NCBI RefSeq assembly: GCF_025996515.1
Contig: NZ_BLRH01000021.1
Coordinates: 385,211-449,210 of the forward strand
Reading direction: 5' to 3'
Source of the DNA: Rhizohabitans arisaemae
GTDB taxonomy: Bacteria; Actinomycetota; Actinomycetes; Streptosporangiales; Streptosporangiaceae
DNA: 64,000 nucleotides
The notes under the pieces are model-generated. The model had not been told where the DNA came from, ran no database searches, and worked only from the letters and a program-made list of their open reading frames with translations. Made by a program: the position numbers and the translations under genes. Below, in pieces: positions 1 through 64,000 of the stretch (position 1 is its first letter; the number at the start of each line of letters is the position of its first letter).

Positions 1-338
1 GCCTGCTCGATCAAGGTCGTGAACCGCGCCGCGTCCACCGCCCCGGGCTCGGCCCGCAGCGCGTATCCGGGAGCCTGGGAGGCCACCAGCTCCCGGCCAC
101 CCGGCTCGGCACCGGCCAGGGCCCGGCGCAACTGCGAGACCCGGACGTGCAGCGCGGCCGTCGGGTCGGCCGGGGCCGCCTCGTCCCACAGGTCCTCGAC
201 CAGCCGGTCCACCGACGCCGGGTGACCCTGACGAACCAGAAGGTCGGCCAGGAGCGCCCGCACCTTGCGCCCGGGGATCACGACCGGCTCGCCGTGGTCG
301 GTCCACACGGCGAGCGGGCCCAGCACTCCGAATCGCAT
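1..338 (-). CDS. SARP/BTAD-family transcriptional regulator, N-terminal part (cut by window edge)
   Basis: Translating the reverse strand from the ATG at 338 gives an open frame of 112 residues that runs off the window. It begins MRFGVLGPLAVW and continues with the winged-helix pattern of OmpR-like DNA-binding domains in SARP/AfsR regulators: KVRALLADLLVRQG, then VDRLVEDLWDEAAP, then LHVRVSQLRRALAG, ending LVASQAPGYALRAE. That order is the usual N-terminus of SARP proteins, which is followed by a bacterial transcriptional activation domain that here lies outside the window. SARPs usually activate secondary-metabolite genes or head larger AfsR-type ATPases; which type this is cannot be seen. 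It is transcribed in the same direction as the HelR-like gene behind it, 160 bp away. Confidence 0.85.
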   Translation of the reverse strand, partial: MRFGVLGPLAVWTDHGEPVVIPGRKVRALLADLLVRQGHPASVDRLVEDLWDEAAPADPTAALHVRVSQLRRALAGAEPGGRELVASQAPGYALRAEPGAVDAARFTTLIEQ

Positions 339-498
339 CGTCCCAGCCTATGGAAGCCGACCGACACTTCGTACAGCCAGGCGCACCGCCGTCTCCTGCC
401 CCGCTGCGACCCCGTCCACCTGGACTCTCTCCCCCCGAGAGCGCCGGCAACCCGCGACGAGCATGATGAAACAGGCCGTAACGGGGCCGGGGAATCCG

Positions 499-2604
499 TC
501 ATGCCGACCGGAGGGTGACGGTGCAGAGCCGTTTGGTGGCCCGGGTGAGGGCGACGTACAGGTCGCGTTCGCCGCAGGGGCGGGCTGCGACGATCTCCGG
601 CGGGTCGATGAGGACCACGGCGTCGAATTCCAGGCCGCGAACCTGGGAGACAGGCACGACACGGGCCCACCGGTCGATCCCGGCGGCCGCCAGTTCGGCT
701 GCTCTGGAGTCCGCGCAGATCACCGCGAGAAGATCGCCCGGGTGTGCCGTGGCCTGGGCTCGGAGTTCCGGTGCCAGGACGGTGACGACCGCATCCCGGT
801 GGGTGGTGAGCTCGCGGGGGATCGGGCCGTGGCGGAGCGCGGGGGTCGGCGCTTGGTCGGGAGCGATCCTGGCGAGCAGGTCACGGGTGGCGGACAGGAT
901 CTCGTGGGTGCTGCGGTAGCTGACGGTCAAGGTGTGCAGGGCGTATCGGGTGCTCAGGTGTGGTTCCAACGCTTCGGCCCAGCTGCGTGCCGTCGCCGTG
1001 GGGCCGGCTTGGGCGAAGTCCCCGACCAGGGTCATCGACCGGGAAGGGCAGCGGCGCAGCACCATGCGCCACTGCATGGCGGTCAGTTCCTGAGCCTCGT
1101 CGACCACGACATGTCCGAAGGTGCGTTCGGGAAGGCCCTCGACCAAGGCCGTGGCCTCGTCCAGCAGCACCGCGTCGGCATCCGTCCAGCCGGCGTCCGG
1201 AGCGCGCAGCAGCCGCGTCCGTTCCCCGTCGGTCAGCGAGGGCAGGTGGAGGGCCATCGCTTCGGCGTCCGCCAGGACGGCGTGGACGACGGTATCGGGG
1301 GTCAGCCGCGGCCACAGGGTTTCCACGGCGTGGTCGAACCGGGGATCGTCGAGCAGGGCGCCGCGCACGGCGTCCGCGTCGAACTCCGCCTCCGGTGCCG
1401 CGGTCGGTGCGCCGTCGAGGCCGAGGGCGCGCAGGTCGGCCTCCACGGCCTGGTCGAGGTCGAGGCCGGTGCTCTCCAGGGCCTCGGTGTCGATGGCTTC
1501 CAGGGTGGTGATCACGGCCAGTTCCAGGGCGTCGACGACCAGGTCGGCGAGGTACCGCTTGAACAGTGCCCGGGCCGGATTGTGCGCCAAGCCGCTTGTG
1601 GTGGCGGCTTTCCCCGCCCTGGCCACATCTTCGCCGGGAAGGCGGATCAGATCCCGTCCCACCTGCACGGCGAAGCGGTGGTGTGCGACTTGGCGGGAGC
1701 GGACCAGGGCCGCGAGGGCGTCGGCCAGCTCGGCCCGGCCCTTGAGTCGGGCCGTCGCGGCGGGCTCGGCGCCGGAAGGCGTCACCGGTGCGAGGCCGGC
1801 GCACGTCGCCAGGACCGCGCCGTTCTCCCCGAGGGAGGGAAGGACCTGGGAGATGTAGTCGAGGAAGCGCGTGTTCGGGCCGAGGATCAGCACGCCCTGC
1901 TCGGCGACCCGTGGGAACGCATACAGCACGTAGGCGGCCCGGTGCAGCGCGACCACCGTCTTGCCCGTACCGGGGCCGCCCTGCACCACCGTGACCCCGC
2001 GGTGTGCGGAGCGCACGATCGCGTCCTGCTCGGTCTGCAGCGTCGCCACCGCGGCCCGCATCCGCCCCGTCCGTCCGGCCTCCAGCACCTGGGTCAGCGG
2101 GCCGTCGCCCACGACATCGCCGCAGGCCGGCGGCGAGCCGTCCAGGAGCTCGTCACTCACCGCACACACCCGGCGGCTTTCGACGCGCAGGTGACGCCGC
2201 CGCCGCAACCCCAGCGGACGCAATGACGTCGCCTCGTAGAACGGTCGCGCCGCCTCCGCCCGCCAGTCCACCACCAACGGCGTCTCGTGTTCGTCCGTCC
2301 GCAGGCCGATGCGCCCAAGGTGCAGCACCGTCCCGTCCACCGCGTCGATCCGGCCGAAGACCAGCCCCTCCTCCGCCCCCTCCAGTTGCCGTACCCGGCC
2401 GGCCAGATGCCCGGCGGCGGCCTCCCGCGCGTACACCTCGCCCGGACCGGCCGCCCCCGTCCGCAGTGTGTCCGCCAGCCGCGCCCGCACGTCCGCGAGC
2501 CGCTCATCCAGGAGGCGGTACGCGGCGGTCACGTGAAGTTGCTCCGCCTCCGCCTCCGCCTCCGCCTCCGCCTGGCGCACAGCGCCATCGTCGTCGAACC
2601 GCAC
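499..2604 (-). CDS. HelR/HelD-like superfamily 1 ATPase acting on RNA polymerase
   Basis: This 701-residue protein has a UvrD/Rep-type ATPase core. Walker A is GGPGTGKT at residues 209-216, there is a VVVDEAQEL Walker B, and the C-terminal motifs are RGLEFDAVVLIDP and LYVALTRATKRL. The N-terminal 200 residues are not helicase-like. They begin with an Ala/Glu repeat (AEAEAEAEAE, residues 12-21) and a predicted coiled coil, then a segment with VVDWRAEAARPFYEA, which is typical of HelD/HelR. Members of this family remove stalled or rifamycin-bound RNA polymerase from DNA rather than unwinding DNA. A GTG is the first start; no strong Shine-Dalgarno sequence is visible. A partly palindromic element sits 57 bp upstream. 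Assignment to HelR (rifamycin resistance) rather than general HelD is inference. Confidence 0.85.
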   Translation of the reverse strand: MRFDDDGAVRQAEAEAEAEAEQLHVTAAYRLLDERLADVRARLADTLRTGAAGPGEVYAREAAAGHLAGRVRQLEGAEEGLVFGRIDAVDGTVLHLGRIGLRTDEHETPLVVDWRAEAARPFYEATSLRPLGLRRRRHLRVESRRVCAVSDELLDGSPPACGDVVGDGPLTQVLEAGRTGRMRAAVATLQTEQDAIVRSAHRGVTVVQGGPGTGKTVVALHRAAYVLYAFPRVAEQGVLILGPNTRFLDYISQVLPSLGENGAVLATCAGLAPVTPSGAEPAATARLKGRAELADALAALVRSRQVAHHRFAVQVGRDLIRLPGEDVARAGKAATTSGLAHNPARALFKRYLADLVVDALELAVITTLEAIDTEALESTGLDLDQAVEADLRALGLDGAPTAAPEAEFDADAVRGALLDDPRFDHAVETLWPRLTPDTVVHAVLADAEAMALHLPSLTDGERTRLLRAPDAGWTDADAVLLDEATALVEGLPERTFGHVVVDEAQELTAMQWRMVLRRCPSRSMTLVGDFAQAGPTATARSWAEALEPHLSTRYALHTLTVSYRSTHEILSATRDLLARIAPDQAPTPALRHGPIPRELTTHRDAVVTVLAPELRAQATAHPGDLLAVICADSRAAELAAAGIDRWARVVPVSQVRGLEFDAVVLIDPPEIVAARPCGERDLYVALTRATKRLCTVTLRSA

Positions 2605-2660
2605 CGGTGGTCAACCTCTCCCTCGTCAAGGCCCTCCACTATGCGACCAAGTTCCCCTAA

Positions 2661-2680
2661 AAGTAAGGCTTGACTTACCT
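2661..2680 (-). promoter_or_regulatory. Imperfect inverted repeat upstream of the HelR-like gene
   Basis: Read on the plus strand, AAGTAAG and CTTACCT face each other across GCTTGA. The half sites resemble AGGTTAG-type DtxR/IdeR half sites, but the spacing is wrong for an iron box. It lies 57 bp before the GTG of the HelR-like gene and could be an operator or part of its promoter. No classical rifamycin-associated element was recognised. Confidence 0.3.
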
Positions 2681-2815
2681 ATGCACGGCAGCCGCCCGAC
2701 CACTCTTTCACTGCGGACCCGGCCCCGGCCGACATCTGTCCGTACAACGGCCGCCCCCTGCGGGCGGTGAACCGCGTCGCCTGGAATCCGTGCGGAGCGC
2801 CGAGAACGGCTGGGT

Positions 2816-3727
2816 TCAGGCGTGCGACGTGTGGTCGAGGATGATCTCGCCGATCCGGCGGGGCAGCCCGGGGGAGAGGAAGCTGTGCCCCATGCCGGGT
2901 ACGGCCGTCAGCCGTGCGTGCGGGATCTGCGCGGCGAGGGCCTCGCCGTGCGGCAGCGGACGCAGCGGATCCTCGGTGCCGTGGACGACCAGCGTGGGTG
3001 CGGCGATCGAGGAGAGCGGGACGAGCCGGTCGTCGGTCATCGTCCTTCCGGCCGGATCGTGGTTGGCGGCGGCGGCGTGATCGCTCGCCAGGTCGTACGC
3101 GGTCTCGGCGAGCCGTCGTGCGGCCGGCTCGTCGAAGGGCAGGACATCGCCGTTGAGCACGCGCCAGGTTTCCACGTTGCGCGCGATGTGTCCCGCGCGA
3201 CCGGCCGGGGCCACGGTCGCCGACCCCGCGAGGTGCCGCAGGAACCGCGGCGTGGGCGGCGGAAGGTCGTGGGGATCCGGTTCCAGCCCGGCCAGGGCCC
3301 GGGCGAAGGCGGGTCCCGCGCTGTGGCCCATCGGGCCGGTCATGATCGCGGTAAGGCTGAGCACGCGTTCGGGCCGATGCACCGCGAGCCACTGCCCGAT
3401 CGCGCCGCCGAGGGACGCCCCGGCGATGTGCGCGGCGACGATCCCGTACCCGTCCAGCACGGCGATCGCGTCGGCGGCCATGTCCGCCATCGTGTACGGG
3501 GTCGCGGTGAAGTCGACGCAGTCGGACCTTCCGGTGTCCCGGTGGTCGAAGCGGATCACCTGTCGCCCGCCGGCGGCGAGTGCCTCCACCAGTTCGTCCG
3601 GCCAGCCCGCCCCCGGAGTGGAGGTACCCATGACGAGCAGGATCGGCGGGTCCGCCGGATCGCCGCACTGCTCCGTCCATAGCCGAAGATTTCCAGCTAT
3701 TACGAACTTGCCGTGAATTGCGTTCAT
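2816..3727 (-). CDS. alpha/beta hydrolase
   Basis: The 303-residue product has the standard alpha/beta-hydrolase layout. It shows an oxyanion region (LLVMGTSTPGAGW), RFDHRDTGRSD after strand 4, a nucleophile elbow GASLGG, an acid in VVHGTEDPL and a catalytic His in PGMGHSF. This resembles the aclacinomycin-methylesterase-like/epoxide-hydrolase-like group that often carries the generic label alpha/beta hydrolase. The ATG at 3727 (MNAIHGKF) is preferred because homology begins there; an in-frame ATG at 3775 would add 16 poorly conserved residues. No substrate can be inferred from the neighbours. Confidence 0.85.
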   Translation of the reverse strand: MNAIHGKFVIAGNLRLWTEQCGDPADPPILLVMGTSTPGAGWPDELVEALAAGGRQVIRFDHRDTGRSDCVDFTATPYTMADMAADAIAVLDGYGIVAAHIAGASLGGAIGQWLAVHRPERVLSLTAIMTGPMGHSAGPAFARALAGLEPDPHDLPPPTPRFLRHLAGSATVAPAGRAGHIARNVETWRVLNGDVLPFDEPAARRLAETAYDLASDHAAAANHDPAGRTMTDDRLVPLSSIAAPTLVVHGTEDPLRPLPHGEALAAQIPHARLTAVPGMGHSFLSPGLPRRIGEIILDHTSHA

Positions 3728-3775
3728 TGGCGGAAATCTAGCAAGTATTCGGACTGGATTCCAATGTGTCATCAA

Positions 3776-4126
3776 ATATGATATTTGGCGAATTCATGAT
3801 ATAATCAAGCCAATTGGGGCGAGATTATGGGATTTCCTGGTATCGGCGATCCGCCGCAAGGGCCGGGGAGATGTGGGCGTTCGTCGGTGTCTTTCTCTCC
3901 GATCCGCTGTGGAAAGGACTCGGAGAACGCCTGCGAAAGTCGGCGAATCCTGCTCCGGTCTCCGCCACGGACGCCGTCGGCGGGTCTTCCCGCTCGCCTT
4001 TCCTCACGGTGGCCGATGGGTCCGTACGGCCGATATGGCGGGGCCGTGCGTCGTGAGCCTCATCGAGGCACCGAGGGGAACGGCCGGACGGTCGGCCACG
4101 GCGGCAGGGGGAGTGCCGCATCCCCT
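3776..4126. other. Intergenic stretch without a supported gene
   Basis: The first 60 bp are AT-rich (GATATTTGGCGAATTC and ATGATATAATC) and probably hold a promoter, either for the hydrolase on the minus strand or for plus-strand transcription. The rest is GC-rich. An 80-codon plus-strand frame from 3814 has no recognisable domain and atypical composition, so it is not called. Confidence 0.4.
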
Positions 4127-4453
4127 TCAGCTCTCCGAACGCTTCAGGTGCGCGGCGACGCAGGTGCCGTCGTCGCTCAGCCAGCCCTTGCGCCGGGCGT
4201 AGCCGAGCATCGCGTCGAACCGCTCGTCCCAGTCGTCGGACCGGGCGCCCGTGCGGGCCCGCTCGCGGAGCGCCCGCACGTCCAGCCACATCCGGCCGGC
4301 TCCGGCCGGTCGGCCCATCCCGTCGGTGCGAAGCGCTTCGCCGACGGTCTCGTCGTCCAAGCCGTCCGCGTGGATGTGCAGGCGGCTGCAGTCGTCGGCG
4401 TCCTCCACTTCGAGCCGGGGCGTCTCTCCGGTTGCGGTGATCGTCACATGCAT
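4127..4453 (-). CDS. Small conserved-type hypothetical protein
   Basis: I do not recognise this 108-residue protein. The ATG at 4453 is chosen because GGAGGA lies at the right distance before it. A longer frame upstream to 4708 reads as low-complexity Ala/Arg sequence and looks untranslated. The product is acidic, with a beta-rich N-terminus (MHVTITATGETPRLEVED) and a helical C-terminus containing DDWDERFDAMLGYARRKGWL followed by DGTCVAAHL. It has no signal peptide or membrane segment, so it is probably a small cytosolic protein. It is a single gene with no operon partner. Confidence 0.6.
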   Translation of the reverse strand: MHVTITATGETPRLEVEDADDCSRLHIHADGLDDETVGEALRTDGMGRPAGAGRMWLDVRALRERARTGARSDDWDERFDAMLGYARRKGWLSDDGTCVAAHLKRSES

Positions 4454-4962
4454 CGTCGGTCCTCCGCCGTCATCGGGGGTGGATGCCTGCCTCGCCGCCG
4501 CGGCCGGTACTCGGCCTCGGTCGCGAGGGGCCGTGGCATGGAGCCCGCCCGCCTCCTCGGGCACCGCGTCGATGGTCGCACGGATGCGGATCAGGGGCAT
4601 GGGGGAGACGTGCTCACTTTCCGGAGCGGGGCCGCAAGCGGTGGACACGGTGACGGCACTGCGGTGCGGACCTTGGTTCCCCCTCCTGCCGAGAGGGCAA
4701 CACCGCACAAATGGCTCGGTGTTTTCTGTAGAGCTTTTGTCTTTCCGCTCGTCCGGTCAATATCAATTAGGTTTCGTTTCCATTGGGTGTTCGCCGATGA
4801 AGATCAGAGGATCTCTGGACATCGGCGTCGACGGGCTAGGTGATCGATATGAGTTTTGATCCAGCGGTGAATGTGTAAAAGTCAACATTCCGGCATGATG
4901 TCAATTTTCACCTGTCGTGTAATGCTGGGGACGCACCTTGGCAGGACGAAAGGCGAAAGATC
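4454..4962. other. Intergenic region, likely promoter of the crystallin-like gene
   Basis: No supported gene is seen. The last 120 bp before 4963 are distinctly AT-richer than the surroundings (GTGTAAAAGTCAACATTCC, then TCAATTTTCACC and GTGTAATGCT) and probably hold the promoter and 5' UTR of the next gene. GAAAGGCGAAAG provides a weak ribosome-binding site. Confidence 0.4.
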
Positions 4963-5553
4963 ATGTCAGTGGTTGACGACGGCAGAAACGTCGTCGTTGT
5001 TCAGGTCGGTGACTCGAAACCCGAGATCCACCGCGACCTGGGTTTGAATGACTGTCGGAACCTGATCGGCAGATTCGATGAGAAGCTCACCGCGAGCCTG
5101 AAAAGGACGGAAGACCGGATCGACGCCATCCGGCGAGAGGTCGTCACCGATCCTGATCTGGCGGTCGAATACTATCTGCTGCAGCGGGCGCAGAGCCGGG
5201 CCGACGACCTGCTCAGCTGCGATCTCGACGACTTCAGCGCCGAAGAGCACGAGAAGAGGGTCGACCTGTATCACAAGCTCAGCACGGTCGGCTCCGTGCT
5301 CCTCTACGAAGACGCCAACTTCAAAGGCAAGCAGAAGTTCTTCACCGCCACCTGGCCCAACTTCAAGTGGTGGCCCTACAAGTTCAACGACAAGGCGTCG
5401 TCCGCGAAGGCCTGGGGAGGAAACATTCTCTTCGAGCACACCTGGTACGGCGGCCGGCGGCTTTATCTGGTCGGGCTCCCCTACGTGGCGTTCCCCGACC
5501 TCAGCGTGTTCGGCTTCAACGACCTCGCCAGTTCGTATGCGGGAATCCCGTAA
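4963..5553 (+). CDS. beta/gamma-crystallin-like calcium-binding protein with N-terminal helical domain
   Basis: The 196-residue protein has two parts. Residues 1-108 are charged and mostly helical, with no signal peptide. Residues 110-196 form a beta/gamma-crystallin-type double Greek-key unit: LLYEDANFKGKQKFF starts the first motif and LFEHTWYGGRRLYLV the second. Each motif carries a canonical microbial calcium-binding signature N/D-N/D-x-x-S/T-S: NDKASS at residues 142-147 and NDLASS at 186-191. Both sites are intact, so two Ca2+ ions per domain are expected. The function is unknown; such domains serve in calcium buffering, stress or envelope roles. It is monocistronic, with its own terminator 60 bp downstream. 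Confidence 0.75.
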   Translation: MSVVDDGRNVVVVQVGDSKPEIHRDLGLNDCRNLIGRFDEKLTASLKRTEDRIDAIRREVVTDPDLAVEYYLLQRAQSRADDLLSCDLDDFSAEEHEKRVDLYHKLSTVGSVLLYEDANFKGKQKFFTATWPNFKWWPYKFNDKASSAKAWGGNILFEHTWYGGRRLYLVGLPYVAFPDLSVFGFNDLASSYAGIP

Positions 5554-5612
5554 CCATAGCGCGGAAACCCATTCACGGCGGTGACCCCGCGCGATTCACC
5601 ACCCCGAATGAG

Positions 5613-5647
5613 AAGCCGGTGCCCGGATACCTCGGGCACCGGCTTTT
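5613..5647 (+). terminator. Intrinsic terminator after the crystallin-like gene
   Basis: A perfect 13-bp stem (AAGCCGGTGCCCG and its complement) encloses the 7-nt loop GATACCT, and the 3' arm runs into TTTT. It lies about 60 bp after the stop at 5553. Confidence 0.85.
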
Positions 5648-5695
5648 CGGGTTGCTTTCGAGTGGAATTCCGAGAGCCGCGGAGCACCCCCGGGG

Positions 5696-6271
5696 TCACC
5701 GGCCTCGCGGATCCGGTACGGGGCGGAGCCCGCGACCTACCCCGACGGGACTGCTCTGCGGCCAGGTGAAGGTGACCGAGTCACCGGGGCCCAGGTCACG
5801 CCAGATCGGTGCGATCTCATCGACCCTCGCCAGTATCCGTTCCGCCTGGCGCTCCTGGTCGGCGGTGAGGTCGAGGGGCGGGATCCACGGGGGTCTCTCC
5901 TGCGGGGGTGAGTTCCGCTTCCGCCACAGCACAAAACAGACACCGGCGAAGAACTCCGAGGTGGCCATGTCCGACCTGTCCGCTCGGCCCAGCCGCGCCT
6001 CGGAGCGGGCCTGCCTGCGCCTGGCCCGGTGGTGGCCGCGGCGGTCCCGGACGGTTTCCCCGAAGGGCATGAAGGTTCCGCCTCCGGCTGCGGCGCGGCC
6101 GTAGACCCCGGAGGTCAGGCCCAGCTCGGCCTCCACCAGGTAGTGCAGGAGATCGTGGGGGATGTGGTCGTCGTAGCCGGGCGCCGGATTCATCCCTTGC
6201 GGTTCCCGGCCCGGTGACTCGACGACGGTGGAGTAACGGCGACGGCCGGTCCGGGTGAACGTGACGTCCAT
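5696..6271 (-). CDS. Conserved-type hypothetical protein
   Basis: The family is not recognised. The 191-residue product is soluble and Arg-rich. Residues 30-70 contain DDHIPHDLLHYLVEAELGL, followed by a GRAAAGGGTF turn; a basic helix follows (RRGHHRARRRQARSEARLG). The C-terminus reads DLTADQERQAERILARVDEI, then GDSVTFTWP. The DHD/H-rich early motif recurs in small actinobacterial proteins of unknown role. It is transcribed toward the crystallin-like gene and shares the region of its terminator. No partner genes give a clue to its job. Confidence 0.6.
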   Translation of the reverse strand: MDVTFTRTGRRRYSTVVESPGREPQGMNPAPGYDDHIPHDLLHYLVEAELGLTSGVYGRAAAGGGTFMPFGETVRDRRGHHRARRRQARSEARLGRADRSDMATSEFFAGVCFVLWRKRNSPPQERPPWIPPLDLTADQERQAERILARVDEIAPIWRDLGPGDSVTFTWPQSSPVGVGRGLRPVPDPRGR

Positions 6272-6558
6272 GCCGTCACGGTAGACGCGGCCACCGGGTT
6301 TCGCATCCGGTTTACCTCCGGCGCGGCGGCGTACGGCCTGCTCGCCGGAACGGCCGGGCGGCAGGTCAGGGCGTCGGCCGGGACGGCACCGCGTTCACCC
6401 GGCTCAACGAGGCGCTCCGGCGGAGGATACGGCTGTAGCCGGATAATTCGCCGGGATCACTTCGGCGGCAGGCGGTGCGAATCCGGCACCACGCTCTCCC
6501 GGTCCCGGTGGTTCCCCGATGCCGCCGGTGTATCCGGAACCGATGTTCCCTCTGCGGA

Positions 6559-7059
6559 TCAGTCCGGGACGGGTGCGCAGGCGTTTTCCGGAGGCCGGCC
6601 CGCCTCGACGGCGGTGACGGGAGCTCCGGCCAGCTGCCGGAGCGTCTCCCGGAGCGTGGTCTTCGCCGGGGAGCCGAGGTCGGCGAGGAGGCGGTCCTCG
6701 ATCGCCTCGACGTCGGCGCGGGCGGCTTGCAGGGTGTCGCTTCCCTTCGGGGTGACCTCGATGATGCGCGCCCTGCGGTCCGCCGGGTCCGGTCGGCGTC
6801 CCACGAGTCCGGCCTCCTCCAGTTCGTCGAGGATGAGCACGAGCTTGCTCTTGTCGACCGATACGGCCTGCGCCAGGGCGAGCTGCGTGCGGGCGGGGGC
6901 GTCGGCGACGGCCATCAGCACGGTGTATCCCCAGAGCGTCATGCCGTGCTCCCGGACCACGGCGGTCTCCGCAGTGGCGAGCCCTTGCTTGAGCCGGGCG
7001 AAGAGCCAGTGCAGGTCCTCGTGGAGCCGGTCGCCGGACGGGCTTTGCGTGGCGGCCAT
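6559..7059 (-). CDS. MarR-family transcriptional regulator
   Basis: The 166-residue winged-helix protein has LHWLFARLKQGLATAETAV as the first dimerisation helix, TQLALAQAVSVDKSKLVLILDELEEAGLV as the helix-turn-helix, and the classical MarR wing DPADRRARIIEVTPKG. The ATG at 7059 is preferred; a TTG at 7098 could extend it by 13 residues, but those residues overlap the operator-like region. It is divergent from an azoreductase gene 95 bp away, the usual arrangement for MarR-type repressors of quinone/azo-compound detoxification. It probably autoregulates and represses that gene, responding to electrophiles or phenolics (inference). Confidence 0.85.
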   Translation of the reverse strand: MAATQSPSGDRLHEDLHWLFARLKQGLATAETAVVREHGMTLWGYTVLMAVADAPARTQLALAQAVSVDKSKLVLILDELEEAGLVGRRPDPADRRARIIEVTPKGSDTLQAARADVEAIEDRLLADLGSPAKTTLRETLRQLAGAPVTAVEAGRPPENACAPVPD

Positions 7060-7070
7060 GGCAGCATGGT

Positions 7071-7108
7071 AGCAAGTCAAAACCTTCTTGTTTTTCAACT
7101 ATCTTGCT
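7071..7108. promoter_or_regulatory. Candidate MarR operator between marR and azoR-like genes
   Basis: AGCAAG (7071-7076) and CTTGCT (7103-7108) form an outer dyad. Inside lie AGTCAAAAC and GTTTTTCAACT as an imperfect inner dyad. The AT-rich palindromic region sits exactly between the divergent starts. Confidence 0.45.
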
Positions 7109-7153
7109 CTATATTGATTGTGAATTCAGACGATCTGAAGTCGGTGGTACTTT

Positions 7154-7825
7154 ATGGTCAACCTGCTCCACCTGGACGCCTCCGCTCGACGTGGCTCGTT
7201 CTCCCGGAGGCTCGGCGCGGTCTTCGTCGCCGAGTGGCGGGCCGCCAACCCGGACGGGTTCTACGCCTACCGCGATCTGGTGGCCGACCCGGTGCCGCCC
7301 CTCGACGAAGCGCGGGTCGAGATCGCCATCCGCTCCGGCGTGAACGGGGTACGCGGCCTGGCGGAGATGGACGAGGTCCTCGCCGCCGTGCCCGCCTTGT
7401 CCGAGAGCTGGGCCGTCACCCGGCCGCTGGTGACGCAACTCCTCGAAGCGGACGTGCTCCTGCTCGGCACCCCGATGTACAACTTCTCCGTCCCGGCCTC
7501 GCTCAAGGCCTGGATCGACCGGGTGACCCTGCCCTGGCTGCCGCTCCACGGCAAGTCGGCCGTGGTGGTGAGCGCGCGGGGCGGAGCCTACGGGCCGGGC
7601 GCACCCCGGGAGCACCACGACTTTCAGGAGCCCTACCTGCGCGCCTACTTCGCGGCGCTCGGGCTGGAGGATGTCGCGTTCGTCCACGCCGAGCTCACCC
7701 ACGCGACGGTCATGCCGTTCCTGGCCGGTCTCCGCCGGACACACGAGGCGTCGCACTCCGCCGCGCTCGACGCGGTCCGCACCCTGGCTTCCCGGCTTCC
7801 CGCCGGGGCGCCGTCCCGCGACTGA
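7154..7825 (+). CDS. FMN-dependent NADH-azoreductase (AzoR-like)
   Basis: The 223-residue flavodoxin-like enzyme begins LLHLDASARRGSFSRRL, the phosphate-binding loop of AzoR-type NAD(P)H:quinone/azo reductases. The signature LLLGTPMYNFSVPASLKAWIDRV follows at mid-protein, then a GGAYGPG flavin-binding turn. Family members reduce quinones and azo dyes by two electrons using FMN and NADH. Length fits the family (about 200-215). It is divergent from the MarR gene and followed 63 bp later by an SDR on the same strand, consistent with a small detoxification operon. Confidence 0.85.
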   Translation: MVNLLHLDASARRGSFSRRLGAVFVAEWRAANPDGFYAYRDLVADPVPPLDEARVEIAIRSGVNGVRGLAEMDEVLAAVPALSESWAVTRPLVTQLLEADVLLLGTPMYNFSVPASLKAWIDRVTLPWLPLHGKSAVVVSARGGAYGPGAPREHHDFQEPYLRAYFAALGLEDVAFVHAELTHATVMPFLAGLRRTHEASHSAALDAVRTLASRLPAGAPSRD

Positions 7826-7888
7826 GCGTGGGCCGCAGGCCGTACCCAACCGGCGGGAAGGCACTGAACAGAGAGGACAGACCGCTTC

Positions 7889-8677
7889 ATGGACACCGAA
7901 CTGCACGACCGCGTGGTCCTGGTCACCGGCGGGTCGACCGGGATCGGGGCCGCGACCGCGCGGGCTTTCGCCCGGGAGGGAACCCGCGTCGCGATCACCT
8001 ATCACAGCAACCCGGACAAAGCCGCGAAGACGGCAACGGACATCGAGGCGGTCGGCGGTCAGGCGCACGTCGTCCGGCTTGACCTGCGTGACCTGCCGAG
8101 CGTCGACCGGGCCGTCGCGAGCGTCGCCGAGCGGTGGGGCGGGGTCGACGTGCTCGTCGCCAACGCCGTCCACTGGGGCGGAGACGGACCACCCGACCCG
8201 GACGTGCGGTTCGAGGACGTCGGACCGGCGGAGTGGGCGACGATGATCGACGCGAACCTGGTCGGGACCGCGGCGACGGTCCGCGCGGTCCTCCCCGGGA
8301 TGCGTGCCCGGGGCTGGGGCCGGATCGTGCTGATCTCCTCCAGCGTGGCCGAGGAGGGCCTGCCCGGGCCGGGCCCGTACGGAACCGCCAAGTCGGGACT
8401 GTACGGGCTGGCGCGGAGCCTGGCCTGGGATGCGGGCCGGGACGGGGTCCTGGTCAACGTGGTCGCCCCCGGATTCACGCTGACCGACGGGCGTCCGGGT
8501 ATCCCCAAGCCGGTCCTCGACGCGTTCGCCGCGGCCGTGCCCACCCGCAGGATCTCCACCGCCGAGGACGTCGCCGGGATCGTCGTGTTCCTGGGGTCGG
8601 GAGCCAACGGCAACCTCACCGGCGAGGTGATCAGAGACGGTACGGCCGCCGCCCGCGCTCCCTATTTCGGGAGATAG
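7889..8677 (+). CDS. Short-chain dehydrogenase/reductase
   Basis: The 262-residue classical SDR has the cofactor loop TGGSTGIG near residues 14-21, an NA-type motif (LVANAVHWGG in place of NNAG) and the catalytic SS...YGTAK (Ser, Tyr, Lys). VVAPGFTLTDG precedes the C-terminal substrate loop. It resembles FabG-like 3-oxoacyl reductases, but the substrate is unknown. It lies downstream of the azoreductase and may be co-transcribed and under the same MarR control. Confidence 0.85.
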   Translation: MDTELHDRVVLVTGGSTGIGAATARAFAREGTRVAITYHSNPDKAAKTATDIEAVGGQAHVVRLDLRDLPSVDRAVASVAERWGGVDVLVANAVHWGGDGPPDPDVRFEDVGPAEWATMIDANLVGTAATVRAVLPGMRARGWGRIVLISSSVAEEGLPGPGPYGTAKSGLYGLARSLAWDAGRDGVLVNVVAPGFTLTDGRPGIPKPVLDAFAAAVPTRRISTAEDVAGIVVFLGSGANGNLTGEVIRDGTAAARAPYFGR

Positions 8678-8766
8678 CGGGCTTGTCCAGATCGGATGGT
8701 CGGGGCCATGGGGGTGATTCCCACAGCAAGACGGTGATCTTAGGTCGCCATCGGTAATGTGACGTC

Positions 8767-9072
8767 ATGAGCGGGCAACCTGCTTGCGAGGAAGACCCGC
8801 AGGATCCCCTGGTCATCTTGCATGACCTGCCGAAACGGGAACGTCCGGAGTTCCTCCGGCAGTACCGGACGGCAGTCGATGCCGCGCTGTTCCTCACCAC
8901 CGAGGTGGTCATCGCCGAGAAGCCGGATAAGCACAAGACCCGGCTGGCGGCATGGAGTTCTGAACGATACCGCCTGGCCATCGCGGTCATCGGCATGAAA
9001 GATCTCATCACCGGGCCCAGGGAGCGGGACCCTCGCTCGACTGTCACTGTGCGATTCCGGCGATCGGCATAG
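8767..9072 (+). CDS. Chimeric small ORF: DUF6247-like N-terminus joined to a GroEL C-terminal fragment
   Basis: The first 40 residues (DPLVILHDLPKRERPEFL, then RQYRTAVDAA) look like the start of short actinobacterial DUF6247-type proteins. From the alanine pair onward the sequence becomes [13 protein letters not shown], which is the GroEL C-terminal signature. The GroEL end GGMEF-stop is present at 8946-8963, but in another frame, so the ORF reads through it. Bases 8884-8927 are identical to 10160-10203 in the larger groEL remnant nearby. Whether the chimera is expressed is unknown; a decayed fusion is more likely than a functional protein. Confidence 0.4.
   Translation: MSGQPACEEDPQDPLVILHDLPKRERPEFLRQYRTAVDAALFLTTEVVIAEKPDKHKTRLAAWSSERYRLAIAVIGMKDLITGPRERDPRSTVTVRFRRSA
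8884..8927 (+). repeat. 44-bp direct repeat shared by two groEL remnants (copy 1)
   Basis: The segment is identical to 10160-10203 and encodes [14 protein letters not shown] in both. In both copies the following GGM(E/D)F-stop is out of frame by the same offset. Confidence 0.8.
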
Positions 9073-9144
9073 CGGTGACGACTTCGAGGACGGCTGAGGA
9101 GCGGATGTTCTCTTCCTGGCCAGATCAGCCGGAGCTGCCGGAGG

Positions 9145-9184
9145 GAGGACGCCGCCCAGGTGGCTGGACTTGGGCGGCGTCCTC
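9145..9184. terminator. Strong hairpin downstream of the small secreted protein
   Basis: A perfect 14-bp stem (GAGGACGCCGCCCA and its complement) with a 12-nt loop lies 45 bp past the minus-strand stop at 9230. No T tract follows on either strand, as is common for actinobacterial terminators. Confidence 0.6.
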
Positions 9185-9229
9185 GATCAAGGCCGGTAAA
9201 CGAGAGGCCCGTCCACGCGGAGCCGGCTT

Positions 9230-9580
9230 CTAGCCGCAGGTGTTGGCGAACTCATCCCCCGCCGCGCGGTAGACGTTGTACGCGTGGCCGTCACAGTAGT
9301 AGACGACCGTGCCATGGCCACTGGCCACGGTGGTCCACACCCCGGGTGAGACGTACCGTTGAATGGACGCGAGCATCGGCGTGATATCGCCGTTCTCACA
9401 GGCGAGATAGTTGTGGACGAGGATGTTCTGGTTGGCGTCGATCTCGTAGTAAAGGGACCAGCCGCATCCCGGGGGGATGGCGTGGGCGGGGGCCTGAACC
9501 GTGACGGCGCCGCTCAGCGCGGCGACGGCCACGGCGAAGACGACGGCGAGACGACGTCGGAGGGGGTGGTGCCTGCGCAT
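9230..9580 (-). CDS. Small secreted hypothetical protein
   Basis: The 116-residue product has a clear Sec signal peptide: a basic start ([10 protein letters not shown]), a hydrophobic core ([16 protein letters not shown]) and a likely AHA cleavage site near residue 34. The mature 80 residues contain four Cys (in GCGW, ACENG, YYCDGH and NTCG), suggesting two disulfides, and many aromatic residues. AGGAGG lies 7-8 bases before the ATG at 9580, so this start is firm even though the frame stays open upstream. The family is not recognised; it could be a secreted inhibitor or bacteriocin-like factor, but nothing proves that. It is nested between two groEL remnants. Confidence 0.7.
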
Positions 9581-9769
9581 CTCAATCCTCCTGATGGGAC
9601 AGATGATTTCTTTCCCTGGAGCAATCCACTTCCAATAAGTGCATTTATCGAGACATGCGGGGCTAAGCCGCCCCCAGAGTGTGCTCCGCCTTCGCACCCA
9701 TGGCAATATCACCTCACCGATGAGTTCGAGCGATCCCACCAGACGGCCAGGCATCCCCGTACCCGGCTG

Positions 9770-10251
9770 AAGTACGGCGCCGAGCTGGTCAAGGAGGTCG
9801 CCAAGAAGACCGGCGACGTCGCGGGGGACGAGACCACCACCACCGTCGAGAAGGGCGTCGTCCCCTGGGGCGGGGCCGCGCTGCCGAAGGCCGGGGTCAC
9901 GGTGTTCGAGAAGATCGACCTGGTCGGTGACGAGGCCACCGGCGCACTGCTGGTCAAGCGTGTTCCGGAGGAATCCCTGAAGCAGATCGCGGTCAACGCG
10001 GGTCTGGAAGGCGGCGTCGTGGTCGAGCGGGTGCGCGGGCTGGACCCCGGCCACGGGCTCGACGCCGCGACCGGGGAGTACGTCGACATGTTCGACGCGG
10101 GAATCATCGATCCGGCCAAGGTGACCCGCTCGGCGCTGCGGAACGCCGCCTCGATCCCGGCGCTGTTCCTCACCACCGAGGTGGTCATCGCCGAGAAGCC
10201 GGAGAAGGACAAGGCCCCATCGGTGATCCGTCCGGCGGCATGGACTTCTGA
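9770..10251 (+). pseudogene. groEL: groEL pseudogene with internal deletion and frameshifted C-terminus
   Basis: From 9770 the frame reads [20 protein letters not shown], the region of GroEL near residues 65-85. It then jumps, after a TTTT stretch, to [20 protein letters not shown] near residue 400 and continues through [48 protein letters not shown] and [18 protein letters not shown]. About 320 residues between are missing. The final GGMDF-stop (10234-10251) is present but two bases out of frame. The open frame therefore runs on to 10390 with unrelated sequence. This is a dead chaperonin copy, not a functional GroEL. Confidence 0.85.
10160..10203 (+). repeat. 44-bp direct repeat shared by two groEL remnants (copy 2)
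   Basis: Identical to 8884-8927; see that entry. Confidence 0.8.
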
Positions 10252-10700
10252 CCTGTACGACCAAGTGACGGCGGACCCGGTCGGCCTGCCTATGCAAGTT
10301 CGCCGTATGGCCGCTCATATCGACGCGCAGCTCGCCTGGTTCGATGTGCCCAGGAACGCCCGGCAGCCGACCGTATTCCTACCCGGCTGAGGTTTGACAC
10401 CTTTCCGGACCGGTCGGTGCAGGTGATCGGGATCTCCGGCCGAGGTCGACACCATTAGTCCGTGGTGTTTTGTGCATGTTTGTACGGCTGCCGCGGGATG
10501 CGCGGTAGCCTTCGGGACCTCAGGAAGGCCGATGGGTCGCCACCGAGACGACGCATCCGCATGAGGGTCGTCGTTTTGTCGGTGGAGATCGCCATTCTGA
10601 TTCGCACATCGGGTGTTCGCCCGAAAACGATCGACCGCCTTGCGTCTCCCTCGGCCTGCCCGCCGTCGGTTTCGCATGGTCAGACTGGAGGTGGACACAC
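10252..10700. other. Intergenic region before the SWIM/VWA/MoxR operon
   Basis: No supported gene is seen. The pseudogene frame continues to 10390 with unrecognised residues. The last 150 bp must contain the promoter of the operon at 10701; GGAGGTGG at 10686-10693 is its ribosome-binding site. Confidence 0.4.
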
Positions 10701-11204
10701 GTGAACGCGGACAGAACCGCGTGGGATCGGCGCAGTGTGGTGCCGGTGATCCCCCCGATCCAGCGGCGCAAACTGGCGAAGGTGCCCTTCGTCGAGCTGG
10801 CCGACGGGCGGCTGCAAGGCGTCGTGTCCAGCGGTTCGGACATCGCCCGGGTCTACGTCTCCTCCATCGCCGCGAAGACCCACGGCTTCAACTGCTCCAC
10901 GAACAACAACCGGCCCTGCGGCGGGCTGGGGTCGAGGCCGTGCAAGCACTTGGTGGCGCTCGCCACCGAGGCGGTCCTGCAGTACGGCTTCGAGCGCGTC
11001 GCCCGGTACCTGGGGGTCGAGGCGGGGGACGGCGACTCCACAGGTGGCGACTTGATCCGGGTGCTGAAGGGCGGACCGGAGTCCATCCCGGCCGCCACGG
11101 TGTTCAGCCGCTTCCTGCGCCACCTCGCCTACCTGGAGGTGCCTGCGACCACGGAGCCCATCGCGGACCTGCAGTGGTTCCCGGCCACGGGGGCGGTCCG
11201 CTGA
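10701..11204 (+). CDS. SWIM-like zinc-finger protein, first gene of MoxR/VWA operon
   Basis: The 167-residue protein carries a SWIM-type zinc-binding cluster with expanded spacing: C65, C73, C81 and H83 in FNCSTNNNRPCGG followed by RPCKHLVAL. An antiparallel-strand segment precedes it (LQGVVSSGSDIARVYVSS). SWIM domains bind nucleic acid or protein and often stand at the head of MoxR/VWA neighbourhoods. A good GGAGG precedes the GTG at 10701. Its stop shares one base with the ATG of the next gene, so it is the first cistron of a five-gene translationally coupled operon. Confidence 0.7.
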   Translation: MNADRTAWDRRSVVPVIPPIQRRKLAKVPFVELADGRLQGVVSSGSDIARVYVSSIAAKTHGFNCSTNNNRPCGGLGSRPCKHLVALATEAVLQYGFERVARYLGVEAGDGDSTGGDLIRVLKGGPESIPAATVFSRFLRHLAYLEVPATTEPIADLQWFPATGAVR

Positions 11205-12610
11205 TGCTGGGAATACAGCTTTCCGAACTTCTGGGCGAGGTTCCGCCGGGGGTCGAGGAGGCCCTCGACCTGGTCGCCGGCCTCGACGACGCCCTCGTGC
11301 ACGGGCTGGGCCGGCTGGGGGAGGAACGGGCCACGGCCTTTGCCGCCCTGGCCGGGGCGATGGCGGGCACGCCGCTTGGCGACCGGCTGGGCGAGGCCGT
11401 CGAGAAGATCGCGAACGGTTCCGTGGCCGACGAGTACCTGACGGCGCTGGCCGGTGGCCGGACCGCGCTGTTCGGCGCGGTTCACGACGCGCTGCTGGAC
11501 CGGCTCGACTCCGCTCTGGGGCGGACTCGCGCCGAGTGGGCAGGGCTGTCCGCGCCGGCGTCGGCGCCGGACAACCTGCTCGCCGGGAGCCGGTCGTGGC
11601 TGCGCGAGCTCGCCATCACCGGATGGCGGGGGGTCGACCACGACCTGGTCTCCGCCTCCTCCCAGACGGTCGAGGCCCTGCTCGCCGAGCCCGGGCTGCG
11701 CGGCCTGGCCGTGCTGCTCGACGGATTCGCCGCCGAGCTGCGGGCGTCGTCTCCGATCGCGACGATGGACGTGCCACCGGCTCGGCGGTGGGCCGACCTG
11801 TGGGCGCGGGCCGTCCTGCTGTCACACCCCGAAGGACGTACCGGAGTCCAGGAGGCGGCAGGGGTCACCGGGCGTCTGCTGATCCTCGGCGTGGACGTGC
11901 ACGAGCACGGCACCGCGGTCCAGGTGCAGGTCCACGGCCTGCTGGAAGTCTCCGGGGAGTCCCGGCCGCGGTTGGTACGGACGAGTGTCGCCGCCGCCAA
12001 GGTGGACACCATCGTGGGAACGGCGGTGTGGGGGCTGCTCGCGGGATACCCGGTGCTGATGGGCGCGCTGGCGGAACGCCGCAGCCTGCAGGTCGCCGAT
12101 ATGCCGCTGACAGCGGGCGGCGATCTGGTGTGGCAGGAGGAGCGGGCGCGTCCGGGCGAGGCAGCCGACCCGTTCGCCGTCGCCCGGGTCCAGCTCGCCG
12201 GTGCGCTCGCCCCGGCGGTGCCGCCGCTGGACCGCCATCCGGTGCGGATCGCCGAACCCGTGCTGGTGGAAGGCTTCACCGCGTTCGTCGAGCAGGACGG
12301 AAGCGTCGAATTCCGATTGAACGACACCTCGATCCCGGTCGCGGTCGACCGCCTGCCGGCCTGCGGTCCGCTCACCCCCGAGCTGGTGGCCGCGGCCTCG
12401 GCGGTGCTGGGATTGATGCGGTGGGACGCCGGCCGCTGGTCGCTGCAGCCGTTCGCGGTGCAGACGACGGTGAAGCGCAAGCCGGCCGAGGCGCACACCG
12501 GAGACTGGGCGATGGGACCCACCGATCCCAAGGTCGTGAAGGCCGAGGCGAAGGCCGGGGACGCGGTGGCGGTGCTCCGGGAGCGGGCGGGACGGTTGCT
12601 GCGGCGATGA
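11204..12610 (+). CDS. Uncharacterised protein of the MoxR/VWA operon
   Basis: I do not recognise a domain in this 468-residue protein with confidence. The N-terminal 130 residues are helical and Leu/Ala-rich (ELLGEVPPGVEEALDLVAGL). The middle (about 230-330) alternates strands (RLLILGVDVHEHGTAVQVQV, then RPRLVRTSVAAAKVDTIVG). The last 30 residues are a charged helix (KVVKAEAKAGDAVAVLRERA). No signal peptide or TM segment is visible. The ATG overlaps the previous stop (TGATG), and its own stop overlaps the next start (ATGA). Position suggests a substrate or adaptor component of the MoxR-VWA machine; it could correspond to the DUF5691-type slot of related operons, but I see no motif to prove it. 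Confidence 0.75.
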   Translation: MLGIQLSELLGEVPPGVEEALDLVAGLDDALVHGLGRLGEERATAFAALAGAMAGTPLGDRLGEAVEKIANGSVADEYLTALAGGRTALFGAVHDALLDRLDSALGRTRAEWAGLSAPASAPDNLLAGSRSWLRELAITGWRGVDHDLVSASSQTVEALLAEPGLRGLAVLLDGFAAELRASSPIATMDVPPARRWADLWARAVLLSHPEGRTGVQEAAGVTGRLLILGVDVHEHGTAVQVQVHGLLEVSGESRPRLVRTSVAAAKVDTIVGTAVWGLLAGYPVLMGALAERRSLQVADMPLTAGGDLVWQEERARPGEAADPFAVARVQLAGALAPAVPPLDRHPVRIAEPVLVEGFTAFVEQDGSVEFRLNDTSIPVAVDRLPACGPLTPELVAAASAVLGLMRWDAGRWSLQPFAVQTTVKRKPAEAHTGDWAMGPTDPKVVKAEAKAGDAVAVLRERAGRLLRR

Positions 12611-13920
12611 GTGACTCCATGATCGACGCCGCCGCGAACCGGCGTCAGGTGCTCTGCTGGCGGCTGCTGTCCAGGCTGTTCTCCCCGGAGGAGCAGCCCG
12701 CGCTGGAGTCGGCGTCCATGGCCGTGGTACGGGACCTCGGCCTGCCCGCCGCGCTGCTGGACCCCTCGGTCTCGGTCGACAACCTGGTCCAGCGCTTCCC
12801 GGATCTCGGCGCCGAACTGAAGGGTGTGATGGCGCCGGGGGAGGACGAGGACCCGGCGATCGACGTCCGCAGGACCGCGCTCGCGTCGAAGCTGCTGCTC
12901 AATGTGTTCGCCACCGGGTCCGGCAGCGTCACGGCCACTCAGCTCGCCGACTGGCAGCGGGACGCGGGCTGGCTGGAGGAGGCGCTCGGCGCGGAGCGGG
13001 GCGGGCTGAAGGCCCAGCCCGGATGCGAGGGGCTCGCGGGCACCCTGGCCGGTTTGGAGGGCGACCTCGTCCGCCGGATGCGTCTGCGGGAGGTGCTGGC
13101 CGATCCGAAGCTGGCGGCTCAGCTGACCCCGAGCATGTCCCTGATCGAGCAGCTGCTCCGGGACAAGTCCAACCTGTCGGGGGTCGCCCTGGCCAACGCC
13201 AAGGCGTTGATCCGCAGGTTCGTGGACGAGGTGGCCGAGGTCCTCCGTACCCAGGTGCAGCAGAGCAGCGCGGGGACGATCGACCGGTCGGTGCCGCCGA
13301 AGCGGGTGTTCCGCAACCTCGACCTCGACCGCACGATCTGGAAGAACCTCACCAACTGGAACCCGGAGGACCAGCGGCTCTACGTCGACCGCCTGTTCTA
13401 CCGGCAGACCGCGAAGCGGACCACCCCGGCGCGGATGATCGTGGTGGTGGACCAGTCGGGGTCGATGGTCGACTCGATGGTGAACTGCACCATCCTGGCG
13501 TCCATCTTCGCCGGGCTGCCCAAGGTGGACGTGCATCTGATCGCCTTCGACACCCGGGCGATCGACCTCACCCCGTGGATCCACGATCCGTTCGAGGTGC
13601 TGCTGCGGACCAACCTCGGCGGCGGCAACGACGGGCCGGTCGCGATGGCCATGGCCCGGCCGAAGATCGCCGAGCCGAAGAACACCGTGATGGTGTGGAT
13701 CTCCGACTTCTACGAGTTCAACCGGTCCCAGCCGCTCTACACCGAGATCGAGGCGGTGCATCGGTCCGGCGTGCGGTTCATCCCGGTCGGCTCGGTGAAC
13801 AGCTCCGGTCACCAGAGCGTGGATCCCTGGTTCCGCCAGAAGTTCAAGGATCTGGGCACCCCGGTGATCTCAGGTCACATCCGCAAGCTCGTCACCGAAC
13901 TCAAAAACTTCCTCGCTTAG
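12607..13920 (+). CDS. VWA-domain protein partner of MoxR ATPase
   Basis: The 437-residue protein has a helical N-terminal half (1-270) and a C-terminal von Willebrand factor A domain. The MIDAS motif is intact: DQSGS at residues 282-286, the Thr of RTNLGGGND near 335, and an Asp in the same loop; AFDTRAIDLTPW and VWISDFYEF follow the usual VWA strand order. Such VWA proteins bind Mg2+ and recruit substrates to MoxR AAA+ ATPases. The start overlaps the upstream stop by 4 bp and the MoxR gene begins 15 bp after its stop. Confidence 0.9.
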   Translation: MSDSMIDAAANRRQVLCWRLLSRLFSPEEQPALESASMAVVRDLGLPAALLDPSVSVDNLVQRFPDLGAELKGVMAPGEDEDPAIDVRRTALASKLLLNVFATGSGSVTATQLADWQRDAGWLEEALGAERGGLKAQPGCEGLAGTLAGLEGDLVRRMRLREVLADPKLAAQLTPSMSLIEQLLRDKSNLSGVALANAKALIRRFVDEVAEVLRTQVQQSSAGTIDRSVPPKRVFRNLDLDRTIWKNLTNWNPEDQRLYVDRLFYRQTAKRTTPARMIVVVDQSGSMVDSMVNCTILASIFAGLPKVDVHLIAFDTRAIDLTPWIHDPFEVLLRTNLGGGNDGPVAMAMARPKIAEPKNTVMVWISDFYEFNRSQPLYTEIEAVHRSGVRFIPVGSVNSSGHQSVDPWFRQKFKDLGTPVISGHIRKLVTELKNFLA

Positions 13921-13934
13921 GAGATATTTCCGAA

Positions 13935-15047
13935 ATGTCAGACATGTTGCGTGCACCGGCCGAGATGAAGTTCGCGGAGGAGCTCGACTGGCTGGAGTCG
14001 GTCGACGACGGGCCCAAGCCGTTCTCCTGGCGGCTCAGCCCCCGGATGATCCGGATTTTCATCCTCGGGTCGGAGCGTTCCGACGGGCTCGACCGGGAGA
14101 TCCCGCAGAAGTGGTTCGGCGACCGGAGTTTCGTGGAACGGAGCATCGTCACCCTCGCCTCGGACCGGGGGCTGCTGCTGATCGGGGATCCGGGCACCGG
14201 CAAGAGCTGGCTGGCCGAACTGCTCGCCGCCGCGATCTGCCGTAACTCCACCCTGGTCGTCCAGGGCACCGCCGGGACCACCGAGGACCACATCAAGTAC
14301 TCGTGGAACGTCTCCATGGTGATCGCCAAGGGGCAGTCCCGCCAGTCGATGATCCCCTCGCCGATCATGACCGCGATGGAGCAGGGCGTGATCGGGCGCT
14401 TCGAGGAGCTGACCCGGTCGACCAGTGACGTGCAGGACGCGCTGATCTCCATTCTCTCCGAGAAGTACGTGTCGATCCCCGAACTCGACGACGACAACAT
14501 CGTCTTCGCCAAGCCGGGATTCTCGATCATCGCCACGGCCAACAGCCGGGACCGGGGGGTGAACGACCTGTCCTCGGCGCTGAAGCGCCGGTTCAACTTC
14601 GTCCGGATCCCGGTGGTGACGAACAAGCGGAGCGAGGCCGAGATCGTGCGGTTCCGCACGGTCGAACTGCTGAAGCGGCACCGGATCGAGCTGGAGCTGC
14701 CGCCGACCCTCCTGGACATCCTGCTGCAGAGCTTCGCCGACCTGCGTACCGCGGCGGCCTCGGCGGGCAGCGACGATGAGAAACTGGAGTCGGCGCTGTC
14801 CACGGCCGAGCAGATCGGCGTGCTGGAGGACGCCATCCTGCACAGCCACTTCTTCGGCGACCGCACCCTGCGGGCCGGGACGCTCGCCTCCTCGCTGGTG
14901 GGCTCGCTGGCGCGCCGCAGCCCGGAGGACCTGGCCATCCTCAACAAGTACTGGCACGGTGTGGTCGAGCCGCGGAGCAAGAAGGACGGCGGGGAGTGGC
15001 CGGAGTTCCTCGAGGGCGGCCGCCAGGCCATCGCCACGCTCTCATGA
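13935..15047 (+). CDS. MoxR-family AAA+ ATPase
   Basis: The 370-residue AAA+ protein has Walker A GDPGTGKS at residues 84-91, a Walker B-like GRFEELTR at 154-161 in which FEEL replaces the usual hhDE(I/V), sensor 1 ATANSRDRG at 200-208, and ALKRRFNF as arginine-finger region. VQDALISILSEKY matches the MoxR-specific helix after Walker B. MoxR ATPases act as chaperones or remodelers together with a VWA partner, here the gene immediately upstream. AGGAG lies 13 bases before the ATG. The stop overlaps the next gene's start (ATGA). The modified Walker B retains a Glu pair, so ATP hydrolysis is plausible. Confidence 0.9.
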   Translation: MSDMLRAPAEMKFAEELDWLESVDDGPKPFSWRLSPRMIRIFILGSERSDGLDREIPQKWFGDRSFVERSIVTLASDRGLLLIGDPGTGKSWLAELLAAAICRNSTLVVQGTAGTTEDHIKYSWNVSMVIAKGQSRQSMIPSPIMTAMEQGVIGRFEELTRSTSDVQDALISILSEKYVSIPELDDDNIVFAKPGFSIIATANSRDRGVNDLSSALKRRFNFVRIPVVTNKRSEAEIVRFRTVELLKRHRIELELPPTLLDILLQSFADLRTAAASAGSDDEKLESALSTAEQIGVLEDAILHSHFFGDRTLRAGTLASSLVGSLARRSPEDLAILNKYWHGVVEPRSKKDGGEWPEFLEGGRQAIATLS

Positions 15048-17839
15048 GCCCGAGCCCCTTCGGCGCCCTCCGCGAACAGCTCCTCGACGCCGCGGCGGCC
15101 TTCGCCGACGACCCCGGCGCGCTCACCGGCATCCTGTCGGGCATGGTCGACGACGTCGACCGGGCGCTCGCCGAAAAGCTGGAGATCTTCCCGGTCTGCC
15201 ACCATTCCCCGGCGTCGGGGCTGGCGATGGTACGGCGCCTGCGCGAGAAGCAGCCGAAAGTCGTCTACCTGGAGCTGTGCGAGGATCTTCAGCCGCTCCT
15301 GACCGAGCTCCGGCGGTGCCGTCTCCCGGTGGCGCTGCAGGCGTTCGCCTCCGAGCTCGACGGATTCCCGAACGAGTCGGGGCCGCTCAGCGTGGTGGCA
15401 CCCGTCACCGAGGCCTCGGCCGAGTATCAGGCGATCGCCTACGCCCTGGACACCCCGGGGGTGGAGCTGGTGCTGGTGGACCGCTCGGTGGACCACGTCT
15501 TCCAGTGGCTGCCCGCCGAACCCGACAAATCGGATAAGTCCGAGAAGCCGGGTGAGGAGGCGCTGCACGGCGACGCGGTCGGCGTCGAGATCGGCGACCT
15601 GCGGCCCCGGTTCGCCGAGCTGGAGGCGTACCTGCTCCACCACGGCAAGGTCCGGCACTGGTCCGAATGGTGGGACCAGTACGTCGAACAGCCGCTGGTG
15701 GACGCGGACTACGACACCTATCGCCAGGTCATGGTGATGATCGGCAGTCTGTTCCGCCGGTTGCGCCCGAACCACGACGACCGGGGCGATCGGGACGAGG
15801 CCCGCGAACGGTACATGTGGACGCGGATGCGCGAGCATCTCACCGCCTCCGGAACCGACCCCGGGGATTGCCTGTACGTCTGCGGGGCCTTCCACGCGGC
15901 GAGCCGGGTCGAGGAGTTCGGCCTCTCCGGCGCGGACACCTTCGAGATCGCCCCGCGGACCGCGACGCGGTGGCTGTACGGACTCATCCCCTCCAGCCAC
16001 TCCGCCATCGAAGCCCAGTTCGGCCTGGCCTCCGGCTCGGTGTCGATCGCCGCGGCCACCTGGGCCAAGGCGGTGCAGCGACACCGTGTGTCGCCGTACG
16101 TGCTCGAAGGCCAGCAAGGCGCCAAGAAGCCGCGCAAGGGGACCAAGGCGGCGGCCCCGGTCTCCCGGGAGCCGGTCGTCGATCGGCTCTCCGGCTTCCT
16201 GGCCCGGCCGCCGGTCCTGGACGAACTGGACGAAGCCGAGCTGCTCGGCTGGTGCGTGGAGATCGTCCGGCTGGCGCGCCGCAACGGCTACCTGGCGAGC
16301 ACGGCGGACGCCATCGCCGTGTTCGAGACGTCGATCCTGCTCGCCGGGCTGCGGGGCAGAGGCCGTCCCACGCCGTACGACTTCGCCGACGCCGCGGTCA
16401 CCTGCATCGAGAAGGACACGGTGCCCGGCCGGCGGGACGTCCGCCGCCTCTGCGAGATCCTGCTCGGCGGCGACCGGATCGGCCAGGTCGGGTACGAGGC
16501 GATGCCGCCGCTGGCCAAGGACGTGTACGACCGGCTCAAGCCGCTCGGCCTCGAACTCGGTACGCGGAAGGTCCACCGGGCGCTGCTGGACCTCACCGCC
16601 AACCCGGAGCTGGTGCCCTGCTCGGACCTGCTCTGGATCCTGCGCCGGCTGATGCCCGAACGCGCCGTACGCCCGATCATGGGCACGCGGCGGCTCGGCG
16701 AACGGCCGATCCAGGAGAGCTGGGACCTGGCGATCGGCGAGTACCAGCGCTCCCTCATCGAGCTCGGCTACGAGGGCGTCACCATCGAGCAGGTGCTGCG
16801 GGGCCGCCTCCGGCAGAGCGTCCACGACCCCAAGGCCACGGCGGCGGTCGCCCTCCAAGCGGTGGAGGACTCCATCCTCTACCTCGGCGGCGGCCGGTTC
16901 ACCGACGAGCTCGGCGAACGGGCCGTGGAGCTGCTCGCCGCGGAGCGCACCGTGGACGACGCCCCCGAGGTGCTGCGTCGCATCCGCGGGCTGCTCGCCC
17001 ACTATCGTGCGACCCGGCCGGAGCTGCCCGAATGGTGTGCGTCGTTCGTCACCACCGGATACGCGCACTACTGCACGCTGCTGCCCACCGCCTTCACCGA
17101 CGAGGAGACCGGTGTCCGGCAGATCGCCGCGATGCTCGGCTTCCTCTTCACCATGGAGGGCCTGGCGCTCGCCCTCGGCTGCGATCGGGCCCAGCTCGAA
17201 CTCGCCGTACGGCAGTCACATCCCGAAGCCCCCGCGAAGACGGCGCTGGTGTGGGCGGCCAGGAACCGGCTCGGGCTGCTGCCCCTCGCCGAGCTGCGGT
17301 CACGCTGCGACGAGCTGCTGGCGAACCCGCTGGTGGTGCCGACGTTCCCGCTCTATCTGAGCGGGTTCGTACAGGCGCTGGAGCCGGTTCCCGGGCTGGC
17401 GCCGTTCACCGTCGAGATGATCTCGAAGGCGTTCGGCGCCCTCCCCGACGCGGTGTTGCTGCCGTGGCTGCCCAAACTGATCACGACGTTGCGGGAGCAC
17501 GGGCAGGAGCATGTGCCCACGCTCATCCGGGAAGCCGGCCGGACCTTCCCGGCCGACCTGGCCTCCGTCGACACCTGGGTTCCCCCGTGGGCGGTACGGG
17601 CCGAGCCGGGCACGGCCAAGGCGTCGCTCACGGCGGTGCCGCCCTCGGCCGCCGAGACGGCCGGGCTGCTCGCCGCTCACCCGGCCGCGTGCGACGCCGT
17701 CGCCGAGCTGCTCGGCTGCGAGCCGGGCTGGCGGCCGACCACCCCGTCGGGTGGGGCCGAGCACGGTGAGGTCATGGCCTTGCAGGCCAGGTATCCCGGC
17801 GCCGCCGTGGCCGTGGCCGAACTGCTCGGCGCGCGCTGA
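15044..17839 (+). CDS. DUF5682-like large effector/adaptor of the MoxR/VWA operon
   Basis: The 931-residue protein has an N-terminal domain with FPVCHHSPASG (residues 49-59), VVYLELCEDLQPLL (73-86) and LYVCGAFHAASR (about 277-290). Paired His and Glu/Cys-His motifs at these positions recall the TIKI/PrgY/EreA-like hydrolase fold proposed for DUF5682 proteins. A Lys-rich linker (KKPRKGTKAAA) separates it from an all-helical C-terminal 500 residues. DUF5682 proteins recur beside MoxR, VWA and SWIM genes. It ends the operon, and an 11-bp hairpin follows within 15 bp. Catalytic activity is not proven; the motif match is by eye. Confidence 0.75.
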   Translation: MSPSPFGALREQLLDAAAAFADDPGALTGILSGMVDDVDRALAEKLEIFPVCHHSPASGLAMVRRLREKQPKVVYLELCEDLQPLLTELRRCRLPVALQAFASELDGFPNESGPLSVVAPVTEASAEYQAIAYALDTPGVELVLVDRSVDHVFQWLPAEPDKSDKSEKPGEEALHGDAVGVEIGDLRPRFAELEAYLLHHGKVRHWSEWWDQYVEQPLVDADYDTYRQVMVMIGSLFRRLRPNHDDRGDRDEARERYMWTRMREHLTASGTDPGDCLYVCGAFHAASRVEEFGLSGADTFEIAPRTATRWLYGLIPSSHSAIEAQFGLASGSVSIAAATWAKAVQRHRVSPYVLEGQQGAKKPRKGTKAAAPVSREPVVDRLSGFLARPPVLDELDEAELLGWCVEIVRLARRNGYLASTADAIAVFETSILLAGLRGRGRPTPYDFADAAVTCIEKDTVPGRRDVRRLCEILLGGDRIGQVGYEAMPPLAKDVYDRLKPLGLELGTRKVHRALLDLTANPELVPCSDLLWILRRLMPERAVRPIMGTRRLGERPIQESWDLAIGEYQRSLIELGYEGVTIEQVLRGRLRQSVHDPKATAAVALQAVEDSILYLGGGRFTDELGERAVELLAAERTVDDAPEVLRRIRGLLAHYRATRPELPEWCASFVTTGYAHYCTLLPTAFTDEETGVRQIAAMLGFLFTMEGLALALGCDRAQLELAVRQSHPEAPAKTALVWAARNRLGLLPLAELRSRCDELLANPLVVPTFPLYLSGFVQALEPVPGLAPFTVEMISKAFGALPDAVLLPWLPKLITTLREHGQEHVPTLIREAGRTFPADLASVDTWVPPWAVRAEPGTAKASLTAVPPSAAETAGLLAAHPAACDAVAELLGCEPGWRPTTPSGGAEHGEVMALQARYPGAAVAVAELLGAR

Positions 17840-17851
17840 TCGACGCGATGC

Positions 17852-17881
17852 CCCCGCCCGGTGGTCCCCTACCGGGCGGGG
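17852..17881 (+). terminator. Hairpin terminator of the MoxR/VWA operon
   Basis: An 11-bp perfect stem (CCCCGCCCGGT and complement) with an 8-nt loop lies just after the stop at 17839. No T tract follows. Confidence 0.65.
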
Positions 17882-17981
17882 TACGGGCGTCGCCGAGTCC
17901 GACCGTCGATGGCGGGCCGCACGGAACCTCACACCGCCCATAGGGGGCGGGGCCGCCCTACTCCCCGATCAACGATGGCGG

Positions 17982-18293
17982 TCAGCCATGGTGGTTGTGG
18001 TGATGATGATCATGGTGGTGGTTGTGGTGATGGTGATGGTGATGATGGTGGTGATGGTGACGGTTGCGGTGATGATGACCGCGGTGACGATGAGGGTCGT
18101 CGTGCTTGTCCTTCTTCCAGCCCTGCCACGTGGAGTCCAGGGTGGTGGCGGTGGTCGTCGTGCCCTGTGTGAGGGCGGGTGCCGTCGTCGTCGAGGTGGT
18201 CGTGGTGGAGGCCTGGGATACTCCCGGAGTCCCGAGGACCAGCCCGGCGACCATGGCCGGGCCCAGCAGCACAAGGCGTGACAGCCTCTGCAT
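17982..18293 (-). CDS. Secreted His-rich peptide with Thr-rich linker (paralog 1)
   Basis: The 103-residue product starts with a signal peptide (MQRLSRLVLLGPAMVAG, with an SQA cleavage site near residue 28). A Thr-rich linker follows (STTTTSTTTAPALTQGTTTT), and the last 35 residues are almost pure histidine with Asn, Asp and Arg. Residues 1-53 are identical to those of the neighbouring paralog at 18518-18763, but the tails differ completely. The His tail predicts strong binding of Ni2+, Zn2+ or Cu2+ outside the cell; antimicrobial or metal-storage roles are guesses. GGGGGA lies 7 bases before the ATG. Its promoter region is part of the duplication. Confidence 0.75.
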   Translation of the reverse strand: MQRLSRLVLLGPAMVAGLVLGTPGVSQASTTTTSTTTAPALTQGTTTTATTLDSTWQGWKKDKHDDPHRHRGHHHRNRHHHHHHHHHHHHNHHHDHHHHNHHG

Positions 18294-18362
18294 AGGATTC
18301 CCCCTTTCGGTTCAGGAGCCGCCGGCGATGTACGCCCGGCGGTTCCGGCCCGATAGAGAACA
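18134..18362 (-). repeat. 229-bp direct repeat, copy 1 (leader, linker and promoter region)
   Basis: Aligns with 18604-18832 at a constant offset of 470 bp, with three mismatches by eye (18316, 18336, 18349), all upstream of the start codon. It covers the upstream region, signal peptide and Thr linker, and stops exactly where the tails begin. Confidence 0.9.
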
Positions 18363-18517
18363 GCCGATGGAAACGTGGGAGACGAATACCGGCGACCGGC
18401 GCGGCGCCCGCTCCGTCGCCCGGCGGTTTCCCTGCCGGGTGGGATGCGGGCGCCGCCTGTCCGGTCCTACGGCACCTGTTCAGACCGTGCCGTCACCGCC
18501 GGTGGTGCCTGTTCTCA

Positions 18518-18763
18518 TCAATCCCAATCGCTGTGCTTCTTCTTCTTCCAGCACTTCCAGTGGTCGTGCTCCCAGCAGCACCACCACTTGCCCTTCCACT
18601 TGCAGTCCAGGGTGGTGGCGGTGGTCGTCGTGCCCTGTGTGAGGGCGGGTGCCGTCGTCGTCGAGGTGGTCGTGGTGGAGGCCTGGGATACTCCCGGAGT
18701 CCCGAGGACCAGCCCGGCGACCATGGCCGGGCCCAGCAGCACAAGGCGTGACAGCCTCTGCAT
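18518..18763 (-). CDS. Secreted Cys/Trp/Lys-rich peptide with Thr-rich linker (paralog 2)
   Basis: The 81-residue protein shares residues 1-53 exactly with paralog 1: signal peptide plus Thr-rich linker. Its 28-residue tail is quite different: four Cys, seven Trp, nine Lys and three His, with WWCCWEHDHWKCW at its centre. Composition suggests a cationic amphipathic or metal-binding peptide, possibly disulfide-bonded. The ribosome-binding site GGGGGA is the same as in the paralog. Leader-plus-variable-tail layout invites comparison with bacteriocin or RiPP precursors, yet no modification enzyme lies adjacent. Confidence 0.75.
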   Translation of the reverse strand: MQRLSRLVLLGPAMVAGLVLGTPGVSQASTTTTSTTTAPALTQGTTTTATTLDCKWKGKWWCCWEHDHWKCWKKKKHSDWD

Positions 18764-18832
18764 AGGATTCCCCCTTTCGGTTCAGAAGCCGCCGGCGATG
18801 TACGCACGGCGGTTCCGGGCCGATAGAGAACA
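18604..18832 (-). repeat. 229-bp direct repeat, copy 2
   Basis: See copy 1 at 18134-18362. Confidence 0.9.
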
Positions 18833-19163
18833 ACGATAGAAGATAAATTCTCCGATTCGATTGGCCTTTGTAATGGTTGTCGGTTCATTGAAGAAATCGG
18901 AGGGCTATTAGAGTGGTTTTCTGGTTTTGGTGGTGACTTGTTGGGGCAGGTTTCTTTGCCGGGATTTGGCATGGTGAGGCCGAGAGCTTTGGGTGCCATG
19001 GGGACGGGTGGCTTCAGAGCTCCGGTGATCGCCCCGCCGCCGACTCGGCGGGCCCGCCCGTCCTGGTCCGCCGCCACGACGACGTTCGTTCCGGGCGGGC
19101 TCGTGGAGCACCGCGGGACCGTGTGCTCTTGACCGGTGGTGTCAGGTCTGGTGTCTTGAGGCG
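18833..19163. other. Intergenic stretch before the response regulator
   Basis: The first 80 bp are AT-rich (AAGATAAATTCTCCG, then TTGTAATGG) and probably carry promoter sequence. No gene is supported. Short G/T-rich tracts occur around 18915-18960. Confidence 0.4.
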
Positions 19164-19862
19164 GTGGCGATCAAGGTGCTCATATGCGACCCCGTGCCCG
19201 TCGTACGCGACGGATTGGTGAGCTTGCTGGCCGGTGAGGCCGACATCGAGGTGGTGGCGACGACGGGGGACGGCTGGGAGGCGCTTTCACTGGCCCGCCG
19301 ACATTCGCCGGAGATCATCATCACCGATGTGGAGTTGTCGGGTATCTCGGGGCTGGACCTGGCCGCCCGGGTGACCGGTTCGGTTTCCCCACCGCCTCCG
19401 GAGATCCTGGTGTTCAGCGCGCAGCTCGACGACGCGTCGATCATGCGGGCTCTGGAGGTGGGGGCGTACGGCTATCTGGCCAAGCATTCGGCGCCGCACG
19501 AGATGAAGCGGGCGATCCGGGCACTCGCCTCGGGGGAGGCGGCCACCTCGGGGGAGGTGACCAGGCGTCTGATCGACTGGCTGTTCTGGCGGAAGGCCCA
19601 GCCCATCGCCCCCGCTCGGCAGGCGCTCGCCTCGCTCACCCCCCGGGAGGCCGACGTCATGCGGATGGTGGCCCGGGGCATGTCCAACCAGGAGATCGCG
19701 AAACAGATGTCGGTTCAGGTGACCACGGTCCGCTCCCACATCTACCACCTGCGGCAGAAACTGGCGCTGCGGGACCGGGCCCAGCTCGTCTCCTTCGCCT
19801 ACCAGTCCGGGTTCAGCGTTCCGACGGTTCCGATGAGCCGGGATCAGCCCGGACGCGGATGA
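19164..19862 (+). CDS. NarL/LuxR-family response regulator
   Basis: The 232-residue protein has a receiver domain (VLICDPVPVVRDGLVSLL, phosphoacceptor Asp in EIIITDVELSG near residue 54, ILVFSAQ for the Thr/Ser switch, YGYLAKHS with conserved Lys). A C-terminal LuxR helix-turn-helix follows (LTPREADVMRMVARGMSNQEIA). One of the paired acidic residues at the start is Pro (CDP instead of DD), which may affect Mg2+ binding. The start is GTG. No sensor kinase is adjacent, so it is an orphan regulator here. It is convergent with the MFS gene, with 3 bp between stops. Confidence 0.85.
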   Translation: MAIKVLICDPVPVVRDGLVSLLAGEADIEVVATTGDGWEALSLARRHSPEIIITDVELSGISGLDLAARVTGSVSPPPPEILVFSAQLDDASIMRALEVGAYGYLAKHSAPHEMKRAIRALASGEAATSGEVTRRLIDWLFWRKAQPIAPARQALASLTPREADVMRMVARGMSNQEIAKQMSVQVTTVRSHIYHLRQKLALRDRAQLVSFAYQSGFSVPTVPMSRDQPGRG

Positions 19863-19865
19863 GGG

Positions 19866-21041
19866 TCAGGATCCGTCCGGTCGTCGGCGGGCGGCGGCCA
19901 GGAACAGCCCGAGCCCGAGCACGGTGACCACGGTGACCAGCCAGATCCCGGCGAGCCACCCCACCTGGGTGACGGCCAGGCCGAAGGCCGGCGGGCCGAG
20001 CACGGTGCCGACGCTCCCGGCCTGCACCAGCAGCCCGTAGCCCTGGCGCAGTCGGCCGGGGCTGTCGGCGAGCAGGGGCACCGTCGCGTACATCACCGCC
20101 AGCACCAGCCCGTTCGCCACCAGCAGCACGGCCGCACCGGTGGTGACGGCCCACCAGGCGTTCGCGGAGAAGACGGCGAGCGCGGCCACCGGCATGACCA
20201 GGGCGGTCATCGCCAGGGATCGGGGACGTCCGCCTTTCGCCATCAGCCCCCCGGCCAGCAGTCCGCCGGGCACGCTCGCCAGCGACACCACGGCCGTGAC
20301 GGTGCCGCCGGCGGCCGGGCCGACCCCCTGGTCGGCACCCAGCCCGGGGAGCAGGGCGAGAACCGAGACGCTGAGCAGCGCGATGAGGGAGAAACCCAGC
20401 GACAGCAGGGTGAGCGGGCCGGAACCGCCGGTAGGCGCCGCCTGGTCCTGCGATGTCTCGACGGTGCCCCGGAGCCGCGGCCAGGTCGCGCCGAACGCCA
20501 GCGCGCACGGAAGGAGGGTCAGGCCGGCGGCGGCGCGCCAGCCGTACCCGTTCCCGGCGGCTCCGGCCACCGCGGCGAGCGCGATCCCCACCGGGATGAA
20601 GGTGCTCCAGACGGCGAGTCCCACCCGCTCGGTCTCCGGGTCGCAGCATGCGGCCAGGACCAGCGGCCCGGTGACCACCACGAGGAGGTAGCCCAGGCCC
20701 TCCAGCGCGCGGGCGCCGTACAGGACTGCCAAACTCGAACCGACGGCCTGGATCGTTCCGGCGACGAGCATGACGGCCAGCCCGGCCGCGAGTACGGCAC
20801 CGAGATCGCCGCGGGCGAGCCGGACCCCGACCGGCATGGCGAGCAGCGCGGCCGCCACGGTGATCATGGACACCAGCCAGCCGAACTCCACGGGGGAGAG
20901 GCCGAAGTCGGCCCTGAGACCCGCTTCCAGCGGGATGAAGCGGCCCAAGGCGACCCCGGCCGACAATCCGGCCAGGTAGACGGGCGCGATGACGTGGCGT
21001 CCGGTATGCGGCTGCCCCTTCCCCGGCGGCGCGCCGCTCAT
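19866..21041 (-). CDS. MFS transporter, last gene of radical SAM operon
   Basis: The 391-residue membrane protein has about 12 hydrophobic segments. The segment after TM1 contains LRADFGLSPVEFGWLVSM, and a central loop (LRGTVETSQDQAAPTGG) separates two halves, as in MFS exporters. The ATG at 21041 overlaps the stop of the PRTase gene (ATGA), so the longer frame upstream is not used. Coupling to a radical SAM enzyme and a PRTase suggests export (or uptake) of their product or substrate. The best guess is a small-molecule exporter; the substrate is unknown. Confidence 0.85.
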   Translation of the reverse strand: MSGAPPGKGQPHTGRHVIAPVYLAGLSAGVALGRFIPLEAGLRADFGLSPVEFGWLVSMITVAAALLAMPVGVRLARGDLGAVLAAGLAVMLVAGTIQAVGSSLAVLYGARALEGLGYLLVVVTGPLVLAACCDPETERVGLAVWSTFIPVGIALAAVAGAAGNGYGWRAAAGLTLLPCALAFGATWPRLRGTVETSQDQAAPTGGSGPLTLLSLGFSLIALLSVSVLALLPGLGADQGVGPAAGGTVTAVVSLASVPGGLLAGGLMAKGGRPRSLAMTALVMPVAALAVFSANAWWAVTTGAAVLLVANGLVLAVMYATVPLLADSPGRLRQGYGLLVQAGSVGTVLGPPAFGLAVTQVGWLAGIWLVTVVTVLGLGLFLAAARRRPDGS

Positions 21042-21643
21042 CCCGCGACGGCGTTGTGGAATCGGGAGAGGCCGCTGAACAGGTCCCCGGCGTCCATCGC
21101 GCCGAGGTCGGGAACCACCACGTCGCCGGCGAGCTCCTCGTCGAGGCTGATCCCCAGGACGTCGACGCCTTCCCCGAGCAGCGTCCGGGTCGCCTGCGCG
21201 GAGGAGCAGACCACCGCGGCGAGGAATGCGGCGGCGGTCACCTGGGATTTCGCCAGCATGTCCCGGGCGGTCAGCAGGGTGCGCCCGGTAGCCGCGACAC
21301 AGTCGATGAGTACGGCGGCCGCATAGGTGTCCCGGTGCGGGGTCGTCATGTAGTCGCAGGCCACCACGCCGTCGTCGCGGCGGCGCATCCCGAGAAGGGA
21401 GAAGTCGGCCTCGGCGAAGGCCTGCCCGAACCCGGGGTAGAGCAGCAGACCCCCGCGCAGGACGACCACGCACAGCACGGCCGCCTCCTCGCCCGCGGCC
21501 GCCCGGACGCGGTCGCGCGCCGCCGCACCCAGCAGGTGACTCAGGTGGAAGACGTCACGTCGGGCCTGGTCCGAGGGGACCGAGGTGGTTCTGAGCGTCC
21601 GATACACCCCACCCGGGTCGGCGACCCTATGCCGCCGTGCCAT
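21038..21643 (-). CDS. Uracil phosphoribosyltransferase-like protein
   Basis: The 201-residue protein matches the UPRTase fold. It contains LRTTSVPSDQARRDVFHLS at the start, VLRGGLLLYPGFGQAF (residues 61-76, PRAG-like loop), VACDYMTTPHRD (94-105) and the PRPP-binding loop VLIDCVAATGRTLL (111-124), which corresponds to VVDPMLATGGS in Upp. DCVAATG replaces the usual DPMLATG, so it may act on a modified base or have lost activity. The start lies 17 bp inside the end of the radical SAM gene, and its stop overlaps the MFS start. A biosynthetic rather than salvage role is inferred from the operon. Confidence 0.8.
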   Translation of the reverse strand: MARRHRVADPGGVYRTLRTTSVPSDQARRDVFHLSHLLGAAARDRVRAAAGEEAAVLCVVVLRGGLLLYPGFGQAFAEADFSLLGMRRRDDGVVACDYMTTPHRDTYAAAVLIDCVAATGRTLLTARDMLAKSQVTAAAFLAAVVCSSAQATRTLLGEGVDVLGISLDEELAGDVVVPDLGAMDAGDLFSGLSRFHNAVAG

Positions 21644-22922
21644 GGCGTCTCCCCTCCCGGATCGCGGTCGCGCACCGGGCCGCGAGGTCGTCCGTGCCTT
21701 CGGCGATCTCCTGGATCCACAGATCGCCGGGGAAGGACACGCGTCCGCGGGCGACGGCCCAGCGGGCCGCGAGCAAGGTCACGGCGAGCCGGACGTCCTC
21801 GGGGGCGAGCAGGTCTTCAACCAGGGCCGCGACGTCGTTCTTGCCGAGGGCGGCGGCGTGGGTGGCGGGATCCAGGATGTCGACCAGATCGGCCAGATAC
21901 CACAGCCCCTCCTCCACCAGCAGATGCGTGATCGGATCGGCGAAGAAGTGCGTCATGGCGGCGGTGAACGACTGGCCGTTGAACGTCAGCCGCCGATCGG
22001 GGGCGGTACCGCCGAAGATCCAGAAAGTCCCGTCGGAGTCCATCGTCACCGCCACACCGGTGCTCGCCGCGTAGGTGCCCCGGATGGCGTCGTTGACCTT
22101 TGTCGCCAAGGTGAGGCGATTGGACCCCGACTCGTACGGGGCGTAATACTCCTTGATGGTCTGGGATTCGGCCGACAGGTCGTCGCGGAGTGCGGCGGCC
22201 TTGCCGCTGAGCCGGAACACGTTGAACGTGATGGGCAGCACCCGCCCGTCGTCCATGACCACAGAGCGGTTCCACTCGTTGACCGGCTCGATCGTCGCCC
22301 CGAGCTCGGCGGCGAGTGCTTTGTCGACCACGTCCATATCCGGCTGGATACTCCGGAACCCCAGCCCGAATCCCGGCGACAGCCGCCGCCAGACCCGGGT
22401 GATGGTGCCGTAGTGCTCGATCCGGACCGGCCGCGGTGCGTCGATGTGGTAGCGGTCGATGCTCAGGCGCAGCATCGCCACCGGCCGGTAGGGGTTCCGG
22501 AGCAGGGCCTCGTCCATACGACGGAGCAGCCGCTCGGTTCTCTTCTCACTCGTGCCCCAGTAACCGGCGGTGACGATTTCGATCCGGGGTACGTTGACCC
22601 GCTCCAGAAGCCGCAGAACACTTCGAAACTTGAGGAAGGGTTCACCGCCACCGGTGATGTTGAGCTTTTCGGAGCGGGATTCGTCGATGAAACCGATGGC
22701 CGCGTCGAGTTCGTCCGGGGACAGGGAGTCCTTCGTCGACTTCCGGTTCAGATCCGACGAGTACATGCAATGCTCGCAGGCGACCGGGCACAGCTCGCTG
22801 AGGTGGATGAAGAAGCTGGATCCGCGGTCCGGCAACGGGAACAGGCGATGGCGCATCGCCGTGATGATCCGCTCCCGGCTCTCTCGCGGTCTGTCGAACA
22901 GGGCACCGAGTGCTGTGGTCAC
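21627..22922 (-). CDS. Radical SAM protein, first gene of a three-gene operon
   Basis: The 431-residue protein has the radical SAM cluster motif CPVACEHC (Cys 45, 49 and 52) followed by MYSSDLN, and a glycine-rich SAM-binding GGGEP (residues 91-95). IEIVTAGYWG and LRLSIDRYHID fit later strands of the TIM barrel. No SPASM-type Cys cluster is seen at the C-terminus, which is helical. GTG is used as start, with GGGAGG 4 bases upstream. It overlaps the PRTase gene by 17 bp. The reaction is unknown; the neighbours suggest a nucleobase- or ribose-phosphate-derived metabolite. Confidence 0.85.
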   Translation of the reverse strand: MTTALGALFDRPRESRERIITAMRHRLFPLPDRGSSFFIHLSELCPVACEHCMYSSDLNRKSTKDSLSPDELDAAIGFIDESRSEKLNITGGGEPFLKFRSVLRLLERVNVPRIEIVTAGYWGTSEKRTERLLRRMDEALLRNPYRPVAMLRLSIDRYHIDAPRPVRIEHYGTITRVWRRLSPGFGLGFRSIQPDMDVVDKALAAELGATIEPVNEWNRSVVMDDGRVLPITFNVFRLSGKAAALRDDLSAESQTIKEYYAPYESGSNRLTLATKVNDAIRGTYAASTGVAVTMDSDGTFWIFGGTAPDRRLTFNGQSFTAAMTHFFADPITHLLVEEGLWYLADLVDILDPATHAAALGKNDVAALVEDLLAPEDVRLAVTLLAARWAVARGRVSFPGDLWIQEIAEGTDDLAARCATAIREGRRHGTAA

Positions 22923-23037
22923 GCGACCTCCCGAGGTTCCGGCGCCACCCTACGTAAGCCGTACGGCGTGCGCCTGAGCTCACGTGCTCGATTTCCTCCT
23001 GCTGAAATGAGGAGATAAATCAGGATTTCTCATCAGA

Positions 23038-23440
23038 ATGCGGAAGATCACGGTGCTCTCTCGTGGACGGAGACCACCGGACGAACCGGCGGCTCGACCG
23101 GCGGCGCATCGTCGCCATCGCCCGTGCCAGCCGCGACTACCTCGGCCGGTGGTACGACAGCCCCGACGATCTCATTGCGCTGATCCACGACCCCTGGGTC
23201 GGCGGCCGGCCCATGTCGCCCGACGGGCTGCCCGTCCTCGACAGGCTGCCCGGCCTGTCCAACGCCTACACGGCCACCGGGCACGGCATGCTCGGCATCA
23301 CCCTGGCCCCGGTGACCGGCGCGGCGATGGCCGAGTACATCACCTCAGGGCACAGGCCATCCGAACTCACCCCATTCCGCGCCGACCGCTTCCGCGCCCT
23401 TGCCGTACGGGCGAGCGAGAAATCCGGTCGACCACGGTAG
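23038..23440 (+). pseudogene. C-terminal remnant of a D-amino-acid oxidase/dehydrogenase-type FAD enzyme
   Basis: The fragment reads WVGGRPMSPDGLPVLDRLPG, then NAYTATGHGMLGITLAPVTG, ending in MAEYITSG. This is the conserved C-terminal end of DAO-family oxidoreductases (DadA-like). The FAD-binding GxGxxG domain and about 300 N-terminal residues are absent, and no upstream frame restores them. A 125-codon frame from 23063 remains open, but it cannot encode a working enzyme. Confidence 0.75.
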
Positions 23441-23707
23441 GCGGGAGTTTCTGAGTCGAGCACAAGCCGGTCACGAATGTTCGGTGGCGCCGACGGGACC
23501 GTCGTCATGCGGCTGCGCGCTCGAACCGGTTCGATGCTCCAATGCCGACTTGGGTACTTTCGCAACCATGCTCCCCATCTCCGCGGTTCAAGCGCATAAT
23601 CGGGTGGATCACCCTGCACATGGACGAATCGCTCGGCTGCCTGACCTCTGCTCGTCCGTTCTCATTGTCACGGTTGACCGAGCCCGCGAGCCACTGGAGG
23701 TCAGGTC

Positions 23708-25102
23708 ATGAGTCTCGATCGGCGGAGCTTCGTCAAGACGGGGGCGGCTGTAACGGGCGGTGCGTTGCTCGGCGGCCCCCTCCAAGCCCTGGGTGCCTGC
23801 TCGGCGGGAGCCGCTCCGCTGGTCAAGCTCGCGCACAGCGTGGACTACGGCCCGCTGTACCCGGTCAAGGATCAGGCCACCGGCCTGGAGCTGCTTAAAC
23901 TGCCCAGGGGATTTGAGTACATCAGCCACGGCTGGACCGGTGACATGATGACCGACGGCCGTCCCACCCCGGGCGCGCACGACGGCATGGCGGCCTTCCG
24001 CCCGAGTCGCCGGCTCAAGAGCCGGATCAAAGGCAAGGCCAGGGACCACTGGACCGCGCTGGTGCGCAACCACGAACAGGGTGGCCTGTCCGGCGCCTTC
24101 ACCGAGGCGGCCTACGATCCCATGGCGAACGGCGGCACGACCAACCTGATCTTCGATATGCGGGCGGGCGAGTTCCTGGACACCTGGGCGAGCCTGTCCG
24201 GCACGCTCCGCAACTGCGCAGGCGGTCCTACCCCGTGGGGCACCTGGCTCTCCTGCGAGGAGACCACCTGGGTCAACGGCGAGGTACGCCACGGCTACAT
24301 CTTCGAAGTGCCGCACGACGGGGTCAGCCGCGCCAGACCGTACAAGGCGATGGGCCGCTTCACCCACGAGGCGGTCGCCGTCGACCCCGTCACGGGCCAC
24401 GTCTACGAGACCGAAGACGACGACCCGGCGGGAGTGTACCGGTTCCGCCCCCGCAAGCCCGGTACGCTCGCCGCGGGCGGGGTGCTGGAGATGATGCGGA
24501 TCGGCGACTCCTCCTACGACACAAGACACGACGGCACCGGTACGGTCTACCCCGAGATCGACTGGGTGCGCATCGCCGTTCCCGACCCGGCCCCGGGCGG
24601 GACGAGCACCGTACGGCAGGGCATCGCCCGGGGTGGTGCCGTGTTCTCCCGGCTGGAGGGGGCCTGGCACCATGCGGGCAAGGTCTACCTCGTCAGCACC
24701 AGCGGTGGCCCGAGCGGGCTTGGACAGCTGTTCGAGTACGACCTGCGGACCGGCACCATGAAGGTGCTCTTCACCTCACCCGACGCCTCGGTGCTGAACA
24801 ACCCGGACAACATCTGCGTCAGCCCGCGAGGTGGCATCGTCCTGTGCGAAGACGGCTGGGTCGCGCCGCAACACCTCCACGGGCTCACCGCGGCAGGAGA
24901 GATCTTTCCGTTCGCCGCCAACAACGTCGTCATCCCCGCAGAGGGGGTACCCGGCAAGTCGGTGTACCCCGGCGACTACACCGGCTCGGAATGGTGTGGC
25001 GCCACCTTCGACACCAGGCGCGGCGACTGGCTCTTCGTGAACATTCAAACGCCCGGCATCACCTTCGCCATCACCGGCCCCTGGCGGAACGGCTCGCTGT
25101 AA
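23708..25102 (+). CDS. PhoX-family alkaline phosphatase (Tat-exported)
   Basis: The 464-residue protein starts with a twin-arginine signal (LDRRSFVKTG) and hydrophobic AAVTGGALLGG. PhoX/DUF839 hallmarks follow in order: LVRNHEQGG, LRNCAGGPTPWGTWLSCEET, GRFTHEAVAVDPVTGHVYE, NPDNICVSPRGGIVLCEDG and YTGSEWCGATFD. PhoX phosphatases are beta-propellers that use Ca2+ and Fe3+ and release phosphate from organic esters outside the cell. The Cys of RNCAGG and acidic ligands are present. CTGGAGGTCAGGTC before the ATG gives the ribosome-binding site. It is monocistronic; a long hairpin follows. It would normally be induced by phosphate starvation, but no PHO box was identified. Confidence 0.9.
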   Translation: MSLDRRSFVKTGAAVTGGALLGGPLQALGACSAGAAPLVKLAHSVDYGPLYPVKDQATGLELLKLPRGFEYISHGWTGDMMTDGRPTPGAHDGMAAFRPSRRLKSRIKGKARDHWTALVRNHEQGGLSGAFTEAAYDPMANGGTTNLIFDMRAGEFLDTWASLSGTLRNCAGGPTPWGTWLSCEETTWVNGEVRHGYIFEVPHDGVSRARPYKAMGRFTHEAVAVDPVTGHVYETEDDDPAGVYRFRPRKPGTLAAGGVLEMMRIGDSSYDTRHDGTGTVYPEIDWVRIAVPDPAPGGTSTVRQGIARGGAVFSRLEGAWHHAGKVYLVSTSGGPSGLGQLFEYDLRTGTMKVLFTSPDASVLNNPDNICVSPRGGIVLCEDGWVAPQHLHGLTAAGEIFPFAANNVVIPAEGVPGKSVYPGDYTGSEWCGATFDTRRGDWLFVNIQTPGITFAITGPWRNGSL

Positions 25103-25145
25103 CCCGCGTGGTACGGACCGCCGATCAGAAAGACTGGGACACCGC

Positions 25146-25186
25146 CGTACCCGAACCGGCTCTGCGCCAGAAGCGGTTCGGGTACG
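25146..25186 (+). terminator. Hairpin after the phoX-like gene
   Basis: A perfect 13-bp stem (CGTACCCGAACCG and complement) encloses a 15-nt loop. It lies 44 bp after the stop; no T tract follows. Confidence 0.55.
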
Positions 25187-25486
25187 CGAAGCCGTGATCA
25201 CAGGCACCTGTGGCGTGGCGCATGGTCGTCTCTACTCCTCGCCGCCCTTCTCGTCCGGTGCCGGATCCACCCCGTCAATCGCGACGGCTCGGCCGCGGGA
25301 TACCGGTCGGGGATGAACGCGCGGCCGTTCTCACGCTCGCGGCCGATGGCGTAGGCGTCACGCCCGGTCCGTCGGGCGAGGATCCGGTTTGCCGTAAACC
25401 CCAGGGCACAGACCCACCCGAGACATTCACCGCAACAGAGTGAATCGGCTGACGTTTCCGGGCCTGTCGAATAATCGGATGAGATG

Positions 25487-25496
25487 TGTGATCACA
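25487..25496. promoter_or_regulatory. TGTGATCACA palindrome upstream of the RNA-protein operon
   Basis: This perfect 10-bp palindrome contains CRP/FNR-like half sites without the usual 6-bp spacer. It is 18 bp before the GTG start of the next gene and could be an operator. Confidence 0.3.
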
Positions 25497-25513
25497 ATCG
25501 CTAGCCTCGTGCC

Positions 25514-26245
25514 GTGACCAAGCTCAATCAGATCCTCGCCGTGGAAAAGGGTGTCAAGTCCGACGTTCAGCGCAAGGCGACCGAGGCACAGCACACCGTC
25601 CAGAAGGCGCCGCTGCTCTCCGGTATCTCGCGGACCTATCAGCCGATCGACGACGAGGGCGAGCGGCTTCCGTCCGAGTCGACCAGGGTGCAGGTCCAGG
25701 TGGAGAGCGTACTCAAGGACGTCGCCGCCGGCCTGACCCGGCTGTTCGACGTCACCGCGACCAAGGACTGGGCGAACTGCGAGGCCCGGGCAGACGTCAC
25801 CGTGGACGGAACCGTCCTGCTCTCCGGGGTCCCGGTGACCTACCTGCTGTTCCTGGAGAAGCAGCTGTCCGATCTGCAGACGCTGATCTCCAGGCTGCCG
25901 ACCCTGGACCCGTCCGAGACCTGGACGCTCGACGAGAACAGCGACACCTGGCGCACCGATCCGGTCAAGACCACCCGGACCAAGAAGGTGCCGCGTAACC
26001 ACGTGCTCGCCGAGGCGACCGAGAAGCACCCCGCCCAGGTACAGGTGTACAACGAGGACATCGTCGTCGGCTACTGGACGAAGATCACCTTCTCCGGGGC
26101 TCTGCCGCAGCGGCGCGTCAACGAGCTCCAGACCAGGGTGCAGAAGCTTCAGGACGCGGTGAAGTACGCCCGGGAAGAGGCCAACGGCATCGAGATCACC
26201 GATCGCCGGATCGGTGAGACCGTGTTCGGCTATCTTCTCGGCTGA
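25514..26245 (+). CDS. MTKLNQI-type (DUF7873-like) protein heading a permuted tRNA-like RNA operon
   Basis: The 243-residue protein starts MTKLNQILAVEKGVKS. That opening recurs in actinobacterial and actinophage hypothetical proteins; I believe the family is DUF7873, and its function is unknown. It is charged and soluble: helical N-terminus, a beta-rich middle (DWANCEARADVTVDGTVLL), conserved-looking YLLFLEKQLSDLQTLISRLP, TRTKKVPRNHVLAEATEKHP, and a C-terminal coiled coil (RRVNELQTRVQKLQDAVKY). GTG start; probably leaderless, with a -10-like TAGCCT just upstream. Ten bases after its stop begins a UUCG hairpin, then two circularly permuted tRNA-like units and a terminator, so protein and RNAs are probably co-transcribed. 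A role as RNA-binding or RNA-processing partner is inference. Confidence 0.8.
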   Translation: MTKLNQILAVEKGVKSDVQRKATEAQHTVQKAPLLSGISRTYQPIDDEGERLPSESTRVQVQVESVLKDVAAGLTRLFDVTATKDWANCEARADVTVDGTVLLSGVPVTYLLFLEKQLSDLQTLISRLPTLDPSETWTLDENSDTWRTDPVKTTRTKKVPRNHVLAEATEKHPAQVQVYNEDIVVGYWTKITFSGALPQRRVNELQTRVQKLQDAVKYAREEANGIEITDRRIGETVFGYLLG

Positions 26246-26254
26246 TACAAGACT

Positions 26255-26276
26255 CCCATCCCCTTCGGGGGGTGGG
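26255..26276 (+). ncRNA. UUCG-capped hairpin between the protein gene and the tRNA-like units
   Basis: CCCATCCCC pairs with GGGGGTGGG (9 bp, one G-U) around a TTCG tetraloop, an exceptionally stable fold. A second small stem GCGC/GCGC with loop GAGGA follows at 26278-26290. No T run follows, so it is more likely a processing or protective element than a terminator. Confidence 0.7.
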
Positions 26277-26299
26277 TGCGCGAGGAGCGCAAGCTGAAA

Positions 26300-26398
26300 C
26301 TGAGGTTAAGCCTGAACAGCGGTGTCAGTGGGGGTTCGATTCCCCTCCCGGGTACATGTCCGGGTAGCCCAATGGCAGAGGCAGCCGTTCAAACTCAG
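26300..26398 (+). ncRNA. Circularly permuted tRNA-like RNA, unit 1
   Basis: The order is reversed compared with a tRNA gene. First comes an anticodon-stem 3' strand (CGGT, 26320-26323) and a short variable loop. The T-arm follows: GGGGG, loop TTCGATT (26335-26341), CCCCT; then the 3' acceptor strand CCCGGGT (26347-26353). After a linker ACAT (26354-26357) come the 5' acceptor strand GTCCGGG (26358-26364), TA, D-arm GCC/GGC with a GG-containing loop, and anticodon-stem 5' strand GCCG (26384-26387). The acceptor strands pair over 7 bp (two G-U). Outside, TTCA/TGAA and CTCAG/CTGAG pair the two ends, like a bulge-helix-bulge. Under a 4-bp anticodon stem the loop begins UUCAAA, giving a possible CAA anticodon; this reading is uncertain. 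Confidence 0.8.
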
Positions 26399-26452
26399 AC
26401 TCTCGCTCCAGATTCAGCATTGCCGTCGAGCGTGGCGCGACCGAGATGGACA

Positions 26453-26535
26453 GTGATCGCTGAGATGCCGGTTCGAGTCCGGCTCGATGCTCCAACATGC
26501 ATCGGTGGTTCAACGGTAGGACGCAGCATCATCAC
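26453..26535 (+). ncRNA. Circularly permuted tRNA-like RNA, unit 2
   Basis: Same permuted order as unit 1 with different sequence. GCTG (26459-26462) is the anticodon-stem 3' strand, then AGAT. The T-arm has GCCGG, loop TTCGAGT (26472-26478) and CCGGC: a perfect 5-bp stem and canonical T loop. The 3' acceptor strand TCGATGC (26484-26490) is followed by TCCA and then ACAT. The 5' acceptor strand is GCATCGG (26499-26505), then TG, D-stem GTTC/GGAC with loop AACGGTA, and CAGC (26524-26527). The acceptor has 7 bp including one G-U. The ends pair as GTGAT (26453-26457) with ATCAC (26531-26535). TCCA just after the acceptor looks like an encoded discriminator plus CCA. The anticodon is uncertain (CAU in one alignment). 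Confidence 0.8.
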
Positions 26536-26587
26536 GAATGATCCACTCTCTTAAACGCCGCCGACGCCGTACATGACGGCTTTCTCA

Positions 26588-26629
26588 GACCCCCGGGACA
26601 CGGATAGGTTCCCGGGGGTCGCTCCTTTT
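26588..26629 (+). terminator. Terminator of the protein/permuted-tRNA operon
   Basis: A perfect 11-bp stem (GACCCCCGGGA and complement) encloses an 11-nt loop and is followed by GCTCCTTTT. It lies about 50 bp after unit 2. Confidence 0.85.
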
Positions 26630-27087
26630 ATCCGGTCATCCAGGAGCGGTCACCGTCGGCGGGGCCGTCGACCAGAGGGAAGCACATCGGCGCAAGCAGC
26701 TCTTCTGATGCCTGTACGGTTTGCGCCCGATCGTCGGGCTGTCTCGCTGGCGGGAGGAGTATTCCCGAACTCCGCGAACCTGCCGTCGCTGGTCCGGACG
26801 CAGTATCTGCCACCGCCGTCGAATGAAATCGGTGTCGGTGAAGGCCGACCACCGACCGGCGACAAGCGCTTGCGCAGAACGCCGGTGATGGCTTCTCGTC
26901 GTCATCAAGTGCCACGACCGCGGCCCGATTCTGGATCACCAAGTGCGCCCGAGTGAAACAGCGAGTCCCGCCGCGATCCCCGCGCGGGCGTCGGACCAAA
27001 GCTCGCATGGGAACGTCCCTTCGCAGGCGGCTGGGCCGACTACGCTGCCGAGGTCAGCCGCCGCAGCCCGATGCAGGAGGACACCGG
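26630..27087. other. Intergenic region without a supported gene
   Basis: Several overlapping open frames exist on both strands, but none shows a domain, a ribosome-binding site or consistent third-position GC. The last 30 bp carry AGGAGG for the gene at 27088. Confidence 0.4.
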
Positions 27088-27783
27088 ATGACCAGCCACG
27101 ACGCCCTCGCCGATGGTGAGGTGTGGGACCCCTTCGCTACGTTGCACCGTACGCTGTGGATCGGCGGCGGCCAATGGGCCGGCAAGTCGACCGTCGCCCG
27201 GCTCTTGGCCGTCCGGTACGGCGTGACTGTCTACCACTACGACTACCAAGACGCCCGTGGTCACAACGATCGCCGGATCGCCCGTTGCGTCGCTCGCGGC
27301 GAGCCCACCGGCGAACCGGACCCGGACAAGGTATGGGTCCACCCCACCCCGGAGGAGATGGCCGCCGAGACCCTGGCCGGGTTCCCCGACCGGTTCGAAT
27401 GGGCCCTGGACGACCTGCGGGCACTCGTCTCCGGTCACCCGATCATCGCCGAAGGCTGGGGACTCCGCCCCGAACTCGTCGCACCCGTCATCGACTCAGC
27501 GCGCCGGATGGTCGTCATGGTGCCTACACCCGAGTTCCGTCGGCACCAGCTCCGCACGCTACCCCGGGCCGCGTCGCTCGGGCATCCCGTCAGCGATCCG
27601 GCCCGCGCACAGGCCAACCGCCTCGCCCGGGACCTGCTCGTCGCCGAGGACGCCGTCCGTACCGCCCACAGTTTGGGCATCCGTGTGATCGAAGTCGACG
27701 GTTCCCGCGACGCCGCCGCGATCGCCGAGGACGTCGCCGACCACTTCAGCCCTTACCTCCCGCCGCACGATCGCGAAGCCTGA
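27088..27783 (+). CDS. P-loop kinase-like NTP-binding protein
   Basis: The 231-residue protein has Walker A GGQWAGKST (residues 27-35) after a short N-terminal arm, then VTVYHYDYQDARGHNDRR, which fits the base-binding region of small P-loop kinases. HPIIAEGWGLRPELV and RRMVVMVPTPEFRRHQL look like the Walker B strand and lid. Chloramphenicol-phosphotransferase or adenylylsulfate-kinase-like folds are possible; I cannot choose. AGGAGG precedes the ATG at 27088. It lies 460 bp after the permuted-tRNA operon, behind its terminator; a link to RNA end-processing is only a thought. Confidence 0.75.
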   Translation: MTSHDALADGEVWDPFATLHRTLWIGGGQWAGKSTVARLLAVRYGVTVYHYDYQDARGHNDRRIARCVARGEPTGEPDPDKVWVHPTPEEMAAETLAGFPDRFEWALDDLRALVSGHPIIAEGWGLRPELVAPVIDSARRMVVMVPTPEFRRHQLRTLPRAASLGHPVSDPARAQANRLARDLLVAEDAVRTAHSLGIRVIEVDGSRDAAAIAEDVADHFSPYLPPHDREA

Positions 27784-28216
27784 TCGCCACAGCCATGTGC
27801 CGTCATGACCCGTGATCTGATTGACCACAGCTTCTGCGGCGGACAAGCGGCCTTGCAGCCCGCAGGCGCCGCTCGTGGCCGAACCGCTGGCATCGAGGCG
27901 CATCACCTGTTCGCCACCGCTCACCTGTTCGCGGGCAAGGGCGACCCGCGCGTCCGCGCACACCTTGCCGCCTGCGGCAATCGGGTACATGGGACCCCGT
28001 GGAGCTACTTGGGCGACTCGCTCATGCTGCTCCATTCCGCCTTGATCAAATTCGATGTGCCGACGCCGTATGCGAAGGACGACGCCCCGCGAAGACCGGA
28101 TCGAAAGGCTGAACCGACCGGCCGGCGATCGCTCGGCCGCCTAGCTGATCGACTTGGCGCTCTGGTGGCTCTGCCCACACCGCGATGCTTCACCGCCGTT
28201 CGTGACACCTGGCCGG
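27784..28216. other. Intergenic region without a supported gene
   Basis: Plus-strand and minus-strand frames of about 140-160 codons overlap each other here, without domains or ribosome-binding sites. I see nothing that can be called. Confidence 0.35.
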
Positions 28217-29242
28217 TCAGGGGCGGATCACGGTGATGCCGGGGACCTGGCCGAGGGTGGTGAGGGCGTGGCCGGCTTCGGGGAGGCCGATCCGGCGGGT
28301 GATGAGGCGGTCGGGGTTGAGGGCGCCGGCGCGGATGGAGTCCAGCATCGGGGGGTAGGCGTGGGCGGGCATGCCGTGGCTGCCGAGGACCTGGAGTTCG
28401 TGGGCGATGACGTGGTCCATCGGGATCGGGGTGGGGCCGCCGGGGAGCAGGCCGATTTGGACGTGGCGGCCTCGGCGGCGTAGTCCGAGGATGGCGTCGG
28501 CGCAGGTTGCGGGGTTGCCTAGGGCGTCGATGGACACGTGGGCGCCGCCCCCGGTGAGCTCGCGGATCTGTGCGACGGTGTCACCGGAGGAGGCGTCGAC
28601 CAGATGTACGGCGCCCGCCTCCCCGGCGAGCCGGAGCGCCTCGGGGTTGACGTCGACGGCGACCACGAGAGCCCCGGCGGCTGCGGCGATCATGATGGCG
28701 GAGAGGCCGACTCCGCCGCAGCCGTACACGGCGAGCCATTCGCCGGGCCGGACCGCGCCGACCTGGGTGACGGCGCGGAAGGAGGTGGCGAAGCGGCAGC
28801 CGAGGCCGGCCGCCGTGGTGAAGGGCATCTCCTCCGGCAGGCGGATCAGGTTGACGTCGGCGTGGTCGATCGCCACCAGGTCGGCGAAGGACCCCCAGTG
28901 GGTGAAGCCGGGCTGGGTCTGCCGTTCGCAGACCTGCTGGTCTCCGGCGGCGCAGGACGGACAGGTGCCGCAGGCGCAGATGAACGGGACAGTCACCCGG
29001 TCGCCTGGCCGATGGTTGTGTACGTCGGCGCCGACGGCCTCGACGGTTCCGGCCAGCTCGTGCCCGGGGACGTGCGGCAGCGTACGGATATCGGGGTCAT
29101 GGCCCTGCCAGCCGTGCCAGTCGCTCCGGCACAGCCCCGTCGCCGCCACCCTGATCACCACACCGCCGGGGGAAGGCCCCGGGTCCGGCACCTCCCGCAA
29201 GTCCATTGCCCCGCCGAACTCCTCAAAGATCACCGCACGCAT
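28217..29242 (-). CDS. Zinc-dependent alcohol dehydrogenase
   Basis: The 341-residue medium-chain dehydrogenase has catalytic-zinc ligands C38 (GLCRSDWHGW) and H61-E62 (PGHELAG). Its structural zinc site is complete, with Cys 91, 94, 97 and 105 in CACGTCPSCAAGDQQVC. The Rossmann motif is GCGGVGLSAI, and VVAVDVNPEAL supplies the acidic NAD-selecting residue. Length and motifs fit class III/arabitol-type or aryl-alcohol dehydrogenases; the substrate cannot be deduced. It is a single gene whose stop lies in a gene-poor stretch. Confidence 0.9.
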   Translation of the reverse strand: MRAVIFEEFGGAMDLREVPDPGPSPGGVVIRVAATGLCRSDWHGWQGHDPDIRTLPHVPGHELAGTVEAVGADVHNHRPGDRVTVPFICACGTCPSCAAGDQQVCERQTQPGFTHWGSFADLVAIDHADVNLIRLPEEMPFTTAAGLGCRFATSFRAVTQVGAVRPGEWLAVYGCGGVGLSAIMIAAAAGALVVAVDVNPEALRLAGEAGAVHLVDASSGDTVAQIRELTGGGAHVSIDALGNPATCADAILGLRRRGRHVQIGLLPGGPTPIPMDHVIAHELQVLGSHGMPAHAYPPMLDSIRAGALNPDRLITRRIGLPEAGHALTTLGQVPGITVIRP

Positions 29243-29347
29243 CCCCCGAGCCTACGCGTGCCCCTGGTGACGATTACCGGGGGCCTCGTCCTCCAGGTTT
29301 GCCCATCAAGTGGCGATCGGTCCGGCATTCTGGGACTCCCGGCTTCC

Positions 29348-29521
29348 GTGAGGTGCACCTTGAAGCGCAGCGGCAATTCTCTTGGGTTCGTTCTCCTTGG
29401 CTGGCTGCTCCTCCTCGTCGCCGGAGGTGCCACGTTCCTCGGCGACGCCAAAGCCGACGACATCTCCCATGTGGTGGCCGTGGTCGGCCTCGGCCTGGGC
29501 AGCCTGCTCCCGCCATCATGA
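29348..29521 (+). CDS. Possible small membrane protein
   Basis: A 57-residue frame from a GTG reads as a basic start (RCTLKRSGN), one strong TM segment (LGFVLLGWLLLLVAGGATFLG), a short acidic loop (DAKADD) and a second hydrophobic segment (VVAVVGLGLGSLL). The ribosome-binding site is weak, and the frame is open further upstream across the ADH gene. Two-TM micro-proteins of this size are common in actinobacteria, but the call is tentative. Confidence 0.4.
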   Translation: MRCTLKRSGNSLGFVLLGWLLLLVAGGATFLGDAKADDISHVVAVVGLGLGSLLPPS

Positions 29522-29766
29522 TCACGGTCAAGGACTTCCGGCCGAAGGAGTTAGCCCTCCGATCACGGCCAACACCCTGGAAGCGAGCCATCTCGAATGG
29601 TTCATCTGGGCGTCGGCGCCCCTTGGCGCCTTCCGTCTATGACGGTGCGGTTCTTCGTGACTCGCAGGGACGGAAGCCGGTGGCGACGGCCGGTCAGGGG
29701 CTGGTGGGGCGGTGGTGGCGCTGCACACGTCCCTTGCGATCTAGGGTACCCCGACCGGGCTATTCC

Positions 29767-32700
29767 CTAGAAGGGCGGTATCTCCGGTTCGTTGAGGCGT
29801 GCCACCTCCAGTGGGGTGAACCATCGCCTGAAGGCTGTGGAGCCTGGCCACGTTTTGTCGGAGGGGAAGTCGTCGGAGAGGAAAATAGGGGTGTCGTCGT
29901 CGGGGATCGGGCAGTCCGGCAAGGTCATCGTGCGGGGTGCGGCGTCGGGGAGCGGGATCACGGTCGGCGGCGGGGAGGTCGGGCAGATCTGCCCCAGGCG
30001 GGTGGTCCAGACGATGTCGCCGGTGGGTGCCATGGTGGCCTGCCAGCCGCCCTCGTGGCGGAGCCGGTGGTCGTGGCGGCAGACGCTGTGCAGGTTGCCG
30101 GCCGTGGTCGGCCCGCCCCGGCTCCACTCGCGGATGTGGTCCTGGTCGGTGCGGGCCGCGGGGACGGCGCAGCCGGGCGCGGTGCACACCCGGTCACGCA
30201 CCTGCACGTAACGCCGAAGCGACGCGTCCGCGAACCTGCGCCCGGAACCGGCACCCGGCCCGGACGGTCCGGGACCGGCAAAGCCGGGCTCGGCGCCGTG
30301 AAGGCCGGCCGGTCCGCGCCCCGTCCGGGGTACGGGCACGGCGTTGTCCGCCGTGTCCTCGCCTTCGGGGTCGTCCAAGCCGGCGACGGCCCGGACAGGA
30401 CCACGACCGGCAAAGCCGGGCTCAGCGCGGTGCGGATCGGCCCGTGGACCTACAGGCCCACCCTCATCCGTCTCGCCCCCGCCTTCGGGGTCGTCGGCGC
30501 CCGGGCCGGTCCTGCCGGTTCCGGTGCGGGCCGGACGGTGTCGCAGGTCCCCGGCTCCGGGGGCCGGGCCGCCCGGCCGCACGCGGTCGCGGCCGGCGGT
30601 CAGGCGGGCGATGTCGCCCAGGATTCTCCGCCAGCCCTCCGGCAGGTCCGGTATGCCGAGGAGCCTGGCCAGGCCGGCCTCGGCGATCCGGATCTCGACG
30701 ACCCCCTTGGCCTTGACGGACGCGTTCACCATCTTTCCCTGAGGAACCAGCTTTCCCTGAGGGACCGCGCTCCCGGACCTGTCCCCGGCATCTGCTCCGA
30801 GGCGCCCCACAGGTACACGGTGGGGTTGCCCGCTGGGTGCGGGGCGGTGACGGGTGACCCCGCAGTCGATCAGGCGGCCCTCGTCGTCGGTCAGCACACA
30901 CCGCCACAGGCCGCCGGCCTGATCACAGGCGATCCGCCGGGCCTGCCCGGCGGTGACCGGCCCCCACCCGGCCAGCTCACCGGGACGCTCGTCCAAACCC
31001 AGCAGCGTGGTCACGTCGACCCGCAGCTCGCCGGCCGCCCACCGCTGCGGGCTCCCGGCACCGATCCCACCGCCGCCGCTGGCCGGGCCACTCCCGATCG
31101 CTTCCGGACCGGTCGCGGCGACGGCGGACCCGCCGACCGGCCGCTGCCGGTGACCGGGACGGGGGCCGGGATCTCCACCGGGCGGTGGCCCGCATGCGTG
31201 CTCCTCCGACGCCCGGGGCGGTGGTGCCGCCCGCGGCCGCAGGGCCTCCGGTGAGCCGTTACGGCCACTCCGAGGTTCTTCCCCGTGCCGCCCGGGCGTG
31301 TACCGCACCTCACAGGAGGCGCCGATCCCGGGGCCGGCACCGGTCTGCGCGGGTGTCGTCGGCGACCCGCCGGGCGGGCCCGGGGAACCGGTCCCCTCCG
31401 GGTGGGCCGATGCTCCCGTGTTCGTGCGGTCCCGCGGCCCGCCGCCGAGCGGGGAGCAGACTCGAAGGATTGCGGCGGCCGGTCCGGCGGAGGCGGGCCC
31501 GCGCGTTTCCCGGCTCACCTCCGTCCATCCCACCTCCGTCCATCCCACCTCCGGCCGCCGCGGTCCCGCCGGTGATCCCGGGTCGTCATGTCCTCCCGGA
31601 CCATCAGCGCGATCGGCTGGGCGAACCCGCCCGGCGACCGTCGGACGACCGTCGGCCTGGGCTGCGGTCCTACCGTCGCCGAACCCACCCGCCGGGCCGG
31701 ATGAAGCCTCTGTATCCGGACCGTCCGTCCGCTTGGGGCCTGTCGGTGCCTGCGCACCGTCGCACCGCCCCGGAACATCATTGCGATCAGTTGAGGGATC
31801 CTGCCGGACGATCACCGGACGACGGTCGCCCGAGGATGCGGCCGTACGGTTGTCGAACTCGTCGACCGGGACCGATGCAACCCGTGCATCCGGACCGTCC
31901 GTCCGCTGGGGGCCTGTCGGTGCCCCCACACCGTCACGCCTCCCTGGGACATCACCACGACCGGTTGAGGGATCCTGCCGGACGATCACCGGACGACGGT
32001 CGCCCGAGGATGCGGTCGTACCGTCGTCGAATCCGTCGGCCGGGGCTGATGCCACCACCGCATCCGAACCCTCCGGCCGCCGCGCCACAACCGGCGGACC
32101 CAATCCGTTACACCGCGCCGGGACCTCACCTCGATCGGGTGAGCCGACCTGCCGGGCAACCAGCCCACGATGGTCAGCCCCGGCTGCGACCGTATCGTCG
32201 TCGGATCGGCCGACCGGGCCGGACGCGGCCCGCCCGTCCGATCCGTGTGCGGCTCTGCGCGCGTCCGGATCGTCCGGCCTTGCAAAGCCTCCGGACATCC
32301 CGCCAGGCACGGTCCTCGGTCGATCGCATCCGTCGGCACCGGCCCCTCGCCGCAGGCCGCCCCGGTGTGCCGGTGAGCCCACCCCGCGCCGCGGCGTGAT
32401 CTCCGGCGGGGAGCCGCCTTCCGCTTCTGCCTGCTCCGCTTGGGACTCGGCCACCAGGAAGGCGACGATCCGCTCATCGGACCAGCCCTGGAAGCCGCCG
32501 TCCAAAAGGCCAAGGAACAGCTCCGAGCGGATGTGCTGGGTCAGCCTGCGGTCCCCCGCGGCCTTGGCCCGCCGCGCCAGGGAGTCCATGCGGGAACACG
32601 ACGCCGCCACCCGGTCCAGCGGCTGGTCCACCCCCGAAAGGTTCGCCGTGCCGTCCGGATTGCGCGACCCCACCACCCGGCGCTCCCGCACCGCCGCCGC

Positions 32701-33255
32701 ACACCGCCGCTCCGCCCAGTCCGGGTCGATCGCCAGAGCCGCCCGCTTGACCGTATCGACCAGCTCACCGGCCGTCAGGAATCCGGCCACCGCAAGCAGC
32801 CTGCCGCACACCGATCTGGCCTGCTCGGCGGTCAGCTCCCGTGTCCAGGTGGCGAACACACGTGCCTTCACCTCATCGATCACGCCATGTTCCAGAGCCT
32901 CGTGCACCTTCGGCAGCCGCGACAGCAGATCCCACGCCTCGGCGAAACGGGACGAGGCCCGGCTGCGCGACCAGGCAAGGGCCGGGCGCAGCTCGTCGGC
33001 GGAGAACTCGTCCGGCACCTCCTGCCGGCACACCCGCGAACCCGGCCCGGGGGCACGCAGGCCGACCTCCACCATCACCGCCATGAACCGGGCCTCGTCG
33101 TGGGCCCGTTGCCGGGACCAGGCCTTCAACACCACCACCGCGTCCGCCGCCGACACCGCGGTCTCATCGATCCCGGCCAGCACCACGGCAAGCCCGGGAC
33201 CGGGCGGCATCTGCGCCAGCCCGGCCGGGATCCGCTGTGTCACGGGAACGCTCAC
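29767..33255 (-). CDS. DUF222-HNH endonuclease-like protein with a very long low-complexity insert
   Basis: The N-terminal 260 residues match DUF222 (13E12-type): ADAVVVLKAWSRQRAHDEAR, then LLSRLPKVHEALEHGVIDE. The C-terminus has an intact HNH motif: CTAPGCAVPAARTDQDHIREW followed by GGPTTAGNLHSVCRHDHRLRH. Between them lie roughly 500 residues of Gly/Pro/Asp/Arg-rich sequence. This contains imperfect repeats built on RPVIVRQDPST and GAPTGPQRTDGPD, and a near-duplicate EVGWTEVGWTEV. The family is normally 400-600 residues, so the insert more than doubles it. GTG at 33255, preceded by GGGTGGGGG, is preferred; a GTG at 33318 is possible. HNH proteins of this class may be homing-type or defence nucleases; function is unknown. 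Confidence 0.8.
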   Translation of the reverse strand: MSVPVTQRIPAGLAQMPPGPGLAVVLAGIDETAVSAADAVVVLKAWSRQRAHDEARFMAVMVEVGLRAPGPGSRVCRQEVPDEFSADELRPALAWSRSRASSRFAEAWDLLSRLPKVHEALEHGVIDEVKARVFATWTRELTAEQARSVCGRLLAVAGFLTAGELVDTVKRAALAIDPDWAERRCAAAVRERRVVGSRNPDGTANLSGVDQPLDRVAASCSRMDSLARRAKAAGDRRLTQHIRSELFLGLLDGGFQGWSDERIVAFLVAESQAEQAEAEGGSPPEITPRRGVGSPAHRGGLRRGAGADGCDRPRTVPGGMSGGFARPDDPDARRAAHGSDGRAASGPVGRSDDDTVAAGADHRGLVARQVGSPDRGEVPARCNGLGPPVVARRPEGSDAVVASAPADGFDDGTTASSGDRRPVIVRQDPSTGRGDVPGRRDGVGAPTGPQRTDGPDARVASVPVDEFDNRTAASSGDRRPVIVRQDPSTDRNDVPGRCDGAQAPTGPKRTDGPDTEASSGPAGGFGDGRTAAQADGRPTVAGRVRPADRADGPGGHDDPGSPAGPRRPEVGWTEVGWTEVSRETRGPASAGPAAAILRVCSPLGGGPRDRTNTGASAHPEGTGSPGPPGGSPTTPAQTGAGPGIGASCEVRYTPGRHGEEPRSGRNGSPEALRPRAAPPPRASEEHACGPPPGGDPGPRPGHRQRPVGGSAVAATGPEAIGSGPASGGGGIGAGSPQRWAAGELRVDVTTLLGLDERPGELAGWGPVTAGQARRIACDQAGGLWRCVLTDDEGRLIDCGVTRHRPAPSGQPHRVPVGRLGADAGDRSGSAVPQGKLVPQGKMVNASVKAKGVVEIRIAEAGLARLLGIPDLPEGWRRILGDIARLTAGRDRVRPGGPAPGAGDLRHRPARTGTGRTGPGADDPEGGGETDEGGPVGPRADPHRAEPGFAGRGPVRAVAGLDDPEGEDTADNAVPVPRTGRGPAGLHGAEPGFAGPGPSGPGAGSGRRFADASLRRYVQVRDRVCTAPGCAVPAARTDQDHIREWSRGGPTTAGNLHSVCRHDHRLRHEGGWQATMAPTGDIVWTTRLGQICPTSPPPTVIPLPDAAPRTMTLPDCPIPDDDTPIFLSDDFPSDKTWPGSTAFRRWFTPLEVARLNEPEIPPF

Positions 33256-33318
33256 AACCCCCACCCTGCCACCGCCCACCGACAATTCCCGACCCGAATC
33301 AGCACCCCAACAAACCAC

Positions 33319-34450
33319 TTACCAAAACGCCAGCCATATAACTATCCAAAACCAACCAAGCCAGACAGAGTGCCATACATCATCTGCCGGATCAATGCTT
33401 AGCCCTCGCTATCATTCGCACGGAGGCGCGTTTTGTTAGGTCATGCTTTTCCCTGCGTAGAATCGGATGAGGAGAGGAGGTCGTAGTGAAATCTCTGCTC
33501 AGTAAATCCAGGTTGTCGGTGGCGGACTCCAAAATCTGCTGTGTCTGGTGTCGCCCTTGAGCGGGGCTGGCACAAAGCAGATCTATCTTTAAGGTGGAGA
33601 CCGCCAAAACGAGACAGTCTTTTCGTGTGACGTCCACGTAATGTGCGCTCGAACGCCATCATGTTCGTTCAGGTTACGCAATACTCAACACCACACAGGC
33701 CGTTGGACTCGGCCGACATCAACGTTCCTGCCATGGTCTACACCATGGATCGCCACGGATCCGGATCTTCCGCGTCTGCTTCGTCGGCCACTGCTCGGGC
33801 GTCACACGGTTGTCCGCGGCTATGGCCTTGTTCTCATGCCAACTCGATCTTCGCTTCCCGGAAGATCGCGCGATGGTGTCACCACTTCCCGGCACCATGC
33901 CTCCGATCAGTCGACCTCGTACACCACCTGCTCCGAACCGCGAGGTTTGCAGCCCGGGGATCTCGGACGGACCGGCAGTCGGCGGAGGAGAACATCACCG
34001 GCTTCATCTGGTGGAGTGTCACCCGGCTCACCACACACCGAGACGAGGAAGTTCTCGCCCACGCGACCTGGCCTCCAAGCTCATCGCCCTCCTGGCCGAG
34101 CCACCCCTCTCACAGCCGATCCACCTCAGCCTATGATCGGCTGGGCCCCGGGCCACGAGACCGGGCGTCCTGCATACCCTGGCTTGGGCAACGAGCTTTC
34201 GATACAGCCGCAGCGGCGCCAAACCCGGCGCAGCCCGTACCGAACGATGTATTCCACGACCTTTGACAGGCTCGTGGGTACCGGCCGTCATTCTGGCGCT
34301 CCGTTTCCGTGGACGCAGCCGCGGATTCACCATTTCGCTGCCGACTACACACGAAGAGGGTGCGCATGCACGTTCCCTGGGTCGTGGTGCGACGGTCGGC
34401 GTTCCCCTCCCCGGAGTTGGCCTTGATCTCGCTTGGCCACGACGCCCTTT
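33319..34450. other. Gene-poor stretch of about 1.1 kb
   Basis: The base composition is mixed and lower in GC than the neighbours, and stops occur in all frames except a few long plus-strand frames from 33640. Those have no third-position GC bias, no domain and no ribosome-binding site. It may hold a decayed gene; I recognise nothing. Confidence 0.4.
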
Positions 34451-34945
34451 CTAGGAGTGATTCCAGAGTAATTGAACGGCGGAGGACACCAGGGCCACCA
34501 GGACGGCGGAAGACCAGTACAGTCGCCGTGACGGTGGAGAAAAGCGGAGAACAGCGAAGTTCAATGCTGCCGTTATCGCGGCAAAGACGACAACGAGCGG
34601 AATCCCGATAAGCAGCGCTCCGGAGTAGCCGTCACGAAACGGTATTCCCCACGGTGCAATACCTAGCCCCGCTAGCCAGTCGCGAGCCACAAAATAGGGG
34701 TAGAACAGGGCAAGTTGGCCGAGAAAGCCGAGTGTGGAATTCAGGAAGAGAGACAACAGGTAGGCGGCGTACGAGGGCAGTCGGCGGTTGTTTCCCTTTC
34801 CATCCTGCCCGCTCTTTCTCATCCAGAGACTCCTTGCAGCGCTTTTGTATTCTTCGAGGTTGCGGTAGATAGGAAGAGTTTCATGCCCGCGCACTTCGGC
34901 CGTGTCGCCTGACTCGTCATAGCGCTCAAGGATCGGTTCTGCCAC
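34451..34945 (-). CDS. Small integral membrane protein of unknown function
   Basis: The 164-residue protein has a hydrophilic N-terminus (about 55 residues, with EVRGHETLPIYRNLEEYKSA) followed by three hydrophobic segments: AAYLLSLFLNSTLGFLGQLA, SGALLIGIPLVVVFAAITAA, and VLVALVSSAVQLLW at the extreme C-terminus. No family is recognised. It is not coupled to its neighbours; the SDR gene on the same strand ends upstream of it. Confidence 0.65.
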   Translation of the reverse strand: MAEPILERYDESGDTAEVRGHETLPIYRNLEEYKSAARSLWMRKSGQDGKGNNRRLPSYAAYLLSLFLNSTLGFLGQLALFYPYFVARDWLAGLGIAPWGIPFRDGYSGALLIGIPLVVVFAAITAALNFAVLRFSPPSRRLYWSSAVLVALVSSAVQLLWNHS

Positions 34946-35007
34946 GTAGTGATCAATGCCGCATTGTGGAACCCAGGGGTGCCGTCCCGCGGCTTTCGCG
35001 GCATCTC

Positions 35008-36081
35008 TCAGGGCTGATCCGGCCGGTCGGAATCCGGTTGTGAACCTCCTCGAACATGTTCCGCATCGCCGCGCGGAAGACTTCGGCCTGGGGGGGACCG
35101 ATCAACGCGGTGTGCTCGAACACTCCCGGCGAAGGCGTCGAGACCGGTGAGGTCGGCCGACAGTTCCCACAGGCGTGCGGCCTGGACCGGATCGGTGGCC
35201 CAGGCGCTGACCCCGCCGCCCAGAACGGCGCCGGGCGCGGCCGGCTCGGCGATGTCGCAGTCTTCGCAGTACAGGCCGCCGATACCCGTCAAGCGCGGGG
35301 AGGTCGCGGCCCACACCTGTGTCGCCGCCCCCTGCTCGGGGGTCTTCCATCCGCTGTTGGTCGGGCTGTTGTCGATCGTCACCGTCAGGTCGGCCAGCTC
35401 TTGCGGGGACATGTGCCGGCCCAGCGCGGTCTTGATGGTGCCGGGGTGCAGCGAGAAGGCCCGGACTCCGGCGGTGCGGCCCAGCGCGTCCAGATGTGTC
35501 GCGAACAGGGCATTGGCTGTTTTGGCCTGTCCGTAGGCCTGCCATTTGTCGTAGCCGCGCGTGAAATGTACGTCGTCCCAGCGGATGCCCGAGAGCTGGT
35601 GGCCGTTGGAAGAGACCGACACCACCCGTGCGCCTCCTGCTTGGATCGCCGGCCAGAGGCGGTTGACCAGGGCGTAGTGGCCAAGGTGGTTGACGGCGAA
35701 CTGGCTCTCCCAGCCCGGGCCGACGCGGGCTTCCGGGGCGGCCATGATCCCGGCGTTGTTGATCAGCAGGTCGATGTGGCGGCGGGAGGCGAGGAAGCGC
35801 TCGGCGAACGATCGCACACTGTCCAGGTCGGCCAGATCCAGCTCTTCCACTTCGACGTTGTCGATCCCGGCGACCGCCTCCTGTGCGGCCGTGGGGCGGC
35901 GGGCCGGAACGAGGACGTGTGCTCCCGCGCCCGCGAGGGCTCGGGTGGTCGCCAGGCCCAGACCCGAAGATCCCCCCGTGACCACCGCCAGCCGTCCCGA
36001 AAGGTCGATGCCCGCCAGGACATCGTCGGTGGTGCTGTGCGGCCCGAACCCTGATCCGATCTTGTGCTGCTGGGTGGTCAT
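35008..36081 (-). CDS. Short-chain dehydrogenase (RDH/WWOX-like) with a spurious C-terminal extension
   Basis: This atypical long-form SDR has TGGSSGLGLAT near residue 35, INNAGIMA, SVSSNGHQ and YGQAKTANALFATHLDAL (Tyr-Lys pair), followed by LHPGTIKTALGRH. The normal end of the family is LWELSADLTGLDAFAG. Here the frame continues for 38 more residues that are an out-of-frame reading of a TetR gene fragment (35014-35129), so the original stop was probably lost by rearrangement. ATG overlaps the stop of the DUF2306 gene by 4 bp (ATGA). The operon is divergent from a TetR regulator that probably controls it. Confidence 0.85.
   Translation of the reverse strand: MTTQQHKIGSGFGPHSTTDDVLAGIDLSGRLAVVTGGSSGLGLATTRALAGAGAHVLVPARRPTAAQEAVAGIDNVEVEELDLADLDSVRSFAERFLASRRHIDLLINNAGIMAAPEARVGPGWESQFAVNHLGHYALVNRLWPAIQAGGARVVSVSSNGHQLSGIRWDDVHFTRGYDKWQAYGQAKTANALFATHLDALGRTAGVRAFSLHPGTIKTALGRHMSPQELADLTVTIDNSPTNSGWKTPEQGAATQVWAATSPRLTGIGGLYCEDCDIAEPAAPGAVLGGGVSAWATDPVQAARLWELSADLTGLDAFAGSVRAHRVDRSPPGRSLPRGDAEHVRGGSQPDSDRPDQP
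35014..35129 (-). repeat. Remnant of a TetR 3' end, inverted copy of 37653-37768
   Basis: On the minus strand this reads, in its own frame, VFEHTALIGPPQAEVFRAA, then MRNMFEEVHNRIPTGRIS, nearly the same as the end of the intact TetR gene. It forms an inverted repeat around the SDR/DUF2306 pair. Confidence 0.8.
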
Positions 36082-36779
36082 AGCTGTCCTTTCTGAGGAG
36101 AGGGGGCAGACTCAGGCCGACGGTTGCGGGCGAGGGGCTTGAGCGTGCGCTGGACGATGAACCATTCGGCGGCGCCGGCGCTGACGAGGATCGATGCCCA
36201 CGTCGATGTGGTGTAGACGTCGTCGAAGGTCAGCCACTCGTACCGCGATCGGGCCGCCAGTCCGAGTATGAGGAAGCCGCGCAGCAGCACGGCCGCGAAG
36301 GAGAGCGCGTAGTTGCGGATCATCCAGATGCGGTGGAGTTGGATCTGCCCTCGCCGGATCGCCCGGTATGCCTGGGCCAGCGAGTACAGCCAGGCGGCTG
36401 TCAGCAGGTAGAAGGCGACTTGCACGGAGATTCCGTCGACGGAGAATGTGGCCGCCAGGATGGCCGCCACCGACGCGATCACGACGCTGACCATGTAGAC
36501 GCGGCCTACCACCCGGTGCAGCTTGCCGTACCTGTTCCGCAGCGCCGGGACGAACTGGAGTGGTCCGAGCAGAAGTAGGAGGCTCGCGGGCAGAGCGTGG
36601 ATCGTGATGGAGAGATAATGGAGGGCCACGTCCGGGTTGATGGGAATCTTGCTTTGCGTCGGGTCGCCGGTCAGGTAGGCGGGGACGCTGTACAAGGCGA
36701 TGCCGGCCGCCGACACGGCGAGCGCCGCCCAGGCGCCCCACCAAACGTGACGAGTTGACAGGAATCTGGATGTTTTCAT
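36078..36779 (-). CDS. DUF2306-like integral membrane protein
   Basis: The 233-residue protein has about six to seven hydrophobic segments. HALPASLLLLLGPLQFVPALRNRYGKLHRVVGRVYM contains the family's LGPLQF-and-HR(V)xGR pattern, and RRGQIQLHRIWMIRNYAL supplies a second conserved His. DUF2306 proteins are heme/quinone-type membrane proteins of unknown role. The ATG at 36779 has GGGAG 6 bases upstream; a longer frame upstream lacks support. It is the first gene of the SDR operon and is divergent from TetR. Confidence 0.8.
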   Translation of the reverse strand: MKTSRFLSTRHVWWGAWAALAVSAAGIALYSVPAYLTGDPTQSKIPINPDVALHYLSITIHALPASLLLLLGPLQFVPALRNRYGKLHRVVGRVYMVSVVIASVAAILAATFSVDGISVQVAFYLLTAAWLYSLAQAYRAIRRGQIQLHRIWMIRNYALSFAAVLLRGFLILGLAARSRYEWLTFDDVYTTSTWASILVSAGAAEWFIVQRTLKPLARNRRPESAPSPQKGQL

Positions 36780-36995
36780 GGCGGCTCCCTGGGGCTGCGC
36801 TGGTACGGGGACGTTGAAGCTCCTGCTCGTCGGGGAACCGGCGCGGTGCGCCGCGAATGTGGTTCGCCCGGTGACAGGCATGTGGGCTCGGTCTGAGACG
36901 AGATGCGGTGTCGCATTCCTCGTCGTCGTTGATCACGTTAGTCAGGGAGAAGAAAGCTTGGCAGTGTTAAGTTTCCCGAGCAGGGTGCACTTTTT

Positions 36996-37008
36996 TTGAT
37001 GTCATCAA
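36996..37008. promoter_or_regulatory. Candidate TetR operator
   Basis: TTGATG-T-CATCAA is a perfect palindrome 22 bp before the TetR start. It lies in the divergent promoter region, right where an autoregulating TetR protein would bind. Confidence 0.5.
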
Positions 37009-37030
37009 GGAATCGGCGTACGGTCACTGC

Positions 37031-37813
37031 ATGACCTCCGACGAATCCGCAACCGGCACGCCATCCCTGCGACGGCGGCGTCGGGCCGTCGCCGTCGGCG
37101 AGATCCTGACTGCCGCCGAGTGCCACATCGTCGAACACGGGCCCGCCGCCCTGTCCCTGCGAGCGGTCGCCCGGAGTCTCGCAATGACCGTGCAGGCGCT
37201 CTACCACTACTTTCCGAGCCGGGACCACCTCGTCACGGCGCTCGTCACCAAGGCCTACGACGACCTCGCCGACGCCGTGCAAGCCGCCGTCGACAGCGCG
37301 CCGGACGACACGGTCGTGCCGCGACTGGTGCTGGCGGCCGAGGGCTACCGGGGATGGGCCAACGCCAATCCCGAGCGATTCCAGCTCATCTACGGAACGC
37401 CGCTGCGGCACTACGAAGCACCCGTCGAGGGCCCCACCACCCAGGCGCTCCGTCGGATGAGCGCGATCTTTCGGCACGAACTGTTCGGTGAGTTCTCCAC
37501 AGCGCAACTGGCCGCGGCCGACACCCCGGAACTCTCGTCGTCGCTCCAAGCACATCTGGAACACCTGCCACCGGACGCCCTCGGATCTTTGCCGCCACCC
37601 GCGGCGTCCCTCTTCCTGAGCGCATGGGGGCATATGCACGGCCTCGTGGTCCTGGAAGTGTTCGGGCACACCGCGTTCATCGGTGCACACCAGGCCGAAG
37701 TCTTCCGCGCGGCGATGCGGAACATGCTCGAGGACGTGCACAGCCGGATTCCGACCGGCCGGATCAGCGGTGAGGCGTGGTGTGAAAGCCGCGGAACGGC
37801 ACCCCCGATCTGA
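37031..37813 (+). CDS. TetR-family transcriptional regulator
   Basis: The 260-residue protein has an N-terminal HTH: ILTAAECHIVEHGPAALSLR, AVARSLAMTVQALYHYFPSR and DHLVTALVTKAYDDLADAV. The ligand domain (VLAAEGYRGWANANPERFQL, AWGHMHGLVVLEVFGHTAF) fits the TetR_C_33/WHG group. It is divergent from the DUF2306-SDR operon, which it probably represses through the palindrome at 36996. Its 3' 116 bp are duplicated in inverted orientation at the end of that operon. Confidence 0.85.
   Translation: MTSDESATGTPSLRRRRRAVAVGEILTAAECHIVEHGPAALSLRAVARSLAMTVQALYHYFPSRDHLVTALVTKAYDDLADAVQAAVDSAPDDTVVPRLVLAAEGYRGWANANPERFQLIYGTPLRHYEAPVEGPTTQALRRMSAIFRHELFGEFSTAQLAAADTPELSSSLQAHLEHLPPDALGSLPPPAASLFLSAWGHMHGLVVLEVFGHTAFIGAHQAEVFRAAMRNMLEDVHSRIPTGRISGEAWCESRGTAPPI
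37653..37768 (+). repeat. TetR 3' end, partner of the inverted copy at 35014-35129
   Basis: See 35014-35129. This copy is in the intact gene. Confidence 0.8.
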
Positions 37814-38180
37814 GGTCTACGGTGTCCGATGCTTCGTGGCCGTTACATGTGAGAACCGTGGCGGTTCCTCCCAGTCGACGCCTCTCCGGAGATACTCCAC
37901 CTGACCTGGGAAGACGTTGCCGTTCGGTGTTGGCGACGCGGTCCTTGACGGCACCTCTCATAGGGCCGCACCTGTGGCCGGTACCGGCTGGCTCTCAAAG
38001 ATCGATACTCCGGTACGGGCTGCGCCGGGCTGATGTCGGCTACGGCTGTACCGGATGTCCGGTCTCATGGTCCAAGGCGTGCCACGGTCTGCGGGAGCCG
38101 GTCCGGTGGTTGATCAGAGGTCGGGGCGGATCGGCTGAGAGGGGAGTGGTTGGGCGTACCGCAGGCGCGGTGGGTACCGG
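37814..38180. other. Intergenic region without a supported gene
   Basis: No frame longer than about 130 codons has coding features. Short direct repeats of the type GTACCGG/CGTACCGGATG occur and recur near 38700. Confidence 0.35.
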
Positions 38181-38606
38181 TCAGTCCGCCTCATCCTGGG
38201 CGGCTTCATGCAGCTTTCCGGTGGCGATGTAGTCGACTGCGACATGGTAGAAACCAGAGATCGAGTCACCTGCTTCCACCCCGTTGTGAAATTGCTTGTG
38301 CACTTTCGTCATGGGGAAAACCATGTCGCCGTTGGGCAGGAGCACGCCCAGCCTGTCATCGTCGTCCGGCCTGTGCCAGCCGCCTCCCGCGGCGGCGATG
38401 ACGCATGCACCGAGGAACGAGCCGAGCACGCTTGCCAGGACACTGGAATTCTTCAGGTCGAAGTCCGGGGCGGCACGCAGGCGCTCGATGTAGCCCTCGA
38501 TCCATTCGACGGACTCCCGGTTGAGGCCGAAGTCCACATCACTCAAGGGTCCGATCCGGTCGATGACAAGGCTGACGTTCGCCTCGATCTTCTGTAGTTC
38601 GTCCAC
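38181..38606 (-). CDS. Hypothetical protein (DUF3806-like)
   Basis: The 141-residue product from the GTG at 38606 is soluble and acidic: VDELQKIEANVSLVIDRIGP, then SVEWIEGYIERLR. A hydrophobic helix follows (SSVLASVLGSFLGACVIAAA), then GGGWHRPDDDDRLGVLLPNG and DMVFPMTKVHKQFHNG. The order long helix / GALGA-like helix / PF-x-V-x-K recalls DUF3806-type domains found near secretion and immunity genes. An ATG at 38717 would add an Arg-rich stretch that does not look coding. A single gene; function unknown. Confidence 0.5.
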   Translation of the reverse strand: MDELQKIEANVSLVIDRIGPLSDVDFGLNRESVEWIEGYIERLRAAPDFDLKNSSVLASVLGSFLGACVIAAAGGGWHRPDDDDRLGVLLPNGDMVFPMTKVHKQFHNGVEAGDSISGFYHVAVDYIATGKLHEAAQDEAD

Positions 38607-38689
38607 CCGAGGATGGTGGCATCGGCCGCGAATCCGATCAATCGGATTCCGTCCGAGAGTGCTTACGGGAAACACGCGTCGGCGCGGAT

Positions 38690-38733
38690 GCCTGCGGCCG
38701 TACCGGACGTCCGGCACCTGAGCCGCCGCAGGC
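38690..38733 (-). terminator. Hairpin after the rhamnonate-dehydratase-like gene
   Basis: GCCTGCGGC and GCCGCAGGC form a 9-bp stem around a 26-nt loop, starting 14 bp past the stop at 38747. The motif GGCCGTACCGGA occurs twice here. Confidence 0.45.
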
Positions 38734-38746
38734 CGTACCGGATGAA

Positions 38747-39949
38747 TCAGGAAATAGGCAGCGTGAAGGTGATGCCGAGGCCGGGGCGGTCCGGGTCGAG
38801 GGAGATGTGGCCGTCGACGGCGTCGGGTTCGTCGGGGAAGAGGGAGAAGAAAAGTTCGTCCTCGTCGGGGGCGGTGCCGGCGGGTGGGCGGAGGAAGTGC
38901 TCGGCCATCGGGGCGATGGTGTGCGACATGACCAGGTGGTAGTTGTGCGCCTGCCCGGCGTGCGGGATGACCGGGATGTCGTAGGCGGCGGCGAGGGCGC
39001 AGATCTTGCGGGCCTCGGTGAGGCCGCCGACCCGGTTGACGTCGGGCTGGGCGATGTCGACGGCGCGGCGTTCGAACAGGTCGCGGAAGCCGTACCGGGT
39101 GAACTCGTGCTCACCCCCGGAGATCGGGGTGTTCACCGCGCGGCGGATTTCGGCGTAGCCGGGGATGTTGTCGGGGATGACCGGTTCCTCCACCCAGCGG
39201 AGCCGGATGCCGTCGTCCTCGATCATGCGGATCATGCGGATGGCGTAGTCCACGTCCCAGCCCATGTACGCGTCGACCATCTGGTCCAGGTCGGGTCCGA
39301 TGGCGTCCGCCACGGTCCGGACCAAGGCGAGGTTCCTCCGCATCCCGGCCCTGCCGTCCCCCGGACCGTAGGCGAGGCGCTGCTTGACGCCGAGGAAACC
39401 GGCTTTGGCGTAGCCACGCGCCTCCTCGGCGAGCGCGTCGAGGTCCTCCGTCGCGTACAGGCGGCTGGCGTAGACGGGGATGCGTTCCCGGGTGCGTCCC
39501 CCGAGCAGGTCGTAGACGGGGCGGCCCAGCTGGTGGCCGAGCAGGTCCCACAGCGCGATGTCGACGGCGCTGATCGCCTCCAGGACCAGGCCTTTGCGGC
39601 CGATGTTGAGGGTGCCCCGGTACATCCGCTCCCAGTGGAGTTCCACGTCGCAGGGGCGCCCGCCCACCACGATGGGGGCGAGCAGGTCCTCGATGACGGC
39701 CACGGCGGCGCGGGTGCCGAACCCGACGGTCCCGACCCCGCACCGGCCGTCGGCGTCCCACACCCGGACCACCACGGCCCAGGTCTTGGACGGCGGCAGC
39801 CCGGCCAGGGATTCGCCGCGGTCGCCGGGGCCGGTCTCCTCGGGCCACAGATGGGTCACCGGGGTGATGATCGGGCGGCCTTTGCCTTTGGCGGGCGGCG
39901 TGCCCGGCGGGGGGATCTCAATGGTTTCCACGCGTTCGACACGGCTCAC
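38747..39949 (-). CDS. Enolase-superfamily sugar-acid dehydratase, L-rhamnonate-dehydratase-like
   Basis: The 400-residue protein has the MR/MLE capping domain (IITPVTHLWPEE, SKTWAVVVRVWDADG) and barrel (AISAVDIALWDLLGHQLGRP). Metal ligands appear in VDAYMGWD, RWVEEPVIPD and SGGEHEF. A catalytic-base His lies in IPHAGQAHNYHLVMSH, as in L-rhamnonate dehydratases. It would convert L-rhamnonate to 2-keto-3-deoxy-L-rhamnonate. The assignment is supported by the surrounding rhamnosidases, rhamnose-dehydrogenase-like SDR and lactonase. Its ATG overlaps the stop of the upstream hydrolase by 4 bp. Confidence 0.8.
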   Translation of the reverse strand: MSRVERVETIEIPPPGTPPAKGKGRPIITPVTHLWPEETGPGDRGESLAGLPPSKTWAVVVRVWDADGRCGVGTVGFGTRAAVAVIEDLLAPIVVGGRPCDVELHWERMYRGTLNIGRKGLVLEAISAVDIALWDLLGHQLGRPVYDLLGGRTRERIPVYASRLYATEDLDALAEEARGYAKAGFLGVKQRLAYGPGDGRAGMRRNLALVRTVADAIGPDLDQMVDAYMGWDVDYAIRMIRMIEDDGIRLRWVEEPVIPDNIPGYAEIRRAVNTPISGGEHEFTRYGFRDLFERRAVDIAQPDVNRVGGLTEARKICALAAAYDIPVIPHAGQAHNYHLVMSHTIAPMAEHFLRPPAGTAPDEDELFFSLFPDEPDAVDGHISLDPDRPGLGITFTLPIS

Positions 39950-41220
39950 CGCACACCGTCCAGATCGAGGTCGAGGGTACGGCGTTCCGGGGGCAGCGCG
40001 CCGTACAGTTCTTGGAATCGGGCTTCGTGCTCAGGGGATTCGGCCCGGTAGGTCCGCAGTCCACGTAGGACGTCGGCGCGCTCGACCTCGGGGGAGTCCA
40101 GGTGCGTGTAGCCGTCGGCGAGCCACTCCCGCCCGTCGTACCGGCTCAGCAGGATGTCGAGTTTGGCCGCGGTGAGCTGCTCCACGCCGAGCGGCGCGGC
40201 GAGCCGCCGCCGGTGGAACGACTCGGGGTCGACGACCACCGACGCCCGGGTGTGGTAGACCCACGGCAGCGGGCCGCCCTCGTCGACGATCGCGACGGTC
40301 CACGCCGGGTCGTCGGCGCGCGGGGGCAGGCTGATCGGCGTGGCCGGCGGGATCACGCCTTCGGCGACCCGATCGAGGAGGGGTACGTCCGGAGGCGGCG
40401 CCAGCTCGACCACCTCCGCGGCGTCCAGCGCGTCCAGCAGCGCCCGCGGCCCGTCCGCGTACGGGATGATCAGGTCGGCGGTGCTGAACACGGCGAGCGC
40501 CGGCGCGGTGATCGAAGACAGGTGCGCGACAGGGGAGTGCCGCAGCCACGTGAGCCGGTCGGGCCCGTACTCCTCGGCCAGGAGCCGCTCGAACGGCAGC
40601 ACCAGCTCGGTCAGGGCGGGCGCCGGCACCCCGTCCAGCAGGCCGTCGGCGTGGGCCCGTGCGTGCTCTCCGAGGTGCGGCAGGCTGACGAGGGGGGCGA
40701 GGGCGCTCACCCCGGCGAGCGGAAACGCACCGGTGGCCAGCATCAGCGCCATGTAGCCGCCCGCGCTGGGCCCGGTGATCAGCACCCGCCGGTCGTCCAC
40801 GAACGGCAGGTCCCGGACCAGGTGCAGCAGCGCAAGGTCCAGGTTCGGCCCGCGGACCAGCGGGTTCTCCTCCGGCGCCTCCCCGGTTGAGGCAGGGGTG
40901 GCCAGGGCCCGCCCCTGGGCGAGGTGGGGTAGCGCGGCGGCCAGCGGCAGCTCGTACCCGGCGTGGTAGACCAGCGGCACCTTGGCCGTCGGATCGTCCC
41001 GCAGCAGTTCGGGCAGGTAGATATGGCCCTGGCTCTCGTGTCTGTCGCCCCGGTGGTCACGCCAGGTGAACCGCGCGGTCACCATGGCGGCAGGCGTTGT
41101 CGCATCGTCGGTATCCACCGGCACGGCGGCGCTCACCCATCTCACGAGGGGGAACGCTATCGGTTCGCGCCACGGCCGGAGTGTGACAGCAGTGCCGTGC
41201 CCGGCCCGTTCGTGAGACAT
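39946..41220 (-). CDS. alpha/beta hydrolase of the rhamnose island
   Basis: The 424-residue protein is prolyl-oligopeptidase-like. The nucleophile elbow is ITGPSAGGYMALML, an acid lies in ALAVFSTADLIIPY, and a C-terminal His in DGYTHLDSPE. VPLVYHAGYELP is the oxyanion strand. The N-terminal 90 residues are beta-rich (TARFTWRDHRGDRHESQGHI). The ATG at 41220 is chosen over a longer low-quality extension. It is divergent from the GH106 gene by 43 bp, so both probably share regulation. An esterase that removes acyl groups from glycosides is a reasonable but unproven guess. Confidence 0.75.
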   Translation of the reverse strand: MSHERAGHGTAVTLRPWREPIAFPLVRWVSAAVPVDTDDATTPAAMVTARFTWRDHRGDRHESQGHIYLPELLRDDPTAKVPLVYHAGYELPLAAALPHLAQGRALATPASTGEAPEENPLVRGPNLDLALLHLVRDLPFVDDRRVLITGPSAGGYMALMLATGAFPLAGVSALAPLVSLPHLGEHARAHADGLLDGVPAPALTELVLPFERLLAEEYGPDRLTWLRHSPVAHLSSITAPALAVFSTADLIIPYADGPRALLDALDAAEVVELAPPPDVPLLDRVAEGVIPPATPISLPPRADDPAWTVAIVDEGGPLPWVYHTRASVVVDPESFHRRRLAAPLGVEQLTAAKLDILLSRYDGREWLADGYTHLDSPEVERADVLRGLRTYRAESPEHEARFQELYGALPPERRTLDLDLDGVR

Positions 41221-41263
41221 CCGTCCAACGTCGGCCGAACGGCCTGCGGCTAATGTCGGCCAA

Positions 41264-43747
41264 ATGACTGTTCCGGATACTGTCGCTGACCTGCGGGCCG
41301 TATTCGCCGAGCCGGGGCCGGAATTCTCCCTCACCCCGTTCCTGCGCATCAACGACCGGGTGGACCCCGCCCGGCTGCGCGCGTTGCTCCGGGCGATGGC
41401 CGAGCAGGGTGTGCGCGCCTGTCATCTTTTCCCCGAGCGGGCGGACTGGCCCTTCCTTCAGCAGTCCGGGATCGCCGACCCGGACATGACCGACAACGGC
41501 ATGCCGTACGGATACCTCGGCCCCGACTGGGCGGAACTCGCCCGGACCGTCCAGGCCGAGGCCCGTGCGGCGGGGGTCGAGCTGTGGGTGTACGACGACG
41601 CCGACTGGCCGAGCGGCCTGGCCGGCGGCGCGGTGATCGAGAATCCCGACCAGGTGAGCCGCTATGTGACGGTGGAGCGGCGGCGGATCGCCGGGCCCGC
41701 CGAGATCGAGCTGGGTGCGGACGGGGTGTGCGCCGCGGCCTACCCGCCCGGGGAGGCCGGCGCGGCCGTCTCCGCCTGGGACACCCTGACCGTGCCGGCC
41801 GGCGACTGGGAGGTGCGGATCGTCCGGAGCCATCCGGGTTCGGGGTATTGGACCGAGCGGTTCCCCGACCTGACCAGCCCGGAGGCGACCGAGGACTTCT
41901 GCCGCCGCACCCACGACTGGTACGAGACCGAACTCGGCGGGGGGATCAAGGGGTACTTCACCGACGAACCGTCCAGTTCGCCGACCCTGCTGAAGATGGG
42001 GGACGCCTTCGCGTTCGCGCCCGCGTTGCCGTACAGCACGGGGTTGGAGAAGGAGTTCGCCGACGTGAAGGGCTACGACCTCGCGCCCTTTCTGCCGCTG
42101 CTGGCGGATTGGGAGGCGGCGAAGAGCGCCCCGCGCCAGGTCCGGATCGACTTCTGGGACGTGTTCTCCCGGCGGTACGCGGCCAACTACTTCGCCCGGA
42201 TCGCCGACCGGTGCGCCCGGCAGGGGGCCGAGCTGACCGGGCATCTGATGGGGGAGGAGCACCTCTACCAGCTGCTCACCTTCGAAGCCGGCGACCCGAC
42301 CCGGCTCTACCGGCACTTCACCGCGCCGGGGATCGACTGGATCGGGGCGTTCGGCTGGGAGCCGGGCGAGGAGCCGTCGCTGCGCCGCCTGCCCTCGGTC
42401 ACCCCGCGGACCGCCGCCTCCTCGGCCGCGGTGCACGGCCGCCGCCGGGTCGCCGCCGAGGTGTTCTCCGGCGCGGGCTGGGGGCCGAGCCTGGCCGACC
42501 TGCGGGAGGTGCTGGACTGGCTGTTCGCCCACGGGGTGAACCTGCAGGTCCCGATCTGGCTGCCGTACTCGCTGCGGGGCTGGAACCGGACGATCTTCTA
42601 TCCGGGCGGGGCCGGAGTCCAGCAGCCCTACTGGCGGCATTTCGCGCCGTTCGCCGATTACTCCGCGCGGATGTCGGTGCTGCTGTCGGGGGGCCGTCCG
42701 GTGCACCGGGTCGGGCTGGTGTTCCCCTCGGCGCCGGTCTGGGCCGGCTACTTCGACGCCGAGCACGTCGAGGCGCTGAACACGGGCTGGAACGCGCTGA
42801 TGGAGGGGCTGCTCGACGCCGGGGTGGACCCGTGTGTGGTGGGGGAGGACGAACTCGGGGCGACCCTGGGGTTCGACGTCCTGGTGGTGCCGGACGGCAG
42901 CGGGGCGGAACCCGTGCCCACCGGCCCGGAGACGGTGCCGGTGACCTTGAGTGACCCGGAGTCCGTGACCCGGGTGATCGCCTCGGTCGCCGCGCTGGCG
43001 CCTGGGCCGGCCAGGGCCGAGGACGGCGGGCCGATCCGGGTGCACGAGCGGGCCGGGGACGACTTCCGGCTGCTCTCCGTCTACAACCCGGGTGCGGAGA
43101 CCCGGCGGTTCACGGTCCGGGGCGGGGACTACGAGCTGGACCCGGAGGACGGCCGGTGGCTGCCCGGGCCGGGGACCTCGATCGAGGTGGAGCCGGGCCG
43201 GATGCGGATCCTGCTGTCCACCGACGCCGGGGTCCGGACCGCCGCACCGGCGCCCGAACCGGGTGAGACGCTGGCCGAGCTCACCGGGTGGACCACGTCG
43301 CTGGCGCCGACCATGGACGATCCGGACTTCGCCTGGCAGTTCACCGACGTCGAGGCCGATCTCCGCGCCCCGGACGGACCGGGCGACTGGTCCGAGGGCG
43401 CCCTGGCGCACTACTCGGGCGAGGTCCGCTATACCTGCGAGTTCGAGGCTCCCGCCTGTTCGGGGCCGGTCCTGCTGGACCTCGGTGAGGTGGCGGTGAC
43501 CGCGCGGGTCGTCCTCAACGGCGTCGACCTGGGGGTCCGTGTGTGGGCGCCGTACCGATTCGACGTCACCGCCGCGCTGAAGCCGGGCGGCAATCTGCTG
43601 GAGGTCTCGGTGTGCAACACGCTGGCCAACCACTACTCCCGGTTCCCGCTGCTCGACGGCGCCTCGGTGGTGTTCGGCGGGACGGTCCGGTCCCGGTTGC
43701 GCTCGGGTCTGATCGGTCCGGTACGGCTGACTCGGGGCCGCTCGTGA
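41264..43747 (+). CDS. GH106-like alpha-L-rhamnosidase (paralog 1)
   Basis: The 827-residue cytosolic protein starts FSLTPFLRINDRVDP. Glycoside-hydrolase signatures are ELWVYDDADWPSGLAGG (residues 106-122), IKGYFTDEP (about 227-235) and LTGHLMGEEH (about 325-334), whose Glu residues are candidate catalytic acids. The C-terminal 130 residues form a jelly-roll: YTCEFEAPACSG, LDLGEVAVTARVVLNGVDLG, VWAPYRFDVTAAL. GH106 enzymes cleave alpha-L-rhamnosides. There is no signal peptide, so it acts on imported oligosaccharides or glycosides. A paralog with the same layout lies at 48746. Its stop overlaps the next GTG start (GTGA). Confidence 0.8.
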   Translation: MTVPDTVADLRAVFAEPGPEFSLTPFLRINDRVDPARLRALLRAMAEQGVRACHLFPERADWPFLQQSGIADPDMTDNGMPYGYLGPDWAELARTVQAEARAAGVELWVYDDADWPSGLAGGAVIENPDQVSRYVTVERRRIAGPAEIELGADGVCAAAYPPGEAGAAVSAWDTLTVPAGDWEVRIVRSHPGSGYWTERFPDLTSPEATEDFCRRTHDWYETELGGGIKGYFTDEPSSSPTLLKMGDAFAFAPALPYSTGLEKEFADVKGYDLAPFLPLLADWEAAKSAPRQVRIDFWDVFSRRYAANYFARIADRCARQGAELTGHLMGEEHLYQLLTFEAGDPTRLYRHFTAPGIDWIGAFGWEPGEEPSLRRLPSVTPRTAASSAAVHGRRRVAAEVFSGAGWGPSLADLREVLDWLFAHGVNLQVPIWLPYSLRGWNRTIFYPGGAGVQQPYWRHFAPFADYSARMSVLLSGGRPVHRVGLVFPSAPVWAGYFDAEHVEALNTGWNALMEGLLDAGVDPCVVGEDELGATLGFDVLVVPDGSGAEPVPTGPETVPVTLSDPESVTRVIASVAALAPGPARAEDGGPIRVHERAGDDFRLLSVYNPGAETRRFTVRGGDYELDPEDGRWLPGPGTSIEVEPGRMRILLSTDAGVRTAAPAPEPGETLAELTGWTTSLAPTMDDPDFAWQFTDVEADLRAPDGPGDWSEGALAHYSGEVRYTCEFEAPACSGPVLLDLGEVAVTARVVLNGVDLGVRVWAPYRFDVTAALKPGGNLLEVSVCNTLANHYSRFPLLDGASVVFGGTVRSRLRSGLIGPVRLTRGRS

Positions 43748-45306
43748 ACGTCGTCGTCGAACGCGATGTCCCGGTCCCCATGCGCGACGGGGTCACGCTC
43801 CGCGCGGACGTCTTCCGTCCGGCCGAGCCGGGACGGTATCCGGTGCTGCTGACCCGGACGCCCTACGACAAGGACCAGCTGCACCTGCTCGCCCCCATCC
43901 TCAATCCCATCAAAGCCGCCGGATCCGGATATGTCGTGGTCCAGCAGGATGTGCGGGGACGGTTCGCGTCCGAGGGGGAGTTCCACCCGATCCGGCACGA
44001 GCAGGACGACGGCGTGGACACGATCGCCTGGGCCGCGTCCCTGCCGTACGGGAACGGGGACGTGGGCCAGTTCGGGCTCTCCTACGCGGCGATGGCCTGC
44101 TGGATGAGCGCGTCCGCGGCGCCCCCCGCGCTCCGGGCGATCTTCGCCTCGGAGTCCCCGGGGGAGAAGCTGTTCTGGCGAGGCGGCGCCCTGGAGCAAG
44201 GGGCCCTGGAACGGTGGGCGCTGTGGGCGATCGGCCCGCACGCGCTGGAGCGGGCCGGCGGCGCCGCCGGACTGGCCGAGCTGATCGCCCGTAACGACAC
44301 CGGGGCCGCGCAGCCGTACCCGGACTATCTGGGCTTTCTCCCCGACTTCGCCGCGGGGCCGGGCCCCGAACTGGACACCCCGCCCCGCTACGACACGATC
44401 GGCGTGCCCGCGCTGATCGTGGCCGGGTGGGCCGACTTCCAGCTCGGGCCGGACCTGGCGCACTGGGCCGGGACCAAGGGCGACCCCCGGACCCGGCTGG
44501 TCGTCGGGCCCTGGTCGCACGGGATGTTCCGCCCGGTCGTCGGCGCGGCCGACTTCGGGCAGCGGGCCACGGGGGTGCTCGACCTCACCGCCGAGACGCA
44601 CACCACCAGCCTGATGGGCGACTTCACCTGGTTCACCCTGCGCTGGTTCGACCACTGGCTGCGCGGCGCCGACAACGGGGTCGCGCAGGAGCCGCGGGTC
44701 CGGATCTTCGTCCAGGGGGCGAACCGGTGGCGGGACGAGGACGACTGGCCGCTCGCCCGCGCCCGCGACCGGCGGTGGTTCCTCCACACGGAAGGGGAGC
44801 TGGCCGAGCGGAGTCCGGCCGCCGACGCCGCCGAGAGCGTGTTCACGTACGACCCGGCCGACCCGTGCCCCACCCGGGGCGGGACGCTGCTGCTGGCCGA
44901 CGGCTACGCCAAGGGCGCGGTCGACCAGACGCCCCTGCTCGACCGCGCCGACGTGCTCGTCTACACCTCCCCGCCGCTGGCGGAGGACCTGGAGGTGACC
45001 GGGCCGGTTCGCGCGGTGCTGTTCGCCGCCGCCGGCACCGGCCCGGCCGACTGGGTGGTGAAACTGTGCGACGTGCACCCGGACGGACGCACCCTCAATG
45101 TCTGCGACGGCATCCGGCGGGTCGGTCCGGGTGAGGAAACGTGCGAGGTGGACATGCTGGCGACCGCCACGGTGTTCCGGGCGGGGCACCGGCTGCGGGT
45201 GCTGGTCACCGCGAGCGACCATCCCCGATACGACCTGTGCGGCGAAGCAGGCGGGCGCTGGGTGTTCCCCGGCTCGCATCTGGTGCTCCCGGTGGTGACC
45301 TCGTGA
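43744..45306 (+). CDS. CocE/NonD-type alpha/beta hydrolase (S15 family)
   Basis: The 520-residue protein matches the X-Pro dipeptidyl-peptidase/CocE family. It contains VPMRDGVTLRADVFRP, VVQQDVRGRFASEGEF, nucleophile region GQFGLSYAAMACW, acid in LIVAGWADFQLGPD and His in LVVGPWSHGMFRP. The C-terminal beta-jelly-roll is present (VLVYTSPPLAEDLEVTGPV). Members hydrolyse esters or amides. GTG at 43744 overlaps the previous stop by 4 bp, and its own stop overlaps the SMP-30 start by 4 bp. No signal peptide. Confidence 0.85.
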   Translation: MNVVVERDVPVPMRDGVTLRADVFRPAEPGRYPVLLTRTPYDKDQLHLLAPILNPIKAAGSGYVVVQQDVRGRFASEGEFHPIRHEQDDGVDTIAWAASLPYGNGDVGQFGLSYAAMACWMSASAAPPALRAIFASESPGEKLFWRGGALEQGALERWALWAIGPHALERAGGAAGLAELIARNDTGAAQPYPDYLGFLPDFAAGPGPELDTPPRYDTIGVPALIVAGWADFQLGPDLAHWAGTKGDPRTRLVVGPWSHGMFRPVVGAADFGQRATGVLDLTAETHTTSLMGDFTWFTLRWFDHWLRGADNGVAQEPRVRIFVQGANRWRDEDDWPLARARDRRWFLHTEGELAERSPAADAAESVFTYDPADPCPTRGGTLLLADGYAKGAVDQTPLLDRADVLVYTSPPLAEDLEVTGPVRAVLFAAAGTGPADWVVKLCDVHPDGRTLNVCDGIRRVGPGEETCEVDMLATATVFRAGHRLRVLVTASDHPRYDLCGEAGGRWVFPGSHLVLPVVTS

Positions 45307-46145
45307 CCAGGACACTCGCCGCCGAGGTCGTGCTGGACGTCCCGGCCGGATGCGCGGAAGGCCCGTTCTGGCATCCGGGCGAGGACCGGCTGTACTGGAC
45401 GGACATCCCCGGCCGCGTGATCCACCGCTTCGACCCCCGCACCGGGGTCGACGAGGTGTTCGAGGTCGGCCTGGAGGTCGGGGTGGCGGTGCCCCGTACG
45501 GCCGGGGGGCTGGTGCTCGCCGTACCGGACGGTTTCGGCTTCTGGTCGCCCGGCGACACCCGCGTCGAGATGGTGGCCGAGGTCGAGAAGGACCGGGCCG
45601 GCAACCGGATGAACGAGGGGAAATGCGATCCGGCGGGCCGGTTCTGGGCCGGGACCATGAGCCGGGAGCCGCTCCGGGAGACCGAGGCGGGCGCGCTCTA
45701 CCGGCTCGACCCCGACCTCACCGTGACCACCGTCCTCACCGGGCTCGGCATCTCCAACGGACTGGACTGGACCGCCGACGGCCAGACGATGATCTACGTC
45801 GACTCGCTCCGGCACCGGATCGACGCCTACGCGTTCACCCCGGACGACGGGACGCTCGGGGAGAGCCGCGTGATCGCCGTCACTCCCGGCGGAACCCTTC
45901 CCGACGGGCTCGCCCTGGACGAGGAGGAACACGTCTGGGTGGCGCTGTGGGACGGCTCGGCGGTCCACCGGTACGCCCCCGACGGCACCCTGGACGCGGT
46001 CGTGCCGCTGCCCGTCGGGGAGGTGACCAGCTGCGTGTTCGGCGGTCCGGACCACGCGGACCTCTACATCACCACCGCCCCCGGCACGCTGTTCCGCTGC
46101 CGTCCCGGGGTTCACGGCCGTCCGGTACGGGCGTTCGCCGGCTAG
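45303..46145 (+). CDS. SMP-30/gluconolactonase/regucalcin-family lactonase
   Basis: The 280-residue six-bladed propeller has metal-site Glu in CAEGPFWHPGEDRLYWTDI, NRMNEGKCDPAGRFWAGTM, Asn in GISNGLDWTADG and Asp in LPDGLALDEEEHVWVALW. The family hydrolyses sugar lactones. In this operon it most likely opens L-rhamnono-lactone to L-rhamnonate, linking the SDR to the dehydratase. The GTG start overlaps the CocE gene by 4 bp. Its stop overlaps the tail of the convergent PucR gene by 4 bp. Confidence 0.85.
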   Translation: MTRTLAAEVVLDVPAGCAEGPFWHPGEDRLYWTDIPGRVIHRFDPRTGVDEVFEVGLEVGVAVPRTAGGLVLAVPDGFGFWSPGDTRVEMVAEVEKDRAGNRMNEGKCDPAGRFWAGTMSREPLRETEAGALYRLDPDLTVTTVLTGLGISNGLDWTADGQTMIYVDSLRHRIDAYAFTPDDGTLGESRVIAVTPGGTLPDGLALDEEEHVWVALWDGSAVHRYAPDGTLDAVVPLPVGEVTSCVFGGPDHADLYITTAPGTLFRCRPGVHGRPVRAFAG

Positions 46146-47383
46146 TCCTTCTCCGGCGCGGCCGGCGGATCGTGCCGGTAGAGGCCTTTCAACCGGGCCA
46201 GCTTCAGGCTGAGATGCAGGTCGAGCCGTTCGTCGCCGCGGCTCAGGTCCACCTGGGCGGTCCGCTCGATCCGGTTCAGCCGGTGGTAGAGGCTCCCCCG
46301 GGCCAGGAAGAGCTGGCGCGCGGTGGCCCGGGCGTCGGCCCCGTTGTCCAGGAAGCACTCCAGCGTGTGCACCAGGGTGTGCCCCTGCTTGGTCTCCAGC
46401 AGCTTCAGCAGCGCGGGGTGGAGGTCGGTCGCGGTGAGCTCGTCCACCGGCACCCGCAGCAGCAGCCGGTAGACCCCGACCTGGGTCCAGGAGGTGACCG
46501 GCCGGAACGCCGGCACCACCTGGGCCACCCGGACGGCCTGCGCCGCCTCCCGGTAGGAGGCGACGGTGTCGGCCAGCTCGTGCTCCCGGCCGATGCCGGC
46601 GATGAACTCGACGCCGGGCACCGACTCGCCCAGCCGATCGCGCAGGCCGCCGGCGAGTGCGGGCGCCCCGTCCCGGCGCAGGGTGGGGTCGCTGCCGGCC
46701 ACGATGAGCAGCGCGTGGTCCGGCCGGAGCAGGTGCAGGCTGTGCCGGGGGGACAGGTCGCGGCGAATCTGTTCGAGTTCGGCGCGGATCGCGGTGTGCG
46801 CCGCCTCGTCGAACGGCTCCAGCGTCTCGGCGGCGGGGCGGACCACGATCGCCACGACGGGCACGCTCGGTTGGAACAGGCCGAGCTCCACCAGGGTCAG
46901 CGCGCCCTGGCGGCGGACCACCGGATCGTCGGCGAGGAGGTCCCGCAGGAGCTCCCGCTGCCTGGCACGTTCCAGTTCGCCGAGCAGCCGCTCCCTGTGC
47001 ATGATCACGCCGATGGAGTCCGCGGTGGCGCGGGCCACCGCCAGCTCCGCCTCCGACAGGGCGAGGTCGGGATCGATCAGCCAGATGTACCCGAGCAGCA
47101 GGTTCTGGCAGTGCACCGGCAGGCACACCCGGGGCATCAGCCCCAGCGCCTCGTTGGCGGGCAGCCGGATGTGACCGCGGACGTTTGCCAGCCCCAGGGT
47201 GCGTACCCAGGCGGTGACGTCCGACGGCGTCTCCCGCTGCATGATCGTGTTCATTCGCACGGCGTCGACGGGCCCCCGCTGCGTGCTGTGCGCGACGAGC
47301 CTGCCGTGCGGGTCGTCGACCAGCACCGCACGCTCCAGCCGTCGGCTGAGCGCGTCGAGATTGCCCTGCAGTTCGTCGGTCAT
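46142..47383 (-). CDS. PucR/CdaR-type transcriptional regulator
   Basis: The 413-residue protein has a GAF-like N-terminal half (GHIRLPANEALGLMPRVCLP, LLLGYIWLIDPD). A central GGDEF-like PucR region follows. The C-terminal PucR HTH_30 is LECFLDNGADARATARQLFL then RGSLYHRLNRIERTA. Such regulators sense catabolic intermediates. It is divergent from the aminotransferase gene by 91 bp and convergent with the lactonase gene, placing it at the centre of the island. It probably controls the operon from 47475 and perhaps both arms. Confidence 0.85.
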   Translation of the reverse strand: MTDELQGNLDALSRRLERAVLVDDPHGRLVAHSTQRGPVDAVRMNTIMQRETPSDVTAWVRTLGLANVRGHIRLPANEALGLMPRVCLPVHCQNLLLGYIWLIDPDLALSEAELAVARATADSIGVIMHRERLLGELERARQRELLRDLLADDPVVRRQGALTLVELGLFQPSVPVVAIVVRPAAETLEPFDEAAHTAIRAELEQIRRDLSPRHSLHLLRPDHALLIVAGSDPTLRRDGAPALAGGLRDRLGESVPGVEFIAGIGREHELADTVASYREAAQAVRVAQVVPAFRPVTSWTQVGVYRLLLRVPVDELTATDLHPALLKLLETKQGHTLVHTLECFLDNGADARATARQLFLARGSLYHRLNRIERTAQVDLSRGDERLDLHLSLKLARLKGLYRHDPPAAPEKD

Positions 47384-47474
47384 GGCGGATCATTGAACGC
47401 CTGTCTCGCGCAGCCGTCAAGATTGTGACCGCTGTGCAGCGAGGGCCGATTCCGCGCTGACTACCGTCGACGCC

Positions 47475-48749
47475 ATGACGACGATCTGGACCCAGGCGGA
47501 GCGGGTGACGCCCGGTGGCGTGCACTCCTTCTCCCGCCGGATTGACCCCCTGCTGTCCGTTACCCGCACCGAGGGCGCCCGCATGTACGAGGCGGACGGC
47601 CGTTCCTGGAGCGACTACCACGCCGCGTTCGGCGCCCTTGTGCTCGGCCACCGCCATCCCGACGTGGACGCCGCGGTCGTCAAGGCGCTCGGCCGCCTCG
47701 ACCTGACCGGCGTCGGGGTCACCGACCTGGAGGTGGAGGCGGCGAGCCGCATCGTCGAGCACGTGCCCGCCGCCGAGCAGGTGCTCTTCTGCAACTCCGG
47801 CTCCGAGGCCACCTACTCGGCGATCCGGCTGGCCCGCGCGGTCACCGGCCGCCGGACCCTGGTGAAGTTCCAGGGCTGCTACCACGGCTGGCACGACGCC
47901 GTCGCCCTCAACGTGATCACCGCCAAGGAGCGGATGGGCGCCCCCGACCCGCTGTCCGCGGGCTCCTCCCCGGGCGAGCTGGGCGACACCGTGGTCTGCC
48001 GGTTCAACGACCTGGACAGCGTCCGGGAGGCGTTCGCCGCGCACGACGTCGCCGCGGTGATCGTGGAGCCGATCCCGCACAACGTCGGCGCGCTCATGCC
48101 CCAGCCGGGCTTCCTCGCCGGGTTGCGGGAGATCACTCAGAAGGCGGGCGCGGTCCTCATCTTCGACGAGGTGATCACCGGCTTCCGGCACGGCCTCGGC
48201 GGATACCAGGGCGTGGCCGGCGTGACCCCGGACCTCACCACGCTCGGCAAGGCGATGGCCAACGGCTACCCGGCCGCCGCGGTCGCCGGCTCGGCGGCGC
48301 TGCTCGGCGAGTACGGCACCGCGGGCGGGCCCGTCTACTGGGCCGGCACCTACAACGCGCACCCGGCCGCGGTCGCGGCCACCACGGCCACCATCGACGT
48401 GCTGGCCACGCCCGGCGTCTACGACCACATCTTCGAGCTGGGGGAGCGCGCCCGTACCGGCTTGGAGGAGGCCGCCCGCCGGCACGGGTTCACCGCGTAC
48501 GCCTCCGGCTACGGCTCGGTCTTCGTGCTCTACTTCACCTCCCGCTTCCCGGTCGACTACGAGGACCTGCTGGAGAACGACGCCGCGGCCTTCGTCGGAC
48601 TGCACCGCGGCCTCGTCGAGCGCGGGCACTACCTGTACCCGTCCAACCTCAAGCGCAACCACGTCTCCTCGGCGCACACCGCCGCCGACATCGACCGGCT
48701 GCTGGAGGACGCCGACCACGTGCTCGCCGAACTGGCCGCGCAGCGGTGA
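47475..48749 (+). CDS. Class III aminotransferase, glutamate-1-semialdehyde-aminomutase-like
   Basis: The 424-residue PLP enzyme shows VTPGGVHSFSR, LFCNSGSEATYSAIRLARAV, FQGCYHGWHDAV, LIFDEVITGFRHGLGGYQ and the PLP lysine in LTTLGKAMANGYP. These are HemL-type features. It is not beside heme genes, and the first residues differ from HemL, so a catabolic or product-specific transaminase is more likely. It opens the operon that continues with GH106, acyl-CoA synthetase and SDR. The stop overlaps the next GTG by 4 bp. Confidence 0.85.
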   Translation: MTTIWTQAERVTPGGVHSFSRRIDPLLSVTRTEGARMYEADGRSWSDYHAAFGALVLGHRHPDVDAAVVKALGRLDLTGVGVTDLEVEAASRIVEHVPAAEQVLFCNSGSEATYSAIRLARAVTGRRTLVKFQGCYHGWHDAVALNVITAKERMGAPDPLSAGSSPGELGDTVVCRFNDLDSVREAFAAHDVAAVIVEPIPHNVGALMPQPGFLAGLREITQKAGAVLIFDEVITGFRHGLGGYQGVAGVTPDLTTLGKAMANGYPAAAVAGSAALLGEYGTAGGPVYWAGTYNAHPAAVAATTATIDVLATPGVYDHIFELGERARTGLEEAARRHGFTAYASGYGSVFVLYFTSRFPVDYEDLLENDAAAFVGLHRGLVERGHYLYPSNLKRNHVSSAHTAADIDRLLEDADHVLAELAAQR

Positions 48750-51289
48750 GCGGCCACCGCGTCGGCGACCGGCGCACAGGCGACCTCGCCGGGCTGCTCG
48801 CCGCGCTCGCGCGGCCGTACGGCGATCACGGGCTCGTCCCGTTCCTCCGGCTCAACGATGAGATCGACCGGGAACGGCTGCGCGCACAGCTGGCGCGGAT
48901 GGCCGACCAGGGCGTCGGCGGCTTCTTCCTCTACCCCGAGGATCCCTCGATCCACGGACACGACGGCATGCCCTACCCCTACCTGGGCGCGGAGATGGCC
49001 GAGGTGGTCCGGTGGATCCTGGCGGAGGCCGCCGCGCTCGGGCTGGACGTGTGGCTCTACGACGAGTGCGACTGGCCGAGCGGCATGGCCGGCAGCCGTG
49101 TCGTCGACGAGAACCCCGAGCGGGTGGCCCGGCGCCTGACCGTCGACGTCGCCGAGGTGACCGGGCCGGTCCGGTCACCCGTTGGCGCGGCGGTCTGCGC
49201 GGGGATCCGGGCCGGAGCCGGTCCGGTCACCCCGCTGCCGATCTCAGGCGGCGCGGTGGACGTGCCCGCCGGGACGTGGGAGCTGCGGATCGTCCGGGCC
49301 GAGCCGATGGCCGGCTGGTTCCACCGGCGGTACGCCGACCTCACCGACGACGTCGCCGCCGAGACGTTCTGCGCCGCCACCCACGACTGGTACGGCGAAG
49401 TCGCCGGAGACCACCTTGGCACCACGGTCAAGGGCTGGTTCACCGACGAGCCGACGATCCCCTTCAGCATGGTGGAGTGGGGCGAGCCGGTCTCACCCCG
49501 CGCACTGCCGTACATCTCCGGCCTGATCGAGGAGTTCAAGCGGGAGAAGGGGTACGACCTCGGCCCCCACCTGCCGCTCCTCGCCGACCTCGGCACCGCC
49601 GATCAGGTGCCCGAACAGGTGCGGATCGACTACTGGGACGTGGTCTCCCGGCGGTACGCCTCCGCCTACTTCGACCGGATCCGGGCCCGCTGCGACGCCC
49701 AAGGGGTCGACTTCACCGGGCACCTGATGGGGGAGGAGGACCTCGACCTCTGGCTCTACCTGCAAGGCGGCGACCCGTTCCGGCTGTACGGGGCGATGAC
49801 CATCCCCGGGGTGGACTGGATCGACCCGTTCACCGGGCCGGACGGCGGACTCCGGCTCCTCCCCGCGATCACGCCGGTGCTCGCCGCCTCCGCCGCCGCC
49901 CTCGCCGACCGGCCCCGGGTGATGGCCGAGGTCTTCGCCGGGGTCGGCTGGGGGGTCACCCCGGACGAGCTGCGGCGGATGCTCGACTGGCTCGCCGTGC
50001 ACGGGGTCAACCTGTTCGTCCCCGTCACCTGGAAGCACTCGTTGCGCGGACGCAGCCGGACCCGGTTCTTCCCGCCGGGCCTGAGCTACCAGCAGCCGTG
50101 GTGGGAGCACGCCTCGCCCTTGGTCGGCTACGCCGCGCGGCTGTGCGCCGTCCTGTCGGCGGGCCGCCCCGTCCACGACGCCGAACTGGAGTTCCCGGCG
50201 GGCGGCGCGGGCTTCGCCGACCCGGTACGGCTGCGCGAGTGCTCCACCGCGTTCACCGGAGAGCTGGACCGGCTCCTGGACGCCGGGCACACCGTCCGCA
50301 TCGTCCCCTCGGGTACGCCGGAGAGCGATGTCGTCCGGTACGGCGTCCGCGGCTCCGAGGTGAACGCCGTACCGAACGCTCAGGCTCCACCGGCCGGCGT
50401 TCGACGGCATATCCGGGAAGCCGAGGACGTGCGGATGGTCGCGCTGCTCAACGCCGGTGCCGATCCGGTGCGCTGGGACGTCGAGCGCGACGGACCCGCA
50501 CCGAAGTCCGGCTCACCCGGTCGTGGTGTTCCGGACGCGACTCCCGCCGACTCGCGGCTCACCGGCCAGGGCGGGTTCACCGATGACGACGAACACGCTT
50601 CCGGCCATGTCGCGGCCGAGCCGGGAATCCGGCGGGGGGCGGAGTCCGGCTTCGCCGCGCCGGAGAACGGCGGTGACGCGGGGAGCGGGTGGGTCGAGCT
50701 CGACGCCGTGGACGGGGTGTATCACCCGGTGACCGGGCCGGTGTGGCTGGAACCCGGCAGGCTGCGGCTCTTTCTCGCCGGGACGGGTGAGGAGGCTCGG
50801 CGGACGCTCACCGATCAGGCCGTGCCCCGGCCACCCGGGGGCGGCCGGACCGTGGCCGAGCTGACCGAGTGGACCGTCACCGAGGTGTGCACCGTGGACG
50901 ACGACCCGGAGATCGCCTGGCAGCTGGAGGGCTGGCCCGCGGGGTTCGCGGGAGAGCGCCTGTTCGAGACGGAGTTCGACTGGTCCGAGGGTGAGACCGG
51001 CGGGGTGGCCCTGGATCTGGGCGAGGTCACGGTCACCGCGTCCGTGGCGCTCAACGGCGTGGAGCTGGGGATCCGCGCGTTCCCGCCGTACCGCTTCGAC
51101 GTCCGGCCCGCACTCCGGCACGGCCGCAACGCACTCGCCGTCCGGGTCCGCAACACGCTGGCCGATCGCATGGCGAACGACCTCGAACTCGCCGACCGGC
51201 CGCTCTGGGACGGCGGAGTGCTCGCCCGCTGGGGTGACTCCCGCGTCATCGGCCCGGTTCGATTGACCAGAGAGGCGGACACCCCGTGA
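48746..51289 (+). CDS. GH106-like alpha-L-rhamnosidase (paralog 2)
   Basis: The 847-residue protein parallels the gene at 41264: LVPFLRLNDEIDRERL, DVWLYDECDWPSGMAGS, VKGWFTDEPTIPFS, DFTGHLMGEEDLDLW and VMAEVFAGVGWGVTPDELRR. The C-terminal jelly-roll (VALDLGEVTVTASVALNGVE, FPPYRFDVRPAL) is also present. A Gly/Pro/Asp-rich insert of about 65 residues (nt 50500-50690) separates catalytic and jelly-roll parts, absent from paralog 1. No signal peptide. GTG start overlaps the aminotransferase stop, and its stop overlaps the next GTG. Substrate probably a different rhamnoside than paralog 1 (inference). Confidence 0.8.
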   Translation: MSGHRVGDRRTGDLAGLLAALARPYGDHGLVPFLRLNDEIDRERLRAQLARMADQGVGGFFLYPEDPSIHGHDGMPYPYLGAEMAEVVRWILAEAAALGLDVWLYDECDWPSGMAGSRVVDENPERVARRLTVDVAEVTGPVRSPVGAAVCAGIRAGAGPVTPLPISGGAVDVPAGTWELRIVRAEPMAGWFHRRYADLTDDVAAETFCAATHDWYGEVAGDHLGTTVKGWFTDEPTIPFSMVEWGEPVSPRALPYISGLIEEFKREKGYDLGPHLPLLADLGTADQVPEQVRIDYWDVVSRRYASAYFDRIRARCDAQGVDFTGHLMGEEDLDLWLYLQGGDPFRLYGAMTIPGVDWIDPFTGPDGGLRLLPAITPVLAASAAALADRPRVMAEVFAGVGWGVTPDELRRMLDWLAVHGVNLFVPVTWKHSLRGRSRTRFFPPGLSYQQPWWEHASPLVGYAARLCAVLSAGRPVHDAELEFPAGGAGFADPVRLRECSTAFTGELDRLLDAGHTVRIVPSGTPESDVVRYGVRGSEVNAVPNAQAPPAGVRRHIREAEDVRMVALLNAGADPVRWDVERDGPAPKSGSPGRGVPDATPADSRLTGQGGFTDDDEHASGHVAAEPGIRRGAESGFAAPENGGDAGSGWVELDAVDGVYHPVTGPVWLEPGRLRLFLAGTGEEARRTLTDQAVPRPPGGGRTVAELTEWTVTEVCTVDDDPEIAWQLEGWPAGFAGERLFETEFDWSEGETGGVALDLGEVTVTASVALNGVELGIRAFPPYRFDVRPALRHGRNALAVRVRNTLADRMANDLELADRPLWDGGVLARWGDSRVIGPVRLTREADTP

Positions 51290-52863
51290 GATACGCGGAA
51301 TTCGAGTGGTCGATCCCCGACCGGTTCAACATGGCCGCCGCCACCTGCGGGCGGCGCGGCGACGACCTCGCCCTCCTCTACCTTCCCGCCGCAGGGGAGC
51401 CGCGCCGCTACACCTTCGCCGACATGGACACCCTGTCCAGCCGGTTCGCCAACGCCTTGGAGGCGCTGGGCGTCGCCCGGGGCGACCGGGTCGCGGTGCT
51501 GCTGCCGCAGCGTCCCGAAGTCCCCGTCGCCCACCTGGCGGCGTGGAAGCTCGGCGCGGTGTCGCTCCCGCTCACCACGCTCTTCGGTCCCGAGGCGCTC
51601 CGGCATCGCCTGGGGGAGGCTTCGCCGCGGGCCCTGGTCTGCGAGGCGGGCGAGCTGGATCGGGTGCGCGAGGCGTGCGACGGGCTCGACCTGGCCGTCG
51701 TCGCCGTCGACGCCCCCGCAGTGCTGCCCGCCGGGTGCCACGGTTTCGAGGAGCTGCTCGCCGCCGCCGCGCCCACCCGGCGGGTCGCCGACACCGCCGC
51801 GGACGATCCCGCGTTCCTGCTGTTCACCTCCGGGACCACCGGGCCGGCCAAGGGTGCGCTGCACGCGCACCGGATGCTGCTCGGCCACCTGCCGGGGGTG
51901 GAACTGCCGCACAACCTCTTCCCGCAGCCCGGCGACCTGATGTGGACGCCCGCCGACTGGGCGTGGATCGGCGGGCTGATGGACGTGCTCTTCCCCGCCT
52001 GGTACCACGGCGTCGGGGTGGTGGCGGCGCAGGGGCGCTTCGACCCGGAGCGGGCCTGGCGGTTCTGCGCCGAGTACGGCGTGCGCAACACGTTCCTGCC
52101 GCCGACGGCGCTGCGGATGATGCGGGAGGTGTACCGGCCCGAGCTCGCCCGCGGCCTTGCGCTGCGTTCGGTGGGCAGCGGCGGCGAACAGCTCGGCGAG
52201 GACGTCCTCGCCTGGGGCAAGGAAGCCCTCGGGGTGACGATCTCGGAGTTCTACGGGCAGACCGAGGTCAATTTGGTGGTGGGGAACTGCCCGGCCCTGT
52301 TCGACCCGGTGCCCGGCTCGATGGGCCGGGCGATCCCCGGGCACCGGGTGGCGATCCTCCGCCCGGACGGCTCGATCGCCGACCCGGGGGAGCGGGGCGA
52401 GATCGCGGTCGCGCTGCCGGATCCGGTGGCGTTCCTCGGGTACTGGAACAAGCCGGAGGCCACTGCGGAGAAGACCCGGGACGGCTGGGTGCACACCGGG
52501 GACGAAGGGTACGTCGATGAGAACGGCTTCTTCTTCTACACGTCCCGCTCCGACGACGTGATCAACTCGGCTGGGTACCGGATCGGCCCCGGCGAGATCG
52601 AGCAGTGCCTGGCCACCCATCCCGCGGTGCTGCTCACCGCCGTCGTCGGCGAGCCCGACCCGGTGCGCGGCGAGGCCGTGGTCGCCTACGTGGAGCTGCG
52701 CGAGGGCGTTCACCCCGGACCCGAGCTCGCCGCCGAGCTGCAGCAGTACGTCAAGTCCCGCCTGGCGGCCTACCTGTATCCGCGGCGGATAGAGTTCGTC
52801 GGCGCGCTGCCGCGCACCACCACCGGGAAGATCATGCGTAGCGCTCTGCGCCGGAAGAACTGA
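51286..52863 (+). CDS. AMP-forming acyl-CoA synthetase
   Basis: The 525-residue adenylating enzyme has the P-loop LLFTSGTTGPAKGALHAH, ISEFYGQTEVNLVVGN, GWVHTGDEGYVDE, SRSDDVINSAGYRIGPGEIE and C-terminal lysine motif TTTGKIMRSALR. It resembles acetyl/medium-chain acyl-CoA synthetases. In the island it could activate a short hydroxy or keto acid from deoxy-sugar breakdown, or an acyl group released by the two hydrolases. GTG start overlaps the GH106 stop; the SDR follows 10 bp later. Confidence 0.9.
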   Translation: MRYAEFEWSIPDRFNMAAATCGRRGDDLALLYLPAAGEPRRYTFADMDTLSSRFANALEALGVARGDRVAVLLPQRPEVPVAHLAAWKLGAVSLPLTTLFGPEALRHRLGEASPRALVCEAGELDRVREACDGLDLAVVAVDAPAVLPAGCHGFEELLAAAAPTRRVADTAADDPAFLLFTSGTTGPAKGALHAHRMLLGHLPGVELPHNLFPQPGDLMWTPADWAWIGGLMDVLFPAWYHGVGVVAAQGRFDPERAWRFCAEYGVRNTFLPPTALRMMREVYRPELARGLALRSVGSGGEQLGEDVLAWGKEALGVTISEFYGQTEVNLVVGNCPALFDPVPGSMGRAIPGHRVAILRPDGSIADPGERGEIAVALPDPVAFLGYWNKPEATAEKTRDGWVHTGDEGYVDENGFFFYTSRSDDVINSAGYRIGPGEIEQCLATHPAVLLTAVVGEPDPVRGEAVVAYVELREGVHPGPELAAELQQYVKSRLAAYLYPRRIEFVGALPRTTTGKIMRSALRRKN

Positions 52864-52873
52864 GGGGAACGCC

Positions 52874-53626
52874 ATGGGCAGGGTGGTGCTGGTCACCGGG
52901 TCGAGTCGCGGGATCGGCCGCGCGGTCGCGCTCCGGTTCGCCCGGGACGGCGACCATGTCGTCGTCAACCACCACGGCGACGCCGAGGCGGCGGCCCGGG
53001 TGGCGCGGGAGGTCGCCGAGCTCGGCGGGACCGCGACGACGGTCGACGCCGACGCGGCCTCGGTGGCCGAGGTGCGGGAGATGGTGGACTCCGTGGTCGC
53101 CGCGCACGGGCCGGTCGACGTGCTCGTGGCCAACGCCGGCATCTGCCCGTTCGTCCCGTTCCTGGAGGTCACCGAGGAGGTGTACGACCAGGTCCACGGG
53201 GTCAACCTGAAAGGCGCCTTCTTCGCCTGCCAGGGCGTCGCCAAGACGTTGATCGAACACGGGAGGCCGGGGGCGATCGTCGCGGTGAGCTCCGTCGCGG
53301 TGTATCGCCCCGGGCCGATGCAGGCCGCCTACGCACCGACCAAGTCCGGGCTTCTGTCGCTGGTACGGGCCTTGGCCGTCCAGCTCGCCCCGCACGGCAT
53401 CCGGGTCAACGCGGTCCTGCCCGGAGACATCCGCACCGACATCTACCTCGGCGCCGTCACCCACGGACAGGCCGAGGAGGCCTCCGCCCGGACCGTGCCG
53501 CTCGGCCGCATCGGCCGCCCCGAGGAGGTCGCCGACGTCGTCCACTACCTCGCCTCCCCCCAGGCGAGCTACGTCACCGGCGCCGAGATCCTTGTCGATG
53601 GGGCCCTCACCCATGCCCGCCCCTGA
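52874..53626 (+). CDS. SDR, L-rhamnose-1-dehydrogenase-like
   Basis: The 250-residue classical SDR has TGSSRGIGRAVALRF, LVANAGICPFVPFLEVTEEVY, VSSVAVYRPGPMQAAYAPTK and NAVLPGDIRTDIY. Several stretches resemble characterised NAD(P)-dependent L-rhamnose 1-dehydrogenases rather than FabG: NAGICPF, the AYAPTKSGLLSL-type helix and VLPGDIRTDI. It would oxidise L-rhamnose to L-rhamnono-lactone, the first step of the non-phosphorylated pathway. GAGGGGAACGCC gives the ribosome-binding site. It is the last gene of the 47475-53626 operon. Confidence 0.8.
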   Translation: MGRVVLVTGSSRGIGRAVALRFARDGDHVVVNHHGDAEAAARVAREVAELGGTATTVDADAASVAEVREMVDSVVAAHGPVDVLVANAGICPFVPFLEVTEEVYDQVHGVNLKGAFFACQGVAKTLIEHGRPGAIVAVSSVAVYRPGPMQAAYAPTKSGLLSLVRALAVQLAPHGIRVNAVLPGDIRTDIYLGAVTHGQAEEASARTVPLGRIGRPEEVADVVHYLASPQASYVTGAEILVDGALTHARP

Positions 53627-53958
53627 CCGGAGTCCCCTTGCAATGAGGAAATTCCCAATAGATTAGCGCCTGACCTGGAGTAAGGCCACATTTGACGGGT
53701 TGGCGATCATTGCCGCTACGTTCGTTTCGGTTTTGTCCGGTATAGCAGGTAAAGGTGGTGCGCTGCCCGAAGAGGATGTTCTCCGAGGAGTAGCTGGAGC
53801 AGCTGCGTTCGTTTCCGGAGATCACCAGCGCTGAATCGGTATTCGCCAGTAGCCCTGATGGCGGAGCGAGGCTTTCCGGACACAGAAAAGATCTTTACGC
53901 GCGCTTTATCCCATGACACGATCGCCTCATTTGCCAAATATAAATAGATGAGGCGCAT
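53627..53958. other. Intergenic region before the giant toxin gene
   Basis: AT-rich segments occur at 53640-53720 and 53920-53955 (CCAAATATAAATAGATG), the latter likely promoter or leader of the toxin gene. A short stretch near 53775-53840 reads RMFSEE-stop-LEQLRSFPEI, like the start of a Tn3-type transposase, but it is too short to call. Confidence 0.4.
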
Positions 53959-56900
53959 GTGACGCATTATCGAGCAAACCCTGGCTTATCTGCTTCTACA
54001 TATCGGCGAGGATCGCTGCTTGTGACCTTCGCCCTGCTGGTTTCGTTGCTTGCGCCGCCCGCGACGGCCGAGCCCACGCCCACGCCGGCCGCGAGTGCGA
54101 AACAGGCCGAGGAATCGACCACGCTCAAGCTGGTGGCCACGGCCAAGACCGAGGCGAAACGCGCAGGCAGAGAGGTGGAGATCCCCAGCCTGCACACCGA
54201 GAACATGACGACCGTGGCCATGCCGAACGGGAAGACGGTCAAGACGTACGTCTCCCTTACCCCCGTACGGACCAAGCGCAATGGGCAGTGGCAGGCGATC
54301 GACACCACGCTGGTCCTGGAGGATGGCATCGTCAGGCCCAAGGTGACCAAGCTTGACCTCGCGCTCTCCAACGGCGGTGACGGGCCGCTGCTCAAGGCCA
54401 CGGGCGAATCGCTCGGCACGGCGAAGGACGGCAAGCCGGGCGAGATCGTGGTGGCAGCACCCGCGAAACTACCCGCGCCGCAGTTGTCGGGCAGCACGGC
54501 CACGTATCACTCGGCCTACGGGCGCAACATCGACCTCGTCGTCACCGTGACCCCGGACGGCTACCAGCAGCAGATCGTGATCAGGGAGCGCCCCGACCGG
54601 CGGGTCACATTGCCTGTCCACATTGACCCGCCCACCGGAATGAAGGTGGCCAAGGCGAAGGACGGCAAGCCCGCCGCCATGGCGGGCGAGAAGGAAGTCG
54701 CGGACCTGTCGGTATTACCGGTGCTCGACGCCAAGGAACTCGAGCGGCCCGGGACGGGCAAATCCGGTCTCGCGAAGACCGCCATCACCGGCAGCGGCGA
54801 CAAGACCGTGCTGGTGCTGACGCCTGACAGCGCCTTTCTCGCCGACCCGGCCGTCACCTATCCCGTGACGGTGGCCGCGACCAATTCCACCCCTTGGCAC
54901 GGCGCCGGCGCACCCACCGACACGTTCATCGCCAACGGCGGCAGCTACACGAACGGCAGTTACGCCGCGAACATGAACGCCATCTTCGCCGGGCGTCGTG
55001 ACGGCTACAACTACCGTTCCTATCTGAAGTACAACCTGGCCGGTGCCCCGTTCATCGGTCAGCAGATCTTTGACGCGAACATCATCCTGTGGAACTACCT
55101 ATCCAGCGCGTGCGGTGAGGTCGGCGGCATCTCGTTGCACCGCATCGCCGCCGATTGGGCCGTCAACACGCTGAGCTGGTCCTCGCAGCCGCAAGCGGTG
55201 GCCGACGGGCACGTGGTCAATCCGTACGGCAAGGACCAGAACTGCTCCGACTGGATGGCCGAGGGCGAGCTCTGGTACTCCATCGAGGAGATCACCCAGG
55301 CCTGGGCGGACGGCACGCCGAACCACGGTGTCATGATTCGCTCGGTCGCCGAATCGGGCGGGAACAACTGGCGCCAATACCTGTCGGGCAACTACCCGGA
55401 GACCTCTCCCGACGGCAGCCACCACCCGTACTTCTTCGTCGAGTACGAAACGCCGGTCCCACCGCGTCGCGAAACCGTGGTGATGTCCTCCCGCGAGCCG
55501 CTCACCGCGATTCCCGAGTACGAGCAGGCGCTTAGCCGATCGCTCTACCTGCCGGAGAACGACACGGTGGAGGCGGTCAGCGCCGAACTGGTGGCGGGCA
55601 ACGCCAAGCGCAGGGACGGTGAGGGCTCGCTCATCGGCAACGACAGGCTCTCCCCGGACATCGCCTCCCCCGACGACGGCGGTGACACCGAGGTCCCGGG
55701 GGACGAGGACACGCTCCCGCCGAGGGTGTTGTCGACCGACCCGGCCGCCGACGCCGTCGAAGTCCCGCTGAACGCCACGCCCCGGGTGACGTTCACCGAG
55801 CCGGTCGGCGGCGGAGAGCTCTCGGTGAAGAACGCCCAGGGTGCGGAGGTGCAGGGCGACTTCCAATTCGACAGCACCGGCAAAGTCACGACCTTCGTCC
55901 CGGCTCAGCCTCTCCGCCCTGGCGTGAAGTACACCGTGACGGTGGCGAGCGCGGTCGACGCGTCGGACAACGTCATGGAGCCCTACACGTGGTCCTTCAC
56001 CACGGTGAGGCAGACCGCGGGCCATTGGACCTTCGACGAGGGAACAGGCCCCACGGCAGCCGACTCCTCCGGCCACAACCGCGATGCCACACTCAACGAA
56101 ACAGCGTCCTGGACCACCGGAAAAACCGGAAACGCCCTGACCAACACCCCAACCGGAACCCCAACCTCGACCCCGACTCCCACACCGACCGTCACCCCCA
56201 CCCCGACGTCCGAGTTCCCGGCCCCACTCCGGCGCCAGGGCTCGGCGTCCGCGCTACTGCTGGCCGCCCCCACGCTGAGCGCACTCAGCCTCACCCCCTC
56301 GCAAACGATCAACGGCGCACTCACCGCGTTCTCCCTCACCCCTGTCCTGGCGGCGACGGTGACGGACGCCGACGGCCGCATATCGACGGTGGACTTCCAG
56401 ATCCGCTACACCACCGGCGACACCTCGAACGTGTGGGCCGGCCAGGCGGCGAACGTAGCCTCGGGCACGCAGGCGACCGGCACCGTCTCCGGCGGCACGC
56501 TGTCACACGGCTCCAGCTACGTGTGGCGGGCCAGGGCCACAGCGGGGAGCGACGTCTCTGCCTGGTCCGCGTGGCAGTCGTTCCAGGTGGACGCCGCGCC
56601 GGTGGTGGACCAGTTCCAGGTGACGCCGTCGCAGACGATCGCGGGCACGGTGACGACCTCGTCGCTGACCCCGACGCTGAAGGCGCGTCCCACGGCCAAG
56701 CTCGGCGGCGCCTCGACCGTGGACTTCCAGATCCGCTACAGCACGAGCGACAACTCGAACGTGTGGTCCGGCCAGGTGACGGGAGTCGCCTCGGGTACGC
56801 AGACCTCGAGTACGGTCGTCGCGGCGACGTTGCAGGACGGCCTGAGCTATGTGTGGCGGGCCAGGGCGACGGCCGAAGGCGTGGTCGGTTCGTGGTCGTC

Positions 56901-59900
56901 GTGGCAGGTGTTGAAGGTGGACGTGCCGGAGGCGGTCGTCGACCAGCTCCAGGTCACCCCGGCCCAGCTGGTGGGCTCAACGGTGACGACCTCCACGTTG
57001 ACGCCCACGCTGCACGCGCGGGCTACCGACCCACTGGGCGGGCCTTCAACGGTGGACTTCCAGATTCGCCACAGCACGAGCGACAACTCGAACGTGTGGT
57101 CCGGCCAGGCCACGAACGTCACTTCGGGGTCGGAGGCGTCCAAGAGCGTGACGGCGGGCGTACTGTCGAACGGCACCGGCTACGTGTGGCGGGCCAGGGC
57201 GAGCACGCCGGGTTCGACGCCTTCGTGGTCGCCGTGGCAGACGTTCGCGGTGGACGCGGCGCCGGTCGTGGACCAGTTCCAGGTGACGCCGTCGCAGGTG
57301 ATCGGCGAGACGGTGACGACCTCGTCGCTGACCCCGACGCTCAGGGCGCGTCCCACGGCCAAGCTCGGCGGCGCTTCGACGGTGGACTTCGAGGTCCGCT
57401 ACAGTATGAGCGACAGCTCGAACGTGTGGACCGGCCAGGTGACGGGAGTCGCCTCGGGTACGCAGACCTCACGTACGGTCGCCGCAGCGACGTTGCAGGA
57501 CGGTTCCAGCTATGTGTGGCGGGCCAGGGCGACGGCCGAAGGTGTGGTCGGCCCGTGGTCGTCGTGGCAAACGTTGAAGGTAGACGTGCCGGAGGCGGTG
57601 GTGGACCAGTTCCAGGTCACCCCGTCACAGGTGATCGGCGGCACGGTGACGACGACGTCCTTGACACCGGTGCTCGCGGCCAGGGTGACCGACCAGCTGG
57701 GCGGCGCTTCGACGATGGACTTTCAGATCCGTTACAGCACGAGTGACAACACGAACTTGTGGTCCGGTCAGGTGTCAGGCGTGACCTCGGGGGCGATCGC
57801 CTCCAGGGCGGTGGCCTCGGCGACGCTGTCGGACGGCTCCAGCTATGTCTGGCGGGTCAAGGGCACCACGCCGGGTTCGACCCCTTCGTGGTCGCCCTGG
57901 CAGACATTGAAGGTGGACGTGCCGGAGGCGGTGGTGGACCAGTTCCAGGTCACCCCGTCGGAGACGGTCGGCGGCACCGTGACGACGTCGTCGCTGACGC
58001 CGGAGCTGGCGGTCAGGGCGGTCGATCCGCTGGGTGGCGCTTCGACGGTGGCGTTCGAGGTGCGCTACAGCACGAGTGACAACACGAACGCGTGGGCCGG
58101 TCAGGTGTCGGGCGTGGGCTCGGGGTCGCAGGCGTCCAAGAGCGTGACGGCGGGCGTGCTGTCGAACGGTTCCGGCTACGTGTGGCGGGCCAGGGCGAGC
58201 ACGCCGGGTTCGACCCCTTCGTGGTCGCCCTGGCAGACACTGAGAGTCGACCTGTTCGACCCCGCGACCGATCCCGCGGTCACCCAGCCGCAGGTCGTAC
58301 CTTCGCAGGTGGAAGGCGGGACCACAGTGACCTCGTCGGCGACGCCCGAGCTGCGGGCTCTGATCAACCATCCGCAGGGGGCCGCCTCCCGGGTGGAGTT
58401 CGAGGTCGAGCACGACCCGGCCGCGCCGCAGGGCCAGGGGACCGGACAGATCTGGGCCACCGCGCTGGCCGGTGTGGCCTCCGGCAGCCCGGGGGTCGTG
58501 ACCGTTCCCGCGGGCAAGCTGGGCGACGGCTGGGCGGTGCGCTGGCGCGTACGCGCGCTGGCAGGCGGTTCGACCTCCACCTGGTCGGCCTGGCAGCAGC
58601 TCACGGTTCTCATCCCGAAGCCCGGCGTCGAGCAGTTGCAGGTGACGCCGTCCTCGGTGGTGAACGACAAGACCGTCACGACCGTGCTGACGCCTTCGCT
58701 GCACGCGCAGGTCACCTACGCGCCGGGTGGCACGCTGCGGGCCGAGTTCGAGGTCGAGCACGACCCGGCCGCGCCGCAGGGGCAGGGGACCGGACAGATC
58801 TGGGCAGGCGCCGTGGACCACGTGCCCGCTGGGACGCGTGCCACCGCGGCGGTCCCCGTGGGCGAGCTGACCGACGGCTGGCTGGTGCGCTGGCGGGTGC
58901 GTTCCGCAGTGGGGTCGACGACCTCGCCTTGGTCGCCGTGGCAGCAGCTGCTCGTGGATCAGCCCGACTCGGCCCCCGACGTGCAGGAGCTGCAGGTCAC
59001 CCCGTCAGGGCAGGCGGGCGGCAGAACCGTGACGCCGACCGTGACGCCGCAGCTGCGGGCCACCGTGCTCGATCCTCGGGGCGAGCCGGTGCGGGCCGAG
59101 TTCGAGGTCGAGCACGACCCGGCCGCGCCGCAGGGGCAGGGAACCGGCCAGATCTGGGCGGGCGGCCTCGACGGCGTCGCGGTGGGCTCACAGGCGGCGC
59201 TCGCCGTGCCCACAGGGACGCTGACCGACGGCTGGGCGGTGCGCTGGCGCGCCCGCGCGGTCTCGGCCAGTGCGGCCTCGCCGTGGTCGGCGTGGCAGCA
59301 GCTGGACATCGAGGTGCCCAAGCCGGGCGTGGCCCAGCTCCAGGTCATCCCGTCTCAGGTGGTGAACGGCACGACCGTTACGACCGTGCTGACGCCTTCG
59401 CTGCACGCGCAGGTCACCTACGCGCCGGGTGGCACGCTGCGGGCCGAGTTCGAGGTCGAGCACGACCCGGCCGCGCCGCAGGGGCAGGGGGCCGGCCAGA
59501 TCTGGGCCACCGCCGTCGACGGCGGCGCGGGCACGCAGGTCGGAGTCGCCGTCCCGGCGGGCGCGCTGATCGACGGCTGGACCGTGCGCTGGCGGGTTCG
59601 TGCGCTGGCCGGTGAGCTGGCCTCGGCATGGTCGAGCTGGCAGCGGCTGGTCGTGGACCGGCCGGACTCGGCTCCGGCGGCCGGTGACCTGCAGGTGACG
59701 CCGTCCAAGACGGTGAACGGCCGTCTCGTCACCGGCACCGAAACGCCGCAGCTGCGTGCGACGCTCACCGATCCGCGAGGCGACGCGCTGAGCGCGGAGT
59801 TCGAGATCGAGCACGACCCCGCCGCCCCGCAAGGGCAGGGTAGCGGCCAGGTCTGGACCGGCTCCGTGAGCGGCGTCCAGCCTGACGCACAGGCGGCGCT

Positions 59901-62040
59901 CACCGTTCCCGCGGGGGAGCTGGCCGACGGCTGGCTGGTGCGCTGGCGGGTCCGCGCGGTCTCGGCCACTGCGGCTTCGCCCTGGTCGGGATGGCAGGCG
60001 CTCAAGGTCGACGTCGTCCACCCGGGTGAGGAGCCTCTGGCCCGGACCTCGGGACCGGTGATCCGCACGGATGAGAGCTTCACGGTGGCCGCCTGGCTGC
60101 GGTGGAACGAGGCCGGAGGCGACTACAGCGTCGTCGAGCAGAAGGGCGTACACCAGGCGCCCTTCAAGCTCGGCAGCGACCCGGAGCACGGGCTGGTGTT
60201 CACCTTCACCGGCACCGACGCCGCAGGCACGACGGTCGAAGGCGCGCTGTCCGGCGTACGGCCCTCGGCAGGCGCGTGGTTCCACCTGGCGGGCGCGTAC
60301 GACGCGGCGGCAGGGACCGCTTCGCTGTACCTCGACGGCGTGCTGATCAAGAGCTCACCGGTGAGCTTCCCCGCATGGAACGCCGACGCCGCCATGGAGC
60401 TCGGCAGCAGGATGAAGGGCGCCTTGGACGAGGTGCAGGTCTACCAGCGCACGCTCGACGCCGCGCAGGTCCTCGCCCTGGCGGTCGGCCCCACTGCCCA
60501 GCCCGCGCGCGTGCAAAAGACGCCTGCGCAGAAAGCCTCCGTGGCGGCTGCGACGGGAGGGTTCGACTATCAGCACCTGAGCCTGGAGGACTGCCTGGTC
60601 AGTTCAAGCGAGACCGACTATGAGGACTACAACGCGCGCATCCGCGAGCAGCCCTACACCTCGTGCTGGTCCTCCTATCTCTACATGCAGGATTACGAGG
60701 ACGACAGCTCCTCGGGAAGGATGGAGAAGTCCTTCTGCAAGAGCAAGGTCAAGAACATCGTCGCCAGGTGGCTCTGTAGCGCGGGCGAGGAGCTGATCGA
60801 CGACGACTACGCCCTGCGTTTCCGCGCCACCTGGGTCATTCACAGCTATCTGGGCGGCCCGACGGGCACCCCGGTGGTGAACGGCGGCACGAGCGGCATC
60901 AAGCCGAACGACATGAAGATGTTCATCCAGCTGGACGAGTTCGCGGTGGTCGACGATGACGGGCGCGTCGTGGTGCCGGGGTCGCAGCTTCAAGGGCTGT
61001 CCGTCTCCACCCAGCTGGAGACGAGGCAGCCACCCTTCAGCGACGGCAGCTGCGAGTCGGATGCCACGTACAAGACGAAGGACATCTCGGAGTGGCGGAC
61101 CAGGCCCTATGACGTGTTCAACGTCAAGGCCGACGTCGATCCGGCGAGCGTCTTCATCTGCACCATGGCGCCGCAAGTCGTCTTCCACTGGAATGGGTGG
61201 GACGTCCTGCGCCTTCGCATCTGGAGCGACAAGGCCCTGGACTCGGACGGAAAGGTGGTCGGCATCCGGCGGCACGGCGACGGAAAGCCGCACCTGCGTA
61301 GCTGGATTCCGAACTACCGCTGCGACAACCTGCCGTTCGGCGCGCAGAACCCGGCCGTCGATGATCGGCTCGGCGGCTGTATCAACACCAGGTCGAAGCG
61401 CGTGTTCGTCATGTCCAAGACCGACAACAGCGACTATATCGAGGTCATCCAGCATATCGAGGAGGCTCTGAACCCGGTCAACCGCCAGACGTTCCCGCCT
61501 CTTCGGCCGGGCGACGCCTGGGTCAACCCGAATTATCCGCCTACCCGGACTCCACAGGGCAACGAACAGAACAAGTTCATCTACGGCAACTGGGCGGCTC
61601 CCCGCTTTGACGCGAACGGCGACGACGCGCAGGGCAAGCCGCTGACGCGAGGTATCCCCGGTGTCACAAGCGGTATCAACAGACTGCATTTCTCCGGGAT
61701 TCCGCTGTATATGGACATGGGGACACCGAATGAAATGCAGTGGCTGATCCCGCCGAACAGGGAGCAGCACCGGCGCAGTATCAACTACTGCAAGTACTAC
61801 ATGCCGGAGAAGTATCCCGAGCCGTTCCGGGCGGACAAGTTGCCGCTCGGCGGTACCAACAGTTGTGACGAATATCCGTTCGCCTCGACTATGCAAGGGG
61901 CCAGCTACGCCCAGGGGCATTACTCCGTCAAGGCAGTGGACGCCATCCAGAACACCAAACAGGGGCGGAGGCTCGAGACGTTCTACGCCGACTTCAGGGT
62001 CGGCGAGGGAAATCCGTTCTGGGTGCTCATCGCACCCTAG
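53959..62040 (+). CDS. Giant secreted polymorphic toxin: DNRLRE, Ig-like, 11 repeat modules, LamG, NucA/NucB-type nuclease tip
   Basis: The 2693-residue protein has a signal peptide (LLVTFALLVSLLAPPATAEP, cleavage near 37). A DNRLRE-type domain covers about residues 315-500 and a Big_5-like domain about 590-690. A Pro/Thr linker follows at about 730-755. Six type-A repeats of about 111 residues (VDQFQVTPSQ...SYVWRARA) span 769-1435, then five type-B repeats of about 117 residues (AEFEVEHDPAAPQGQGTGQ) span 1438-2020, and a LamG-like fold 2028-2175. The C-terminal tip contains NSCDEYPFASTMQGA (about 2635), the NucA/NucB DNase motif, and ends NPFWVLIAP. GTG start. Two immunity-like genes follow directly. 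It probably acts as a contact- or release-dependent antibacterial DNase (inference). Confidence 0.85.
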   Translation: MTHYRANPGLSASTYRRGSLLVTFALLVSLLAPPATAEPTPTPAASAKQAEESTTLKLVATAKTEAKRAGREVEIPSLHTENMTTVAMPNGKTVKTYVSLTPVRTKRNGQWQAIDTTLVLEDGIVRPKVTKLDLALSNGGDGPLLKATGESLGTAKDGKPGEIVVAAPAKLPAPQLSGSTATYHSAYGRNIDLVVTVTPDGYQQQIVIRERPDRRVTLPVHIDPPTGMKVAKAKDGKPAAMAGEKEVADLSVLPVLDAKELERPGTGKSGLAKTAITGSGDKTVLVLTPDSAFLADPAVTYPVTVAATNSTPWHGAGAPTDTFIANGGSYTNGSYAANMNAIFAGRRDGYNYRSYLKYNLAGAPFIGQQIFDANIILWNYLSSACGEVGGISLHRIAADWAVNTLSWSSQPQAVADGHVVNPYGKDQNCSDWMAEGELWYSIEEITQAWADGTPNHGVMIRSVAESGGNNWRQYLSGNYPETSPDGSHHPYFFVEYETPVPPRRETVVMSSREPLTAIPEYEQALSRSLYLPENDTVEAVSAELVAGNAKRRDGEGSLIGNDRLSPDIASPDDGGDTEVPGDEDTLPPRVLSTDPAADAVEVPLNATPRVTFTEPVGGGELSVKNAQGAEVQGDFQFDSTGKVTTFVPAQPLRPGVKYTVTVASAVDASDNVMEPYTWSFTTVRQTAGHWTFDEGTGPTAADSSGHNRDATLNETASWTTGKTGNALTNTPTGTPTSTPTPTPTVTPTPTSEFPAPLRRQGSASALLLAAPTLSALSLTPSQTINGALTAFSLTPVLAATVTDADGRISTVDFQIRYTTGDTSNVWAGQAANVASGTQATGTVSGGTLSHGSSYVWRARATAGSDVSAWSAWQSFQVDAAPVVDQFQVTPSQTIAGTVTTSSLTPTLKARPTAKLGGASTVDFQIRYSTSDNSNVWSGQVTGVASGTQTSSTVVAATLQDGLSYVWRARATAEGVVGSWSSWQVLKVDVPEAVVDQLQVTPAQLVGSTVTTSTLTPTLHARATDPLGGPSTVDFQIRHSTSDNSNVWSGQATNVTSGSEASKSVTAGVLSNGTGYVWRARASTPGSTPSWSPWQTFAVDAAPVVDQFQVTPSQVIGETVTTSSLTPTLRARPTAKLGGASTVDFEVRYSMSDSSNVWTGQVTGVASGTQTSRTVAAATLQDGSSYVWRARATAEGVVGPWSSWQTLKVDVPEAVVDQFQVTPSQVIGGTVTTTSLTPVLAARVTDQLGGASTMDFQIRYSTSDNTNLWSGQVSGVTSGAIASRAVASATLSDGSSYVWRVKGTTPGSTPSWSPWQTLKVDVPEAVVDQFQVTPSETVGGTVTTSSLTPELAVRAVDPLGGASTVAFEVRYSTSDNTNAWAGQVSGVGSGSQASKSVTAGVLSNGSGYVWRARASTPGSTPSWSPWQTLRVDLFDPATDPAVTQPQVVPSQVEGGTTVTSSATPELRALINHPQGAASRVEFEVEHDPAAPQGQGTGQIWATALAGVASGSPGVVTVPAGKLGDGWAVRWRVRALAGGSTSTWSAWQQLTVLIPKPGVEQLQVTPSSVVNDKTVTTVLTPSLHAQVTYAPGGTLRAEFEVEHDPAAPQGQGTGQIWAGAVDHVPAGTRATAAVPVGELTDGWLVRWRVRSAVGSTTSPWSPWQQLLVDQPDSAPDVQELQVTPSGQAGGRTVTPTVTPQLRATVLDPRGEPVRAEFEVEHDPAAPQGQGTGQIWAGGLDGVAVGSQAALAVPTGTLTDGWAVRWRARAVSASAASPWSAWQQLDIEVPKPGVAQLQVIPSQVVNGTTVTTVLTPSLHAQVTYAPGGTLRAEFEVEHDPAAPQGQGAGQIWATAVDGGAGTQVGVAVPAGALIDGWTVRWRVRALAGELASAWSSWQRLVVDRPDSAPAAGDLQVTPSKTVNGRLVTGTETPQLRATLTDPRGDALSAEFEIEHDPAAPQGQGSGQVWTGSVSGVQPDAQAALTVPAGELADGWLVRWRVRAVSATAASPWSGWQALKVDVVHPGEEPLARTSGPVIRTDESFTVAAWLRWNEAGGDYSVVEQKGVHQAPFKLGSDPEHGLVFTFTGTDAAGTTVEGALSGVRPSAGAWFHLAGAYDAAAGTASLYLDGVLIKSSPVSFPAWNADAAMELGSRMKGALDEVQVYQRTLDAAQVLALAVGPTAQPARVQKTPAQKASVAAATGGFDYQHLSLEDCLVSSSETDYEDYNARIREQPYTSCWSSYLYMQDYEDDSSSGRMEKSFCKSKVKNIVARWLCSAGEELIDDDYALRFRATWVIHSYLGGPTGTPVVNGGTSGIKPNDMKMFIQLDEFAVVDDDGRVVVPGSQLQGLSVSTQLETRQPPFSDGSCESDATYKTKDISEWRTRPYDVFNVKADVDPASVFICTMAPQVVFHWNGWDVLRLRIWSDKALDSDGKVVGIRRHGDGKPHLRSWIPNYRCDNLPFGAQNPAVDDRLGGCINTRSKRVFVMSKTDNSDYIEVIQHIEEALNPVNRQTFPPLRPGDAWVNPNYPPTRTPQGNEQNKFIYGNWAAPRFDANGDDAQGKPLTRGIPGVTSGINRLHFSGIPLYMDMGTPNEMQWLIPPNREQHRRSINYCKYYMPEKYPEPFRADKLPLGGTNSCDEYPFASTMQGASYAQGHYSVKAVDAIQNTKQGRRLETFYADFRVGEGNPFWVLIAP
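56263..60020 (+). repeat. Tandem coding repeats (6 type A, 5 type B) in the toxin stalk
   Basis: Type A units start near 56263, 56602, 56935, 57268, 57598 and 57931 (about 333 bp each). Type B units start near 58270, 58627, 58981, 59329 and 59683 (about 354 bp each). Some blocks are nearly identical at the DNA level, including the segment encoding EHDPAAPQGQG. Confidence 0.85.
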
Positions 62041-62719
62041 CCGCAACCCAGCTGAGACAGGTCCGAGAGGGGCGATGAGGTGCTAAAGTGCCATCTCCCG
62101 CCCCTCTTCCCCGATAAAACTCCGGAGTTTCGTCGTGAATGCTCTTCCCGCCGAGAGTCAATACGGTCTTCTGGTCGAGCACGGGGTCGAGACGTCGTTC
62201 GTGGTGCAGTGGGTCAGCGTCGGAGATGCGGACGAGGTGGTCAGGCGGTTGGGGCTTGTCGAGGAGACGGTGCGGGGGAGTGGGTTTCAGGAGGCGCGGA
62301 GTTCGTTCTCCTTTTCTGAGGAGCGGTCGCGGTGGGTGTGGGTGGCGCCGTTTGCTTCCGGGTGGTCGATCGTGGTCTTCCTCACGGGCGGGCTGACGCC
62401 GTCCGTCGAAGCGCTCAGCCGGGACGGGCAGCGGGTGATCGAGGTCATCTACGAACTCGGGGAGATGGAATATCCGTTCTACGCCCGTGACGGGATGCGG
62501 ATGGAGACCATTTTTGTGGAGGAGGAGTACGACGAATTCATGGAGGACGTGGACTTCGACGACCTGCTGCCTCCCGCGGAGCGGCTGGAGCAGTATTTGC
62601 GGGTCATCGGGAGGATCACCGGGCGGTTCCTGGATCGGGAGTTCTTCGTGTCGGAGGGTGTGCTGGGGCGGCTTTCCGGGGTCGACCTCGAAGATTCAGG
62701 CTGTGGCGGTCTCGGGTGA
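62011..62719 (+). repeat. Duplicated toxin-tail plus immunity unit, copy 1
   Basis: From the codons for NPFWVLIAP through the first immunity gene this aligns with 62998-63704. The intergenic segment with GAGACAGGTCCGAGAGGGGC is nearly identical in both. Confidence 0.85.
62135..62719 (+). CDS. Immunity protein 1, DUF6461-like
   Basis: The 194-residue acidic cytosolic protein reads SQYGLLVEHGVETSFVVQW, ADEVVRRLGLVEETVRGSGF, RWVWVAPFASGWSIVVFLTG and VEALSRDGQRVIEVIYE. This is the DUF6461-type order (VxxRLG, then GWxxxxx-G-xxxx-LS). A paralog of the same length follows at 63120. Its place right after the toxin gene (95 bp) argues for neutralising the NucA/NucB tip. GTG start with GGAG 11 bases upstream. 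Confidence 0.75.
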   Translation: MNALPAESQYGLLVEHGVETSFVVQWVSVGDADEVVRRLGLVEETVRGSGFQEARSSFSFSEERSRWVWVAPFASGWSIVVFLTGGLTPSVEALSRDGQRVIEVIYELGEMEYPFYARDGMRMETIFVEEEYDEFMEDVDFDDLLPPAERLEQYLRVIGRITGRFLDREFFVSEGVLGRLSGVDLEDSGCGGLG

Positions 62720-63119
62720 ATGGTTCGGTGCGGCGAAGGGTTCCACCTGATCATCCGTTTCGGTGCCGAACACGCTCTCATTTCCGAGCTGTGTGAGTGG
62801 TGACCGCGAGTCGCACGGCCGGCTCACCTGCCCGGTCATCCCATTCCTGGAGGAGGTGGGCCGTGGTCGCCGCGGGGGCCGTGAACGACCAGCGGCCTCC
62901 GGGACGGCGAAGACGAACCGGACCCCGTTGGGTCCGGCCCGCCAGCCCGACTCGCTGGTCCCCGACGCCCTCGCGTAGCGGGCGTGCGCCCGGCTGGAAC
63001 CCGTTCTGGGTGCACATCGCGCCCTGGCCGCACTCAGCCGAGACAGGTCCGAGAGGGGCGATGAGGTGTAAGTGCCGTCTCCTCGCCCCTCTTCCCCGAT
63101 TACACTCCGGAGTTCCGTC
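62720..63119. other. Intergenic region with scar of a toxin 3' end
   Basis: The first 280 bp carry no supported gene. From 62998 the DNA repeats the 3' end of the toxin gene (codons for NPFWVHIAP, here without its stop) and the intergenic leader of the immunity gene. Confidence 0.6.
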
Positions 63120-63704
63120 GTGAACGCTTTTCCCGCCGAGAGTCAATACGGCCTTCTGGTTGAGCACGGGGTCGAGATGTTGTTTATGGTGCAGTGGGTC
63201 AGTATCGGCGAGGTGGACGAGGTGGTCAGGCGGTTGGGGCTTGTCGAGGAGACGGTGCGGGGGAGTGGGTTTCAGGAGGCGCGGAGTTCGTTCTCCTTTT
63301 CTGAGGAGCGGTCGCGGTGGGTGTGGGTGGCGCCGTTCTCTCCCGGGTGGTCAGTCGTCGTCTTCCTCACGGATGGGCTGATGCCGTCCGTCGAGGCACT
63401 CAGCCGGGACGGGCAGCGGGTGATCGAGATCGTCCACGCATATTGGGATGTGGAGCATCCGGACTACGCCCGTGACGGGATGCGGATGGAGACCATTTTT
63501 GTGGAGGAGGAGTACCACGAATTCATGGAGGACTTGGACTCCGACGACTTTCTGCCTGATGCGGAGCGGCTGGAGCAGTATTTGCTGGTCATCGGGCGGA
63601 TCACCGGGCGGTTCCTGGATCGGGAGTTCTTCGTGTCGGAAGGTGTGCTGGGGCGGCTTTCCGGGGTCGACCTTCATGACTCAGGCTGTGGCGGTCTCGG
63701 CTGA
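62998..63704 (+). repeat. Duplicated toxin-tail plus immunity unit, copy 2
   Basis: See 62011-62719. The toxin-derived part is only about 30 bp and cannot encode a toxin. Confidence 0.85.
63120..63704 (+). CDS. Immunity protein 2, DUF6461-like paralog
   Basis: The 194-residue protein is closely similar to immunity protein 1 throughout. Differences concentrate at residues 16-33 (EMLFMVQWVSIGEVDEV against ETSFVVQWVSVGDADEV) and 100-150 (IVHAYWDVEHPDYARDG against VIYELGEMEYPFYARDG). That pattern suits immunity paralogs specialised for variant toxin tips. GTG start at 63120; the upstream leader is a copy of the first one's. Confidence 0.75.
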   Translation: MNAFPAESQYGLLVEHGVEMLFMVQWVSIGEVDEVVRRLGLVEETVRGSGFQEARSSFSFSEERSRWVWVAPFSPGWSVVVFLTDGLMPSVEALSRDGQRVIEIVHAYWDVEHPDYARDGMRMETIFVEEEYHEFMEDLDSDDFLPDAERLEQYLLVIGRITGRFLDREFFVSEGVLGRLSGVDLHDSGCGGLG

Positions 63705-63906
63705 GCGGTTCGGTGCGGCGGAGGTTTCCGCCTGATCGGCTCGGCCTCCAGGTCGGCGGAGCGCTCGTGAGACACCGCGTGATCATGTGTTGGGAGCGTC
63801 CGGGCTGGGTGCGGTGGTCGGAACGCCGCCAGGCCCGGAGCGCGTGCGCAGTCCGTACCCTGCCGGGCTGAAGAAGGAGGCGCGGCCCCGTAGCCGGCTC
63901 AATCCA

Positions 63907-63999
63907 CTAGGGCCTGTCTGACAATTCGGAGTGGCGGAGCCAGAGCACAACAGATGCGAGGGTGACGCCTGCGAGGTAGCGGCTGGCGAGCTTGTCGAA
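63907..63999 (-). CDS. IS5-type transposase, C-terminal end (cut by window edge)
   Basis: On the minus strand the frame reads FDKLASRYLAGVTLASVVLW then LRHSELSDRP and a TAG stop. This is the usual end of actinobacterial IS5-group transposases. Only the last 30 residues are in the window. Confidence 0.75.
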   Translation of the reverse strand, partial: FDKLASRYLAGVTLASVVLWLRHSELSDRP

Positions 64000-64000
64000 G
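63907..64000 (-). mobile_element. IS5-group insertion sequence, end included, rest outside window
   Basis: GGGCCTGTCTGACAATTC (from 63910) is the kind of terminal inverted repeat seen in this IS group, and the CTAG at 63907-63910 is a plausible target site at the boundary. The other end is beyond the window. Confidence 0.65.

Follow-up and report, generated by a model that had tools for sequence, protein, structure and literature searches.

A conserved predicted RNA with two permuted tRNA-like heads accompanies the DUF7873 gene in actinobacteria and phages

The established protein partner of Y RNAs in bacteria is Ro60. Here we describe a predicted RNA with two tRNA-like heads of permuted order that is almost always paired with a gene of the DUF7873 family across actinobacteria and phages, and whose fold, as covariation demonstrates, is conserved. 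In the window, that is, the whole 64-kb stretch of DNA analysed, the RNA lies directly behind the DUF7873 gene (Table 1). On balance we lean towards the view that this RNA and DUF7873 constitute a Y-RNP-like particle independent of Ro60, the heads of which would dock tRNA-binding enzymes. The permuted fold of the YrlA type was already known; the new element is the partner, DUF7873 in place of Ro60/TROVE.

Both permuted units sit where an earlier note on this DNA had put them, and a re-reading of the sequence returned the same acceptor pairings, 2/7 of those of unit 1 being G-U. They were the sole matches in the window, both on the + strand, to a strict descriptor demanding a T-stem of 5/5 pairs, a TTCRA loop, at least 6/7 acceptor pairs across 3-15 nt and a D-arm with GG; the - strand gave zero matches. 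Modification by DusA and TruB, as in tRNA, counts among the features of YrlA, the bacterial Y RNA; the units found here have the TTCRA T-loop, which the descriptor itself demands. ARAGORN called no tRNA or tmRNA in the window, as expected from the permuted order.

Table 1. Positions of the DUF7873 gene and of the predicted RNA elements in the window
Feature	Position	Strand	Evidence or remark
DUF7873 (PF25283) gene, 243 aa, directly upstream of the RNA	25514-26245	+	Pfam E 8e-117, residues 1-242
Two short hairpins in the gap between gene and RNA	26255-26263/26268-26276; 26278-26281/26287-26290	+	sequence; similar stretch in aligned relatives
Domain 1, carries unit 1	26293-26418	+	Y-like stem 26293-26305/26406-26418; stem 26312-26315/26395-26398
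Permuted tRNA-like unit 1	26318-26389	+	sequence and covariation
Unit 1 anticodon-stem-like pairing	26318-26322/26385-26389	+	72.4% paired (alignment A3)
Unit 1 variable-loop-like segment	26323-26329	+	
Unit 1 T-arm	26330-26346	+	T-stem 100% paired (alignment A3)
Unit 1 3' acceptor strand CCCGGGT	26347-26353	+	mate: 5' acceptor strand GTCCGGG
Unit 1 acceptor loop ACAT	26354-26357	+	
Unit 1 5' acceptor strand GTCCGGG	26358-26364	+	
Unit 1 D-arm	26367-26382	+	D-stem invariant (alignment A3)
Near-invariant unpaired segment ACTCTCG within CTCAGACTCTCGCTCCAG	26399-26405	+	
Domain 2, carries unit 2	26422-26580	+	outer stem 26422-26427/26575-26580
Domain 2 inner stems	26430-26433/26564-26567; 26447-26450/26542-26545; 26453-26457/26531-26535 (weak)	+	
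Permuted tRNA-like unit 2	26459-26527	+	sequence and covariation
Unit 2 anticodon-stem-like pairing	26459-26462/26524-26527	+	94.2% paired (alignment A3)
Unit 2 T-arm	26467-26483	+	
Unit 2 3' acceptor strand TCGATGC	26484-26490	+	mate: 5' acceptor strand GCATCGG
Unit 2 acceptor loop TCCAACAT	26491-26498	+	
Unit 2 5' acceptor strand GCATCGG	26499-26505	+	
Unit 2 D-arm	26508-26522	+	
Terminator-like hairpin, then TCGCTCCTTTTA	26590-26618	+	8/9 pairs with compensatory change

Conservation of the fold was assessed on a structure-blind alignment, A3, of 58 sequences (the window and 57 of the 80 relatives fetched). This alignment omits 23 loci (21 Streptomyces, one Streptosporangium and one Actinacidiphila) where the strict scan either detected unit 2 alone or had no match close to the gene, and which were not added back. 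The named structure comprises 83 pairs, which held in 91.3% of 4741 cells; sliding of the partner strand brought this down to 45.3% or less, a control over which the named structure is favoured because it was drawn from the window sequence. Both sides of a pair had changed in 450 cells and at 52 pairs, compared with 146.1 and 32.8 in shuffles that ignore kinship. A lack of compensatory change in the permuted acceptor stems had been named in the earlier note as a refuting outcome; such change was seen at 7/7 pairs of each unit, with 99.8% (unit 1) and 99.5% (unit 2) of the cells paired. Such changes, present in the two acceptor stems and in the majority of the outer helices, uphold the claim that these are permuted units, not split or tandem tRNAs. 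The further claim that the outer ends of each unit pair at the anticodon position stands for unit 2 and, with a weaker stem, less firmly for unit 1 (Table 1).

The remaining helices differed in what they could tell. Helices 1 and 2 of domain 1 were 90.0% and 92.2% paired, with compensatory change at 3/11 and 0/4 pairs; these stems are nearly invariant, hence poorly testable, and receive little covariation support. In domain 2, helices 7, 8 and 9 were paired in 93.7%, 85.7% and 93.4% of the cells, with compensatory change at 4/6, 4/4 and 3/4 pairs, and the weak inner stem in 60.5%. RNAalifold, run on 16 sequences, gave 74 pairs, 41 of them with compensatory change. Single-sequence folding was slightly better than shuffles (z -1.66 and -1.52) and uninformative; when domain 2 was folded by itself, its minimum-energy structure did not reproduce the T-arm as drawn.

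Tandem or decayed ordinary tRNA genes could mimic a permuted order, and this artefact does exist: tandem tRNA-Asn pairs reached 38-54 bits, at the seven loci checked, with R1, a covariance model of domain 1 built from 29 DUF7873-linked sequences. Here, however, ARAGORN calls no tRNA and the acceptor strands co-vary within each unit in the 58 sequences, which refutes this origin and leaves it a negligible probability. It is also very improbable that the units are permuted tRNA genes, with transcripts that become working tRNAs through circularisation and cutting, or chargeable two-piece tRNAs through opening at the acceptor loop. Such genes would explain the canonical T and D loops, as well as the acceptor loops: among 281 units collected from three groups with the relaxed descriptor, the base after the discriminator was C in 262 and the loop encoded N-CCA in 90, so that by its letters the acceptor loop resembles a tRNA 3' end caught in a loop. 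The discriminator was mostly A in unit 1 (58/69, actinobacteria) and mostly T in unit 2 (49/76). According to passages of PMC3978253, the known permuted tRNA genes are those of algae and archaea, carry a splicing motif at the junction and give tRNAs after circularisation. The likeness is that the 3' half is encoded before the 5' half, but the units described here have neither anticodon nor anticodon loop, their ends being held by conserved outer stems, and where the anticodon would be, base pairing continues into further conserved stems (A3). The absence of one head in 19/69 loci also speaks against working tRNAs.

In permuted two-piece tmRNA, the 3' acceptor part is likewise encoded ahead of the 5' part. 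This order is shared, whereas no Rfam tmRNA match appeared at E up to 1 within 24000-29000, ARAGORN called none, and no reading frame is conserved across the RNA region, the T1-T2 distance modulo 3 being distributed 12/22/22 over the 56 of 81 loci measured.

The structure reaches beyond the range that the earlier note had drawn, into two domains with the approximate limits given in Table 1. That note had spoken of two RNAs, which is doubtful: the domains lie 3 nt apart with a single terminator-like hairpin behind them, so that one transcript is likelier and both domains probably form one RNA. This hairpin together with TCGCTCCTTTTA is the probable 3' end of the RNA; a consensus terminator scanner with loops limited to 8 nt reported nothing at the hairpin. 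The two short hairpins ahead of domain 1 are a possible processing or boundary element, and the near-invariant ACTCTCG segment within CTCAGACTCTCGCTCCAG is a possible recognition site. The ACTCTCG motif, which was derived from these same loci, occurred in 81/81 actinobacterial, 5/16 phage and 39/80 viral loci; the corresponding controls gave 14, 1 and 10 upstream and 7, 0 and 10 on the reverse strand.

A search of genome contigs provided 119 relatives of the DUF7873 protein, 80 of which were fetched with their loci. The strict scan, covering up to 700 nt downstream of the gene, found at least one unit in 77/80 loci and at least two in 50/80; the three that it missed (L059, L067 and L068) contain a unit whose acceptor loop is 23 nt long, which brings the loci with at least one unit to 80/80. 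When 69 loci, including the window, were classified by the flanking motif, unit 1 was present in 50 and unit 2 in 63. The 19 loci where unit 1 was not found belong to Streptomyces (17), Actinacidiphila (one) and a Streptosporangium with a long insertion (one). In Streptomyces examples a plain hairpin is all that is left of the first head, with unit 2 and the flanking motif both kept; two heads are therefore not always needed. At the Spongiactinospora locus (L017) a second permuted pair (4279-4332 and 4427-4487) follows the first, and the RNA seems to be duplicated.

The pairing was also evident in a draw of 296 genomes of the class. DUF7873 was found in 25 of them and was intact in 24, and an R1 match adjoined each of the 24 intact genes (weakest, 42.1 bits); the 25th genome, which has gene fragments only, gave no R1 match. 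All 21 R1 matches above 57 bits adjoined DUF7873, a count to be read knowing that R1 was built from DUF7873-linked RNAs and so favours close kin. Weaker R1 matches elsewhere fell on tandem tRNA-Asn pairs (seven loci checked) or near TROVE genes.

DUF7873 was present in 73 phage records, duplicate deposits counted: Vibrio (29), Gordonia (12), Rhizobium (12), Klebsiella (7), Serratia (6), Arthrobacter (3), Pseudanabaena (2), Rhodococcus (1) and Microcoleus (1). We fetched 16 of these 73 records. The descriptor placed permuted units downstream of DUF7873 in 15/16, and the RNA was present in 16/16 overall, as in the Microcoleus phage (L097) R1 found it behind another gene. Six of these loci (L123-L127 and L131) have one unit each, whose acceptor loop measures 24-30 nt and which the relaxed descriptor alone detects; in the Vibrio and Rhizobium phages the descriptor found one unit only, and R1 was weak or silent. 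As to viral contigs, 80 of the 176 with a relative were kept. The relaxed descriptor, which may admit tandem tRNAs, found a unit in 69/80, and R1 added 7 of the remaining 11, three of them weakly at 24-29 bits, so that about 76/80 carry the RNA. None was found in four loci (L156, L157, L180 and L211), one of which spans only 193 nt; L180 and L211 were searched with R1 as well.

The units were distributed unevenly around the viral genes. Over 75 viral loci, the strict descriptor gave 67 matches on the coding strand downstream of the gene, and 1, 0 and 0 in the upstream +, upstream - and downstream - positions; with the relaxed descriptor these figures were 108 against 14, 6 and 2. The RNA lies upstream of DUF7873 in L185 (2130-2379) and on the opposite strand in L168 (4489-4749). 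These two arrangements, and that of L097, favour a separate RNA over a cis element, that is, a 3' UTR through which DUF7873 or tRNA-binding factors would control the DUF7873 transcript. Such an element would agree with the close spacing in actinobacteria, where the first RNA stem starts a median of 52 nt past the end of the DUF7873 match (80/81 loci measured), and there is a precedent for a regulatory RNA that folds like a tRNA (PMC9142559). Two domains with their own terminator-like hairpin are nevertheless large for 3' UTR control, and we regard a cis element as quite unlikely.

Phage DUF7873 genes also tend to lie close to tRNA genes. In a tRNA search of 12 phage records, DUF7873 was within 0.7 kb of a tRNA in nine and at 3.3 kb in one, two cyanophages being exceptions at 60 kb; the gene is nearer to tRNA genes than under uniform placement (combined Fisher p 4e-4; 10 records, two close relatives omitted). 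At least one tRNA call lay nearby in 24 of the 52 viral loci scanned, out of 80, a figure that has no control count and includes a few calls, for example in L144, that overlap the RNA itself. In the Klebsiella phage vB_KpM_FBKp24 (L128, NC_061421.1), a suppressor tRNA (TTA) is annotated at 3518-3597, overlapping the start of unit 2 (3570-3648); it is probably a misread part of the DUF7873-linked RNA. The same record places a promoter immediately ahead of unit 1, at 3302-3333. In Gordonia phage Phendrix (L091), an 89-bit tmRNA match at 1072-1600 lies in a tRNA array upstream of DUF7873 and is missing from the record's feature table there.

The earlier note was right about the permuted fold and overlooked the DUF7873 gene, the almost constant companion of the RNA. 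The protein matched no other Pfam family, TROVE included, at E up to 0.01. Close relatives of it come from Streptosporangiaceae-type actinobacteria, with 86% identity to Planobispora and Planomonospora, so that the host probably belongs to this group; the family is large, with at least 5858 matches among 7999 candidates scored. AlphaFold predicted a fold in which long helices are combined with a long beta hairpin (pLDDT 92.5, pTM 0.76; confident in 2/5 models), with no clear structural relative in PDB or BFVD. No match was found in PDB sequences, PHROGs, PADLOC or NCBIfam; with neither a match in these nor a clear fold relative, DUF7873 bears no independent mark of RNA-binding. None of the papers in the literature searched names DUF7873. 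The other window genes tested (PhoX-like, radical SAM, response regulator, zinc dehydrogenase, a DUF222/HNH ORF and a family-less ORF) had no evident link to the RNA. The DUF222/HNH-type ORF at 29767-33318 (- strand) encodes 1183 aa and is far longer than its two matched domains. Genome G224 contains DUF7873 fragments and no R1 match, and in G022 DUF7873 is in two overlapping pieces, which suggests gene decay in some lineages. In a viral contig (L176, 2501-3226), the DUF7873 frame has one stop at codon 12, a case of decay, error or recoding.

Contrary to the statement in the earlier note that it knew of no well-described bacterial case besides permuted tmRNA, YrlA-type Y RNAs are a precedent: according to passages of PMC8394870, a long basal stem in them carries a tRNA-like domain composed of acceptor, D and T arms. 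The RNA described here likewise has a T-arm, acceptor hairpin and D-arm, permuted, on a basal stem made from the RNA ends. Covariation was found in the T-arms, the acceptors and the outer stems of domain 2, and the domain 1 stem is paired and nearly invariant, in agreement with the YrlA-type architecture. It differs from YrlA in having two domains 3 nt apart, in its position behind a gene and in the near-invariant segment in CTCAGACTCTCGCTCCAG. The Rfam YrlA model (RF02553) aligned end to end with the two units at 27.4 and 23.2 bits (E 0.0082 and 0.14), far under its gathering score of 69, which was missed by both window units and in 10 related loci; weak YrlA matches (E up to 10) were common, occurring in 13/14 control genomes. 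No Ro60/TROVE gene adjoins the RNA locus, its neighbour being DUF7873. With the Rfam score and the Ro60 neighbourhood both tested and both pointing elsewhere, we did not file the RNA as YrlA.

It is nonetheless conceivable, if unlikely, that the RNA is an ordinary YrlA, with a Ro60/TROVE partner encoded elsewhere and DUF7873 as an accessory. Besides the end-to-end alignment with Rfam YrlA, the only TROVE match of the host genome, a partial domain on a contig other than that of the RNA, has a YrlA-like site of 45.3 bits at about 2 kb. TROVE was found in 37/296 genomes, namely in 17/25 with DUF7873 and 20/271 without, an association that kinship confounds; in those 17 genomes Ro60 could bind the RNA in trans. 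The TROVE-linked loci of two drawn genomes (L242, 751-988; L243, 733-1055) showed the same permuted core, with two units each, the L242 pair immediately preceding the TROVE match, whereas at DUF7873 the units usually lie on the 3' side. Of the TROVE-linked acceptor loops measured, 2/3 begin N-C as the DUF7873-linked ones do, so this loop start is not special to DUF7873. However, the strong RNA matches track DUF7873 and not TROVE. No TROVE match was found in 8/25 DUF7873 genomes, 7 of them among the 24 with an intact gene, or in 13 of the 15 DUF7873 phage records searched, both exceptions being Rhizobium phages; the cassette thus needs no TROVE gene in the same genome. In one Rhizobium phage (RHph_Y65, L246) a TROVE gene at 1080-2648 lies about 5-6 kb from the DUF7873 gene, and the two systems may coexist there.

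The particle that we favour, of the RNA and DUF7873, has a model in RYPER, the Ro60/Rsr-YrlA-PNPase particle, in which, as passages of PMC8394870 and PMC7790460 have it, the protein sits on the stem and the enzyme docks at the tRNA-like domain. The proposed logic is the same, a stem-bound protein and an enzyme at a tRNA-like domain; the partner differs, being a 243-aa protein that matches PF25283 alone in Pfam and has no clear fold relative. The RNA would be expressed with both domains in one transcript and, by analogy, DUF7873 would bind the basal stems as Ro60 does on YrlA. The capped heads, which keep the T- and D-loop elbow motifs and lack an anticodon loop, would then be docking sites for proteins with an affinity for the elbow and acceptor end of tRNA, the candidates being modification enzymes, RNase P, PNPase and tRNA-cutting nucleases. 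Enzymes of this kind would be tethered or baited in tRNA quality control and, in phages, translation might be protected during infection. In this respect, a passage of PMC7790460 suggests that the YrlA tRNA-like domain is a competitive inhibitor of anticodon nuclease, and the placement of DUF7873 near phage tRNA genes fits a role of this type.

A more specific version of this mechanism, which we put forward as possible but doubtful, would make DUF7873 the mark of a second, Ro60-independent class of Y-like RNP in actinobacteria and large phages. Enzymes of tRNA processing would open the capped heads at the N-C(-C-A) acceptor loop, leaving two tRNA heads, nicked and devoid of an anticodon, to serve as baits or as chargeable ends, and phages would carry the cassette near their tRNA genes against host systems that cut tRNA.

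In summary, our analysis bears on annotation, since a stretch overlapping this RNA in a jumbo phage is labelled as a suppressor tRNA. If the proposed particle is real, the tRNA-mimic tether would be a design wider than Ro60, DUF7873 would gain a function and Rfam an RNA family, and the cassette would represent a testable candidate for the guarding of tRNAs by large phages.
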